A stretch of DNA of 64,000 bases, from positions 7,292,902 to 7,356,901 of the forward strand of contig NC_087076.1 of assembly GCF_026151205.1 (NCBI RefSeq). Direction: 5' to 3'. Position numbers and translations under genes: made by a program. The notes beneath the pieces were generated by a model that was not told the origin of the DNA, made no database searches, and saw only the letters and a program-made list of their open reading frames with translations. The stretch is from Bolinopsis microptera. Taxonomy: Eukaryota > Ctenophora > Tentaculata > Lobata > Bolinopsidae. Every line of letters begins with the position of its first letter. Position 1 is the first letter of the stretch. This document shows positions 1-64,000 of this stretch, piece after piece.

Positions 1-145
1 CTATGTTAGTATGTTGGCAAAGGTCCAAGATATTCTAACTATGTTAGTATGTTGGCAAAGGTCCAAGATATTCTAACTATGTTAGTATGTTGGTAAAGGT
101 CCAAGATATTCTAACTATGTTAGTATGTTGGCAAAGGTCCAACTA
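1..145. repeat. 38-bp minisatellite, about 3.7 copies
   Basis: A 38-bp unit starting ctatgttagtatgttggcaa is repeated from base 1, with copies beginning near 1, 39, 77 and 115. The last copy decays after about 28 bases. The array runs off the left edge, so its full length is unknown. Copies differ by single bases (ggcaaa versus ggtaaa). Confidence 0.95.
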
Positions 146-465
146 TTTTAATCGCTTTCTACTCCTTACTATCAGGCAATATAACCAGATAATTCACATT
201 TTAACACTTAGTCCTAGACTTTTTACAAAACTATGTTCAGCGCTGTTTTATTAATTAAATATTGAAATATTTCACTGCATATCATAATGAATTTACCCAA
301 AAGGACAACCGAAACCCTTACAAACCCGGTGCCAGACCACTTTATATTATAAATAGCTTTTTAAATAGTTTAAACAGATGCAGTTTTCTAGTCAGGATTA
401 GGTTAAACAGTTGACGAAATCAAATCCAAAATCACTATAATATAAAATACCTTTCCCAGTCTGAC
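146..465. other. AT-rich non-coding stretch upstream of first gene
   Basis: No coding signal was seen on either strand. A short TATA-like stretch (ataatataaaata) near 437-449 lies just upstream of the first ATG and could be a core promoter element, but this is weak. Confidence 0.4.
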
Positions 466-1465
466 ATGGACACGGATCAAGTAATAGCGGAGCTCAGGGA
501 TCTGACAAAGAATGTGGACGTGAAAACGATCAAGCAGTCCATAAGGCGGTGCCATGGCCACACATCACAGCAGAACAATGACAACAGTGAAAATACATAC
601 AGGAATAAAAGAGTAAGTGGCAAATTGTCAATTAAACGATTGGGAAAAAATCTTTGTCTGTGGTAATTTTGCGGTTAGAAAACCCCACCGACATACAAAA
701 AATAGAAGTATTTGTTTTGTTCAAGTTCAGGTATGTCATTAAAGGCATGTCATTATAGGTTTTTCACCAAGTAATAATAAACAATTTTACCAGGTTCTAA
801 AAAAACAAGGAACAGTCGTTGATTTCAACAACATTTTGAGCGAAGAGGAATTTCAAGACATTATAGAAAACTTAAGGAAGTTCAAAAACTTTTGCGACGA
901 ACCGAACAAATTATCAGCACCTAGCAACGAACATTTGTCCTCAAAAAGAAAATCAGAGCTCTCAGGTAGTAGCCTAATCAGTAGATTGGCTGATGGAAAA
1001 CGCGAATGCAATCTGAGGAGGTTCCACAGTTTTGAATCTCTGAATGAACTAACGGGTAAATCCAAGAAATGTAGCCCACGAAACATTGCCTCCGCAAACA
1101 GCTCAATGCGTCCAGCTAACAGAACTAAACGTGCTTCCTGCAATACTATGAAGCGAGGTACCGAAGAGACCTGTGTCTCTTCTAGCTTCGCAGTATCCGA
1201 GGATCAGGACTCTGGGGACATGGTCTGGAGACGGAGAGACGGTCTCAACTCTAAGAAGAAGCACACAAACGGGGGTAACCAGAAAGTGTTGAAGAGACAG
1301 TACGGGAGACAGAGCTCTAGTGAAACACTGCTTGACATGCCCGGTACACCTTCTATCCGGATTAAACCTCCTGGATCCGTCAAGGTGATTATTTCTTCAA
1401 AGTCGCGAACAGAATTTACAGATTTTAGGCACATAATATTTCCGGCAATGTTTTTTATTTGCTAG
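466..1465 (+). CDS. Unrecognised basic, Ser/Lys/Arg-rich protein, two exons
   Basis: The proposed exons are 466-612 and 794-1465. The first ends at a perfect GTAAGT donor and the second follows a tttaccag acceptor; both are phase 0, giving about 272 residues. The N-terminal ~70 residues look folded and helical (MDTDQVIAELRDLTKNV; later SEEEFQDIIENLRKF). The rest is low-complexity and rich in Ser, Lys and Arg, with several SSS and RRR clusters, suggesting a disordered and possibly nuclear protein. I do not recognise the family. The stop codon at 1463-1465 falls inside the outer edge of the inverted-repeat arm that starts near 1460, so the original C-terminus may have been altered by that element, or a further donor (for example AAG|GTGATT near 1384) may lead to another exon. 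Confidence 0.55.
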
Positions 1466-1876
1466 GTGTTCATGAGCTATAGATGTGGATTCTCGTGGGG
1501 AGGTGAGGTACATTTGTTTATTTTAATAGTAAGGTTCTGTTCAGCACAAGAAAGAGGTGATGCACGTTTTGTCTTATGGAACGCTTGTAACGCTTGTAAC
1601 TCCTGCCACCCTGGCCCAGTGGCCCTCCTGTTACCCCCCTTTGGAGGTTTAGATTTATTTTCTGAATGAAAGCTTAAAATTAACCGAGAAATCGACCTTT
1701 ACTTGTTGTTAACACATTTTAATGTCTGTTCCTCACCTAAAATTGCACGAGAAATCGATTTAACTAGGTCTCAGAACCCACAAACACTTCCTTATCACTC
1801 GAAATTGATGTTTTACAGTTAATACGAGCAACAAGCAACATATATTTTGATCTTTCGGTTCAACTAATGACTTAGG
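1460..1876 (+). repeat. Left arm of inverted repeat around the PAN gene
   Basis: The sequence from tttgctagg(t/c)gttca through gagctatagatgtggattct to ttcggttcaact recurs, reverse-complemented and about 85-90% identical by eye, at 3217-3613. The match covers the whole ~400 bp. No transposase is encoded in the arm. Confidence 0.85.
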
Positions 1877-2012
1877 GGGTTAAGCTGAAACCGAAATATA
1901 AAGGCAATCGTCATTTCGAAACTAAAAACCTTTAAAAAACCCTTAAAACTTAAAACTTTCTCAAATTCGCTGAATAAACATATCCAACTCTACATTTTCT
2001 AGCTAGTAGTGT

Positions 2013-2893
2013 TTATTTTGAACAGTTCATGTTCATGCTGATGAGTCCCACAGCATGGCTTGGTCCCCTCGCTCCGTACTGCTGACCCTTCAGCCAGCAA
2101 TGTCCATCAGAACTCCGGTAAGTAAAGGAAACACAGCGAGGCTCTTCCCTACAGAATCCCTCACATTTGCTTACACTGTATCGATCCGTTGTTAGATTAA
2201 TCAAGTCAGCTCCCCAGAAATCTATGTCGTTGTGTACACATCTGGAACAAGCAGTTTATAAATTATAAATGGTTAAAAGTGCTCAATCATATCATAGAAC
2301 TTCAATCAATTATCATTGAAATCTGACTTCATAAATAATATGTCATAAACTTACCCGGAAGTTTGCGTTCCAGATGGGGGGCACTCCATGTTGAGACTTA
2401 CAAGGCCGTGCACAGTGCTCGGTCCTCTGGCTCCACTCTTGCGATGCTTCAGCCAGCAGCTCCTGGAAGATGCCCTGAATGTGAGAGACACACACCTCTC
2501 TGTATCTCGACAGAACTGCTCGCACTGGTCCAATGTGGTCGCTGTCCTGTGACCCAAGTCTGCTCCCCCGTAGTCCACGCTGTGTTTAGCACAGCTCTGG
2601 TCTCTCTTGTACTCGCAGTTCATGTTAGCGCTGATCAGTCCTGGTACTAGAGAAGGACCATGGTTTCCTCCTCTTCGGTACTTGAGCCAGCATGTTTTGG
2701 AGGAAGGTTGGTAAGTAATAGCTTTGCAGGACGTGGCTGCTTTACACAAATTTGTGCAACTGTCAAAGGTGGAAGGACTAAAATTCCACAGGTCCGCTCC
2801 CCAGAAGTCCATGCCATGACGGACACAGGAACCAGAACTCTGGTGGATGAAGGTAACTAAAAACAAAAAAGATACGTTTGCTATTGCAGACAT
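2013..2893 (-). CDS. Secreted protein with three PAN/Apple domains
   Basis: Exon 1 is 2355-2893 and exon 2 is 2013-2241, joined by GTAAGT and a ttccag acceptor in phase 2, giving 255 residues. A signal peptide (MSAIANVSFLFLVTFIHQSSG) is followed by three tandem PAN/Apple-type modules of about 70 residues. Each opens C-x-(K/R/V)-H-(G/S/N)-x-D-(F/Y)-(W/G)-GADL and runs through FC-x4-(R)C-x-(S/A)-(F/I)TY/TFR and CWLK to a closing GL(I/V)S-x-NM-(N/E)C. PAN modules bind carbohydrate or protein ligands, and secreted multi-PAN proteins are common in marine invertebrates. Here the role could be adhesion, mucus or defence (inferred). The gene is intact and sits alone in the loop between ~400-bp inverted repeats. 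Confidence 0.85.
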
Positions 2894-3216
2894 CTTGAAA
2901 AAATGATTAATATAAGTCTTGGGGCAGGTATTATAGCGAAGTTTAAAGTTTTCGGTACCAAGTCCAAAGCGGGCGAAAAAAATCTAATTAGGCTTTTTAT
3001 AATTAAGTGAAGAAAACCCGCTACCTCGGCAACTGTTGTTCCATTGATGTTTCTGGGTTCTTTGCACAGAAAAAATCAAATTTTCTAGTTTGATTAGTTA
3101 GTTGATGCAGGTTGAAGATAATTTGATTATATTTATCATCGTCCTTTTCCTGATTCAGACGATAACCTTGATTGACCATGTCTCTGGCACAATTTCAATA
3201 CTGGATTTTAATTTAA

Positions 3217-3613
3217 GGTCATGAGTTGAACCGAGGATCAAAATTTATGTTGCTTGTTGCCTGTATTAACTGTAAAATATCAATTTTTAGGGATAAGGAA
3301 GTGTTTGTGGGTTCTGAGACCTAGTTAAATCGATTTCTCGTGCAATTTTAGCTCTTAGATAGTTAGATGAGGAACAGACATTAAAATGAGTTAATTTCTC
3401 GGTTATTCTTAAGCTTTCGTTCAGAAAATAAATCTAAACCTCTAAAGGGGGGTAACAGGAGGGCCAGGGGAGCAGGAGTTACAAGCGTTACAAGCGTTCC
3501 AAAACACAAAATGCGCATCACCTCTGTCTTGTGCTGAACAGAACCTTACTATTAAAGTAAACAAACGTGCATCACCTCCCCACGAGAATCCACATCTATA
3601 GCTCATGAACAGT
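3217..3613 (-). repeat. Right arm of inverted repeat around the PAN gene
   Basis: This is the reverse complement of 1460-1876. Outer and inner ends match at gctagg(c)gttca and ggttgaac. The interval between the arms is about 1.34 kb and contains only the PAN gene and short flanks. Confidence 0.85.
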
Positions 3614-3995
3614 GAACGCCTAGCAAATTAAAAAAATATTAACCTTGACCAGTCACCCTCCCATTAATACATAATTTCCCCACCCAAGGTTTTGAAAAAT
3701 TTGACCTCCTCCCAAGAAATGTTGCCTCGTATCCAGTGTGGGAGTGTGGAGAGCATGGTACCCCCGACCGGTCAGACCATTACACTGGTTACTGGGGCCT
3801 CCAGGTGGAAGCACGCTGCTGTTACTGCTGCCACCACACCCGATGTTACTAATGTAATAGAGGTTTGTGTAGGGCGCTAGCTTTTCTTCTAAAAGCCACA
3901 AAAAACTATAAATTAACATAACTCTTTCAATCGTATACTATCGGAGGAGAAATTGTTCGTCCAAGTTTGGATATTGACGAAAAAGAACGTTTCAG
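3614..3995. other. No supported gene
   Basis: Short open frames exist on both strands (for example 3653-3919 minus and 3692-3880 plus) but none has a recognisable domain or good splice partners. Confidence 0.5.
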
Positions 3996-4891
3996 GCGAA
4001 GTCAAACAACAGCAGAACAACTAAACGGGAATTACCAATACCTGGAGCAGCTACCTGCAAATGGAGAAGTGCCGCAATGACCCTTACTACATTGGAACAA
4101 ACGTCCAGCCAGCCAAAGAGTCCACTTCAGTCCAGTCGAGAGGTAAGATAGCTAGATTGCCAACTAAATCTGCCGAGACAAAATTGTGGTTGTCTGGGGC
4201 ACGATAGAATTCAATGCAAGCTACATTTTCAAGTTCACAGTTTCAGAGTAGGGTAAGATTGAGTACGATTAGGCCTAGGACCTGTTGGAATATCCTCCAA
4301 TCAAGTTCATCGAGCAAGAAAATATTTTGTTGACTTCAAGAGTCGTTAAAGCACTGTATTCAGGTACCGGGAGGGTCGGAGAGTTCAAGTGATAACTGGA
4401 GGATGCTGATTTTGATGATGCGTCTGGCTAAGCTAGCTAAACAACCTAGTACATTGCTTCAGGAGAAACTGGGCACTACCAGATACCAGATACAGGTACA
4501 GTAGGGGTACAGTGCCAATCAATGGTAAACAGATAGAGTATCAAAGATCAATCTGTGGGGGGAGGGTTCTTGAAGCATAAAATTGATGCGATAACATTTT
4601 TATTCAGAAACTTGAAAGGGAGTCCACCATAATTAATTTGTGAAACTTGGCTCAGAAGTTCAGTTGACCACCAAACGGAACCCATGGTCAACGAGATGTT
4701 GGTAAACTGCTATCTCAAAATTGTTTCACAAAATATTTATGGCAAAGCCCTTTAAAAATAATTGATACTAACAACAAGTGTGTAAAATGACTTTACCCTA
4801 GTTAGTAAAAGTGGCGCTCATGTCCTGCGTAGCGTTCTACCTATTCACTCTCCCTTTCGTCATCATTACAGCTCTACCCAGTCATCACGAG
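3996..4891 (+). CDS. Possible exons of a small single-pass membrane protein
   Basis: A segment of about 3996-4142 follows a gtttcag acceptor and ends at AG|GTAAGA. A second segment from 4802 or 4806 to 4891 ends at GAG|GTAAGG and encodes one strongly hydrophobic helix (SCVAFYLFTLPFVIITALPS). Two reading choices are phase-consistent: a frame open from the acceptor joined at 4802, or a frame containing QMEKCRNDPYYIGTNV joined at 4806. The 3' exon or exons were not found; 5013 onward is uncertain. The family is not recognised. The good splice sites and the helix make a real transcript plausible. Confidence 0.3.
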
Positions 4892-5157
4892 GTAAGGACT
4901 GACTCAATCTGACTGAAAAGTCAGACGTTAACATTCCCCTTTAAATTGTCACAATAGATGTTAAACCAGATTTTAAAAGATTAAAAATTCAATACAGATT
5001 AAATTTATATTGGCAGGCAGCCAGCTGACACACTTTGTCTCAGGAGGACGAGAGGCCAGCATTTCCTATCCTGATTTTACCACTGGTCAACTGTTTAGCA
5101 GACTTCTTGGTGTACGGTTTCATGCACCCAACTATCAGACATCAAGTTCAGGACCTA

Positions 5158-5446
5158 CTACTGAGACCCAGAACACTGATTCACTGCTGCACCAACACTT
5201 CTCCTTGCTAGACCCAGAACACTGATTCACTGCTGCACCAACACTTCTCCTTGCTGAGACCCAGAACACTGATTCACTGCTGCACCAACACTTCTCCTTG
5301 CTGAGACCCAGAACACTGATTCACTGCTGCACCAACACTTCTCCTTGCTGAGACCCAGAACACTGATTCACTGCTGCACCAACACTTCTCCTTGCTGAGA
5401 TCCAGAACACTGATTCACTGCTGCAGCAACACTTCTCCTTGCTAGA
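5158..5446. repeat. ~47-bp minisatellite, about 6 copies
   Basis: The unit begins gagacccagaacactgattc and continues cactgctgcaccaacacttc and tccttgct. Six near-identical copies occur; one boundary carries a short deletion (ctag in place of ctgag). The last copy has gcagc for gcacc. Confidence 0.95.
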
Positions 5447-6842
5447 CCACCAACTATTATTTTCTACTAGATCTACACTTCTACAGTTAAATAGTCAAAT
5501 ATTACAGCGTCGGACCAGCATTGAGCCATGCTTTAGGGTACCCCTGCGCTGGATTATCAATAATCGTATTTCGTGGAAATACAAGAAATATGACTAAAAC
5601 TACTGATCTATTCGCATTTTATTTTAGTAAATCTTATTAATTTATTACAAGGTTTGATTTAAATGTAATTCCAAATCGTATCTCATATATTTACTTATAA
5701 ACCACAACCGTTTATGTATTTGTGTTATTTGTAATTACAATTTTACAATTAATTTAAAGTGATATGAATTTGAAACCAAGTTTATGAGTTTGCGATGTGC
5801 ATAGGGTAATAATAAGGTTTAGGGGTAAAATCTTCAAGGGACACAGGAACTAGTAGAACTTGTAGGAGACATAAACTAGGTCTAACTTACCACAATAAGG
5901 TCGCATGGCAGGGAAAGATTAGGTTTTTAGAACTGCCACTCAGGTCACTAGCTGTGTTCAGCGGTATGTACTAGAGCAGGCTCCATGTGAGCGACTAGGC
6001 AGTCATTAAGCGGTAAGCGGTATTTAAAAGTACACCCACTATTTTACCCGTGTTAAGGAGCAGATGTCCCAGACCTGGATGCTCTCCACTCACCATTCTC
6101 CAGTACCTTGGATCGGACAATTGACCTCAACTCGAGCTCCCATTATGCCATATAAGGAATAATTGCTGCGAGCAGTAGCTATACACGCTGTACAATTATA
6201 TCACACTCAACCACAGCTGGTCCACTATGGTTGTATTGTTCTTTCGCATTACAAATCTCTTCTCTCCAATAACATAGTTTGAATTTTTACACTTTCGGCT
6301 CGTTCGACGCTTTAAAAAACCATGTCATAGTCCATTTCGATTAAAGAATATTTCATTATTCTGCTAGAATCTTTATTAATGATTGTGGAGCATAATTTGT
6401 CAAAAGTAGCGGTTTTCTCATTCAAATTTCAGAGAATTTAAGATGACATAATTCATTATTTGAATTTCATGATCTTTTATAGAAAGTAGGTGATATTATT
6501 ATCAGGTAATATCGAGCATACGTATCGCATTATACCAGAAAATACTGTCTCGATAACCCATAACCGTAATCAAAGTTATCAACGTTGGTTGAGTGAGCTT
6601 ATAAAATCTTAATGCATATCTGAACTCTGGAGAACGGTGTTTCAACACAATGAAACTTCGTGATCTACAAGGAGCTAGGAATGGCTAACTAATAACCAAT
6701 ACCATTCATCAACTCCGGAGCTGTAAAAAGTTAATAAATTGACCTAAGTTACAAGTCCTCAGTTTGTTGTACCTTTCAACATAATAAGTAAACATGCACA
6801 GATCTTTAATACCACTATAACTACTTATAAATACTAGGTAGA
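5447..6842. other. AT-rich intergenic stretch
   Basis: No coding, RNA or repeat feature could be supported between the 47-bp minisatellite and the Ly6-type gene. Confidence 0.5.
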
Positions 6843-9758
6843 ATGTGGCGTTACGTGAGTCCTGCACTCTTCGTGCTCGCAGTCACAGTATACTGCCAAC
6901 AACAATACACTGCCCCGATCTGGGATGTAAGGACCGAGCAGTGGAGTCAGGACAAGGTAGCTGCAGCCGAGGTGAGACCCGACAAGAACTGGGCCTGGCA
7001 TTACATTGAGAAACCTCCTTTAACTCAGAATATTGCAAAGAAAGAAGAAACACTCAACAGAGGTATAACTTATACTCTTTAATCTTTATCTTACTTAACT
7101 AGGTTTCCTCAGAACTGATTATGTAATGTAAGGGGGTATCTTGAAATCTGAATTATAGCTCGGCTGCTTTAGCTGAATGAACAAGTTGTACTTCTTCAGA
7201 GCACGAGGTAAAGTGTTGGACCTGCTTTACATTGGACACGCTGGAAGTGAGCACTAATAATTGCAACAGAACCTTGTGTACCGGAAAACAGATCTCTGCT
7301 TGCTACAAGTGGCACGTGAGTTCTCTCGTGTTATTTCCACGTGTTGTCACGTGTTATGCCCACGTGTTGTCACGTGTTATGCCCACGTGTTGTCACGTGT
7401 TATGCCCACGTGTTGTCACGTGTTATGTCCACGTGTTGTCACGTGTTATGTCCACGTGTTGTCACGTGTTATGCCCACGTGTTGTCACGTGTTATGCCCA
7501 CGTGTTGTGACTTATACCCAATAACACTATCAGTACTTTTAAGTGTAACAAGTTCGGTTATTAGACTTATTAACAGCAGCTAAATCTCAAAACTTTGCAG
7601 CCTTGATAACTACGTATCTCCCACTGTTATAGGTACAGTACGGGTTCAAGAAGTACAGAACTTACAGGGGGTGCATGGACAATTACACGGAGATAGATTA
7701 CACAAGTAGGACTAATTAATATACATTTTACATATTTTCATAACAAGAATTTTCTTGTTACGAATAAGATTGAATTTGTTTTCCACAGATCAATATGATA
7801 TAATATGGATTGCGAATTATAACCCGCCTACTGATCCTCAACCCCCCCCCCCCGCTCCCTCACTAAGAAAACCTCCCCCCGCTCCCTCACTAAGAAAACC
7901 CCCCCGCTCCCTCACTAAGAAACCACCCCCGCTCCCTCACTAAGAAACCCCCCGCTCCCTCACTAAGAAACCCCCCCCGCTGCCTCACTAAGAAACCCCC
8001 CGCTCCCTCACTAAGAAATCCCCCCCACTCCCTCACTAAGAAATCGCCCCACTCCCTCACTAAGAAATCCCCCCAACTCCCTCACTAAGAAACCCCCCAC
8101 TCCCTCACTAAGAAACCCCCCGCTCCCTCACTAAGAAACCCCCCGCTGCCTCACTAAGAAACCCCCCACTCCCTCACTAAGAAACCCCCCACTCCCTCAC
8201 TAAGAAATCCCCCCGCTCCCTCACTAAGAAATCCCCCCACTCCCTCACTAAGAAATCCCCCCACTCCCTCACTAAGAAATCCCCCCACTCCCTCACTAAG
8301 AAATCCCCCCCACTCCCTCACTAAGAAACCCCCGCTCCCTCACTAAGAAACCCCCCGCTGCCTCACTAAGAAACCCCCCCCCCCGCTCCCTCACTAAGAA
8401 ACCCCCCCGCTCCCTCACTAAGAAACCCCCCCCCCTCCCTCACTAAGAAACCCCCGCTCCCTCACTAAGAAACCCCCCCCCCGCTCCCTCACTAAGAAAC
8501 CCCCCACTCCCTCACTAAGAAATCCCCCCACTCCCTCACTAAGAAATCCCCCCCACTCCCTCACTAAGAAATCCCCCCCACTCCCTCACTAAGAAACCCC
8601 CCCCGCTCCCTCACTAAGAAACCCCCCCCACTCCCTCACTAAGAAACCACCCCCGCTCCCTCACTAAGAAACCCCCCACTCCCTCACTAAGAAATCCCCC
8701 CCGCTCCCTCACTAAGAAATCCCCCCACTCCCTCACTAAGAAATCCCCCCACTCCCTCACTAAGAAATCCCCCCACTCCCTCACTAAGAAACCACCCCCG
8801 CTCCCTCACTAAGAAACCCCCACTCCCTCACTAAGAAATCCCCCCCACTCCCTCACTAAGAAACCCCCCACTCCCTCACTAAGAAATCCCCCCACTCCCT
8901 CACTAAGAAATCCCCCCCCACTCCCTCACTAAGAAATCCCCCCCACTCCCTCACTAAGAAACCCCCGCTCCCTCACTAAGAAACCCCCCACTCCCTCACT
9001 AAGAAATCCCCCCCACTCCCTCACTAAGAAATCCCCCCCCACTCCCTCACTAAGAAATCCCCCCACTCCCTCACTAAGAAACCCCCCCGCTCCCTCACTA
9101 AGAAACCCCCCCCCACTCCCTCACTAAGAAATCCCCCCCACTCCCTCACTAAGAAACCCCCGCTCCCTCACTAAGAAACCCCCCCCCGCTCCCTCACTAA
9201 GAAACCCCCCACTCCCTCACTAAGAAATCCCCCCACTCCCTCACTAAGAAATCCCCCCCCACTCCCTCACTAAGAAATCCCCCCCACTCCCTCACTAAGA
9301 AACCCCCGCTCCCTCACTAAGAAACCCCCCACTCCCTCACTAAGAAATCCCCCCCACTCCCTCACTAAGAAATCCCCCCCCCCCACTCCCTCACTAAGAA
9401 ATCCCCCCACTCCCTCACTAAGAAAACCTCCCCGCTTCCTCACTAAGAAACCCCCCCCCCACTCCCTCACTAAGAAATCCCCCCCCACTCCCTCACTAAG
9501 AAACCCCCGCTCCCTCACTAAGAAACCCCCCCCCGCTCCCTCACTAAGAAACCCCCCCCCCGCTCCCTCACTAAGAAACCCCCAGATGCGATGTGTAGGG
9601 GAACAGGACTGCCCCTGAACGAGACATGCGACTGGAGCTTGTGTAAGACAGACTACTGCAACAGCAGTGTAGTGCTCAATATCTCCTACATTCTTCTCGT
9701 TCTCATTGTGGTCTACTGGAATCCTCCTGATAATATTAACTGGCCTACCCTCGACTAA
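6843..9758 (+). CDS. Ly6/uPAR (three-finger) domain membrane-anchored protein
   Basis: Proposed exons are 6843-7062, 7200-7315, 7639-7705 and 9586-9758. All joins keep phase (1, 0, 1) and give 191 residues. Residues 1-18 form a signal peptide. A three-finger (LU) domain runs from about 77 to 160: ten cysteines at 79, 82, 95, 100, 108, 124, 138, 149, 154 and 159, opening C-W-T-C and closing C-K-T-D-Y-C-N, the CN hallmark of the fold. A hydrophobic segment at about 163-178 near the C-terminus is a GPI-attachment signal or a membrane helix. The N-terminal ~55 residues are an extra stretch not typical of Ly6. Family members are surface receptors, receptor modulators or adhesion proteins; the specific partner is unknown. 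Introns 2 and 3 are almost wholly minisatellite. Confidence 0.75.
7318..7510. repeat. 22-bp minisatellite of CACGTG motifs in Ly6 intron 2
   Basis: The unit cacgtgttgtcacgtgttat plus gc or gt is repeated about eight to nine times, beginning directly after the GTGAGT donor of Ly6 exon 2. Each unit holds two CACGTG palindromes (the core E-box), so about 17 sites occur in 190 bp. Confidence 0.95.
7840..9585. repeat. C-rich minisatellite (ctccctcactaagaaaccccc) filling Ly6 intron 3
   Basis: About 75 copies of a 20-26-bp unit, with variable C runs of 4-11 and variants gctccctc, actccctc and gctgcctc. The array ends exactly at the 3' splice site of Ly6 exon 4 (gaaacccccag at 9575-9585). Each unit resembles a branch-site (cactaag) plus pyrimidine-tract module. 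Confidence 0.97.
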
Positions 9759-10389
9759 AAGCAAGGATTTATCTAGCTTGGGGAGTTAGAGGGACCAGCA
9801 TTTCAGACGATAAAATAAATTTTTAGAGTTCCACTGTGTTTCTGCAATATTTCTGACTAACATGCTGTCTTGATAAATATCTAATATCCGACTATATAAT
9901 AGCTGAAAAACATAGATCAAAGTTCGAACTAATGTGGGCTGATGTTATATTATCATGGACAACTTTCTAACAATGTCTAACATAAGATATTTCTTTAACA
10001 TTAAATTAACCCGAATAGAAGGTTATGATCGCTTGGGGCTTATGAGATGAAATCACGTTCATTTTTAATTGATTTTAGATGATAATAATATGTAGATGTA
10101 ATATAGACATTTGTAAAAATGGAATATAGTATTATGACAACCTATCGGAAAACAGAAACTTTATTATTCGCACTGCATAACACTGACATAACATTCATTG
10201 TATCGGCACGGCGTATCATTTATCAAAAATGTGTTTATTTATTCCGAGTTGCTTTTGTTTTTTATTCTTGACGTTTCTTAATTTGTTTTGCTGAATTGCA
10301 ATTTTAAATCATTTTTTCAAAGCTCTAGTTTCGATAGACTCCACTTCACAATAACCATGAAGATAACAGAAAGTTCATCGTAATTCATA
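9759..10389. other. Ly6 3' flank, AT-rich
   Basis: Probable 3' UTR of the Ly6 gene, with aataaa-type signals (gataaaataaattt near 9810). No other gene seen. Confidence 0.5.
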
Positions 10390-13300
10390 AGGTGGGAAGT
10401 TTAGGTGGGAAGTTTAGGTGGGAAGTTTAGGTGGGAAGTTTAGGTGGGAAGTTTAGGTGGGAAGTTTAGGTGGGAAGCTTAGGTGGGAAGTTTAGGTGGG
10501 AAGTTTAGGTGGGAACTTTATGTGGGAAGTTAAGGTGGGTAGTTTAAGTGGGAAGTTTAGGTGGAAAGTTTAGGTGAGAAGTTTAGATGAGAAGTTTAGG
10601 TGGGAAGTTTAGGTGGGAAGTTTAGGTGGGAAGTTTATGTGGGAAGTTTAGGTGGGAAGTTAAGGTGGGAAGTTTAGGTTGGAAGTTTAGGTGGGAAGTT
10701 TAGGTGGGAAGTTTAGGTGGGAAGTTTAGGTGGGAAGTTTAGGTGGGAAGTTTAGGTGGGAAGTTTAGGTGGGAAGTTTAGGTGAGAAGTTTAGGTGGGA
10801 AGTTTAGGTGCAAAGTTTAGGTGGGAAGTTTAGGTGGGAAGTTTACGTGGGAAGTTTAGGTGGGAAGTTTAGGTGGGAAGTTTAGGTGAGAAGTTTAGGT
10901 GGAAAGTTTAGGTGAGAAGTTTAGATGAGAAGTTTAGGTGGGAAGTTTAGGTGGGAGGTTTAGGTGGGAAGTTTAGGTGAGAAGTTTAGGTGGGAAGTTT
11001 AGGTGGGAAGTTTAGGTGGGAAGTTTAGGTGGGAAGTTTAGGTGGGAAGTTTAGGTGGGAAGTTTGGGTGGGAAGTTTAGGTGGGAAGTTTAGGTGGGAA
11101 GTTAAGGTGGGAAGTTTAGGTGGGAAATTAAGGTGGGAAGTTAAGGTGGGAAGTTTAGGTGGGAAGTTTAGGTGAGAAGTTTAGATGAGAAGTTTAGGTG
11201 GGAAGTTTAGGTGGGAAGTTAAGGTGGGAAGTTTAAGTGGGAAGTTTAGGTGGGAAGTTTAGGTGGGAAGTTTAGGTGGGAAGTTTAGGTGGGAAGTTTA
11301 GGTGGGAAGCTTAGGTGGGAAGCTTAGGTGGGAAGTTTAGGTGGGAAGCTTAAGTGGGAAGCTTAGGTGGGAAGTTAAGGTGGGAAGTTTAAGTGGGAAG
11401 TTTAGGTGAGAAGTTTAGATGAGAGTTTAGGTGGGAAGTTTAGGTGGGAAGTTAAGGTGGGAAGTTTAAGTGGGAAGTTTAGGTGGGAAGTTTAGGTGGG
11501 AAGTTTAGGTGGGAAGCTTAGGTGGGAAGTTAAGGTGGGAAGTTTAGGTGGGAAGTTTAGGTGGAAAGGTTAGGTGGGAAGTTTAGGTGGGAAACTTAGG
11601 TGGGAAGCTTAGGTGGGAAGTTTAGGTGGGAAGCTTAAGTGGGAAGCTTAGGTGGGAAGTTTAGGTGGGAAGTTTAGGTGGGAAGTTTAGGTGGGAAGTT
11701 TAGGCGGGAAGTTTAGGTGGGAAGTTTAGGTGGGACGTTTAGATGAGAACTTTAGGTGGGAAGTTTAGGTGGGAAGTTTAGGTGGGAAGTTTAGGTGGGA
11801 TGTTTAGATGAGAACTTTAGGTGGGAAGTTTAGGTGGGAAGCTTAGGTGGGAAGTTTAGGTGGGAAGTTTAGGTGGGAAGTTTAGGTGGGAAGTTAAGGT
11901 GGGTAGTTTAGGTGGGAAGTTTTGGTGGGAAGTTTAGGTGGGAAGTTTAGGTGGGAAGTTTAGGTGGGAAGTTTAGGTGGGAAGTTTAGGTGGGAAGTTG
12001 AGGTGGGAAGTTTAGGTGGGAAGTTTAGGTGGGAAGTTTAGGTGAGAAGTTTAGGTGGGAAGTTTAGGTGGGAAGTTTAGGTGGGAAGTTAAGGTGGGAA
12101 GTTTAGGTGGGAAGTTTAAGTGGGAAGTTTAGGTGGGAAGTTAAGGTGGGAAGTTTAGGTGGGAAGTTTAGGTGGGAAGTTAAGGTGGGAAGTTTAGGTG
12201 GGAAGTTTAGGTGGGAAGTTTAGGTGGGAAGTTTAGGTGGAAAGTTTAGGTGGGAAGTTTAGGTGGGAATTTTAGGTGGGAAGTTTAGGTGAGAAGTTTA
12301 GATGAGAAGTTTAGGTGGGAAGTTTAGGTGGGAAGTTAAGATGGGAAGTTTAAGTGGGAAGTTTAGGTGGGAAGTTTAGGTGGGAAGTTTAGGTGGGAAG
12401 CTTAGGTGGGAAGTTAAGGTGAGAAGTTTAAGTGGGAAGTTTAGGTGGGAAGTTTAGGTGGGAAGTTTAGGTGGGAAGCTTAGGTGGGAAGCTTAGGTGG
12501 GAAGCTTAAGTGGGAAGTTTAGGTGGGAAGCTTAAGTGGGAAGCTTAGGTGGGAAGTTTAGATGGGAAGCTTAAGTGGGAAGTTAAGGTGAGAAGTTTAG
12601 GTGGGAAGTTTAGGTGGGAAGTTTAGGTGGGAAGTTTAGGTGGGAAGTTTAGGTGGGAAGTTTAGGTGGGAAGTTTAGGTGGAAAGCTTAGGTGGGAAGC
12701 TTAGGTGGGAAGCTTAGGTGGGAAGTTTAGGTGGGAAGCTTAGGTGGGAAGCTTAGGTGGGAAGTTTAGGTGGGAAGTTAAGGTGGGAAGTTTAGGCGGG
12801 AAGTTTAGGTGGGAAGTTTAGGTGGGAAGTTTAGATGAGAACTTTAGGTGGGAAGTTTAAGTGGGAAGTTTAGGTGGGAAGTTTAGGTGGGAAGTTTAGG
12901 TGGGAAGTTTAGGTGGGAAGTTTAGATGAGAACTTTAGGTGGGAAGTTTAGGTGGGAAGCTTAGGTGGGAAGTTAAGGTGAGAAGCTTAGGTGGGAAGTT
13001 TAGGTGGGAAGTTTAGGTGGGAAGTTTAGGTGGGAAGCTTAGGTGGGAAGCTTAGGTGGGAAGTTTAGGTGGGAAGCTTAAGTGGGAAGCTTAGGTGGGA
13101 AGTTGAGGTGGGAAGTTAAGGTGGGAAGTTTAGGTGGGAAGTTTAGGTGGGAAGTTTAGGTGGGAAGTTTAGGTGGGAAGCTTAGGTGGGAAGTTTAGGT
13201 GGGAAGCTTAAGTGGGAAGCTTAGGTGGGAAGTTTAGGTGGGAAGTTAAGGTGGGAAGTTTAGGTGGAAAGTTTAGGTGGGAAGTTTAGGTGGGAAGTTT

Positions 13301-16300
13301 AGGTGGGAAGTTTAGGTGGGAAGTTAAAGTGGGAAGTTTAGGTGGGAAGTTTAGGTGGGAAGCTTAGGTGGGAAGTTAAGGTGAGAAGCTTAGGTGGGAA
13401 GTTTAGGTGGGAAGTTTAGGTGGGAAGTTTAGGTGGGAAGTTTAGGTGGAAAGTTTAGGTAAGAAGTTTAGATGAGAAGTTTAGGTGGGAAGTTTAGGTG
13501 GGAAGTTAAGGTGGGAAGTTTAGGTGGGAAGTTTAGGTGGGAAGTTTAGGTGGGAAGTTAAGGTGGGAAGTTTAGGTGAGAAGTTCAGGTGGGAAGTTTA
13601 GGTGGGAAGTTAAGGTGGGAATTTTAGGTGGGAAGTTGAGGTGGGAAGTTTAGGTGGGAAGTTTAGGTGGGAAGTTTAGGTGGGAAGTTTAGGTGGGAAG
13701 TTTAGGTGGGAAGTTTAGATGGGAAGTTTAGGTGGGAAGTTAAGGTGGGAAGCTTAGGTGGGAAGTTTAGGTGGGAAGTTTAGGTAGGAAGTTTAGGTGA
13801 GAAGTTTAGGTGGGTAGTTTAGGTGGGAAGTTTAGGTGGGAAGTTTAGGTGGGAAGTTTAGGTGGGAAGTTTAGGTGGGAAGTTTAGGTGGGAAGTTTAG
13901 GTGGAAGTTTAGGTGAGAAGTTTAGGTGGGAAGTTTAGGTGGGAAGTTAAGGTGGGAAGTTTAGGTGGGAAGTTTAGGTGGGAAGTTTAGGTGGGAAGTT
14001 AGGTGGGAAGTTTAGGTGGGAAGTTTAGGTGGGAAGTTTAGGTGGGAAGTTTAGGTGGGAAGTTTAGGTGGGAAGTTTAGGTGGGAAGTTTAGGTGGGAA
14101 GTTTAGGTGGGAAGTTTAGGTGGGAAGTTTAGGTGGGAAGTTTAGGTGGGAAGTTTAGGTGGGAAGTTTAGGTGGGAAGCTTAGGTGGGAAGTTTAGGTG
14201 GGAAGTTTAGGTGGGAAGTTTAGGTGGGAAGTTTAGGTGGGAAGTTTAGGTGGGAAGCTTAGGTGGGAAGTTTAGGTGGGAAGTTTAGGTGGGAAGTTTA
14301 GGTGGGAAGTTAAGGTGGGAAGTTTAGGTGGGAAGTTTAGGTGGGAAGTTTAGGTGGGAAGTTTAGGTGGGAAGTTTAGGTGGGAAGTTAAGGTGGGAAG
14401 TTTAGGTGAGAAGTTTAGGTGGGAAGTTTACGTGGGAAGTTTAGGTGGAAAGTTTAGGTGGGAAGTTTAGGTGGGAAGTTTATGTGGGAAGTTAAGGTGG
14501 GAAGTTTAGGTGGGAAGTTAAGGTGGGAAGTTTAGGTGGGAAGTTAAGGTGGGAAGTTTAGGTGGGAATTTTAGGTGGGAAGTTTAGGTGGGAAGTTTAG
14601 GTGGGAAGTTTAGGTGGGAAGTTTAGGTGGGAAGTTTATGTGGGAAGTTAAGGTGGGAAGTTTAGGTGGGAAGTTAAGGTGGGAAGTTTAGGTGGGAAGT
14701 TTAGGTGGGAAGTTTAGGTGGGAAGTTAAGGTGGAAAGTTTAGGTGAGAAGTTTAGGTGGGAAGTTTAGGTGGGAAGTTTAAGTGGGAAGTTAAGATGGG
14801 AAGTTTAGGTGGGAAGTTGAGGTGGGAAGTTTAGGTGGGAAGTTTAGGTGGGAAGTTTAGGTGGGAAGTTTAGGTGGAAAGTTTACGTGGGAAGTTTAGG
14901 TGGGAAGTTTATGTGGGAAGTTAAGGTGGGAAGTTTAGGTGGGAAGTTAAGGTGGGAAGTTTAGGTGGGAAGTTAAGGTGGGAAGTTTAGGTGGGAATTT
15001 TAGGTGGGAAATTTAGGTGGGAAGTTTAGGTGGGAAGTTTAGGTGGGAAGTTAAGGTGGGAAGTTTAGGTGGGAAATTTAGGTGGGAAGTTTAGGTGGGA
15101 AGTTTAGGTGGGAAGTTAAGGTGGGAAGTTTAGGTGGGAAGTTAAGGTGGGAAGTTTAGGTGGGAAGTTTAGGTGGGAAGTTTAGGTGGGAAGTTAAGGT
15201 GGGAAGTTTAGGTGGGCAGTTTAGGTGGGAAGTTTAGGTGGGAAGTTAAGGTGGGAAGTTTAGGTGGGAAGTTTAGGTGGGAAGTTTAGGTGGGAAGTTT
15301 AGGTGGGAAGTTAAAGTGTGAAGTTTAGGTGGGAAGTTAAGGTGGGAAGTTTAGGTGGGAAATTAAGGTGGGAAGTTTAGGTGGGAATTTTAGGTGGGAA
15401 GTTTAGGTGGGAAGTTTAGGTGGGAAGTTTAGGTGGGAAGTTTAGGTGGGAAGTTTATGTGGTAAGTTAAGGTGGGAAGTTTAGGTGGGAAGTTTAGGTG
15501 GGAAGTTTATGTGGGAAGTTTAGGTGGGAAGTTTAGGTGGGAAGTTTAGGTGGGAAGTTTAGGTGGGAAGTTTAGGTGGGCAGTTAAGGTGGGAAGTTTA
15601 GGTGGGAAGATAAGGTGGGAAGTTTAGGTGGGAAGTTTAGGTGGGAAGTTTATGTGGGAAGTTAAGGTGGGAAGTTTAGGTGGGAAGTTTAGGTGGGAAG
15701 TTTAGGTGGGAAGCTTAGGTGGGAAGTTTAGGTGGGAAGTTTATGTGGGAAGTTAAGGTGGGAAGTTTAAGTGGGAAGTTTAGGTGGGAAGTTTAGGTGG
15801 GAAGCTTAGGTGGGAAGCTTAGGTGGGAAGTTTAGGTGGGAAGTTTAGGTGGGAAGTTTAGGTGGGAAGTTTAAGTGGGAAGTTTAGGTGGGAAGTTTAG
15901 GTGGGAAGTTAAGGTGGGAAGTTTAGGTGGGAAGTTTAGGTGGGAAGTTTAGGTGGGAAGTTTAGGTGGGAAGTTTAGGTGGGAAGTTTAGGTGGGAAGT
16001 TTAGGTGAGAAGTTTAGGTGGTTAGCTTAGGTGGGAAGGTTAGGTGGGAAGTTTAGGTGGGAAGTTTAGGTGGGAAGTTTAGGTGGGAAGTTTAGGTGAG
16101 AAGTTTAGGTGGGAAGTTTAGGTGGGAAGTTTAGGTGAAAAGTTTAGGTGGGAAGTTAAGGTGGGAAGTTTAGGTTGGAAGTTTAGGTGGGAAGCTTAGG
16201 TGGGAAGTTTAGGTGGGAAGCTTAAGTGGGAAGCTTAGGTGGGAAGTTTAGGTGGGAAGTTAAGGTGGGAAGTTTAGGTGGGAAGTTTAGGTGGGAAGTT

Positions 16301-19300
16301 TAGGTGGGAAATTTAGGTGGGAAGTTTAGGTGGGAAGTTAAGTGGGAAGTTTAGGTGGGAAGTTTAGGTGGGAAGTTTAGGTGGGAAGCTTAGGTGGTAA
16401 GTTAAGGTGAGAAGCTTAGGTGGGAAGTTTAGGTGGGAAGTTTAGGTGGGAAGTTTAGGTGGGAAGTTTAGGTGGGAAGCTTAGGTGGGAAGCTTAGGTG
16501 GGAAGATTAGGTGGGAAGCTTAAGTGGGAAGCTTAGGTGGGAAGTTAAGGTGGGAAGTTTAGGTGGGAAGTTTAGGTGGGAAGTTTAGGTCGGAAGTTTA
16601 GGTGGGAAACTTAGGTGGGAAGTTTAGGTGGGAAGTTTAGGTGGAAGTTTAGGTGGGAAGTTAAGGTGGGAAGTTTAGGTGGGAAGTTAAGGTGGGAAGT
16701 TTAGGTGAGAAGTTTAGGTGGGAAGTTTAGGTGGGAAGTTTAGGTGGAAAGTTTAGGTGGAAGTTTAGGTAGAAGTTTAGATGAGAAGTTTAGGTGGGAA
16801 GTTTAGGTGGGAAGTTAAGGTGGGAAGTTTAGGTTGGAAGTTTAGGTGGGAAGTTTAGGTGGGAAGTGAAGGTGGGAAGTTTAGGTGAGAAGTTTAGGTG
16901 GGAAGTTTAGGTGGGAAGTTTAGGTGGGAAGTTAAGGTGGGAAGTTTAGGTGGGAAGTTGAGGTGGGAAGTTTAGATGGGAAGTTTAGGTGGGAAGTTTA
17001 GGTGGGAAGTTTAGGTGGGAAGTTTAGATGGGAAGTTTAGGTGGGAAGTTAAGGTGGGAAGCTTAGGTGGGAAGTTTAGGTGGGAAGTTTAGGTAGGAAG
17101 TTTAGGTGAGAAGTTTAGGTGGGAAGTTTAGGTGGGAAGCTTAGGTGGGAAGTTTAGGTGGGAAGTTTAGGTGGGAAGTTTAGGTGGAAAGTTAAGGTGG
17201 GAAGTTTAGGTGGGAAGTTTAGGTGGGAAGTTTAGGTGGGAAGTTTAGGTGGGAAGTTTAGGTGGGAAGTTAAGGTGGGAAGTTTAGGTGAGAAGTTTGG
17301 ATGGGAAGTTTACGTGGGAAGTTTAGGTGGAAAGTTTACGTGGGAAGTTTAGGTGGGAAGTTTATGTGGGAAGTTAAGGTGGGAAGTTTAGGTGGGAAGT
17401 TAAGGTGGGAAGTTTAGGTGGGAAGTTAAGGTGGGAAGTTTAGGTGGGAAGTTTAGGTGGGAAGTTTAGGTGGGAAGTTTAGGTGGGAAGTTTAGGTGGG
17501 AAGTTTAGGTGGGAAGTTAAGGTGGGAAGTTTATGTGGGAAGTTAAGGTGGGAAGTTTAGGTGGGAAGTTTAGGTGGAAGTTTAGGTGGGAAGTTTAGGT
17601 GGGAAGTTTAGGTGGGAAGTTTAGGTGGGAAGTTTAGGTGGGCAGTTTAGGTGGGCAGTTTAGGTGGGAAGTTAAGGTGGGAAGTTTAGGTGGGAAGTTA
17701 AGGTGGGAAGTTTAGGTGGGAAGTTAAGGTGGGAAGTTTAGGTGGGAAGTTAAGGTGGGAAGTTTAGGTGGGAAGTTTAGGTGGGAAGCTTAGGTGGGAA
17801 GTTTAGGTGGGAAGCTTAAGTGGGAAGCTTAGGTGGGAAGTTTAGGTGGGAAGTTTAGGTGGGAAGTTTAGGTGGGAAGTTTAGGTGGGAAATTTAGGTG
17901 GGAAGTTTAGGTGGGAAGTTAAAGTGGGAAGTTTAGGTGGGAAGTTTAGGTGGGAAGTTTAGGTGGGAAGCTTAGGTGGTAAGTTAAGGTGAGAAGCTTA
18001 GGTGGGAAGTTTAGGTGGGAAGTTTAGGTGGGAAGTTTAGGTGGGAAGTTTAGGTGGGAAGCTTAGGTGGGAAGCTTAGGTGGGAAGATTAGGTGGGAAG
18101 CTTAAGTGGGAAGCTTAGGTGGGAAGTTAAGGTGGGAAGTTTAGGTAGGAAGTTTAGGTGGGAAGTTTAGGTCGGAAGTTTAGGTGGGAAACTTAGGTGG
18201 GAAGTTTAGGTGGGAAGTTTAGGTGGAAAGTTTAGGTGGGAAGTTAAGGTGGGAAGTTTAGGTGGGAAGTTAAGGTGGGAAGTTTAGGTGAGAAGTTTAG
18301 GTGGGAAGTTTAGGTGGGAAGTTTAGGTGGAAAGTTTAGGTGGAAAGTTTAGGTAAGAAGTTTAGATGAGAAGTTTAGGTGGGAAGTTTAGGTGGGAAGT
18401 TAAGGTGGGAAGTTTAGGTGGGAAGTTTAGGTGGGAAGTTTAGGTGGGAAGTTAAGGTGGGAAGTTTAGGTGGGAAGTTTAGGTGGGAAGTTTAGGTGGG
18501 AAGTTTAGGTGGGAAGTTAAGGTGGGAAGTTTAGGTGGGAAGTTTAGGTGGGAAGTTTAGGTGGGAAGTTTAGGTGGGAAGTTTAGGTGGGAAGTTTAGG
18601 TGGGAAGTTTAGATGGGAAGTTTAGGTGGGAAGTTAAGGTGGGAAGCTTAGGTGGGAAGTTTAGGTGGGAAGTTTAGGTGGGAAGTTTAGGTGGGAAGTT
18701 TAGGTGGGAAGTTTAGATGGGAAGCTTAGGTGGGAAGTTTAGGTGGGAAGTTTAGGTGGGAAGTTTAGGTGGGAAGTTAAGGTGGGAAGTTTAGGTGGGA
18801 AGTTTAGGTGGGAAGTTTAGGTGGGAAGTTTAGGTGGGAAGTTTAGGTGGGAAGTTAAGGTGGGAAGTTAAGGTGAGAAGTTTGGATGGGAAGTTTACGT
18901 GGGAAGTTTAGGTGGGAAGTTTAGGTGGGAAGTTTAGGTGGGAAGTTTAGGAGGGAAGTTTAGGTGGGAAGTTTAGGTGGGAAGTTTAGGTGGGAAGTTT
19001 AGGTGGGAAGTTTTGGTGGGAAGTTTAGGTGGGAAGTTTAGGTGGGAAGTTTAGGTGGGAAGTTTAGGTGGGAAGTTTAGGTGGGAAGTTTAGATGGGAA
19101 GTTTAGGTGGGAAGTTAAGGTGGGAAGCTTAGGTGGGAAGTTTAGGTGGGAAGTTTAGGTAGGAAGTTTAGGTGAGAAGTTTAGGTGGGAAGTTTAGGTG
19201 GGAAGCTTAGGTGGGAAGTTTAGGTGGGAAGTTTAGGTGGGAAGTTTAGGTGGGAAGTTAAGGTGGGAAGTTTAGGTGGGAAGTTTAGGTGGGAAGTTTA

Positions 19301-22300
19301 GGTGGGAAGTTTAGGTGGGAAGTTTAGGTGGGAAGTTAAGGTGGGAAGTTTAGGTGAGAAGTTTAGGTGGGAAGTTTAGGTGGGAAGTTTAGGTGGAAAT
19401 TTACGTGGGAAGTTTAGGTGGGAAGTTTATGTGGGAAGTTAAGGTGGGAAGTTTAGGTGGGAAGTTAAGGTGGGAAGTTTAGGTGGGAAGTTTTGGTGGG
19501 AAGTTTAGGTGGGAAGTTTAGGTGGGAAGTTTAGGTGGGAAGTTTAGGTGGGAAGTTGAGGTGGGAAGTTTAGGTGGGAAGTTTAGGTGGGAAGTTTAGG
19601 TGGGAAGTTTAGGTGGGAAGTTTAGGTGGGAAGTTAAGGTGGGAAGTTTAGGTGGGAAGTTTAGGTGGGAAGTTTAGGTGGGAAGTTGAGGTGGGAAGTT
19701 TAGGTGGGAAGTTTAGGTGGGAAGTTTAGGTGGGAAGTTTAGGTGGGAAGTTTAGGTGGGAAGTTTAGGTGGGAAGTTAAGGTGGGAAGTTTAGGTGGGA
19801 AGTTTAGGTGGGAAGTTTAGGTGGGAAGTTAAGGTGGGAAGTTTAGGTGGGAAGTTAAGGTGGGAAGTTTAGGTGGGAAGTTTAGGTGGGAAGTTTAGGT
19901 GGGAAGTTAAGGTGGGAAGTTTACGTGGGAAGTTTAGGTGGGAAGTTTAGGTGGGAAGTTTAGGTGGGAAGTTTAGGTGGGAAGTTTAGGTGGGAAGTTA
20001 AGGTGGGAAGTTTAGGTGGGAAGTTTAGGTGGGAAGCTTAGGTGGGAAGTTTAGGTGGGAAGTTTAGGTGGGAAGCTTAGGTGGGAAGGTTAGGTGGGAA
20101 GTTTAGGTGGGAAGTTTAGGTGGGAAGTTTAGGTGAGAAGTTTAGGTGGGAAGTTTAGGTGGGAAGTTTAGGTGGGAAGTTAAGGTGGGAAGTTTAGGTG
20201 GGAAGTTTAGGTGGGAAGTTTAGGTGGGAAGTTTAGGTGGGAAGTTAAGGTGGGAAGTTTAGGTGGGAAGTTTAGGTGGGAAGTTTAGGTGGGAAGTTTA
20301 GGTGGGAAGTTTAGGTGGGAAGCTTAGGTGGGAAGCTTAGGTGGGAAGTTTAGGTGGGAAGTTTAGGTGGGAAGTTTAGGTGGGAAGTTTAGGTGGGAAG
20401 TTTAGGTGGGAAGTTTAGGTGGGAAGTTAAGGTGGGTAGTTTAGGTGGGAAGTTTAGGTGGGAAGTTTAGGTGGGAAGTTAAGGTGGGAAGTTTAGGTGG
20501 GAAGTTTAGGTGGGAAGTTTAGGTGGGAAGTTTAGGTGGGAAGTTAAGGTGGGAAGTTTAGGTGGGAAGTTAGGTGGGAAGTTTAGGTGGGAAGTTTAGG
20601 TGGGAAGTTTAGGTGGGAAGTTTAGGTGGGAAGTTTAGGTGGGAAGTTTAGGTGGGAAGTTTAGGTGGGAAGTTTAGGTGGGAAGTTTAGGTGGGAAGTT
20701 TAGGTGGGAAGTTTAGGTGGAAGTTTAGGTGGGAAGTTTAGGTGGGAAGTTTAGGTGGGAAGTTAAGGTGGGAAGTTTAGGTGGGAAGTTTAGGTGGGAA
20801 GTTTAGGTGGGAAGTTTAGGTGGGAAGTTAAGGTGGGAAGTTTAGGTGGGAAGTTTAGGTGGGAAGTTTAGGTGGGAAGTTTAGGTGGGAAGTTTAGGTG
20901 GGAAGTTTAGGTGGGAAGCTTAGGTGGGAAGCTTAGGTGGGAAGTTTAGGTGGGAAGTTTAGGTGGGAAGTTTAGGTTGGAAGTTTAGGTGGGAAGTTTA
21001 GGTGGGAAGTTTAGGTGGGAAGTTAAGGTGGGTAGTTTAGGTGGGAAGTTTAGGTGGGAAGTTTAGGTGGGAAGTTAAGGTGGGAAGTTTAGGTGGGAAG
21101 TTTAGGTGGGAAGTTTAGGTGGGAAGTTTAGGTGGGAAGTTAAGGTGGGAAGTTTAGGTGGGAAGTTTAGGTGGAAAGTTTAGGTGGGAAGTTAAGGTGG
21201 GAAGTTTAGGTGGGAAGTTTAGGTGGGAAGCTTAGGTGGGAAGCTTAGGTGGGAAGTTTAGGTGGGAAGTTTAGGTGGGAAGTTTAGGTTGGAAGTTTAG
21301 GTGGGAAGTTTAGGTGGGAAGTTTAGGTGGGAAGTTAAGGTGGGTAGTTTAGGTGGGAAGTTTAGGTGGGAAGTTTAGGTGGGAAGTTTAGGTGGGAAGT
21401 TTAGGTGCGAAGTTTAGGTGGGAAGTTTAGGTGGGAAGTTTATGTGGGAAGTTAAGGTGGGAAGTTTAGGTGAGAAGTTTAGGTGGGAAGTTTAGGTGGG
21501 AAGCTTAGGTGGGAAGTTTAGGTGGGAAGTTTAGGTGGGAAGTTTAGGTGAGAAGTTTAGGTGAGAAGTTTAAGTGAGAAGTTTAGGTGGGAAGTTTAGG
21601 TGGGAAGTTAAGGTGGGAAGTTTAAGTGAGAAGTTTAGGTGGAAAGTTTAGGTGGGAAGTTAAGGTGGGAAGTTTAGGTGGGAAATTTAGGTGGGAAGTT
21701 TAGGTGGGAAGTTTAGGTGGGAAGTTTAGACGGGAAGTTTAGGTGGGAAGTTTAGGTGGGAAGTTTAGGTGGGAAGTTTAGGTGAGAAGTTTAGGTGGGA
21801 AGTTTAGGCGAGAAGTTTAGGTGGGAAGTTCAGGTGGGAAGTTTAGGTGGGAAGTTTAGGTGGGAAGTTTAGGTGGGAAGTTTAGGTGGGAAGTTTAGGT
21901 GAGAAGTTTAGGTGGGAAGTTTAGGTGAGAAGTTTAGGTGGGAAGCTTATGTGGGAAGGTTAGGTGGGAAGTTTAGGTGGGAAGTTTAGGTGGGAAGTTT
22001 AGGTGGGAAGTTTAGGTGGGAAGTTTAGGTGGGAAGTTTAGGTGGGAAGTTTAGGTGGGAAGTTTAGGTGGGAAGTTTAGGTGGGAAGTTTAGGTGGGAA
22101 GTTTAGGTGGGAAGCTTAGGTGGGAAGGTTATGTGGGAAGTTTAGGTGGGAAGTTTAGGTGGGAAGTTTAGGTGGGAAGTTTAGGTGAGAAGTTTAGGTG
22201 GGAAGTTTAGGTGGGAAGTTTAGGTTGGAAGCTTAGGTGGGAAGTTTAGGTGGGAAGTTTAGGTGGGAAGTTTAGGTGAGAAGTTTAGGTGGGAAGTTTA

Positions 22301-23166
22301 AGTGAGAAGTTTAGGTGGGAAGTTTAGGTGGGAAGTTAAGGTGGGAAGTTTAAGTGAGAAGTTTAGGTGGGAAGTTTAGGCTGGAAGTTAAGGTGGGAAG
22401 TTTAGGTGGGAAGTTTAGGTGGGAAGTTTAGGTGGGAAGTTTAGGTGGGAAGTTTAGGTGGGAAGTTTAGACGGGAAGTTTAGGTGGGAAGTTTAGGTGG
22501 GAAGTTTAGGTGGGAAGTTTAGGTGGGAAGTTTAGGTGGGAAGTTTAGGTGGGAAGTTTAGGTGGGAAGTTTAGGTGGGAAGTTTAGGTGGGAAGTTTAG
22601 GTGGGAAGTTTAGGTGGGAAGTTTAGGTGGGAAGTTTAGGTGGGAAGTTTAGGTGGGAAGTTTAGGTGGGAAGTTTAGGTGGGAAGTTTAGGTGGGAAGT
22701 TTAGGTGGGAAGTTTAGGTGGGAAGTTTAGGTGGGAAGTTTAGGTGGGAAGTTCAGGTGAGAAGTTCAGGTGGGAAGTTTAGGTGGGAAGTTTAGGTGGG
22801 AAGTTTAGGTGGGAAGTTTAGGTGGGAAGTTTAGGTGGGAAGTTTAGGTGGGAAGTTTAGGTGGGAAGTTTAGGTGGGAAGTTTAGGTGGGAAGTTTAGG
22901 TGGGAAGTTTAGGTGGGTAGTTTAGGTGGGAAGTTTAGGTGGGAAGTTTAGGTGGGAACTTTAGGTGAGAAGTTTAGGTGGGAAGTTTAGGTGGGAAGTT
23001 TAGGTGGGAAGTTTAGGTGGGAAGTTTAGGTGGGAAGTTTAGGTGGGAAGTTTAGGTGGGAAGTTTAGGTGGGAAGTTTAGGTGAGAAGTTTAGGTGGGA
23101 AGTTTAGGTGGGAAGTTTAGGTGGGAAGTTTAGGTGGGAAGTTTAGGTGGGAAGTTTAGGTGGGAC
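10390..23166. repeat. 13-bp satellite array (ggtgggaagttta), ~12.8 kb, ~980 copies
   Basis: The 13-bp unit ggtgggaagttta is repeated almost without interruption. Common single-base variants are gaagcttag, gaagttaag, gtgagaag and gatgagaag, and rare 12-bp units occur. Variant patterns recur in blocks, showing local amplification of longer segments (see findings). The array has no open frame because the unit carries a TAG that falls in each frame in turn. The G-rich strand is the plus strand throughout. The same unit appears reverse-complemented at 26430-26727 and 27155-27243. Confidence 0.99.
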
Positions 23167-23746
23167 TTTGGATCACATCACTCTTAACTTAGAATTTCAC
23201 CTTATGGATGAGTTCAATTTCCGAGCGTTTAGGTGGGAAGTTTAGGTGGGACTCCTAGAGGATCGTGTGATTGGTCCATGAATATTGTCAAGGACAGATT
23301 GTGGTGATAATCACTTAACTTGAGTTAACCAATGAATATGTCAAAACTGCCATTACTTACTATGACACTATTATGTATTATCTACTTATTAATCGAGTTG
23401 CAATACAACGTGTTTCAAGGATTTCAAAGGATTTCAAAGGATTTCAAAATAAAATGATCATTACAATAAACATTGTGTCGGATCTAAATTTTAAAAAATA
23501 AAGATAAAATGAAAGTCAAAAACGAAAAAACCGAAACCTGTCCTGAAAAATGCACGGTTGACGGTTATAGTCTAAAAAGTTTAAAAACCGAGCTATTCTA
23601 AAAAGGAATGTTCATGACGCGAACAACCAGTCCTTTGTGTCCATGCCTAAGATCCACACATAAATTCCACACTAAATCAAAAGTGTGAAACGCACACGAA
23701 AAATAACACACTGTCGGATCCACGTTTCGCATGTTGAGTCCGTGAG
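23167..23746. other. Spacer between the 13-bp array and the retrotransposon
   Basis: Unique sequence with a two-unit remnant of the 13-bp repeat at 23226-23251. The first ~30 bp (from gactttggatcacatcactc) are an exact reverse complement of sequence near 26462-26491. AT-rich further on, with three tandem copies of ggatttcaaa at 23417-23447. Confidence 0.7.
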
Positions 23747-25105
23747 TCATGTTGTAGGTCCTTCCTTTTCTTTTCTGTCACTCGGGGGGAACCTCCGCTT
23801 GTTCACTTTACTCAAGAATCTGGCAGTTTCTCTGATCAATAGGATATCCTTGAAGAGGTCGGCAAAGGTCTCCGCTCCAGAGGTGATCATGGTTCTCGCC
23901 TGCTGACCTATGTTTCGCCTCAGGTCGTCGTAAAGCGAACAATCCGTGAGAACGTGTTTCTCATCTTCAATGATCGGCTCAAACATTGGTAGTTCGGCCA
24001 GTATACCGACAGCTTCAAGGTCTGATGAAGAACAGTGCTTACAAATGCGACTGAGCGGATTTTCACGGTTGATGGCGTATCTACCGGTCTCGATGTTGAA
24101 CTTATGAGCACTCATTCTGAACTGCGCCAGCCGCTTCACCTCTTCTCCACTGAGCTGCAGGTTCAGGTACGCTTCAGCTGTAAATTCACTTTTGATAGTG
24201 TTGTAGAAACTGAGCTTCCGGTTGTTTTGCCGCTCATCGTTCCAACAGTTAATAAAAGTACTACGTAGTGCTGTTTTGAATTGGTTGGGGTAGGTCAACC
24301 TGCGAGATGATACTGACTGAAGGCTTTGTCGGAGATCTTCTATACCTTTGTACCATGGCAGATTGAGTGTGCGTTGTTCTATGAACGCCTGTCTGGCTAA
24401 ACTTGTGCAACCAGCTCTGTCCATTTGCTCAAGTCGGTTGAAATACCCAAATACTTGCTTTGATGCCTTTATCACTAGGGGGCAGCGGCCTGTATCACCC
24501 CATACACTCGCATTTGAGGTTTTTCTGCCCACTCCTAAGGTCCACTTGAGGAATGAGAGATGAAGCTTTTCGAGAGGATCTCTTGCAGTCTCCTTCAGGA
24601 GAGATTTGGTGTTGATATTATCTTGATAGTTTCTGACAAAGAGAGTCTCTGGGAGCCACACCTGACATCCGTATGTCACAATCGGTACCACAAGCGCGTC
24701 GAATAGCTTGAATACGATTGTTCGCCTGAAGTGTCTTAAGTCAATACTGCTTTTTAGCGCGAAGTAGCTTCTGAGACCTTTTTGCTTCAGTTTGTTCTGT
24801 GCTACTGCTGAAGAACCGTTGAGGGTAAAGGTTATCCCGAGGTAGCAATATTCTCGAACTGATGTGATGTTGGTTTCGCCGAGTTGGAATGTCAGACTCT
24901 CTTTAAGGAGCCTCCCGGAACGGTTGAACACCATCACTGCCGTTTTTCCGATGTTAACGGTTAGTCCCCATTCGATACAGTAACTGTGTAAAACGTTTAG
25001 AAGTTTCTGTAGTCCAGTATGGTCAAGGGCAAGAAGTATAAGATCATCAGCCCAGAGGAGATGAGTGATATTAACATTATTCAGTTCAGGGACGTTTCAA
25101 TGATT
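23747..25105 (-). pseudogene. 3' part of a non-LTR retrotransposon reverse transcriptase
   Basis: An open frame on the minus strand encodes the RT catalytic box with WADDL (about 25053-25067), then the NIGKTAVMVF segment, EYCYLGITF, VTYGCQVW and a C-terminal Cys/His cluster (C-x2-C, later H-x4-C). These are features of LINE-type ORF2 proteins from the second half of the RT domain onward. The endonuclease and the first RT motifs are missing: the frame closes upstream at a TGA only ~75 bp after the ORF1 stop. The copy is therefore internally deleted and cannot retrotranspose on its own. The clade (CR1/L2 or Jockey-like) was not assigned. Confidence 0.85.
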
Positions 25106-25178
25106 GACAATAAGGAGTCATGTTTCATAATTGTTTATTTAATGAAAAATACAAGAATACTGAATATACTGAATCAAT

Positions 25179-26324
25179 TTAAAGTAGCAGTTTGTCCTTC
25201 CTCATCTGGATTGTCGTCTCCCTCTTCTCTGACAAGGCTTCCTTGCAGACTTGAGCAAAGGAAGACTTCGTCATCTCTGGTCTGCTCGCCAAAAGGTTTG
25301 AAAAGTAGTCTCGGTCAACTATCTGGAGCTCTGCAATGTACTTGTAGCGATAGAATGCAGTCTTCGACAATCCAGTCTTCTTAATAGCGTCTGCCAAATG
25401 ATGATCGTTGTTGACCAGGTGGAGGGCTTTCACGTAGGAGTCCTTCACAGAATCGCAGTCAGACGATAGTGTTGTTTTTCTCCTTCTCCTTGCATTCCGC
25501 AGCGGCGAGCCAGGGTCTTGAGCAGAGGGAGCAGCTCTATCAGCGAGTTTTTGAGTGGAAGGAAGAGGTGCGGTAGTTATAGAGGGAGGGTTAGGAGTTC
25601 TGCTATCTTCAGAGGGCTGGGTAGTAGAGGGTCCGGCATCTTCAGAGGGCTGGGTAGTAGAGGGTCCGGCATCTTCAGAGGGCTGGGCAGTAGAGGGTCC
25701 GGCATCTTCAGAGGGCTGGATAGCAGAGGGTCCGGCATCTTCAGAGGGATGGGTAGAAGGGAGTCCGGCCGGCTGAGGAGGAAGAGGTCGAATGGCAGGA
25801 GTAGAAGGGTTTTCCAGCTGCAGTGTAGGCATTATGTCCGTCCAGTCGGTAACTACTTCATCAGGATCCGCAGGGATTATGGCATCAAATGATATTTCAC
25901 TGTCCGTGTCCATGTCTTCTGAATCAGTGGTAGGGGCAGGAGAGTTTGTTCCAGGGTTGTGGTCGCTGCAAAGCTTGGTTCTCTCCACGAGCATACCCTC
26001 TACAATGAATACCGGCTGTCTGGAACAACGTCTGCATCTCTTTGTCTTCTTTCGGAGGGTCCGGGGATCAGTAGGCAGGGGTCTGGTATCCTGAACTGAT
26101 GGAGGAAGGGCTGCAGGTAGGGAAGTAGTGTTGACATGATTGATGACAGGACAAGCAAGGGAGGAGTGTCGTATCTTGCAGAACTGGCAGAAGTCGGGTC
26201 TTCCTCGTGATACTGTCAAGGATTTGCCGGCTTGCACAGCTTTCTCTCTGTCACTACCAGGTCTTGATATAGGATTGTCGACGTACCTCACAGAGTTCGT
26301 GCGTTTCCTTTTCTCAGCAGTCAT
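25179..26324 (-). CDS. Retrotransposon ORF1-like protein with zinc-knuckle-like clusters
   Basis: 381 residues starting at ATG 26322-26324. The N-terminal third is basic and carries Cys/His clusters (CQFCKIRHSSLACPVINH and CRRCSRQP), possible zinc-binding nucleic-acid modules. The middle is acidic and then proline-rich, with five tandem 10-residue repeats of the type PSEDAGPSTTQ. The C-terminal ~80 residues form a predicted helix-turn-helix-like segment (LADAIKKTGLSKTAFYRYK). It lies just upstream of the RT fragment on the same strand, so it is read as the element's ORF1 nucleic-acid-binding protein. The frame is intact. Confidence 0.65.
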   Translation of the reverse strand: MTAEKRKRTNSVRYVDNPISRPGSDREKAVQAGKSLTVSRGRPDFCQFCKIRHSSLACPVINHVNTTSLPAALPPSVQDTRPLPTDPRTLRKKTKRCRRCSRQPVFIVEGMLVERTKLCSDHNPGTNSPAPTTDSEDMDTDSEISFDAIIPADPDEVVTDWTDIMPTLQLENPSTPAIRPLPPQPAGLPSTHPSEDAGPSAIQPSEDAGPSTAQPSEDAGPSTTQPSEDAGPSTTQPSEDSRTPNPPSITTAPLPSTQKLADRAAPSAQDPGSPLRNARRRRKTTLSSDCDSVKDSYVKALHLVNNDHHLADAIKKTGLSKTAFYRYKYIAELQIVDRDYFSNLLASRPEMTKSSFAQVCKEALSEKRETTIQMRKDKLLL

Positions 26325-26429
26325 GGTGATTACTACCTATACTGATAAACGGGTGGGATATTCTTTACCAGTAAAACCCCGCTTTAAGTATGCTTTCCCG
26401 TATGATGCCAGCGGCTAAACTAGTGCTAC

Positions 26430-26727
26430 CACCATTTCCCACCTAAGCTTCCCACCTAAACTTCTAAGTTAAGAGTGATGTGATCCAAAGTACCACCTAA
26501 GCTTCCCACCTAAACTTCCCACCTAAACTTCCCACCTAAACTTCCCACCTAAACTTCCCACCTAAACTTCCCACCTAAAGTTCCCACCTAAACTTCCCAC
26601 CTAAAGTTCCCACCTAAACTTCCCACCTAAACTTCCCACCTAAGCTTCCCACCTAAACTTCCCACCTAAACTTCCCACCTAAACTTCCCACCTAAACTTC
26701 CCACCTAAACTTCCCACTTAAGGTGGG
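26430..26727. repeat. 13-bp satellite, reverse orientation, ~21 copies
   Basis: Reverse complement (cccacctaaactt) of the 10.4-23.2 kb unit. The segment ttctaagttaagagtgatgt interrupts it near 26462 and mirrors 23167-23197, so the retrotransposon remnant lies between oppositely oriented satellite blocks. Confidence 0.95.
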
Positions 26728-27757
26728 TCGGAATTGTTCCATTCTGCCAAATATTGTTCCTAGACGAAATTATTGCCGGTCAAAGGTCAGCGCTCATGTG
26801 TAATTGTATTGCGCGAGCGATTTTCAATCGCGCCCTGAAAATCGAGTCTAAAAATCTATCTCCTCCTACAGTTTTTGAGCAATCACCTTGAAACTTTCAG
26901 GATATGTTCTAAGGACCATTTAGAAACTTTTGCTCGTTTTAAAATTTAAACATTTTTTATTCCATTTTGAAAATCTTGGACCTGGAAAAATCGTCAAAAA
27001 AAAAGAGGTCCAAGATTTTCAAAATCTAATTTAAATTTTTTAAAGGCCTATCTCGAAATTCTAAAACGAGCAAAAGTTTCTAAATGGTCCTTAGAACATA
27101 TCCTGAAAGTTTCAAGGTGATTGCTCAAAAAAATGTAGGAGGAGATAGATCCAAAGTCCCACCTAAGCTTCCCACCTAAGCTTCCCACCTAAACTTCCCA
27201 CCTAAACTTCCCACCTAAACTTCCCACCTAAACTTCCCACAAGGTGGGTCGGGATTGTTCCATTCTGCCTAAAAATCTATCTCCTCCTACATTTTTTTGA
27301 GCAATCACCTTGAAACTTTCAGGATATGTTCTAAGGACCATTTAGAAACTTTTGCTCGTTTTAGAATTTCGAGATAGGCCTTTAAAAAATTTTAATTAGA
27401 TTTTGAAAATCTTGGACCTCTTTTTTTTTTACGGTTTTTCCAGGTCCAAGATTTTCAAAATGGAATAAAAAATGTTTAAATTCTAAAAGGAGAAAAAGTT
27501 TCTAAATGGTCCTTAGAACATATCCTGAAAGTTTCAAGGTGATTGCTCAAAAACTGTAGGAGGAGATAGATTTTTAGACTCGATTTTCAGGGCGCGATTG
27601 AAAATCGCTCGCGCAATACAATTACACATGAGCGCTGACCTTTGACCGGCAATAATTTCGTCTAGGAACAATATTTTTCCATGGGACCAAAAGTAGCAGA
27701 TAGATATCACTCCCCTCTATTAGAAACAACTATAAAATCAATTTCGAGAGAAATTTC
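26728..27757. mobile_element. Foldback element copy A (long inverted repeats)
   Basis: Arms of about 400 bp (26745-27150 and 27270-27672) are reverse complements of each other, from attgttcctagacgaaat to tctatctcctcctaca. Each arm also folds on itself, because ggtgattgctcaaaaa... and its complement occur within each half. Between the arms sit ~90 bp of 13-bp satellite and a duplicated ggtgggtcgg(a/g)attgttcc junction. The right side continues to a terminal domain (ccatgggaccaaaagtagca to caatttcgagag). No protein is encoded. Relatives lie at 47897 and 53185. Confidence 0.88.
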
Positions 27758-28099
27758 ATAAATATGCCCCCTTAATTATATCCTGAGTGCATGTGTAAGA
27801 TATCCAAATAAAAGCAGATTTTGAAATTGGACAAGTGCATAATATTATGGAATATGTAATTTGTATTTTATAATGCATTATAGTGTTTAGTAGGGAGCAT
27901 AATGGCTCTCGACAGACAAAGTGAAATAAGGCAAATAATAACTGGTGCGGTGATTTAAACAAAATAAAAATAATCGACGTTTCGACACTCATGACTCATT
28001 GGCCTCTTGCTAACTTCTAATCAATTATTATGAGAACTGTACAACGGGAAATGTAAACAGGAAAATTAAATATAAACGGGAAATGAAATGTGGGGACTA
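27758..28099. other. AT-rich, no gene
   Basis: A 78-codon minus-strand open frame (27756-27992) has no recognisable domain and looks like chance. Confidence 0.5.
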
Positions 28100-28359
28100 C
28101 ACTCAGTTTGTTTTTTAAAGACGCCCTTGATAAAGACGGAGCCTTCAAATGAATAAAAATTAAAAACGGCAAGACTTCAAGATTTAAAAATTAAAGACAG
28201 GTCTAAAAAAACAGGTCTAAAAATAGATCAGATCATGTAATAAAGCATATTTCACACACTGACCTTACTTCTACCAGCAAATTTAAAGGCGGGTTGCGAT
28301 CAATTAAAGACGGTGAAGCCTTCGCCAAAATTAACCGTATTTATAAAACAAACTGAGTG
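28100..28359. mobile_element. Mariner-like MITE, 260 bp
   Basis: Terminal inverted repeats start cactcagtttgttttttaaa and end with the complement aaaacaaactgagtg, flanked by TA on both sides (28098-28099 and 28360-28361). TA target duplication and CACT termini fit a Tc1/mariner-derived MITE. No coding capacity. Confidence 0.7.
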
Positions 28360-28361
28360 TA

Positions 28362-30405
28362 TATTAAAGAATAAATGCATTTGTCAATTGTTGAGATAAC
28401 GAAAGCAAATTATTTAGAATTAGCAGCACAAGAGATTAGGGCAACAAACAAATTTGAAAGCCACTGTGATATTGATAGTGTGCTACCTACACTCCAATAA
28501 CAGAACAGAGCTGTCACGTGGGGGTCTTTCCGGTAATTCTATTGGTCGACAAACGTATTCAAGCAGTGGCTTATCGCAACTACGGCGACAGATAAATATA
28601 AGATAATGCAAGATAGCGAGCTTATCGTACGGTAAACGGAACTGCTAATATCAGGTGTTTATTTACGGACACCCTGAGCTGAGGGGTCCGTTTTGTGTAA
28701 TATATGGAGAACGGCCGCTATCAGGTATTATTGAATGTTATCCTTATCATGGATTTATCAGAGATTGTGGTACTACGATACTGCGATAGAATATAAAATG
28801 ATAAATAGTCAACTAGGCCAATAACAAATAAGCAAATGCATTCGACTTCTGTATGTCGTAGAATATTCTAGATAATTCATTGTAGTATGATGGTATGGAA
28901 CCACCATTTTATTTTTACAGCCAAATCAAATCAATTTACTCAGCCAAATCAAATCAATTTACTCACCAACAATGAGAATGAAAGAAGGTATGGCGTAATG
29001 TCGTTGAGAATCATTTCAATCAAGATTTCTCCACTGAAATGATTACCATGTGGAATGTGATTTCCAGTTGAAATCTAATTCTATAAAAAAAAATAGGCTG
29101 GACTCGAGTATTTTGCATCCTAAATAAGGTTATAATTAGTATAATGGTAAATGTTGAGGAATATCTCAACAGAGTAAAATAACTCACCACGATAGGTTGC
29201 GAGGAATGTTTTCTGTCAAACGAGAAGAGGAGCTGAGTTGAGGTTATCCATCACTAATTCAAGGTGACTTTAACCTTTTGTGTTGCCATGTCAAGTGAAA
29301 TGTTGATATTAGATATGACATGGCCTGGTTAAAGATATTTTCATAATGAATTATTTTCATGAGAAATTTATAAGTCAATGTCGGTTATAAATGCTCCATA
29401 TTGAGAAATTTTAATATCAGATGCAAATTTTTTGTAATAGCAAGGGTAAGATCGCTGTATCATTACCCCCTTCCTCCCCCGGCTCAATCAGGATTATTTG
29501 TAGATAACAGTAACTGAGCACAGTGAGATTTACAATAAAACACTTTTGTTGTTGTTGTAATGAAGTGTAATTTGGAATTTTTAAAAGGTAAGATCTTGTC
29601 GTTACACATTATAAAGTTCTAAGTCCCACACCATTTATAATTTAAATAAAAAGGTAAAATCGAATTTTACAAATAATTGATTTAAAATTAAAAATAGAGA
29701 AATTGGTAAAAATGTGTAAAATGATCTGAAATTGGTAAAAACACAGAATTCAATCATCTGATGGAATTAGGGCTCGAATATTTGGACAATAATCAATTAG
29801 AATTAATTAAACTGCAAATTCCTTCTCAAACACACAATATATTAAGGCTATCATAATTTAAACTTGGTTTACAGTAATTAGTATGAATGTTCGACCAGGA
29901 TCACAATTTTGACCGAGATCTGAATTGGATGGGTTTTATAACAACGAATCATCCAGCCTGAGTTTCTCATCGAACCATTTTTGTTCCAATTCTTTTAAAA
30001 ATATTTGGTTATAGCAAATTGGAAATTATCTGAATATCTCACAAGCTAGACGTGATAAAATGATCACCAATTGATTATGTAATAAATATAGCAACAATTA
30101 TTATGGAGCTTCAATAAATAAGATAAATATGTTTCATGAACAATTTATTTAAACAATATTAATTTAAATTAGCAAAACCCGCACAATTTTTACAAATATA
30201 CCGAGCATAAAAATATAAAAATGGTAAACCAAGAACGTTTCGCGTTCATGATTTTGATTCGCTCCAAATTGGAAGATTAAATACAAATTTAAAAAGATTT
30301 ATTGTTTCAAGGTTATGATTTGAAACGGGTTATGATTAAAAACGATAACGATCGTATGAATACAAATATATAAGAACAATTCCTTCCTTGATAGTGTTGT
30401 CTCGA
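28362..30405. other. AT-rich intergenic region
   Basis: No gene supported. It contains a 24-bp direct duplication (agccaaatcaaatcaattta) at 28919-28966. The last part is the probable 3' flank of the Apollo-like gene. Confidence 0.5.
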
Positions 30406-33400
30406 TTATTTAACGTTATTTTCAGTTGTGTTGATTCGTTTCCGGCTCGTCGACTCCTTAGTTCTCTTTTTAACACGCTTGACAGCCAAGGAGGTCGGAG
30501 TGCTTCCAAATATCATATCAAATATGTCATCCGATGATTGAGAAGTTATCAAACTCGGCGTTTTTATTCGCTTCTTTGCTTTGTCTTTTGAAAGAGTCGC
30601 TGCAGTATTTTTGGTGCCTCTAGATGACTTTGGTGTCGACGAACGGGAGATACAAACAGTTTCCACACATTCTATATTCGGAGACCGGCGAGTTTTCTTA
30701 GACTCTACAATAGGAGACTGACGAGTCTCCTTAGACTCAACAATAGGATACTGGCGAGTCTTCTTAGACTCTATCGTCAGAGACTGAAGAGTCTCCTCAG
30801 GTATGCTGGTATGGTGATGCGTATCGGATTCAGTTAAAATCTGTGCGTCTGATGAAAATAATTGCTCCTTAGAGACAATCACTTCTTTCTTAGTTTCTGG
30901 GGATAATGGTCGTTTCTTAATTTCTAGAACCGGCATGGTTTTGGGTGAAATCTTATCAACAGTCAGTTTCCAAGCGAGATCTCGAAGATGGCCTTCAGTA
31001 ACTTCGGTGTAATCATTTAAAAGGTTGATACTGTCACTGTACAGTGCCCTCGACACAGGCAAAGATTTGCCAATTTTCTTTGGTTTTTTGTTGTACGTTA
31101 TAGCATGGCATTTCTTGGTAATTTCAGATAGTTGTCGAAAATATTCATTTTTGCTCTCCTGAAAGTAACGAGTTTGTCGGACAGCCTCGGATTCGACAAT
31201 ATGGTCATTCTTGACTGTGATATCTGAACTACAGACCACTTTAGGAAGCAGTAATTCAATCCGGCTTTCAGCAAGGTCGTCCTCTGTTACTTTCTTCCTC
31301 TGTTTGAAAGTAGAAGAGTAGTAGTTAGTGCTCAGAGTGGAGCTGGAGGTGTTGAACGTTTCCCTGATATTTATAACCGTCGAGTTGAACATTTGGTTCA
31401 GAGCGTACTGCCCCCGGAGGTAGTCCCCTATTGGGCCAGCTTTCTCAGCCCCATCCTCCGACTCACTTTCAGTATCACTTACATAGAGGGTTTCAACTGA
31501 GTCAGGAGTTTCATTCAGCACTTCAACACAATCAGTAAAATCATCGATCTTGACTACTTCCCCAGGAAGTTGCGTTTCTCGAAACATTTCCTCATAAAGC
31601 GTGCTGACATTAGATTTGTGGTTATCCAACTCGACACCTCCTCCGTTCAAGATCACCTGTTCTTTTTCTGTTGTTGGACTTCCAATTCTAGAGGGGTAAG
31701 AAACCTTACCGTTAATGTAGACTGGGCTATTAGCGATTATTTCAATATCACAGCGGGGAAAAACAAACATAGGTGAGACTGTTGGGACAATAACTTGGTG
31801 GCTTACTTTTACAGAGGATTCGTCATCAATATCAGGGGACATTTCATCGCCCAAAGAAGACAGACCAACACAATCACTGAGCTTCACATACGACTGAACA
31901 GTGCCGTTGTGTTGACACTTAATGGGCGACGGTAACCAATCCAACTCTAAAGGTATGGGCGGTTCAATGTAGGGTGTCATATCTGAGGACCTATTCCCGA
32001 TGTAAGGCGTTACAAATAAATCCGGGGACCCGCTCCCATTAAAATAACAGTACGGTAACTCAGAAGATGGGTGGCTTTCCCTCGAGCTGTGATCATGATA
32101 TATAGCATGTTCCTGTAGATCCTCGCAGTTGACGTTGTGGATGGGTGTTGAACAAGATCTGCCTGGATACTGGCAGGGAGAGAAGATACTAGTTTCTGGA
32201 CTGTTGCCAGCTTCTTCGTCTGTACTTTGTCCTGTTACCACTCGGTACGATACAGCTTCTGTGTTTTCAAACTCTGACGTAATGGAAAACTCGGTCTGCT
32301 CTTCTTTGTTTTTCCTAAGCTTTACTTTAATCTTATCAGTATCTAGTTTTGAGGTGCTGGTGTTTTCAGTTTGCTCTGGGTTGGGCGGAGAGTTTACACT
32401 AGGCTTCTCTACTTTGGTCATTATAGGACATGCACTCTTGTAACACAGCGAAGCAAAAAATATCTCAATTTCCTTCATACAAGAATGGTCAGAGAATTTG
32501 ATGTATTCGTAAGATAAACAGTTCTGTCCTCGCCTCATGCCTGATATCTTAACAAAAACCACCTCTGAATGACAATGTTCCGCAGTGATACCAGCTATTG
32601 CCTTTTTGTAGTTAAACTTTGACTTGCAAACACAAAAGACCCTCCCGCCCTGCCGGTTAGTAGTGAAATGTTTTGAGAGTCCCATACACTTCACTAGCTG
32701 GTACTTATCTTCTGTAACCACCACTTCAACTCCCAGAGCTTCCGCCACATGGTTCAGAATGTCTTCTTTACCAATGTTGTCAAGAACGAAATACAGGACC
32801 TTGCTCTGACTCAACTGCGATCTACAAAAGTTGGTGGCGTTTTCTTTACATTCTGAGCGTGTCATGAACTTGGCTGCTTTCCTCGAGTACGTATTGTCGA
32901 AGTACACTGTGTCAATAACGAGATCCGACAGCGAGGAAGTCAGGCCGGGGTACCACCTGAAAGTTCAGTAATTAAATAATAAATATTTGAGAAAATAACG
33001 TTAAAAAACACTAGTTAGTTACTACTTAATTCTTTTTAATTCCAGGGACGACTACATAGGAACGTAGGGAATGGTAGGGGAAAATCTGTTAAGTATAATA
33101 GTCGAAGTTCAAGAAAATACAAACCTGAAGTTGCCGGTGTAAAGAATTCTCCCAAAGGTCCCCTCGAATAGAAACATGGCGGAGCCCATGCAGTGGTTGG
33201 AATCTAGCATGGTGACTGTGAAGGAGTCCTCTATTCGGGTTGGTATGTTATACTTCAGAACTATCGTCATGTTGTCTGGGATCTGACACGTGTGACTGAG
33301 TAGTTTCCCGGAAATGTCGGAGCAGTAGATTGGACGAGACCAGCCTTCTGACAGTCCAGGTGTTTGCTCACTGAAATTTTTACATGTTAATAAGCTATCC

Positions 33401-33717
33401 ACCTAGCAGCTCGACGCAAAAATAGCAAATGGTTGCAAAAACTTTTTTTCGGCGAAAATAATCACAAAAAAATAAGTTCATTGTTAATGTTGAAGAAGGT
33501 GAGCGGCTAAGGGCGTTACTAAGGGCGTTACTAAGGGCGTTACTAAGAACGCAACGATCGTCTGTGCTCACGTTTATCCGGTCACTTTTCAGTGTATAAG
33601 GTACCTGGTCACATGTGAACAGAAGTAGAAGTCCACGAGTTCAGTAGAGTCAGTTTCCCACCAATCCACAGCTATCTTTGTCTTCTCCAGCACATGACCC
33701 AAATTGGTAATAACCAT
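30406..33717 (-). CDS. DCLRE1B-like: Apollo/SNM1B-like metallo-beta-lactamase/beta-CASP protein, catalytic residues lost
   Basis: Exons 33605-33717, 33125-33370 and 30406-32956 join in phase 2 at both introns and give 969 residues. The N-terminal half follows the SNM1/Pso2 fold of the Apollo DNA 5' exonuclease, which protects telomere ends and repairs crosslinks. Landmarks are IAVDWW (Asp18), SH at 34-35, GLSEGWSRPIYCS, NHCMGS (His97), ILYTGNFR, VYFDNTY (Asp140, beta-CASP motif A) and FSDHS (His277, motif B). The HxHxDH signature reads H-V-T-S-E-Q, and the usual TGDFR Asp is Asn118, so four of the usual metal ligands are replaced. The reading frame is intact. The C-terminal ~600 residues are disordered, acidic, then basic, with three tandem ESKKTRQ-type repeats; no obvious Y/F-x-L-x-P TRF-binding motif was found. 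Probably a pseudonuclease or scaffold (inferred). Confidence 0.85.
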
Positions 33718-34274
33718 CCTCCCACCACTATTGTAATAATATCTTGTAAAAACAAAACCATTATTTCAAATTTAAGTCAGTAATAAGTTCACAGGTTGTG
33801 CTGGTTATAATTAAGGACAGTAAGCATATGTTATTATATTGTTAAAGTATAGTCTAATTTTGGAGTTTAAGAGCATTTTCACTTTTTAGCAAAGAAACGA
33901 ACTTCGTTGTAATGAAACCATTCAATTAATCAACAGTATTTTATTGAATGCAAACAAAATTTATATCAATGTTAAAAGGAATTTACAAAATTAATAAGTT
34001 ACTGGTCCAATTAAATTATTTCAATAAAAGGGCAAAAAACACGGAATAACACCAGAAACATTGGATACTTGAATACAGTCAGATGTCAATGCATTGTAAA
34101 CAGCAGTTTATCTAGCGATTAAAATATTGTATCTTAAGTAAAAAACAATAAATTAACATCACTGTTATCTCTCCTCTTCCACAAACGAGAGCAATCATTT
34201 CACATACAATTATAAAACTTGCTAATTAAGTGATATTAAGAGGACTGAAAAGACATTTAACAGGTAAGGGACCA
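33718..34274. other. Short gap between SWSAP1 and Apollo-like genes
   Basis: AT-rich. It must contain the promoter and 5' UTR of the Apollo-like gene and the 3' UTR of SWSAP1. No distinct motif supported. Confidence 0.4.
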
Positions 34275-35314
34275 CTATGAGTGAAGTTTAATTCTATGCG
34301 ACCCTCCATTATCCTCAAATATTTCAAATTCAAGTCCTTGAACAGAGAAACAAGTTGTCCCAGATTTAACTGTTGGGGAGATAAGAACTCGACCGGGTAT
34401 CAGATCGCTCACACAGTTCTGATTTAACCCAGCGAGAGAAGCATTTGATGTTGCAAACACTACCCTACACTCCACACCGTATCTCTGATGTAAATAGTTG
34501 AGAGAGTTCTTCAGTATCATTATCGTCTGATAAATGTCCGGCAGATCACTGAAGTAGTGCTGAAGACTGTCTATTAGAACGAGGTCGGGACGTTGTGTCG
34601 GTAACTGTTCCACGATGAATTCTCTAAGTTCTTTCCTGGTGTGGAAATAATAGGTTTTGTAAATATGAGTTTTAAAGAAATTTTAACTATTCACGTATTC
34701 AATCCATCCGAATTTAAATCCCTAAACAGCCAAAGGCGTCCAATAAATTTACTTGATATTAATGAGAAAACATGAGATTAACCATAACAATTAAAAGTAA
34801 ATTAAAATCGTTCGCACTTTGATACAACTTCCATTATTCCAAAAATTCAACATAAAAATTAATCTTTTAGTGGTCATATTGCGGCAATATAGTGGCCGTG
34901 AATGGATTAACCTCTACTTAGAAACAGACATACTACCTGCTGGCGATGTAGTGAAAAGAAAGGTTTTTCAGCAGGACCGGATCCTCTGGGAGATCGAGGT
35001 GAGTTGCTGGCATCCGTTCCAACTTTTTCGGGCAAACAAAACAAACTTTCTTACTTCTCTTCGAGACTAATTCCTGAAAATATCTTATTTTCTATTCGGT
35101 ATTCCCGACAGCCACGTGGCTTTCAAGTAACCTGTCCCCAACAGGTGAACTTATCCCATATTTAATGTAAACCAGTGTTTTCTTAAATGGAGGTTTGACT
35201 TTAACGGATATAATTACTACTCACTTGCACAGCATGGTTGAAGAGAAGAGAAGTTTTCCCACAAGAAGAAGGGCCTTGTAGCAGAGTCAATGTGTCCTCT
35301 AACTGTATGTTCAT
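34275..35314 (-). CDS. SWSAP1: SWSAP1-like RecA/RAD51-type ATPase
   Basis: Exons 35225-35314, 34937-35073 and 34275-34635 (phases 0 and 2) give 195 residues; human SWSAP1 has 229. Exon 1 carries a Walker A motif (GPSSCGKTS, about residues 16-24). Exon 3 carries Walker B (PDLVLIDSLQHYF) in the same context as SWSAP1, followed by the short C-terminal core. SWSAP1 is a RAD51 paralogue that pairs with the SWIM-domain protein ZSWIM7/SWS1 to stabilise RAD51 filaments in homologous recombination. The start chosen is the ATG at 35312-35314, which follows a ttttatag acceptor-like sequence, so an upstream non-coding or short coding exon is possible. It lies just upstream of the Apollo-like gene on the same strand. 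Confidence 0.8.
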
Positions 35315-35731
35315 CTCTCCATCCTATAAAATAGACGGCCTTAAAAAGTTCTCAGAATATTCGACCTCAGTAAATCAAACTGAACGTTTTGAGTAATCGA
35401 GATTTGCTGCACCAGAACTAAAGGGTCGTAGAGACACGAAACTTCAACTAAAATTAACCTTTTCCTACCATTTATTTTAGATTAACACATCAACAAAGTC
35501 CTAAACACTAAAAAGTTTCATGGATTTGACCTGTTAAAGTTTATAGTGCACCAGAATTGATTTATTTTAAGGGTTTTTTAACTACTTGGTTTGATAATAA
35601 ATTAAATTCGATTTTTTAAACATTAAAATTATTATCAATATCACACAACAAACTGATTTTTCTTCTCAGCCAGTTCACAATGTCTTTTTGTTCTTCTTTA
35701 TTTCTTATAGTCAAGGATCTGAAGATATTCG

Positions 35732-36664
35732 TCTATATAACTTCCGCCCCGGGGTTTGAGACTTGGAATAGCTCAAGGGACTCATCACAAACAAATTTGG
35801 CTTGGGTAGAAACTTTGGCTATGGTGCAGTTTTACGCAATTGACCACGCCCTTTTTTAGCGCTTTCGCGACTTTAAAATCAAAATAACTCCGCTTCTAAT
35901 TGGAATTAGAAGCTCAACTTGGCTTCGAAGTTGTTCAGAATCATCACATTTAGGGGGGTAGAGCACAATTTTAAAGTCACCAGACATCAGGTTGTTGAGT
36001 TATGTTACCACACCCTTTTTTGATCTCGTGAGTCGTTATTTTCACACTAAATACGAGATATCTCGGCTTCTGATTAAGCTAGGTGCTCATCCTGGTCACT
36101 AAAATGTTCGGAATCATCATATTAACTAGGGTAGAGCACAATTTCAAAGTCCTCAGACGTCATGTTGTCGAGTTATAAGGCAAAAACATTTTTTACGCAG
36201 TGGCGAGTAGCAATTGCAGCGCTTAAAATCAAAATTACTCAGCTTCTAATTAAACTTAGGAGCAAAATTCGGGCAGCAAAATGTTCACAATTATCTTATT
36301 GAGTGGGGTAGAGCATGGTTTCAAAGTCCTCAGACATCAGGTTGTTGAGGTATTAGGCCACACCCTATTCTTACGTTGTCGCGAGTAGTGATCGACAGAC
36401 TTAATACAAGATATCTGGGCTTCTGATTGGAGTAAGGAGCTAAACTTGGGCATTAAAGTGTTCAGAATTATCACATTAAGTGGGGTAGAGCATAATTTCA
36501 AAGTCCTCAAACATCAGGTTGTTGAGTTTTTAGGCCAGACCCTATTTTTACGCTCTCGCAAGTAGCGATTACAGCGCTTTTAAAATGAAAATAACTCTGA
36601 TTCTGATTAGAGTTAGGAGCTAAACTCGGGCAGCAAAATGTTCAAAATCAATAGGGTAGACTAG
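35732..36664. repeat. Left arm of the TAF1B-bearing foldback element
   Basis: Begins gtctatataacttccg and is the reverse complement of 38074-39297. After a ~190-bp unique end it consists of about four tandem ~177-bp units, each with a ggggtagagca(c/t)aatttcaaag motif (near 35952, 36128, 36304 and 36482). It ends inside the final codons of the TAF1B copy. Confidence 0.92.
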
Positions 36665-38074
36665 TATTTTTCTATCATAATGTAACCCATCTGACTTCCT
36701 CTTGTATTTCTGTTTGCCACTGTTTTTAGGACAATCATTTTTATGTTGTTCTTCATTCTGCACAATGTGATTTTCAGATTTAACCTCAAGAACACTTGAA
36801 AACTGCTGTTTGAGTTCGCTAGTCAATTCGGAGTCTTTTAGGACTTTAACATTCTGTGATATGATGGCTTCCACTGATTTTAAGTAATCTTCGAGAGGCG
36901 TGTTTAAGAAATGTTTTTCGGTGACAAAACCGTGCCTTTCTATTATAGATTTATCAACTAAATTACCTACACTGTTTTAATGCCTAGATTTAAGATACGG
37001 TAAAAACCAAATGAGCCATGGTTCTTTGGGTGAATCAGGGTTTTCGAATTGGAAAAAGAGACGTAGAGCAGTGACAAAGCACCCTGCTATGATAAGTTCA
37101 ACATTTACCATGGTTTGGTTTTCAGCCCTATAAAACATTTTGAAAAGTCCGACGCACAATAAATGGACATCATTAGCTGAGATTTCAAATTTAGTTCGAA
37201 GTCTATTGAACAGGGCTGCTAGAACACTAAAATAAAGCTTGGGTTTGGGTACATCACCCGTACATCATCTAAAATATCTGAAACAACCAGGACCCTTTCT
37301 TTCAAACTTTTTAACGTAGGTAGACTGCGAACTCGAAGTGAACTCCCCAGAAGCTTTTTTGGTTTGAAATACTCAGGCAACAATCGAGTTGTGTTGAAAT
37401 AGCACAAAGTCCCATCACCTATCCAACTCAGGATATCACAACACAGCACCGGATAGTGTATAGAAAGTAGGGATAAATACAGGATAGCCAAGTTATCAAA
37501 AATACTGATCTTATAGATATCAGTCAAAACAACTCACAACTGGCTCCACTTTCGGCCCGTTTATAGTTCCGATCTTAGCAAGGAACCGGAACCAGAGGTT
37601 TCCTACAACGTTTGTTAGCTGCTCCGGGACTCCTTGACTGATGAGACCGTTGGTTTGGATCATGAGGATTGCTTGTACGGCTTCTGTTACCGTCCATATT
37701 CTGTCCGGGATCCCAGTGGTTTTGGTGCTGTTCAAACCTTTGGCTACTCGCCTGTAACCATTTTGTATTCATTTATGACAAAAGTTTTTGATATGTGTGT
37801 GATGTTATTTAACTAGACATTTGATGAGCGGGACTGATAACGGGATAAACAATTCTTCTCTCATGTTCACTTCATTTGCTCATTTGATAGAAAATCATCA
37901 AAAAGCAAATCACAAATTACACGATTAACACTAACAGCTGTATCCATCATGATCCCTAGTAACTCCTCTATCCCAACTCACCTGACACTAGCGTTATGGT
38001 GGGTGAATATTGTATCGTCCAGTCCCACCACCTCCTCTCTGATGTCCTGAGACTGGGTACCAGTCTCTGAACAT
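36620..38074 (-). pseudogene. TAF1B: TAF1B (RNA polymerase I factor) fragment carried in the foldback loop
   Basis: Exon-like segments 37982-38074 and 36620-37751 are separated by an intron with GTGAGT donor and ttacag acceptor (phase 2). The translation follows TAF1B/Rrn7, the TFIIB-like subunit of the SL1 core factor: GTQSQDIREEVVGL (end of the zinc ribbon), WTVTEAVQAILM..NVVGNLWFRFL (first cyclin fold), LAILYLSLLSIHYPVLCCDI (linker to the second fold), VELIIAGCFVTALRLFF. Three lesions break it: a 1-nt frameshift near 37526 (run of T), a second near 37218, and an in-frame TAA at 36976-36978. The zinc-ribbon start and the C-terminus are missing; both ends run directly into the foldback arms, and the last 'codons' are arm sequence. 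It is read as a captured and decayed gene copy. Confidence 0.75.
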
Positions 38075-39297
38075 TTTGCTGCCCAAATTTTGCTCCTAAT
38101 CTTAATCAGAAGCCGAGTTATATTGATTTTAAGTGCTGTAATCGCTACTCGCGAGAGCGTAAAAATAGGGTTTGGCTTAATAAATCAATAACCTGATGTC
38201 TGAGGACTTTGAAATTATGCTCTACCCCACTTGATATGATAATTGTGAACATCTTAATGCCCAAGTTTAGCTTCGAACTCCAATCAGAAGCAGAGTTATA
38301 CTAATTTTAAGTGTAAAGTCGTTACTCGCGAGAGCTTAAAAATAGGGTTTGGCCTAATAAATAAACAACCCGATTGTCTGTAGACTTTGAAATTATGCTC
38401 TACCCCACTTAATGAGATAATTTTGAACATTTTGCTGCCCGAGTTTAGCTCCTAACTCTAATCAGAATCAGAGTTATTTTCATTTTAAGCGCTGTAATCG
38501 CTACTCGCAAGAGTGTAAAAATAGGGTTTGGCCTAAAAACTCAACAACCTGATGTTTGAGGTCTTTGAAATTATGCTCTACCCCACTTAATGTGATAATT
38601 CTGAACACTTTAATGCCCAAGTTTAGCTCCTTACTCCAATCAGAAGCCCAGATATCTTGTATTAAGTGCGTCGATCACTACTCGCGACAACGTAAGAATA
38701 GGGTGTGGCCTAATACCTCAACAACCTGATGTCTGAGGACTTTGAAACCATGCTCTACCCTACTCAATATGATAATTGTGAACATTTTGCTGCCCGAATT
38801 TTGCTCCTAATTTTAATTAGAAGCTGAGTAATTTTGATTTTAAGCGCTGCAATCGCTACTCGCGACTGCGTAAAAATAGGTTTTTGCCTAATAACTCGAC
38901 AACATGACGTCTGAGGACTTTGAAATTGTGCTCTACCCTAGTTAATATGATGATTCCGAACATTTTAGTGACCAGGATGAGCACCTAGCTTAATCAGAAG
39001 CCGAGATATCTCGTATTTAGTGTGAAAATAACGACTCACGAGATCAAAAAAGGGTGTGGTAACATAACTCAACAACCTGATGTCTGGTGACTTTAAAATT
39101 GTACTCTACCCCCCTAAATGTGATGATTCTGAACAGCTTCCAATTTTGATTTTAAAGTCGCGAAAGCGCCAAAAAAGGGCGTGGTCAATTGCGTAAAACT
39201 GCACCATAGCCAAAATTTCTACCCAAGCCAAATTTGTTTGTAATGGTTCCCTTGAGCTATTCCAAGTCTCAAACCCCGGGTCGGAAGTTATATAGAC
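38074..39297. repeat. Right arm of the TAF1B-bearing foldback element
   Basis: Six tandem units of ~170-180 bp, each with gctctacccc(a/t)ctt-type motifs (near 38219, 38397, 38576, 38752, 38932 and 39102), then the unique outer end matching 35732-35920. The arm has two more units than its partner, so the arms differ in length (about 1.22 versus 0.93 kb). Confidence 0.92.
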
Positions 39298-39605
39298 GGG
39301 AATGTCTCCAGATCCATGACTATTACTGCGATGTTCTGACATGGAAAACACTACAGGGGCGAATATCTCTTGTTCGATTGACGTAACACGATGATTGTAC
39401 TGCCTTTCTCTTTTTCTCGTGATTGTTGAATACTTTAGCCAGCGGGATTCGCTTAAAACCAAAACAGATCATTTTTGTGGCTACAGCCATTCCTAGTAAC
39501 CACATTATAAAAACATTCGATAATACCTCGAACCCCCTCAGCCTTTCGTTTTGCCACTCTTCTGTGCAGTTAGAATATTCGTCCAAAAAGAAACTCGAAG
39601 CCTTC

Positions 39606-42600
39606 TCACAATGCAAGATCAAGGCAAATCTGAAAATATGGCGGGGAAATTAGAAAATGAAGTTAGAAAAAGATATAAGTATTTTAGTTGATGTCTGATC
39701 TTCACGACTTACATTTCCGGAGTGCCCTTGCGTAGCCCAAGAAAGACAGTAATGTTCCAATAACTGGGTAAGAATCTCGTGTTCATCAAAGAACTCAAGT
39801 CGGGCTATTCTCTGAAAATCTCCAGCCGGCAACTGTCTTAGAGCTTGGTTCATGTCAATTGCCTGAGGTAGATCAACGATAATCTTGTGTTCTCAGGAGC
39901 AATTCCATTCAAGTCTCACTCTCAGTAGAATTTCTCAGCCGAATATTCATATTATTAGCGTCACATTATTAAGTTGAATAATTTACCTTCGCGTTAGAGT
40001 ATCCCAGGTCGGTGAAGCGTTTCTCCTGATCAGTCAGAGTGGGACACGCCAGAATACCAGGTAATTCACAGTCACGTGACCTCATGTTCTCTATCATTAT
40101 ACTTCCGAACCTGCAGGAGGTATGTGTAAAGGAGTGATCTCATATTCTCTATCAGAAATCGGGTGTGAGGGTTAAATGAGGAGCTGTGCTTGATCAACAC
40201 AGCGAAGCCTCGGGCGAAGAAAGTGTGGCATAGTGCCTTAACCGTTGCTGGCCTTAGGAACGATCCTTCGGCTTCTTGTAAAGCTCTTCCTTGAAAGTGC
40301 TGGTTTACATTGTAATGCAGGTAATGCCGAAGTAAAATAACAAAGGTGGTCGACTCATTCGATGGCCTTGTTGCGTCGCAACGAATCCTCATAAGCTAAG
40401 CTAAGCTAAGCTATCATTATACTTCCGAACCTTCAGGACTCAGGAGGTATGTGTAAAGGCGTTTGAAGAAGACAGAAAAAAGAGATTATATAATAGAAGC
40501 TACTGTTCAAACTTTAAACTTTCGGTAATTCTAACTGTTTATAATATGATGACTAGAACCTGAGACGAGCCCTGGTTTACAATGATGGGGAGAGTTTAGC
40601 TTCCTGGATCCTGATTCATGTTCGCTACATGTACACTTATTTACCTCTTGCAAGCTTTGTAAGAATAAACAAAAGAAAATAAAACTTGCGATAAGTTCCA
40701 GAACAGTACCTGTCTTTCATGATGCAGGGCTCGTAGTTAAGGAACAGTACCTGTCTGTCATGTTGCAGGGCTCGTAGTTAAGGAACAGTACCTGTCTGTC
40801 ATGTTGCAGGGCTCGTAGTTAAGGAACAGTACCTGTCTGTCATGTTGCAGGGCTCGTAGTTAAGGAACAGTACCTGTCTGTCATGTTGCAGGGCTCGTAG
40901 TTAAGGAACAGTACCTGTCTGTCGTGTTGCACGGCTCGTAGTTAAGGAACAGTACCTGTCTGTCATGTTGCAGGGCTCGTAGTTAAGGAACAGTACCTGT
41001 CTGTTATGTTGCAGGGCTCGTAGTTAAGGAACAGTACCTGTCTGTCATGTTGCACGGCTCGTAGTTAAGGAACAGTACCTGTCTGTCATGTTGCAGGGCT
41101 CGTAGTTAAGGAACAGTACCTGTTTGTCATGTTGCAGGGCTCGTAGTTAAGGAACAGTACCTGTCTGTCATGTTGCAGGGCTCGTAGTTAAGGAACAGTA
41201 CCTGTCTGTCATGTTGCAGGGCTCGTAGTTAAGGAACAGTACCTGTCTGTCATGTTGCAGGGCTCGTAGTTAAGGAACAGTACCTGTCTGTCATGTTGCA
41301 GGGCTCGTAGTTAAGGAACAGTACCTGTCTGTCATGTTGCAGGGCTCGTAGTTAAGGAACAGTACCTGTCTGACATGTTGCAGGGCTCGTAGTTAAGGAA
41401 CAGTACCTGTCTGACATGTTGCAGGGCTCGTAGTTAAGGAACAGAGAATTAGGGAAGGTGGTAGAAGCCCAGCTGATAAGATGAGCAGAGGATTGAGCAG
41501 GCATGTAGCACAGTACACATTCCGTCAGGACTAGAGTTGGGAGGGTTGGGTCCAGAGAACACGCCTCAACTACCTTACTCACTGCTGTCTTGTCTGGGGG
41601 AAGTGATTGCTAGATGAGTATTACTACTGGCAGGGAAACGGAGTACGATTAAGAGTAGTTGCTATATTTAATATTCTGATGAATGCCCGAATAGCAGATA
41701 CAGTCAATACATTATGTATACATTATGTATACATTATGTATACATTATGTATACATTATGTATCATATATTAAACGTCATCAAAATAATATTCAGAACCT
41801 GAGAACCTAGTTTATTTGAGTACAAACTACAAACCAAAAGGATTTAAAATTATCACCCCTAAGGTCTATAGAGAGAAGATGGTAACATTGAGAGTGGACA
41901 CTGCCCTTGGTAACCTTGGTGCCGTCACACCCGCCCTCGTCACGTGATATTACTGAGTTTAGCTCACTTTTACTCGAGATTACTCTTATCTTCTTCATCA
42001 CTATCTGATCAAGATATTTTGAGGTCAGCTCAGTTTTAGCTAAGTTTTACTGGGTCACGTAGCACTATCAGTAGTGAGCAAATCTTGTCAAGTTCAAACA
42101 TTATATTACAATCAGCATTCAACATGTCACTTTATGTAATACTAGCAAATTTTGTAATTAGGATATTTGCATTTCTGATATTAAATTGTGAACAGTATAA
42201 GGTAATCAGTGTACAATGTACATGGTTTCTGAAAAATTAAAGTTGGATTGGAAACTGACTTTGAGTAGTTCTTTGTGCTCATTTTGGACCCTAATGATTG
42301 GATCACGATTCAGGATATAATCACGTGATTACTTCCTCAGCTACTGAATACTGGTATTCATCTTCCCACGTTATAGGCCCAATTTCTTCGGAAACAATAA
42401 ATCAAAAGTATAGCATTTTCTGAAACTATTTTGTCGTATCGTGACCGTATCGTGGCTGAATCGAGGTCGTATTGAGGTATAGAGGCCATATCTTGTCTAA
42501 ATTTCCCTTTTTAATGTCCTATAACTACTCTAACTGCACCATCTTTGGGATACAAAACAAAGCAGAAAGATACGTCTACGGAGGATGGTTGGTCTTCGTC

Positions 42601-45600
42601 ATCACTTGCTCCCTTCTCGGAGACACCACCATACTAGTGGCCTCCATCAGATACAAAGCCTTTAAACTCCAGAAGATAGTGGTGGCTTTCATCCAACATA
42701 TCGCAGTGTGTGACTTGCTCATAACCATAAGCACCACCATCCCCAAGCTGGTCTCCGTGATTAAAGATAGAAACATCAACAATAGGCTCATACCTATTGT
42801 AAGCTTCTTCATCCTGTTTTATGAATACACTGTGAGTTTACATCTTGTCAGCGCGATGACCCTTGGGAAGCTTCTCTCCCTAAAGTACCCTTTTAAAGCA
42901 GGCACTTGGACCACTGCCAGATTCCACAAGTTCTGTGCTGGTATTTGGATGGCCGCCATTTCTGCTCCGGTTCTACAAATCCTCATAGACAAAGAAGACA
43001 TAATGTTCGATTGCAGAGTGCATACGTACGCACACACTTACACCTCCAGCATTTGGAAGATATTGCTCCCCATTATTTCCCTGGTCGTACTGTTCACCCC
43101 AAATGTGATAATAGTCGTCTCAACAGTTCTGCTGCTGAAAGAGGCAAGAAGAGTGGTCACGGACACCAGAGAAAGTCTACGCTGGCAAGGCATCATGACG
43201 GTGGTTCTCACCGCAACCGTCAACACAATCGCCTTCTTGCCAATGACAGTCTACTTTGTAGCTGAGCCATTTATAGCTAAAGATCCTTTCGTTCCTGGAC
43301 CATTCTACAAAGAGTTTTATCGGTTCTCCGGCGCAGTCGGCTACCTGAATGTTCTTGCTAACTTCTTCGTTTATAGCCTAACGGTGACCAGCTTCAGAAA
43401 CTTCCTTGAGACAAAGTTTAGGCAGGCATCTTCTTTCCAATCCAACAAAGTCACCAAAGGTAATTCTTTCAAATAATCTAGTTCTTTTGTCTGACAGTCA
43501 GGTAATTATTTATTAAAATAAGACTTAGGGGTAAAACTGATAAAAAAGTTATCTATCTAAACAATCAGACACAACTAATCAGTAAAATACAACCAGGCAG
43601 GAAAGTATCCAGGGGTACAACAAAAGGAGGGGGAAGACAGATCAAAAGAACCAACTTCACTGCCATACCACGCCAAGAAATGGGTTTGGTAGTTTAAAAT
43701 AAAATCACTTTTTCGGATAGCAAGTCAGCAGTTTTATAGAAGTCTAAAAATAAATTTGATCAATTGAATCGGTAAAAATAAAGAAACTGAAATCGTCTTA
43801 GAGCGAATTAAGGAAGGAGGGAAGACAGAAGTGAATACGCTAACAGGACCAACAAAGGAAATTGGCAAGTGCATATATATTTATTATAGAATCGTCTTGC
43901 TAAATAACTAAACGTTTTTATTGTTTTATTGAATTCAAAGATCAAACGGAATTCCTATCACATTTATTTTTTAGATATTGTGAACGGTGGACCATTGGAA
44001 GTAGAAAAAACAGAAAGAGTAACGATAGAAGGAGGGACAGAAAAAGGAAAGATGGAAGAGAATGACCAGATCGAAAATCAGCCCATAGAAATCGAGGAAA
44101 CGGGCATTTGATCGCAGAGACCTACTGCAAGGATTGGACTATGAATGAAAAATATGGATGATTTTCTATATGTCCTTATTTTAATATGTCCTCATTTCTG
44201 CTATTTTTGGATGACCCTTTTCCTCAAAATACATTCTTAAACATGACTCTTAGCAGACTACATTGATATTTGATAGTGGAAATATCTGATTGAAGGAATT
44301 TTAGTTTTTTTAGTTTTTATAGTCTTCCTCTGCTGATGATTGGACAATAAACAAAAAACATTGACTGAAGTTTAAACTTTCGATTACTGAATTTATAACG
44401 TCTTCATTACATGCTTAATTTACAATGTTTATTTTCTGAAAATTGTTTTGAATAAATTTTAATTTGAGCTAAACTTAAATGATCTCCTTATATTATTATT
44501 GTAATCTATCCAAATGAACAGCAAGAAATCGCGCTAGAGCGAATTTTAAAATTTATTATCTTTGTATGGGACAGAATGAATCGTATAAGGAGTCATTTGT
44601 TGTTTTTATAGTTTTATGGATGACTAGAAGTAGAAAGCCCATGGTCACAGGGAGGAGGCTAATAGTATTCTTTCATAGTAAGTTTATCGCATCAATAAGC
44701 ATCCGTCACAAACGAAGACACAGTCGATAATATGTAAAAAACACTCTACACAACGTAATAACCACAAACTGATAAAAATGTCGCTCACAAATCTTTGCAC
44801 GTGCACGTGCGCGTTCAACACCGTTTACCATGGTTACTTTGCAACTTATTATTTTTCATCTAATTTGCACATGGGCAAAGTACATACATACAGACAAACA
44901 TAATCTTTCGATTACCTGATGTTGAGAACAGCTTTATCCTTTAAGATCCTCAAGTAAGCATATTTCCTCATCATGCGACTTTGTAGCCCTTCAATTTTGG
45001 AGATTAAATTCCACAAAAAATGTATCTAGTAGATGCTCTGATGAAACTCTACACTGCCATGACTACAATTTACTCCAACATCACCACATTACTTCAATGA
45101 ACAATGTATTAATATTGTAATATTATATTATCTATACTATGCCGTTACTATGCACCATTTTGCTTTTACCTAATTTGCACGTGGACGAACATAACAACAG
45201 ACAAAGAGAATCTTTCGAATTATAATTAAGACTAGAAAGCCCGTGGTCACAGGGAGGAAGCTAATAGTATTCTTTGGTAGTCAGTTTTTTATAGCATCAA
45301 CATTCAACAAATATCCGTCACAACCGAAGATACAACCGATTAAAATGTAGCTCGCACTGAACACAACGTAATTACCACAAAACCGATCAAAATGTCGCTC
45401 GCAAATCTTTGCACGTGCGCTTTTGAATACGTTACCATGGTTACTATGCAAATTCCTATTTCTCATCTAATTTGCACGTGGGCGGCCGGCGGTCGTACGT
45501 ACATACAGTTATTTTATAGACTACGTTCTTATCTTAATCACCATAATGGTCCTAACACGATGACCCTTAATGGTCCTAAAACAATGCAGCTTAATGGTCA

Positions 45601-48600
45601 GTGTTTGAAAAACACTCATATGAATAGACGCACACGCTCCTTAAAGTAAATGGTTGTATTCAGTTTGGATTTGCTGCTCCTGCCGTAGCCAAACAGCTGA
45701 TGCTAGTAGTAGTAAATCTTTGATTTAATTACGTTTATATAATAATAGTAAAACCACAATTTACTGTACGCAATGACAGAAGTCTTGTGCTTTAACTAAG
45801 ATTCAATAATCACAACTTCCATTAACTGTTCAATCCCATTTACCGATAACTAACCTTACCGCTATAACATTACCGCTATAACGTTCAGTGAAATATCGAA
45901 TGTATGCAGATTATCAAGTAGATCTCTGACGATCTTCCCAAAAGATGAAAAGCACCCTCAGAACTTGTCTGAACTTCAGAACTTGTCTGAACTTGCTCAT
46001 ACTTAGCATCTTAGTACCCCACCTTGTCTGTGGAGATGACATAAAAACGGTGATTAGCCTTTTAAGTGGAGCGTCGAATAATGCTTTGACAACTGTTAAA
46101 TGTCCTGATGGATACACCATGATTGGTTGCAAGTTAGCAGATGGTAGCTCCTACAGCATCTCAAATGGGCTTTACATTATGCATAACGGCTGTGCTGCAT
46201 TTGCAAGAGGTGCTACAGGAGTTCAGGTGAGACAGCAATAAGTTTTCTCTTAAGATTTGCAAACCCTAGTGCAAATCTAGTGAACTGTTGGGCCTAACAA
46301 TGTGCACCTCATCAACGTTAAAAAGTTTAGAATTAGAATAGCTTCTACTGATATGTACTGAGACAGCTTTTATTTGTTATTATTCCCAAAGTATTATAAA
46401 CAACAACTTTCAGAGTCAGGCAACTTGTCGGAAGAACAGTGAAAAGTTTAAAGTTTAGACTAAGTAGCGTACAATCGAACCCGTTGTGTGAATATAATAA
46501 CTCCAGCTGTTGACGGTGGATGGAGTGAGTTTGGTGTTTGGTCAGAATGCTCTAAAGATTGCGGTGGAGGAACAAAGAAGAGGGACAGGACCTGTACTAA
46601 CCCTGCACCTGAAGATGGAGGAGATAAATGCCAAGGAGAGAAATCAGAAAACCAGGATTGCAACACAGAAGATTGTCCAATTGACGGTGGATGGAGTGAG
46701 TTTGGTGGTTGGTCTGACTGCTCTGAAGAGTGTGAAGGTGGTACCCAACAAAGATCTAGACAATGTTCCAACCCAGCACCAGCTAACGGAGGAAAGGAAT
46801 GTACTGGAGAGGACGAGGAGGAAAAGGAATGTAACACTCAAGCCTGCCCTTGTGAGTGAGAAGCTGGTTATATCAACTGTTAAACTTAGAGTTACCGATT
46901 CTCTTTCTTTTTACGCTGCCAACTACTTCATCTCACCACACAGTCACTTAACTATTTGTACAATGTGCCCACATTGCCACTTGTTTGCCCTGGCCCAACA
47001 AATTCAGACATTTCACAATTTCAGTGGTACAATGTGATGAACTAAACCTTGGGAACACCCACCTCTCGACCATTGTCCGTGTTACGGACACTGTTGTCAT
47101 AGTAACCTGCTTCAAACCTAAACACTACGTTCTAATTGGTGAACAAGAGGTCACGTGTCAGTCTAATGGACAGTGGACAACAACACCAACATGTGTAAAA
47201 TGTGGTATGTACATAACTTTTACATTCCGTAACTGTCTTCTGTACATAACTAAATATTCCTCAAATCCTTTTATATAATCAAGAGGCTTACATATGAACA
47301 TATTGACATGGGTGTAGAGTTGAGCCTGTACGGAACCTAGTAGTTTCAGTTCCTTGTTTAACTTGCCGTACAGCAAGGACATTCACTACTTTAGCCCGGC
47401 AACATTTCTCTATTGATGATATTATCATTTGAATAACATTTGAAAAAATTTTTCGCCAGCCATAAACTTATTATATGATGTTTTAGGGAACATCATTAAT
47501 AAGTTTATGGTCACTTTAAATTGAATTACGAGTGTAATGATACGTTGATTCCCAGATCAGTTTAAGCAAAGTACAATGACTACTGTCAGTAATTATTCAC
47601 TCCTACAAATACAACCTCAATTCTAACTATATTTTATTAATTTATAGTACAGCACACAGCTCACTTATCTACCTACCTACAGACTGCTCATTATTCCTCT
47701 CTCTAACCTTCAGGGTGTGCTGACCAGTACCTCTCAGTATTTCTTAGTAGGAGCTCCTGTAAACTACTAGTTCCTGCTCTCACATACAGCTCTAGTGGCT
47801 CCACCCATCCAGAGACCGGCAGAAATACCATTGTATTTATAGACTTCGTTCTTATCTTAATCACCATAATGGTCCTAACACAATGATGCTTAAGGGGGCC
47901 GGGGGGGGGGGGGGGTCTTCATCAAAATTCTCTCGAAATTTACTTGTTTCTAATAGAGGGGATATATCTTTATATCTATCAGCTGTTTTTGGTCCCATGA
48001 AAAAATATTGTTCCTAGCCGAAATTATTGCTGGTCAAAGGTCAGCGCTTATGAGTAATTGTATTGCGCAAGCGATTTTCGATCGTTCCCCCTGAAAATTG
48101 AGTCTAAAAATCTATCTTCTCCTACATTTTTTGAGCAATCACCCTGAAACTTTCAGGATATTATGTTCTAAGGACCATTAAGAAGAGATTGTCGGGCCAA
48201 AATTTCAGTCTTTCAGACCAAATCACAAAATCTTTCAGACCAAATCACCAGTCATAATGCTTACGCCTTACAAGTCGATGGTTCGTAGTCTACTAGAATA
48301 CTGTTGCCAGCTATGGCACCCCTCCAAGTGACATCCAGGAGCTTGAAAGCGTACAAAGCTTTCAACGCAAGGATTACTGGAATGCGTGATCACCATTATT
48401 GGGGCCGTCTTCAATGGCTATCTCTAATGTCTCTGCAGCGTCGCAGGGAGCGGTTTAATGTTTATTCCCTTTATTCTACTTCATATGTGGAAGATTCTCC
48501 ATCACCATACCAGCAACTACATTAACGTGCAGTTTTTCTTTATGCCACGTTTTGGAAACCATGCAGTCATTCCATCTGTTGTTGTTTTGAGTGTCCGATC

Positions 48601-50193
48601 CTAAACCAAATCCTGGATTACACAAGACGTGGTAGCCTGTGAGGGTGTAACTATAGTGTATACCGCTCCGCTATGTAATGATACAATAGTTGTAAAGGTA
48701 AATGCAATCGATTAAATCCACCAGGACGCCAGATAGATCTACTAAAATAAGCGTTGAATATTCAGCGTGGTTGTAAGAACCAAATTGTTCAAAATTATCT
48801 GGTGTTCTAGGCTAATCCAAGGCCAGGAAATATGGGAAACAAAAGGTTTGAAGGCAAGGAAGATTCCTGACTGCCCTCTTTAAGTGTTCTATCCTTCTAA
48901 GAGCCACGGGGGATTAGCATAATAATGTCATAGCCTCGCCTACCCAAGCAGCGAGATTACTCGCGTTGCATTATTGAAAACGTCAACTTGGAGCTGTTGC
49001 TTTGACAAAAACTGGCTTTTCTAGATGGTGAAATTTACAAGCTTTTGGTCTATTTGCAAGCTTTTGATCTATTAACTCGACAGCCTGATGCAAAAAAAAG
49101 GTGCCAAAATGGGCCTAAAAATGTAAGAAAGCGTCTATGATTTGTCTAAAAGCGCTGAAAAAATGTCAAAACTAAAATGTCATCAGCCCCATCTTACTAT
49201 ATATAAAGCGAGACGATATATATATATATAATGGCTGGATATATCCGTGCCATTTTACTGACACCAGGGCATCAACTTCAACGCGACTTTCCGCAAAAAC
49301 CGTAAAAGATATACAACTGAAACTTTTTTGACTGGGTCAAATGCTTTAATGGCCTTCAAATCAGCACGAAAAAATTAAAAATTGGCCAAGGAATTAGAAT
49401 TTTAGTGCCCAAAATTTGGACTCCCAAGTGGTGTCAAAAACGCGAATTAAATAGGTAATAATTATTTTATTCTCTCGAGTCTTGACACCACTTTAGGGTA
49501 GACGGGTTCCTGCTAGTAAAAATAGTGCTTATACAGAATAATTCTTTGAATTGTAATAATGATGTATGGGATTTAATTAATTAATAATGGGTTTTTAATT
49601 AATTAACAAGCAGTAATTTCGTTATCAAAATGCGAACACAAAGTTAGTTACTAACAAAATAGACGGACTTTCATGCAAATGGATGGCAGTCAATTGATAA
49701 TATAAACTATTATCAGTTCGTAATCTACATTTGTAGTGGTATGACGTGTTGTGACCATGATTGGTTACGACCTTGACATACCTGAGGGAAGTCGAGCTCG
49801 ACGAAAGCCTGAGGTTGCAATCCCTCCTGGGTCAAGTTCCAGAACAGCGTATCAAAGCCGGCCCCAATGTTTATAATCTGACAGTTACTATCATGTTGCT
49901 TGATAAAACTCCGCATCGCTTGACGAACACTTTGTACCCTGTCAATAAGGATATAATATGTCACATGGTAACGTTTTTCAAATCTTTTAATTTTCTAATT
50001 TACCGAACAGCAATAAATAAACCGGTCTGGTAATGTACCTGACATAATATCCCCGACTAATCTCAGGCGCTTTAGCAGTGGTGCTGTGTACAAAATACTT
50101 CAGGTAATCGTCCCTGAAGTAGCGTTTTTCCACACACCATCGCTTACAGTGCGAGGCATCATTGTTAGTCGCTCTGACTCCTTCGTCACTCAT
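39606..50193 (-). CDS. LCMT1: Leucine carboxyl methyltransferase 1 (PP2A methylation)
   Basis: Seven exons: 50039-50193, 49782-49938, 41857-42004, 41407-41593, 39987-40110, 39713-39862 and 39606-39629. All phases agree, giving 314 residues (human 334). LCMT1 transfers a methyl group from S-adenosylmethionine to the C-terminal Leu of the PP2A catalytic subunit in the cytosol. Landmarks are [16 protein letters not shown] at the start, the SAM loop NIGAGFDT (75-82), VELDFPQ, the SIDLRD motif (split across an intron), LTECVLCYM and NYEPCNM, and the C-terminal [11 protein letters not shown]...EHYCLSWAT. The start is the ATG that aligns with the family N-terminus. The tiny last exon is uncertain; reading through its GTAAGT donor would add a different 14-residue tail ending at 39650. 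Exon 4 ends inside an 18-copy 41-bp tandem array. Intron 2 (42005-49781) hosts two genes on the plus strand. Confidence 0.9.
40085..40465. other. Insertion flanked by a ~40-bp direct duplication in LCMT1 intron 4
   Basis: The sequence tatcattatacttccgaacc and its continuation to ggaggtatgtgtaaagg occurs at about 40095-40131 and again at 40412-40457. The first copy contains the exon 5 acceptor and the first codons of exon 5. The ~280 bp between them hold a minus-strand open frame (part of 40072-40392) of unknown identity and end in four aagct repeats. It may be a short retroposon with a long target duplication, or a simple local duplication. Confidence 0.5.
40701..41446. repeat. 41-bp tandem array spanning an LCMT1 exon end and its splice donor, ~18 copies
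   Basis: The plus-strand unit is ggaacagtacctgtctgtca followed by tgttgcagggctcgtagttaa. Read on the minus strand, each unit contains the last ~31 coding bases of LCMT1 exon 4 (NYEPCNMTD-type codons) plus CAG|GTACTG, a complete 5' splice site. The copy nearest the exon body (41407) is taken as the functional donor. Copies are over 95% identical. Confidence 0.97.
41700..41768. repeat. 11-bp AT-rich microsatellite (cattatgtata)
   Basis: About five to six tandem copies of cattatgtata in LCMT1 intron 3, followed by a decayed copy. Confidence 0.9.
42514..44111 (+). CDS. Rhodopsin-like GPCR (orphan), nested in an LCMT1 intron
   Basis: Exons 42514-43459 and 43975-44111 (AAAG|GTAATT, ttttttag acceptor, phase 1) give 360 residues; without splicing exon 1 alone would end at 43476. 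The start is the first ATG, preceding the N-glycosylation motif NCT. Seven hydrophobic helices are visible: TM1 [22 protein letters not shown]2 around [13 protein letters not shown]3 ending in [10 protein letters not shown] where DRY normally stands, TM4 around [15 protein letters not shown]5 [21 protein letters not shown]6 around [14 protein letters not shown] and TM7 [11 protein letters not shown] in place of NPxxY. The TM2 Asp and TM4 Trp are kept. The second exon adds an acidic, hydrophilic cytoplasmic tail. The ligand is unknown. Such divergent class A receptors are numerous in cnidarians and other invertebrates. Confidence 0.8.
44112..45944. other. Intergenic stretch with a three-copy dispersed repeat
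   Basis: Segments 44630-44905 and 45232-45512 are diverged direct copies of one ~280-bp repeat (shared landmarks: cccatggtcacagggaggag, aatagtattcttt, tttgcacgtgc, accatggttact). A partial third copy at 45140-45225 shares gcttttacctaatttgcacg. No protein or TIR seen, so it is probably an unclassified retroposon family. Confidence 0.7.
45945..47886 (+). CDS. Surface protein with two TSP1 domains and one Sushi domain
   Basis: Exons 45945-46226, 46414-46438 (25-nt microexon), 46507-46851, 47025-47204 and 47714-47886 keep phase throughout and give 334 residues. A signal peptide covers about residues 1-30. A Cys-containing N-terminal domain follows ([12 protein letters not shown]...[10 protein letters not shown]), then two thrombospondin type-1 repeats, each with WSEFG-x-WS-x-CS and CGGGT or CEGGT plus the closing C-x4-C. 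Next is one CCP/Sushi module (VTCFKPKHY...[13 protein letters not shown]). The last exon ends in a hydrophobic segment ([16 protein letters not shown]), a possible membrane or GPI anchor. TSP1 and CCP modules mediate adhesion and complement-like recognition. It lies on the strand opposite to LCMT1, inside its second intron. The microexon and the last exon are the least certain parts. Confidence 0.7.
47460..47510 (+). ncRNA. Near-perfect 22-bp hairpin in an intron of the TSP1/Sushi gene
   Basis: CCATAAACTTATTA.. pairs with ..TAATAAGTTTATGG across a 6-base ttaggg loop. The stem is about 22 bp with one bulged T. Size and shape resemble a small RNA precursor, but a tiny palindromic transposon relic is equally possible. 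Transcription is not shown. Confidence 0.3.
47897..48190 (+). mobile_element. Foldback element copy B, single arm
   Basis: Starts with a G run (gggggccgggggg), then tcttcatcaaaattctctcg, the ccatg(g) segment and attgttcctagccgaaatta, and on to ggatattatgttctaaggac. It is the same family as 26728-27757, diverged by perhaps 10%. It stops at ggaccattaag with no second arm. It lies 10 bp after the stop codon of the TSP1/Sushi gene. Confidence 0.85.
48250..48525 (+). pseudogene. Decayed non-LTR retrotransposon reverse transcriptase fragment
   Basis: Three reading frames in turn give [23 protein letters not shown] and [19 protein letters not shown] followed by SLQRRRERF. This is the familiar C-terminal end of CR1/L1-type reverse transcriptases. 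At least two frameshifts and short deletions have destroyed it. It adjoins foldback copy B and lies in LCMT1 intron 2. Confidence 0.75.
48526..49781. other. Rest of LCMT1 intron 2, no gene
   Basis: Contains a (ta)n tract at 49216-49230. No exon or repeat family recognised. Confidence 0.5.
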
Positions 50194-50627
50194 CCTACTG
50201 ACAAAAAGAGTGGAATGTTATACAAATACTTTCAACTTTAGGGACCAGAGAAAATTGTTCTCTGAAGTCTGATCAGAAGATGTAATTTAATTCCGAAATT
50301 TAAATTAATTTTGGATTTTTTGGATTGGATTAAAATGTATATTATGCACATTGCTCATATTGCAATAACAACCATGTATTACCTATTATATTGGGATTAT
50401 ATTAGAATAATATAAAATATATTTTTATATCATAATTTGCACCAAAGATTACAGATAGTGCAATGAACATTATACAGAAATGAAAATACAAATATTTTCC
50501 TGTATAAAAAAGTAGTCTTTAATAATTAATTTCCTAAAAAGAAACTTTATTAAAATCTTTCAAAAGTTTAAAAATTCTATCGTTCATGACTCTCAGTCAA
50601 AAAAAAGAATACACTGCATGGCACAGG

Positions 50628-50810
50628 TCAAATAATATCATTTATATCCCTAGTCAGCTCACTTAACTCAATCAACTCGTAAAGTTGCACTAAAGTATCA
50701 GCATGGGTTTTAAGATGTTGTTTCAACTCGTGAACTAAACTTGTAGAAAAGGAGCACTTGGGGCATCCTAGATTAGTTCGCCTTCTACTCTCTTCCATCT
50801 TATCGTCCAT
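50628..50810 (-). CDS. Small single C2H2 zinc-finger protein or exon
   Basis: 60 residues beginning at ATG 50808-50810. It contains one C2H2 finger: CPKC at about 16-19, then HLKTH (C-x2-C-x12-H-x3-H). An acidic, leucine-rich tail follows (LYELIELSELTRDI). A single finger suggests that this is the last exon of a larger gene, but the ATG is in good position and no upstream acceptor in frame was convincing. It lies between the 5' end of LCMT1 and the 3' end of the membrane-protein gene. Confidence 0.4.
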   Translation of the reverse strand: MDDKMEESRRRTNLGCPKCSFSTSLVHELKQHLKTHADTLVQLYELIELSELTRDINDII

Positions 50811-51243
50811 TCTCAGATCTCATCTTCCATTCTATTGCACGCCCATTTTAAGTTGTGTTTTGGATAATGTAACACAAGAATAATGAGACATGAAGAATAA
50901 CCACTGATTTATTGACTATTTATTAATCCCTGCATTGACAGTATTTTAGGAATAAAAACATATAAAATTAATAAACATTAATAAATTATCAAATATTAAT
51001 TTAATATTTACGTTAAAAAAATTAAAACAATCCGAGATATTTTACAAGATTATATTAATATACCGTTTAAAATAAAGATAAAGAACGTTTAACAGTGTAA
51101 GTAAGAATAAAACTAAGAATGTATGCCATTGTCGTTCAGTCAGCAGTCGACAAAAAAATTCGAATCTAAATATGTGTCTCGGTAAACCTCCTGACTCCGA
51201 AATAATACCACAAAAATACTTAACCTCTAAACTCTCTAACTGT

Positions 51244-54200
51244 TCAATACGAGAAGGACTCGTCCATATCACAGTACCCGAACAAATACCTCCCATACGT
51301 CCCAAACAGGATAACCGCTTCACACGCCCTGCACACCACCCCAAACATTACCAAACTCTCACTCTGCTGGGACGCAGTTAACACGTACGCTGTGTACAGG
51401 GTCACTACCAGGTACTTGCCCAAACCTCGCACCCAGCTGTCCTCCTCCAACATCCCGTCTGAGAAGGTCGCCACGGAGATAGCCCTGATAGCCAGCATGG
51501 AGAGGGGCAGGGGTGCAAGGAGCTGTTTAGCGTAGGGGATGATGTAGGATACTCCGAAAGAGATTAACTGTGGTATCCGGATGATAGCTCCCAACATGGT
51601 CTGGGCTTGTGGAGCAGTGTTGGGGGGAGGTAGAGAGGGGGCGGGGGTCATGTCGGATAGAGTGATGGTCAGGATCATGTAGCTAGCAAGGATGAGCAGG
51701 CAGGCGTCCGATATAATACCTTCTTCCACCGCTATGTTTACAATGAGGATCAAACACGCCGTAAAGAAAAGAGCGACCTGAGGAGTAGTTGGTTGGTCAC
51801 ACACTAAATAGAGGGTGGGGTGGGGGGAGGGGAGGGGGTGGGGCGGGGTTCCTTGTCTACCTATAGGGTTCGTTCTACTCATCAGTCATCACATCTTACA
51901 TTATTTCAAAAGATCAATATTCAATAAATTATAAAAGATAAAACAGAACTAGAGCCTACCTTAATTGTTGGAGACAGATCAATGTAGAAAACGTTCAGAT
52001 ATGCGGACAGGGCCAGGCTAAGAGTAGATACAGCTATGATAGCGCCTTTAATCAAACCCTCACTCTCCTCGATACGTTCTGTTAAAACCCTGAGGGTATT
52101 TCCATTCTGGAATCAGAGAATAGCAACAAAGTTGAAACATGACGCCAGGGCCCTACCAACAACCTAACGTTATTGGTAACTTCAACCTTAATGATCATTT
52201 AAAAAGAAGTACCTAAAAAAGGAGTACAATCTAAGAAGGAGTGCCGACTGCCAATTAAACATATATACAATATTTATATAGAACCTTTTCTGCTGTTTCC
52301 TTGACCAAAATTTCACAGTTTTACGGAATTTTTGACCAGTGATCAATCATTGAAGTTGGCGAGAGTGACACAAGTCGCCATAAAGGTACTGGAAGCAGAA
52401 TATCTGGAGAAAACTTTGATGCAATGAAAATTTTCAAATTTCAGCTCCCCGCGACCCAAATTTCACTTTTTTGACTACATTTTTCTTGAATGATCATTCA
52501 ATGAGTTCACTGTGGATGGTTTGGGCACAAGGCATGATAGATTACCAAAAAAGCCTTGATAAACAGAATATCATCAGAACAGAAGTAAACATTTTGGAAG
52601 ATTTTTGAACATGTATAACGAGACGTACCTAGAAAACTTTGTGACGAGTAGATATATCTGGTATCCCTCGACGAGAGAAAGAAGAGGAGGAACTGAGAGG
52701 AGGATGTAGCTAACACAGGATAGGATCGGAGCTGGGATAAACGCCAGAGGGTACGAGATCAGAACTACACCGCATACTGACACTTGTATCACCTGGTTCA
52801 GGGGGGACTGGTCAGATCATCTTGGTAATGACATATTATATATCGCGGCAAAAACTGCGATCTGACCGTCTGGATCCACCTTCTATCCCTTTCTCACCGC
52901 ACTGTACAAACCTTTGATGACCTCCATTTGAAACAAACCAATTCTTCTTGAATCTTGTCAATACACAATATAGCACCTAGTAGCCGCTCTACTTACCTCA
53001 TACCTGGCGCGCCACTCCCTGTGTGCGGCGCTCTTTTCAAGCATCATGAACAGGAAGCTGATACGAAGCTTATATGTGAGAGAAGCAGGCTACAGTACGG
53101 AAAAAAAGTATTGAGACTCATTAACGCGGGACTTTGTACACTTTCGAGCGTTACGAATCTCTGTAGACCCATTTAATTAGTTTAAGGGGGCCGGGGGGGA
53201 GGTCTTCATCAAAATTCTCTCGAAATTGATTTTATAATTGTTTCTGATAGAGGGGAGTGATATCTATCAGCTGCTTTTGGTCCCATGGAAAAATATTGTT
53301 CCTAGCCGAAATTATCGCTGGTCAAAGGTCAGCGCTCATGTGTAATTGTATTGCGCGAGCGATTTTCAATCGCGCGTCCTGAAAATCGAGTCTAAAAATC
53401 TTCTCCAGAGGAGGAGGAGGACTGATGAGGACTAAGGACGAGGACGACTAGTGTAGGACTGAGGATGAGGACTGATGAGGAGAAGGAGGAGGAGGACTGA
53501 GGAGGACAATGAGGAGGAGACTGAGGAGGAGGAGGAGGACTGTTGAGGAGGAGGAGGAGGATGATGAGGAGGAGGACTGAGGAGGACGAGGACTAAGGAC
53601 GAGGAGGAGGACTGATTAGGAGAAGAAGAAAGCGAAGAAGGAGGAGGAGGATGAGGCTAGGAGGAGGAGAAGGAGGAGAATGAGGAGGAGGACTGGGGAG
53701 GACTGAGGAGGAGGATAAGTAGGATGAGGACGAGGACGATTATGAGGAGGACAGAGAATGAGGACTGATGAGGAGGAGAAGGAGGAGGAGGAGGAGGAGG
53801 AGGAGGAGTGAGGACTGAGGAGGACTGAGGAGGAAGAGGAGGATGACTGAGGAGGAGGATGAGGAGGAGGACTCAGAAGGAGGACGAGGACTAAGGACGA
53901 GGAGGAGGACTGATTAGGAGAAGAAGAAAGCGAAGAAGGAGGAGGAGGATGAGGCTAGGAGGAGGAGAAGGAGGAGAATGAGGAGGAGGACTGGGGAGGA
54001 CTGAGGAGGAGGATAAGTAGGATGAGGACGAGGACGATTATGAGGAGGACAGAGAATGAGGACTGATGAGGAGGAGAAGGAGGAGGAGGAGGAGGAGTGA
54101 GGACTGAGGAGGACTGAGGAGGAAGAGGAGGATGACTGAGGAGGAGGATGAGGAGGAGGACTCAGAAGGAGGACTCAGGAGGAAGAGGAGGATGACTGAG

Positions 54201-56153
54201 GAGGAGGATGAGGAGGAGGACTCAGAAGGAGGACGAGGACTAAGGACGAGGAGGAGGACTGATTAGGAGAAGAAGAAAGCGAAGAAGGAGGAGGAGGATG
54301 AGGCTAGGAGGAGGAGAAGGAGGAGAATGAGGAGGAGGACTGGGGAGGACTGAGGAGGAGGATAAGTAGGATGAGGACGAGGACGATTATGAGGAGGACA
54401 GAGAATGAGGACTGATGAGGAGGAGAAGGAGGAGGAGGAGGAGGAGGAGGAGGAGTGAGGACTGAGGAGGACTGAGGAGGAAGAGGAGGATGACTGAGGA
54501 GGAGGATGAGGAGGAGGACTCAGAAGGAGGACGAGGACTAAGGACGAGGAGGAGGACTGATTAGGAGAAGAAGAAAGCGAAGAAGGAGGAGGAGGATGAG
54601 GCTAGGAGGAGGAGAAGGAGGAGAATGAGGAGGAGGACTGGGGAGGACTGAGGAGGAGGATAAGTAGGATGAGGACGAGGACGATTATGAGGAGGACAGA
54701 GAATGAGGACTGATGAGGAGGAGAAGGAGGAGGAGGAGGAGGAGTGAGGACTGAGGAGGACTGAGGAGGAAGAGGAGGATGACTGAGGAGGAGGATGAGG
54801 AGGAGGACTCAGAAGGAGGACTCAGGAGGTGGAGGAGGATGAGGAGGAGGACTCAGGAGGAGGAGGACGACTATGAGGAGGACTCAGGAGGACTGATGGG
54901 GAGGAGAAGGAGGAGGAGGAGGAGAAGGAGAAAGAGGAGGACTGGGAGTAGGACTGAGGAGGAGGGGACTGAGGAGCAGGGTGAGGAGGACTGAGGAGAA
55001 GGACGAGGACGAGGAGTCAGGAAGAGGACTGAAGAGAACTGAGGAGGAGAAGGACTGAGGAGGAGGAGGAAGACTTAGGAGGAGGAGGAGGAGGACTGAT
55101 GAGAAGGAGGAGGAAGACTAGGGAGGAGGAGGAAGACATGTAAATGTTTTGTCTGTTTTTGTCTGTTTTTGTCTGTTTTTGTCCGTTTTTGTTCGCCCTA
55201 CTTTTTGTCCGTTTTGAAAATATAGGGTACCGAACGGACACATCACATGATCTCCCAGCCAAGCATGTGTTACGATACAAATGTACTTGACTATACATTT
55301 AAGGTGCAGTGTACTAGTGATATTATGGTATGTTTAAAGACCGGACCACAAAATATAACCCGGTACCTAGTGTTGTACTAATACATAATAACAAGTAACA
55401 GGGATAAAATTAATGAGCAGAAACAATCGATCTCACGTCAAAAGGCCAAAGCACTCGGGTCTGGGAGTACATGACAACTCCAACTAGTAGTGAGCATACT
55501 AGCGCCCCTGCAGTGGAAAAACACATAAAACATACTATTGGAATGTCCAATTGGTTCGTTTCCTCATAACAATATAGCATATGTAGGGGTTCTGGTTGAA
55601 TTATATCACTTCTGAGAGGTTTTAGAGATCGATTCTGTAAATTTCTCAATTTTCCGATTTTTCCGATTCCGATTTTGGCCTCATCAACCCTCATATCGGA
55701 CATCGGGTTGGACCCCCCCCCCCCCCCCCCCCCCCCCCCCATTATCAAAGAAGTGAATTATAGTACTAAGCAAAACACTGATGAAGAAAAGTCGCGGAAA
55801 ATCTGAAAAATCGCGGGGGATTGAATAATGATATCGCGATTACGTACATGCGCGATTAATTGTTGTCCTTTGAAACAAAATGATCTGATTTACATGAGGA
55901 GCTGCACTGAAGCTGCATGAAGTTGGCTCACCTCTCTAAGAAAAGGAGAGAGGGAAGAGAGTAGCAGTCCCAGAGCGGTGTAACCCGTGTAGATGAGATA
56001 GAGGTGCAGCAGGAGGTCCGGACCAGAGGAGAAAGTGAGAGCTGGAGCAGTTAGCACATACAGCACCAGGAACGCCAGCTCCGTGAAGAGCAATCCGCAG
56101 CACATACCTAGTCCGAGCAACATTATTATTATACAGCTCCTACTAGTGGACAT
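51244..56153 (-). CDS. Unrecognised multipass membrane protein
   Basis: Exons proposed: 55932-56153, 55437-55562 (start uncertain), 52629-52792, 51960-52106 and 51244-51777. Phases agree except between 52629 (phase 2) and 52106 (phase 0), where a small exon is probably missed. About 400 residues. Nine or more hydrophobic helices are visible, among them IIIMLLGLGMCCGLLFTELA, LLLHLYLIYTGYTALGLLL, ALVCSLLVGVVM, CGVVLISYPLAFIP, ILLSVPPLLSLV, AIIAVSTLSLALSAYL, VALFFTACLILIVNIAV and ACLLILASYMILTI. Cytosolic or lumenal loops are short. The tail ends DMDESFSY. I do not recognise the family and assign no function. The 2.6-kb intron 52793-55436 contains foldback copy C and a GA-rich satellite. Confidence 0.6.
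53185..53402 (+). mobile_element. Foldback element copy C, single arm
   Basis: Starts gggggccggggggg, then tcttcatcaaaattctctcg, and matches copy B and the right side of copy A through attgttcctagccgaaatta to gagtctaaaaatct. It changes abruptly into the GA-rich array at 53403, so the rest of the arm is missing. Confidence 0.88.
53403..55138. repeat. GA-rich (gaggaggaggactga) satellite with ~300-bp higher-order units
   Basis: Purine-only on the plus strand except for ac/tga punctuation. Four copies of a ~300-350-bp higher-order unit are marked by gattaggagaagaagaaagc at about 53613, 53912, 54261 and 54559. Open frames here are low-complexity shadows. Confidence 0.95.
55146..55195. repeat. 10-bp repeat (gtctgttttt)
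   Basis: Four to five tandem copies of gtctgttttt, with variants gtccgttttt and gttcg, at the right edge of the GA-rich array. Confidence 0.9.
55709..55740. repeat. C homopolymer of about 31 bases
   Basis: An uninterrupted poly-C tract follows gttgga, in an intron of the membrane-protein gene. Its exact length is likely to be unreliable. Confidence 0.95.
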
Positions 56154-57437
56154 TACACATTTTATTTGCAATTATAAACACTGTCGGGATAACTGTTTTA
56201 CAGTTTCACTGCCAATTTAGATATGAAATACTAGATAGTGTATTAAACAACATGGGACGGCTCGATTAAAAATTAAGAATATTACAGAACCTTCTGGTTT
56301 TATAGTTAGTCACAAACTTTCATTTAACAACTCAAGTTCAGAATTGGGCTTTAATTGGAAATTCGATCCCTGTCCCTACATGTCAGCCACTTTTTTCCCC
56401 ATGTTAGTTCATTTTAAGTTCAAGTCCTGACTGAAGTCAGCCGGTAAGCTGTTGGTGTCTTCTCCCATATTTACCTAGGCCGTACAATGTACATAAGGGA
56501 GTACAATGTACATTATTACTTTTGTACTGGTAATAAGTAGCAACTAGCACGGTTCACCATTACTCTATCATGACTGCTAGAAGCTACACTTTAATTACAC
56601 ACTAAGGGCCAAAGACACCATATTCTAATCACACATTGCAGTGTAGATAAGCACTTGAAATCGCAACAAAATGTAAACGATTACATACAATAAAAGGACA
56701 CTTATAAAAAGTTGTGTAACTGTACCGAAACCATTTATTTACGGATGATTAAGCCTGACTGCAACATTTTGTAAGATGAATAATTGACTTGAACTACACT
56801 ATTGAGTACAGGTTATTTTTACTAATAATTAATAATAACCACACCTACTAGTACTACTCTTAAATTTCAAATTTTGTAAACAAATTCGATATGAAGTATC
56901 AGATATACATTAATACATCCAATACAAATACAATATAATTGAAACAAGTAAATAAATTCGTGTTAAACATAATAGGTACAGGAACTAATACTGTGAATCT
57001 TAGTATTAAGTTTAAAAGTAAAACTCGTTAGGTTTCGTATAAAATATTTCTTGCATAATAATGCATAATAAACTTAATTAATACATTTTAGCTTCTCCTC
57101 TCTGTTCAGTGAAACATCCCGTCACCGGACCAGTTTATTCCACAGCAAATTATTGCAGGACTAGTTTCAGTTTTATGATTTATTTTAAGTTCAACATGTA
57201 GAATTAATGTGCGGGACCAATTCAAATATCTCACAATTTCGACGGACCTCATCTGGTCCGGGGATCAAAGCTTAGTTAACCAATAAAAACTGCTACAATT
57301 ATTCAAATAATTCAAACAAAATACAAATAAAATGTGAAATAAAAATCTGATCAACCCTTCGAAACAATAATAATGTAATGAAACATACGGGTCGGTAATA
57401 TGAAATAAAAAAAACAAAGTATTTCCCCGGTAAATTA
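56154..57437. other. Intergenic, AT-rich
   Basis: Separates the 5' end of the membrane-protein gene from the 3' end of GON4L. No other feature supported. Confidence 0.5.
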
Positions 57438-60400
57438 TCAAGTGCCTTTAGTTTCCGTTGAAGGACCAGGCTGCTGTCCATCTTGCATGATCCTTGCTTT
57501 CTTAGAAACCTCCCCAGACGGTCTCACACTGCTCTCCTTCCCTTGCTTGACAGGAGTAGACTCTTGTAGATTCTTCGCTGATTTCTTCGCTTTTCTCTCG
57601 GCTGCTTGCTGGGCTTTCTTCATTAGCTGCATCAGTGTGAAGAATCGATCTTTTACCTGAATGTTATACAAGTAGACACATAATACTATATAAGATTGAA
57701 ATAAGTGATCTATGTGCCATGAGACAAGGACACCATAAACAAGTCAGAAGTTGCCAGGTGTAAATTGTAATCCAGAGTGACCAGTTTTGCACGGTACCTG
57801 TAAACTAGATTTGTGGGGGAATGACTTTGCCAGAGCTTTGAAAGTCTTGGACCTGGGTCGTGAGGTCCGGCAAGCTCTGAGGATCTCTCGGTCCTGCTCC
57901 CTGGTCCAGGTCAGGACCACATCCCCACATTCAACTACGTTACGGGCCGGCATTTCTGAAGAAATCATCTTCTGTTAGCACACTTCTTAAACTATTCTAA
58001 CATTCACAGTGCCGTGCTGTGGACAGATAAGGGCTGACAAAACCTGGTAGTCAATTTAATTGCTACATTCATTAAATTTTCTCACTTCTTTTTTCGAGTT
58101 TGAGTAGTCGTTTTGTTTCCTCTTCCTGTCGCTTCTTTTCCACCTTATCCTCCTGCTCCTGCTTTCTTTGATCGTTCACCGTCTTGTTGATACTCTCAAT
58201 CAACTTGTTGTGCTTTTGTGTAGAAGCGGACTGAAATAATTTTGAAACACTTCAGAAACCAATTTGGATAATAACTAATAATTATCAAGTCACTTGATCA
58301 GTACCACAGAAATTAGTGTTGGGTGTACAATGTACACCTGTATGATGTACACAGTACATCAGCAATTTATAAACTCACCGTTTTCTCCAACAAACTCAAT
58401 TCCTCGAAACCATCAGCGTTTGGAGAGATAGCAGCGTTCTTATCAGTCAAATCAATGTATTCAAAATCGTTTGCTTTTGGCTTGATAGCGCATTTATCAA
58501 AAAACTCTGCCACCTGAGACCAGACTCGTTACAATTGAAAAACAGTTGAAAAACTTAGCAGTGAAAACACCAGGATGACTAAAACGGGTGTTTTTAAAAA
58601 TTTGATAACTGAATTTAAAAACAAGCTCCAGACAGACCTGGTCACTGAGCTCAGGCTTGCCCCGCAACATGCTCAGAAGCGTGTCTCTTGTGGCAGCAGG
58701 GTTATTCAAATTCGCCCCAAGTATCATCTTAATTATCTTCTTGTATTGGTTCGGATCTGGGGACGGAAAATATCAGGTTTTTGGAGATAAGCAGAAAGGC
58801 AACAGATATCATCCGATAATAAATATCGTCGATAAAGGTTTTCAAAAATGCAAAGCATTCTTATAATTATGTATTAGTAATAATAATATATCGAATAAAC
58901 TTACTGTTCTTAAAATGACGCTCGAGGTTCCTCATGAGCAGTCGAGTTTTGACGTGGCTCAGAGTTTCCAGTAGTTGCTCTACCGGGAGATCTGGTAAGG
59001 GTGAGAATATTGAGAGGAACTCGTAACTTAGATCCGGGTAACTGTTGAGGATGTTCAGTATCTTCCTGATAACGTCCTCACAGTCAAACTCAGCCAGTTG
59101 GTTATACTCCGCAAGCAGTTTAAACACGTTGAAATACGTAGTATAATCGTTCTTCAGCACTTCCTTCGCTTTCAAGAGGAAGGCAATCTCGAAACCATGG
59201 TTCTCATCGGTGGTGGCTAACTTTGTGGCTGCTACCACTGCCTCCTTGTTACACTGTAGTTTCTGGCGCTTCTTATTGTACTCTCTCTGGATCTTACGAC
59301 GATGGTCTCGCAAAGCTACCAGCCAGTCCAGGTTCTCCCTCTTGACGGCCGGTGCGATAGGACGGTCCCCTCGAGGGGTTACAGGAACTGAGAGGCTCTT
59401 CATCAGTTTGGTGGTTGTGTACTGAGTGTCGTATCTGATGTAACTCGTGTCTTTCCAATGCTTAATCACGTTGTTAGGGGCGGAGGATGACGTCTTGTTT
59501 TTCACTCTTATGCTGATTTGTTTGGCTGTTTTGGTTGGGAGGAAGTGGTCTCTGATATATTCGTAAACTACTTTCTGTTCTTTGACAAACCGGAAAGCGT
59601 CCAGTCCGTGAGCAAGAAGGTTGTCTTCAAGCTCTGTGAAACATCTGTTAGCGTTCGGTCGAATTTTGGTCTGACATATGAAGTTAACTGTTGGTCTTAT
59701 GTGGTGGAACTTTTGGAAGAATGGCTGGTAGTTGAGCAAGTAGTACTTGTTACGAGGTAGTGGCTCGATGTGCTTCACGTGGGAAACTTCTGGAAAATAA
59801 GAAGTAGGTTAGATAAACAGCTACCAATATGACTCAGTAAAACAGAAAACAGTAAATCATCTGACGACGGTTCGTAGTCTTATATTATGTAATGGTAAAA
59901 TAGACAGGTTACCTCTGGCGACTTTGAGGGGTATGGGCAGGGTTGGAGACACATCATCTACAGGCTTCTCTCGGTCAGCAAGCTTCAAAGCTGGGTAAAT
60001 ATCCAAACACTTTAGAATAGATGTGGGCCCCTCTGATTCGCCTTTCATAGCTTGCAAGAAGCCTTCTGTCGAGCTCTGACTGCTCAATTCTTCCAGTTCT
60101 TCCTGAGAAATCAGAAGTACATGCAACGGAAAGAGAATCTGACATAGCATCATCACACATCAAAGTACTGTTAAACTGGTTAAACAAACAACGGGACCAC
60201 GTACAATTCTCGTTCGAGCGATATCCTTGTTCTTGGCGAGACTGACAACATCGTGAGCAAGCACAGTGTGTTGGACGAGAAGCTGCAAGTGCATTTGGAG
60301 CTGTTCCTTCAGTATTTCTATCGAATGGGGCGTGAAAAGAGGACCCTCTACGATTTGTGCAACCTCTGACCTGAATAAAGTGAGCATTATATAATGCAAC

Positions 60401-63164
60401 AATATTGATAAATGTAGCAGTTATTAACGGCTGAGCGAAATGACTTGCGAATATCACGAACGGAGTTATTGGTGATTTTGGTTTTTTGACGTCAGCATTC
60501 AAATTGGCGCGTATGCCCATACATGAACCCGCACCCCTTAACGCAACAGGACCAGACTTGTATAAACAATTCTGACATTATTAATTACTAAAAACATATG
60601 CCACTTACGAGAGTTTGCAATTCCTGGACCGTGAATTGAGTTGCTCGTTAACATCAGGATGAGAAAGTTCCAAATCTCTCATCATTTCACCCATCTCTTT
60701 TTTTGTCACTCGCACGTCTTTATCCGTCCGAAACTCTTCTGGCTCGAACCGGAGTTTCTCTCGGTACATATAAAGCATCTGGGGTAGCGGATGTTAATCG
60801 ACTGAAAAGAAGGAAATAAATTCTTCTCAACCGCGATTTATCCATTGATTCAGCTTCAATTCACGATAATTTCAATTTGGGAGAGATTGAACAGAATACA
60901 TACATTTTGGTTTTGACGTAGAAATTAGAAATACGAATCGATAAAGTAAGTTATAACGGAAACGTACATCGTGCAAACTCTCGTCCTCAGGAAATTCTTC
61001 TCTGGGATTAGCGATACCCTTGAGAAACCTCCCAAATGTTCCATCATCGGCCGCGTCCTCCTCGGAAGATTGGGACGATTCTTCGTCTGTTAAATTGTCA
61101 AACTCGTTACCTAACTCTTCTTCTAATCCCTGAAAAGATTAATCATTAATTAAAGATTTTCTTTTTAGCACTTTCAGATGCATATATTTCAATCATTATG
61201 TCATGAGACCCAAGCTAGACGGCATACAATGTGTAATCGATTACGTTCGTATCGACGGCACATCTTTTAGGACACACCCCTTGTGAATGGAGGAATTTAC
61301 ATAGCGCAAGTTATACGCTTACATCCCAATTATCTTCAGACTCCTCCGCCACACTGGTATTAGGATCCTCCTCCACCTCAATATACTCCTCCAGAGTCCT
61401 GGCTCTTTCTACAAACTTCCCCTTTTCTCCGTTCTCATCGTCATCTTTCTCGTCATCGTTGGGTAACGCAGATTCCAGCTCCAGCAAATCTCGATCTTTC
61501 AAGCTGAATAGTGATCGTGTACGCTTTGCTAATCCAACCTGTAGAATATTGATCACTGAGGTGAAATCTTTTGAGGATTAGATATTTAACACCTGCCGTT
61601 CTGAAGTTACTTTCCCTCCACCTATAACCATTCTTAAATCTTATTGTCACACGATTTGCAGTGGTAGTTCCACCAGCATATTACACTAATGTATGTCTCT
61701 TAACTAAATGAATCCATGGTCGACCGATGACCCGCAACTCTTATCACTTCATACTTATCATTCTTATCTCCTTAGTAAGGTGGGGTGCCGGAAAGCTATC
61801 GGAAATGACGTGACCAAATCCATTCACAGATAACAGTCATGGTTGTGACGCAATTTACAGTGGTAGTTCCACCAGCACATTACACAAATTGGTGTCTCTA
61901 AACTAAATGAAGCTATTCTCGACCCGCCTGGTGCTAAGGCAATTAAAAAAAGGGGTTGGTCGAGTTAGTGGCAGATAAAACGGGAAGTCGCTAGCGCGCT
62001 TACCTTAGATCGAGTTATATTTAAAGATAACGTACTGTACTTAAATTAAATTATTAAATAATATAATTAAGTTAGCGACGCGCAGCACGTCTAAATTTGA
62101 ACAACTTTTTATAACAAATTTATATCAGCGCGCTACTGTAGATATGTTAAGTAGACCCTTTTCTAGGATAACATGTCGGCATCCGGGAGGTGGAACATCT
62201 AGTACCACATTTCCACTGCCAAAGGAACCGCATTATTCCTGCTACTAACTGATAAATGTGGCACTAACCGAAGGTGTTGCAGGCTCACTGTCACACTCTG
62301 AAGGCTTGTTCCTTCGACTGCTCGGTGTCATGATGATAGATTTGGGGGTAGTGGGAGCTAACGACTCTTGCTCGTCTTCACTGAGTATATTATAATATGT
62401 AAATGTTATAATATGTAACTATTATAATATGTAAATGTTATAATATGTAAATATTATAATAAGTACATTACTAATGTATGTAAAACCACCAACATTTATA
62501 TAAATGCAGGGAGATTTACTAGCTTTGAAATCAGTTACTACTTTAAATTTCTACTTCACAGGATATAAAAACCTGATCCCACGGTAGGATTATCCTACCT
62601 GTAATCACTACCCTCAGTGTCGTGGTGGGGCACGTAGTCCTGATCCTCTTCCTCATCTTCCTCTTGATCATGTTCAGGTGATCTGACTTCCGGCTGAAGA
62701 AGCAGGGTGAGCACGACATAACGACTATCATCTTATCTTTACTTATTATTGTTATATATAATATTGCTTACATTGTACGTGTTATATTACTGATCAGTTC
62801 CAAGTTCAAGTATTTGCGCTACAAGTATAAGTTGGACTAACAATTGTCAACAGTGGATCTGAGCAGCTGGGCTGAGTCCCAGTTTCTTGTTCTAGAACTT
62901 TCTGTTTAGCTGCCCTAGTTTTAGGCTCTGGTATCTCGAGGGGAGTGTGAAAGTCCTGCTCACTTGGGTCCCAGAAATCCCGCGCTCCGCCAACTCCAAG
63001 CACCACATGCTGAAATAAAGAGTTTGAAATGAACGATACAGATGTGGGGAGGGAGGGAGGGGAATAGTGCATGTATTTACCTACAAAACTATCCTGACAC
63101 GCCTTCCTTTTTACTGCTGCTGTGGCACATCCCTCACTCAGCTTATTTAGCAAGTGGTGTTTAG
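57438..63164 (-). CDS. GON4L: GON4-like transcriptional regulator (5' end unresolved)
   Basis: Exons 62842-63009, 62599-62693, 62269-62380, 61323-61538, 60968-61129, 60609-60778, 60205-60370, 59913-60102, 58905-59789, 58638-58756, 58379-58513, 58086-58230, 57798-57955 and 57438-57656, plus a likely exon ending near 63083, give about 980 residues with consistent phases. GON4L is a nuclear corepressor and cell-cycle regulator. Family marks: an acidic region (EEDEEEDQDYVP); FTPHSIEILKEQLQMHLQLL; the DNLLAHGLDAFRF...LPTKTAKQISIRVKN...APNNVIKHW block; paired-amphipathic-helix-like helices (TTYFNVFKLLAEY, RDTLLSMLRGKPELSDQV); and a C-terminal Myb/SANT-like domain (VVLTWTREQDREILRAC). The C-terminus is short and basic. 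The protein is shorter than vertebrate GON4L (~2,240), mainly in the middle. No start codon was identified, and the gene may extend beyond 63.2 kb. Confidence 0.87.
61655..61930. repeat. ~75-bp direct duplication in a GON4L intron
   Basis: agtggtagttccaccagca and its continuation to aactaaatgaa(t/g) occur at about 61660-61720 and 61858-61918, about 90% identical. Each copy contains a small inverted repeat (ggtagttccacc). Confidence 0.7.
62385..62466. repeat. AT-rich tandem repeat (ttataatatgtaaa)
   Basis: About five copies of a 15-17-bp unit based on ttataatatgtaaatg in a GON4L intron. Confidence 0.9.
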
Positions 63165-64000
63165 CTTTGATTTGTATAATTAAAGTACAATAGCAGCTTT
63201 AATTGTTAGCGAGTCAACCAACAAGTAAAAACTGGTCTTGCTAAGCAGGGTATACTTTACTTTTAGGGTAAAATATGCTAAATTTCAGACATTTGTATTA
63301 ATAAATGTGCCTGCATTACTTACATTTACAAGTCATTACGTAAATACACATTTAACATTCCCAACATTCTAAATTCTATTTTCGAACTTTTAAAATAAAC
63401 TTTTATTTACAAATTTACTACATTTCTTGTGATCTGAAAGATATGACAAATACTCAAATACTGGTCTAAGATCAAATTAGAACAGCTATAACAATTGCAT
63501 CTAAGACACATTTTTCTGGAAGTGATCAGCAACAAAGAACTGCACGTGCATTTAAAGCATTGTAACACCAGAACACTGTCAGAGTTCATAAAATGATATG
63601 GCCCATTTCAAGGATCTATTTATTCTCTGTTTATTTATTATGTGTCTATTGATTATATCAGTTATTTAGAATATACATTCGCATGTATCCACACTATATT
63701 TACATTACACGTTCAACGTGATATCATTATCAGTGCAGTCTATCTATCTATTGATTATGTATCTATTAATTCTGTGAATATTGATTTTGTTTCTAATCGT
63801 TTGGGACTAGTGATTGTGTATCAACTGATTCTGTGCCTGTGTCTTATACTTTGGTTCTTGACCCTACCACCATTACATTGTATTAAACTTGCACCCCCAG
63901 GGTCTCAGTGGTATTAAGAAGAGTTTACTAAGCAGGCCTCCAGAAAAGAGTAGTCCCATTTGCATTAGTGTCATGTGGACAATGACTGTTGAGACTCGAG
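63165..64000. other. AT-rich right edge, no supported gene
   Basis: No coding exon with convincing splice sites or domains. Upstream GON4L exons could lie here or beyond the window. 63595-63860 is rich in tctattgattatgt-like words. Confidence 0.4.

Follow-up and report, generated by a model that had tools for sequence, protein, structure and literature searches.

A probable pseudonuclease of the SNM1B/Apollo lineage with a degraded metal site in the ctenophore Bolinopsis microptera

The only recognisable Apollo gene that we found in the genome of Bolinopsis microptera encodes a protein in which four of the six direct metal ligands of the nuclease have been replaced, and its reading frame is intact, so that the gene probably survives as a non-cutting protein. 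It lies on the minus strand at 30406-33717 of the 64-kb stretch of DNA that was analysed (the window). On weighing the evidence given below we lean towards a reading in which this single detected Apollo (SNM1B/DCLRE1B) orthologue has turned into a pseudonuclease, which would act as a non-catalytic adaptor binding DNA ends or protein partners. Pseudoenzymes are known among the RNA-processing MBL/β-CASP proteins (excerpts of PMC4819959), and an SNM1-family pseudonuclease is not described among the matches listed from the open-access literature. That literature likewise contained no report of Apollo or DCLRE1B in the ctenophores, a group recovered by some studies as the sister of the remaining animals (excerpts of PMC10232365).

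Gene structure and relationship to Apollo

The gene consists of three exons, all on the minus strand, which together give 969 codons and one terminal stop. Exon 1 (33605-33717, 113 nt, start codon at 33717) encodes residues 1-37 and part of residue 38, and an ungapped alignment to human Apollo places in it D18 of motif 1 together with H35 and T37 of a degraded motif 2. A 234-bp intron (33371-33604, GT...AG) separates it from exon 2 (33125-33370, 246 nt), which holds E39 and Q40 of the same motif, H97 of motif 3 and the TGNFR with N118 that corresponds to a degraded motif 4. After a second GT...AG intron of 168 bp (32957-33124), exon 3 (30406-32956, 2551 nt) encodes the β-CASP region, the remaining MBL, a 667-residue tail and the stop codon, and by alignment it contributes D140, K183 and S275-D276-H277. 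The motifs of the predicted protein are thus HVTSEQ at residues 35-40, LDSNHC at 93-98, TGNFR at 116-120, YFDNT at 138-142 and FSDHS at 274-278. The earlier note had claimed an intact frame of 969 codons, and with clean GT-AG introns and a single terminal stop this claim stood.

Two technical causes for the loss of the motifs were considered and rejected. None of 2,549 combinations of donor, acceptor and microexon around intron 1 (microexons of up to 120 nt) restored HxHxDH, which argues against mis-splicing and with it the alternative joining of exons 1 and 2 that the earlier note had raised as a possible rescue; moreover, H.H.DH was absent from the six-frame translation of the whole window. 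A sequencing slip or assembly error is unlikely because the changes span two exons, require several base substitutions and leave the frame unbroken.

Several lines of evidence support membership of the SNM1B/Apollo lineage, as the earlier note had proposed, and a closer relationship to Apollo than to SNM1A or Artemis. When residues 1-345 were compared with the PDB using phmmer, human SNM1B/Apollo was the best match (E 1.5e-39), followed by SNM1A (1.4e-23) and Artemis (1.8e-15), and the predicted MBL fold with its inserted β-CASP domain was matched along residues 7-301. Within that region the protein shares with human Apollo (DCLRE1B; 7b2x/5aho/7a1f) the Asp of motif 1, the His of motif 3, the Asp of motif A, part of the 5'-phosphate pocket and the FSDHS of motif B, in which D276 is the Apollo-type Asp where SNM1A has Glu. 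The tree joined the gene to human Apollo with support of 89/88, which is below the tool's starred level, on a very long terminal branch of 3.9 changes per column. Identity to human Apollo was 51/116 in the N-terminal half of the MBL and 26% past TGDFR. A Pfam search with the whole protein gave nothing above the cut-off, the DRMBL match being sub-threshold at E 0.4. The reverse search was not a clean best match, perhaps because the exons of the Bolinopsis gene are split: ranked by E-value, human Apollo found a one-exon Artemis-like gene (4.7e-21) and SNM1A (9.7e-19) ahead of exon 2 of our gene, which came third (8.4e-18), a rank that to that extent counts against our reading of the gene. Ranked by identity, exon 2 topped the long MBL matches with 49% across 94 positions of the query, and a short match on C2 reached 52% over 44 positions.

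The metal site and the 5'-phosphate pocket

In human Apollo zinc 1 is held by H31, H33, H99 and D120 and zinc 2 by D35, H36 and D120, and D14, D145 and H276 sit in the second shell or contact the substrate (active-site passages of PMC4678830 and PMC8450094). The alignment is ungapped through HMHSDH, and the human H31-x-H33-x-D35-H36 reads H35-V-T37-S-E39-Q40 in the Bolinopsis protein, with the bridging D120 replaced by N118 as TGDFR becomes TGNFR; both replacements are those that the earlier note had read from the letters. The six positions of the direct ligands are therefore occupied by H35, T37, E39, Q40, H97 and N118, with four of them replaced (H to T, D to E, H to Q and D to N), and the protein has neither the motif 2 HxHxDH nor the motif 4 bridging Asp of an SNM1/Apollo 5' exonuclease. 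Both metal sites are affected, the first losing H33 and the bridging D120, the second losing H36 and D120 with D35 changed to Glu. Motifs 1, 3, A and B are kept, human D14, H99, D145 and H276 corresponding to D18, H97, D140 and H277. The earlier note had listed these four residues as retained zinc ligands; all are present, but only His97 is, like His35, a direct ligand, and Asp18, Asp140 and His277 correspond to the second-shell or substrate-contact residues (PMC4678830, same passages).

All six ligands were present in each of eight comparison sequences, namely human Apollo, SNM1A and Artemis, Bolinopsis SNM1A and four Bolinopsis Artemis-like genes, the last including two of the at least six copies of a cluster on C2. 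Across these eight, 35 columns were invariant (the same letter throughout, with at least seven letters present), and the Bolinopsis gene keeps 2/6 of the ligands and 24/29 of the other residues (Fisher p 0.027); the SNM1A row of the human protein is provisional in places, at columns after TGDFR only. Scored against Y182, K186, T257, S258, S274 and D275 of human Apollo, the 5'-phosphate pocket is partly preserved: S38, K183, S275, D276 and H277 are kept, whereas Y182 has become D179, T257 has become S258, S258 has become Gly (as in SNM1A) and R259 has become M260. Because of the changes to D179 and M260 the binding of 5' ends may be weakened too, which weighs against an adaptor that binds ends.

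From established enzymology, no two-metal centre and no DNA cutting would be expected of a protein that lacks the bridging D120 as well as D35 and H36, and we strongly infer from the sequence that Bolinopsis Apollo no longer cuts DNA. The alternative that catalysis persists, at a site remodelled or reduced to one metal and made of H35, H97, E39 and N118, has some chemistry on its side, since Glu and Asn are chemically near the lost Asp ligands, H35, H97 and H277 remain, and one-metal structures of the SNM1 family exist, the sufficiency of a single metal being left undecided in the passages of PMC8450094 that bear on it. In principle H35, H97 and E39 could between them hold a single metal, and this is a point against the pseudonuclease reading. 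Nevertheless, D35A alone abolishes the activity of human Apollo (excerpts of PMC4678830), D35A and D35A/H36A are both nuclease-dead (excerpts of PMC8450094), the D736A mutant of SNM1A is catalytically inactive (excerpts of PMC7607226), and here the ligands have been lost from both metal sites, so we regard a surviving enzyme as unlikely.

Other SNM1-family genes and the maintenance of the frame

No second, catalytically intact Apollo, of the kind whose existence the earlier note had raised, was found by searching the genome (264,652,675 bases in 232 contigs, in which assembly gaps are possible) with the Bolinopsis protein, human Apollo, the DRMBL family and a motif pattern, which revealed only SNM1A and Artemis-like genes. 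The Bolinopsis protein matched 11 places (three in its own gene, one on C3, one on C6 and six on C2) and human Apollo 13 (two in the Bolinopsis Apollo gene, three on C3, one on C6, six on C2 and one at C5:1.895 Mb); of the three matches in SNM1A, two were weak, with E-values of 0.07 and 0.12. The DRMBL search returned seven places, and the Bolinopsis Apollo gene was not among these. A degenerate [LF][ST]HxH[ST]DH-type pattern, which is not exhaustive and misses members with an Ile-initial motif (C5:1.895 Mb and the HAHADH copies), occurred at nine places, six of them in SNM1A or Artemis-like genes, with four for the backward control; the matches on C8, C10 and C12 lay outside all SNM1-family matches and, given that control, were dropped as probable chance.

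SNM1A, a sister family with the same fold, is present at C3:7.57 Mb with intact HFHSDH, NHC and TGDFR; in contrast to it, the Bolinopsis Apollo gene has lost HxHxDH and TGDFR and is closer to human Apollo. Upstream of its nuclease domain, Bolinopsis SNM1A (L002:2280-3683, minus strand) has a tandem PIP-box-like stretch, TSQLDLGSMFGL / TSQLDLGAMFGL. TGDFR is also intact in an Artemis-like gene at C6:18.29 Mb, where it accompanies HCHTDH, and in the gene matched by human Apollo at C5:1.895 Mb, where it accompanies HAHTDH. The cluster of Artemis-like copies on C2, in both orientations (15754000-15783500), contains six HAHSDH or HAHADH sites at 15.756-15.781 Mb; some copies form uninterrupted reading frames 361-760 aa long and others are frame-broken, a lineage-specific expansion, and one copy of 691 aa reads TGDIR.

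Selection on the frame and fold of Bolinopsis Apollo is favoured by the conserved columns together with a neutral simulation, which would make neutral drift of the gene unlikely. The simulation started from the present sequence, with no indels, no selection and one rate everywhere, and by the time 4/6 ligand residues had changed the frame was open in 0/500 runs (median 26 stops, minimum 4), with 24 or more of the 29 non-ligand invariant residues kept in 18/500. The competing explanation is a young or slowly decaying pseudogene, in which function was lost, the active site drifted and the frame is open by chance or recency. The long terminal branch and the five changed positions among the 29 other invariant ones would fit such a history, and the branch also keeps relaxed constraint or early pseudogenisation in play against the adaptor reading. 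Asp to Asn does occur in decay, because a frame-broken Artemis-like piece of 33 aa on C2 reads TGNF. Against decay stand the simulated runs, the clean GT-AG introns and the roughly 51 stops that composition alone would lead one to expect in exon 3. Two other frame-broken C2 pieces show the opposite pattern, with short frames in which HAHADH and TGDFR or TGDF are still readable, although with very few pieces this contrast between motif kept and frame lost, and the reverse in the Apollo gene, is suggestive only. A pseudogene consequently seems improbable to us. The proposal in the earlier note that the gene is under selection for a non-enzymatic role is borne out in part, by the degraded metal site, the maintained frame and a pattern of loss that does not look neutral; of its two examples a repair scaffold may apply, whereas the telomeric one, taken up below, found no support.

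The C-terminal tail and the proposed role

The tail comprises residues 303-969 and the stop codon (30406-32409, minus strand, codon 303 starting at 32409), and at 667 aa it is much longer than the tail of about 200 residues in human Apollo, a protein of 532 aa (excerpts of PMC8450094). It had no match in the PDB at E<=1 and contains one in-frame tandem repeat (30680-30794, minus strand) of a 33-bp, 11-residue unit in 3.5 copies with 79% matches. A charge-hydropathy measure was negative in five of the six full 100-residue intervals from 301 to 900, residues 501-600 being positive and 901-969 falling outside the scoring. The tail is thus likely to be unstructured in most of the part scored, and the earlier description of an unstructured tail of about 600 residues with short tandem repeats holds roughly for its length and for a single array. 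Basic motifs of the K[KR]x[KR] type (6, with 0.8 expected by shuffling) and SP/TP sites (20, with 9.1 expected) are both in excess, SQ/TQ sites are not (2, with 4.7 expected), and PIP-box, APIM and TRFH-docking motifs were absent from the tail. Such a tail would be more in keeping with an adaptor that is nuclear and phosphorylated in the cell cycle than with one at telomeres.

In the mechanism that we propose, Bolinopsis Apollo would still fold but would lack the two-metal centre, and through the part of the 5'-phosphate and DNA-contact face that is kept (S38, K183, S275, D276 and H277) it may serve as a non-catalytic adaptor that binds ends or partners during the repair of forks or crosslinks. 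Phosphorylation may regulate the long, basic, SP/TP-rich tail, and the 5' exonuclease would come from SNM1A, a paralogue with intact motifs. A FANCD2 gene was also found in the genome. Human Apollo, however, reportedly needs its nucleolytic activity to bring FANCD2 and BRCA1 to stalled forks (excerpts of PMC5564657), which counts against a simple nuclease-free fork role. A more specific version, in which ctenophores carry out end resection and crosslink repair with a non-cutting Apollo that uses what is left of the phosphate pocket to bind 5'-phosphorylated ends, protecting these or handing them over to SNM1A, is one that we offer as a tentative and somewhat doubtful suggestion. In that version the protein would be a DNA-repair counterpart of CPSF100 beside CPSF73.

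The dead protein might instead be a partner that regulates a live paralogue, SNM1A or an Artemis-like enzyme. For this there is precedent within the superfamily (excerpts of PMC4819959), in which CPSF100/CPSF2 and INTS9 keep the fold with an inactive active site, and there are paralogues with intact motifs in the genome; self-association of Apollo by co-immunoprecipitation is also tabulated in PMC5564657. CPSF100 and INTS9 are nonetheless RNA-processing partners of dedicated active twins, CPSF73 and INTS11, whereas the Bolinopsis gene is a member of the SNM1 branch, which acts in DNA repair, and SNM1 heterodimers are unreported in the portions of the literature that we examined. We therefore think such a partnership quite improbable.

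Human Apollo serves shelterin as an accessory factor (excerpts of PMC5564657), and the earlier note had suggested a telomere scaffold. The TRF2 TRFH-docking motif, of the form [YF]xLxP, occurs in the tail in neither a strict nor a relaxed version. Searches of the genome for TRF (PF08558) gave no match, the controls being equally without match, and for POT1 a best E of 0.53 with a stop inside. Five tandem copies of TTAGGG gave 1,932 and 1,756 overlapping matches; among the matches listed the arrays were on C1 only, at 0.68-24.3 Mb of 26.2 Mb, and interstitial examples lie at 2450484-2450646 and 12190025-12190174. No array was found in nine 1.5-kb contig-end stretches (five contigs, without the far end of C1), each of which held at most two hexamers. 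A scaffold recruited to telomeres by a TRF protein is accordingly very improbable, the shelterin connection and the presence of TTAGGG arrays in the genome being outweighed by the missing docking motif, by arrays that, among the matches listed, lie inside C1 and not at the contig ends covered, and by the implication, in the relevant passages of PMC10497418, that Apollo-TRF2 binding evolved after animals arose.

If Bolinopsis Apollo is a maintained pseudonuclease, a non-cutting activity of Apollo must suffice to keep the gene, and the ctenophore protein would be a natural separation-of-function allele. It would also suggest that an animal can rely on SNM1A by itself for the 5' exonuclease work.

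Elsewhere in the genome, a glutamate receptor had as its best PDB match the Mnemiopsis receptor ML032222a (5cmb, 5cmc and 4yki), with kainate receptors of vertebrates following at no great distance. Three other features of the window, all on the minus strand, deserve mention. The same-strand neighbour at 34275-35323, some 560 bp upstream of where Apollo starts, consists of pieces in which GPSSCGKTSL reads as a Walker A motif and LVLIDS as a Walker B-like one, with AAA-type Pfam matches that were sub-threshold only. We take it to resemble the RAD51-like SWSAP1, and two repair genes may thus sit head to tail. At 23747-25096 there is a reverse-transcriptase-like open frame of 449 aa (LLWADDLILLA) with, by eye, the look of a non-LTR retrotransposon, and an open frame at 2351-2983 contains two matches to PAN domains (PF14295, E 1.3e-14).
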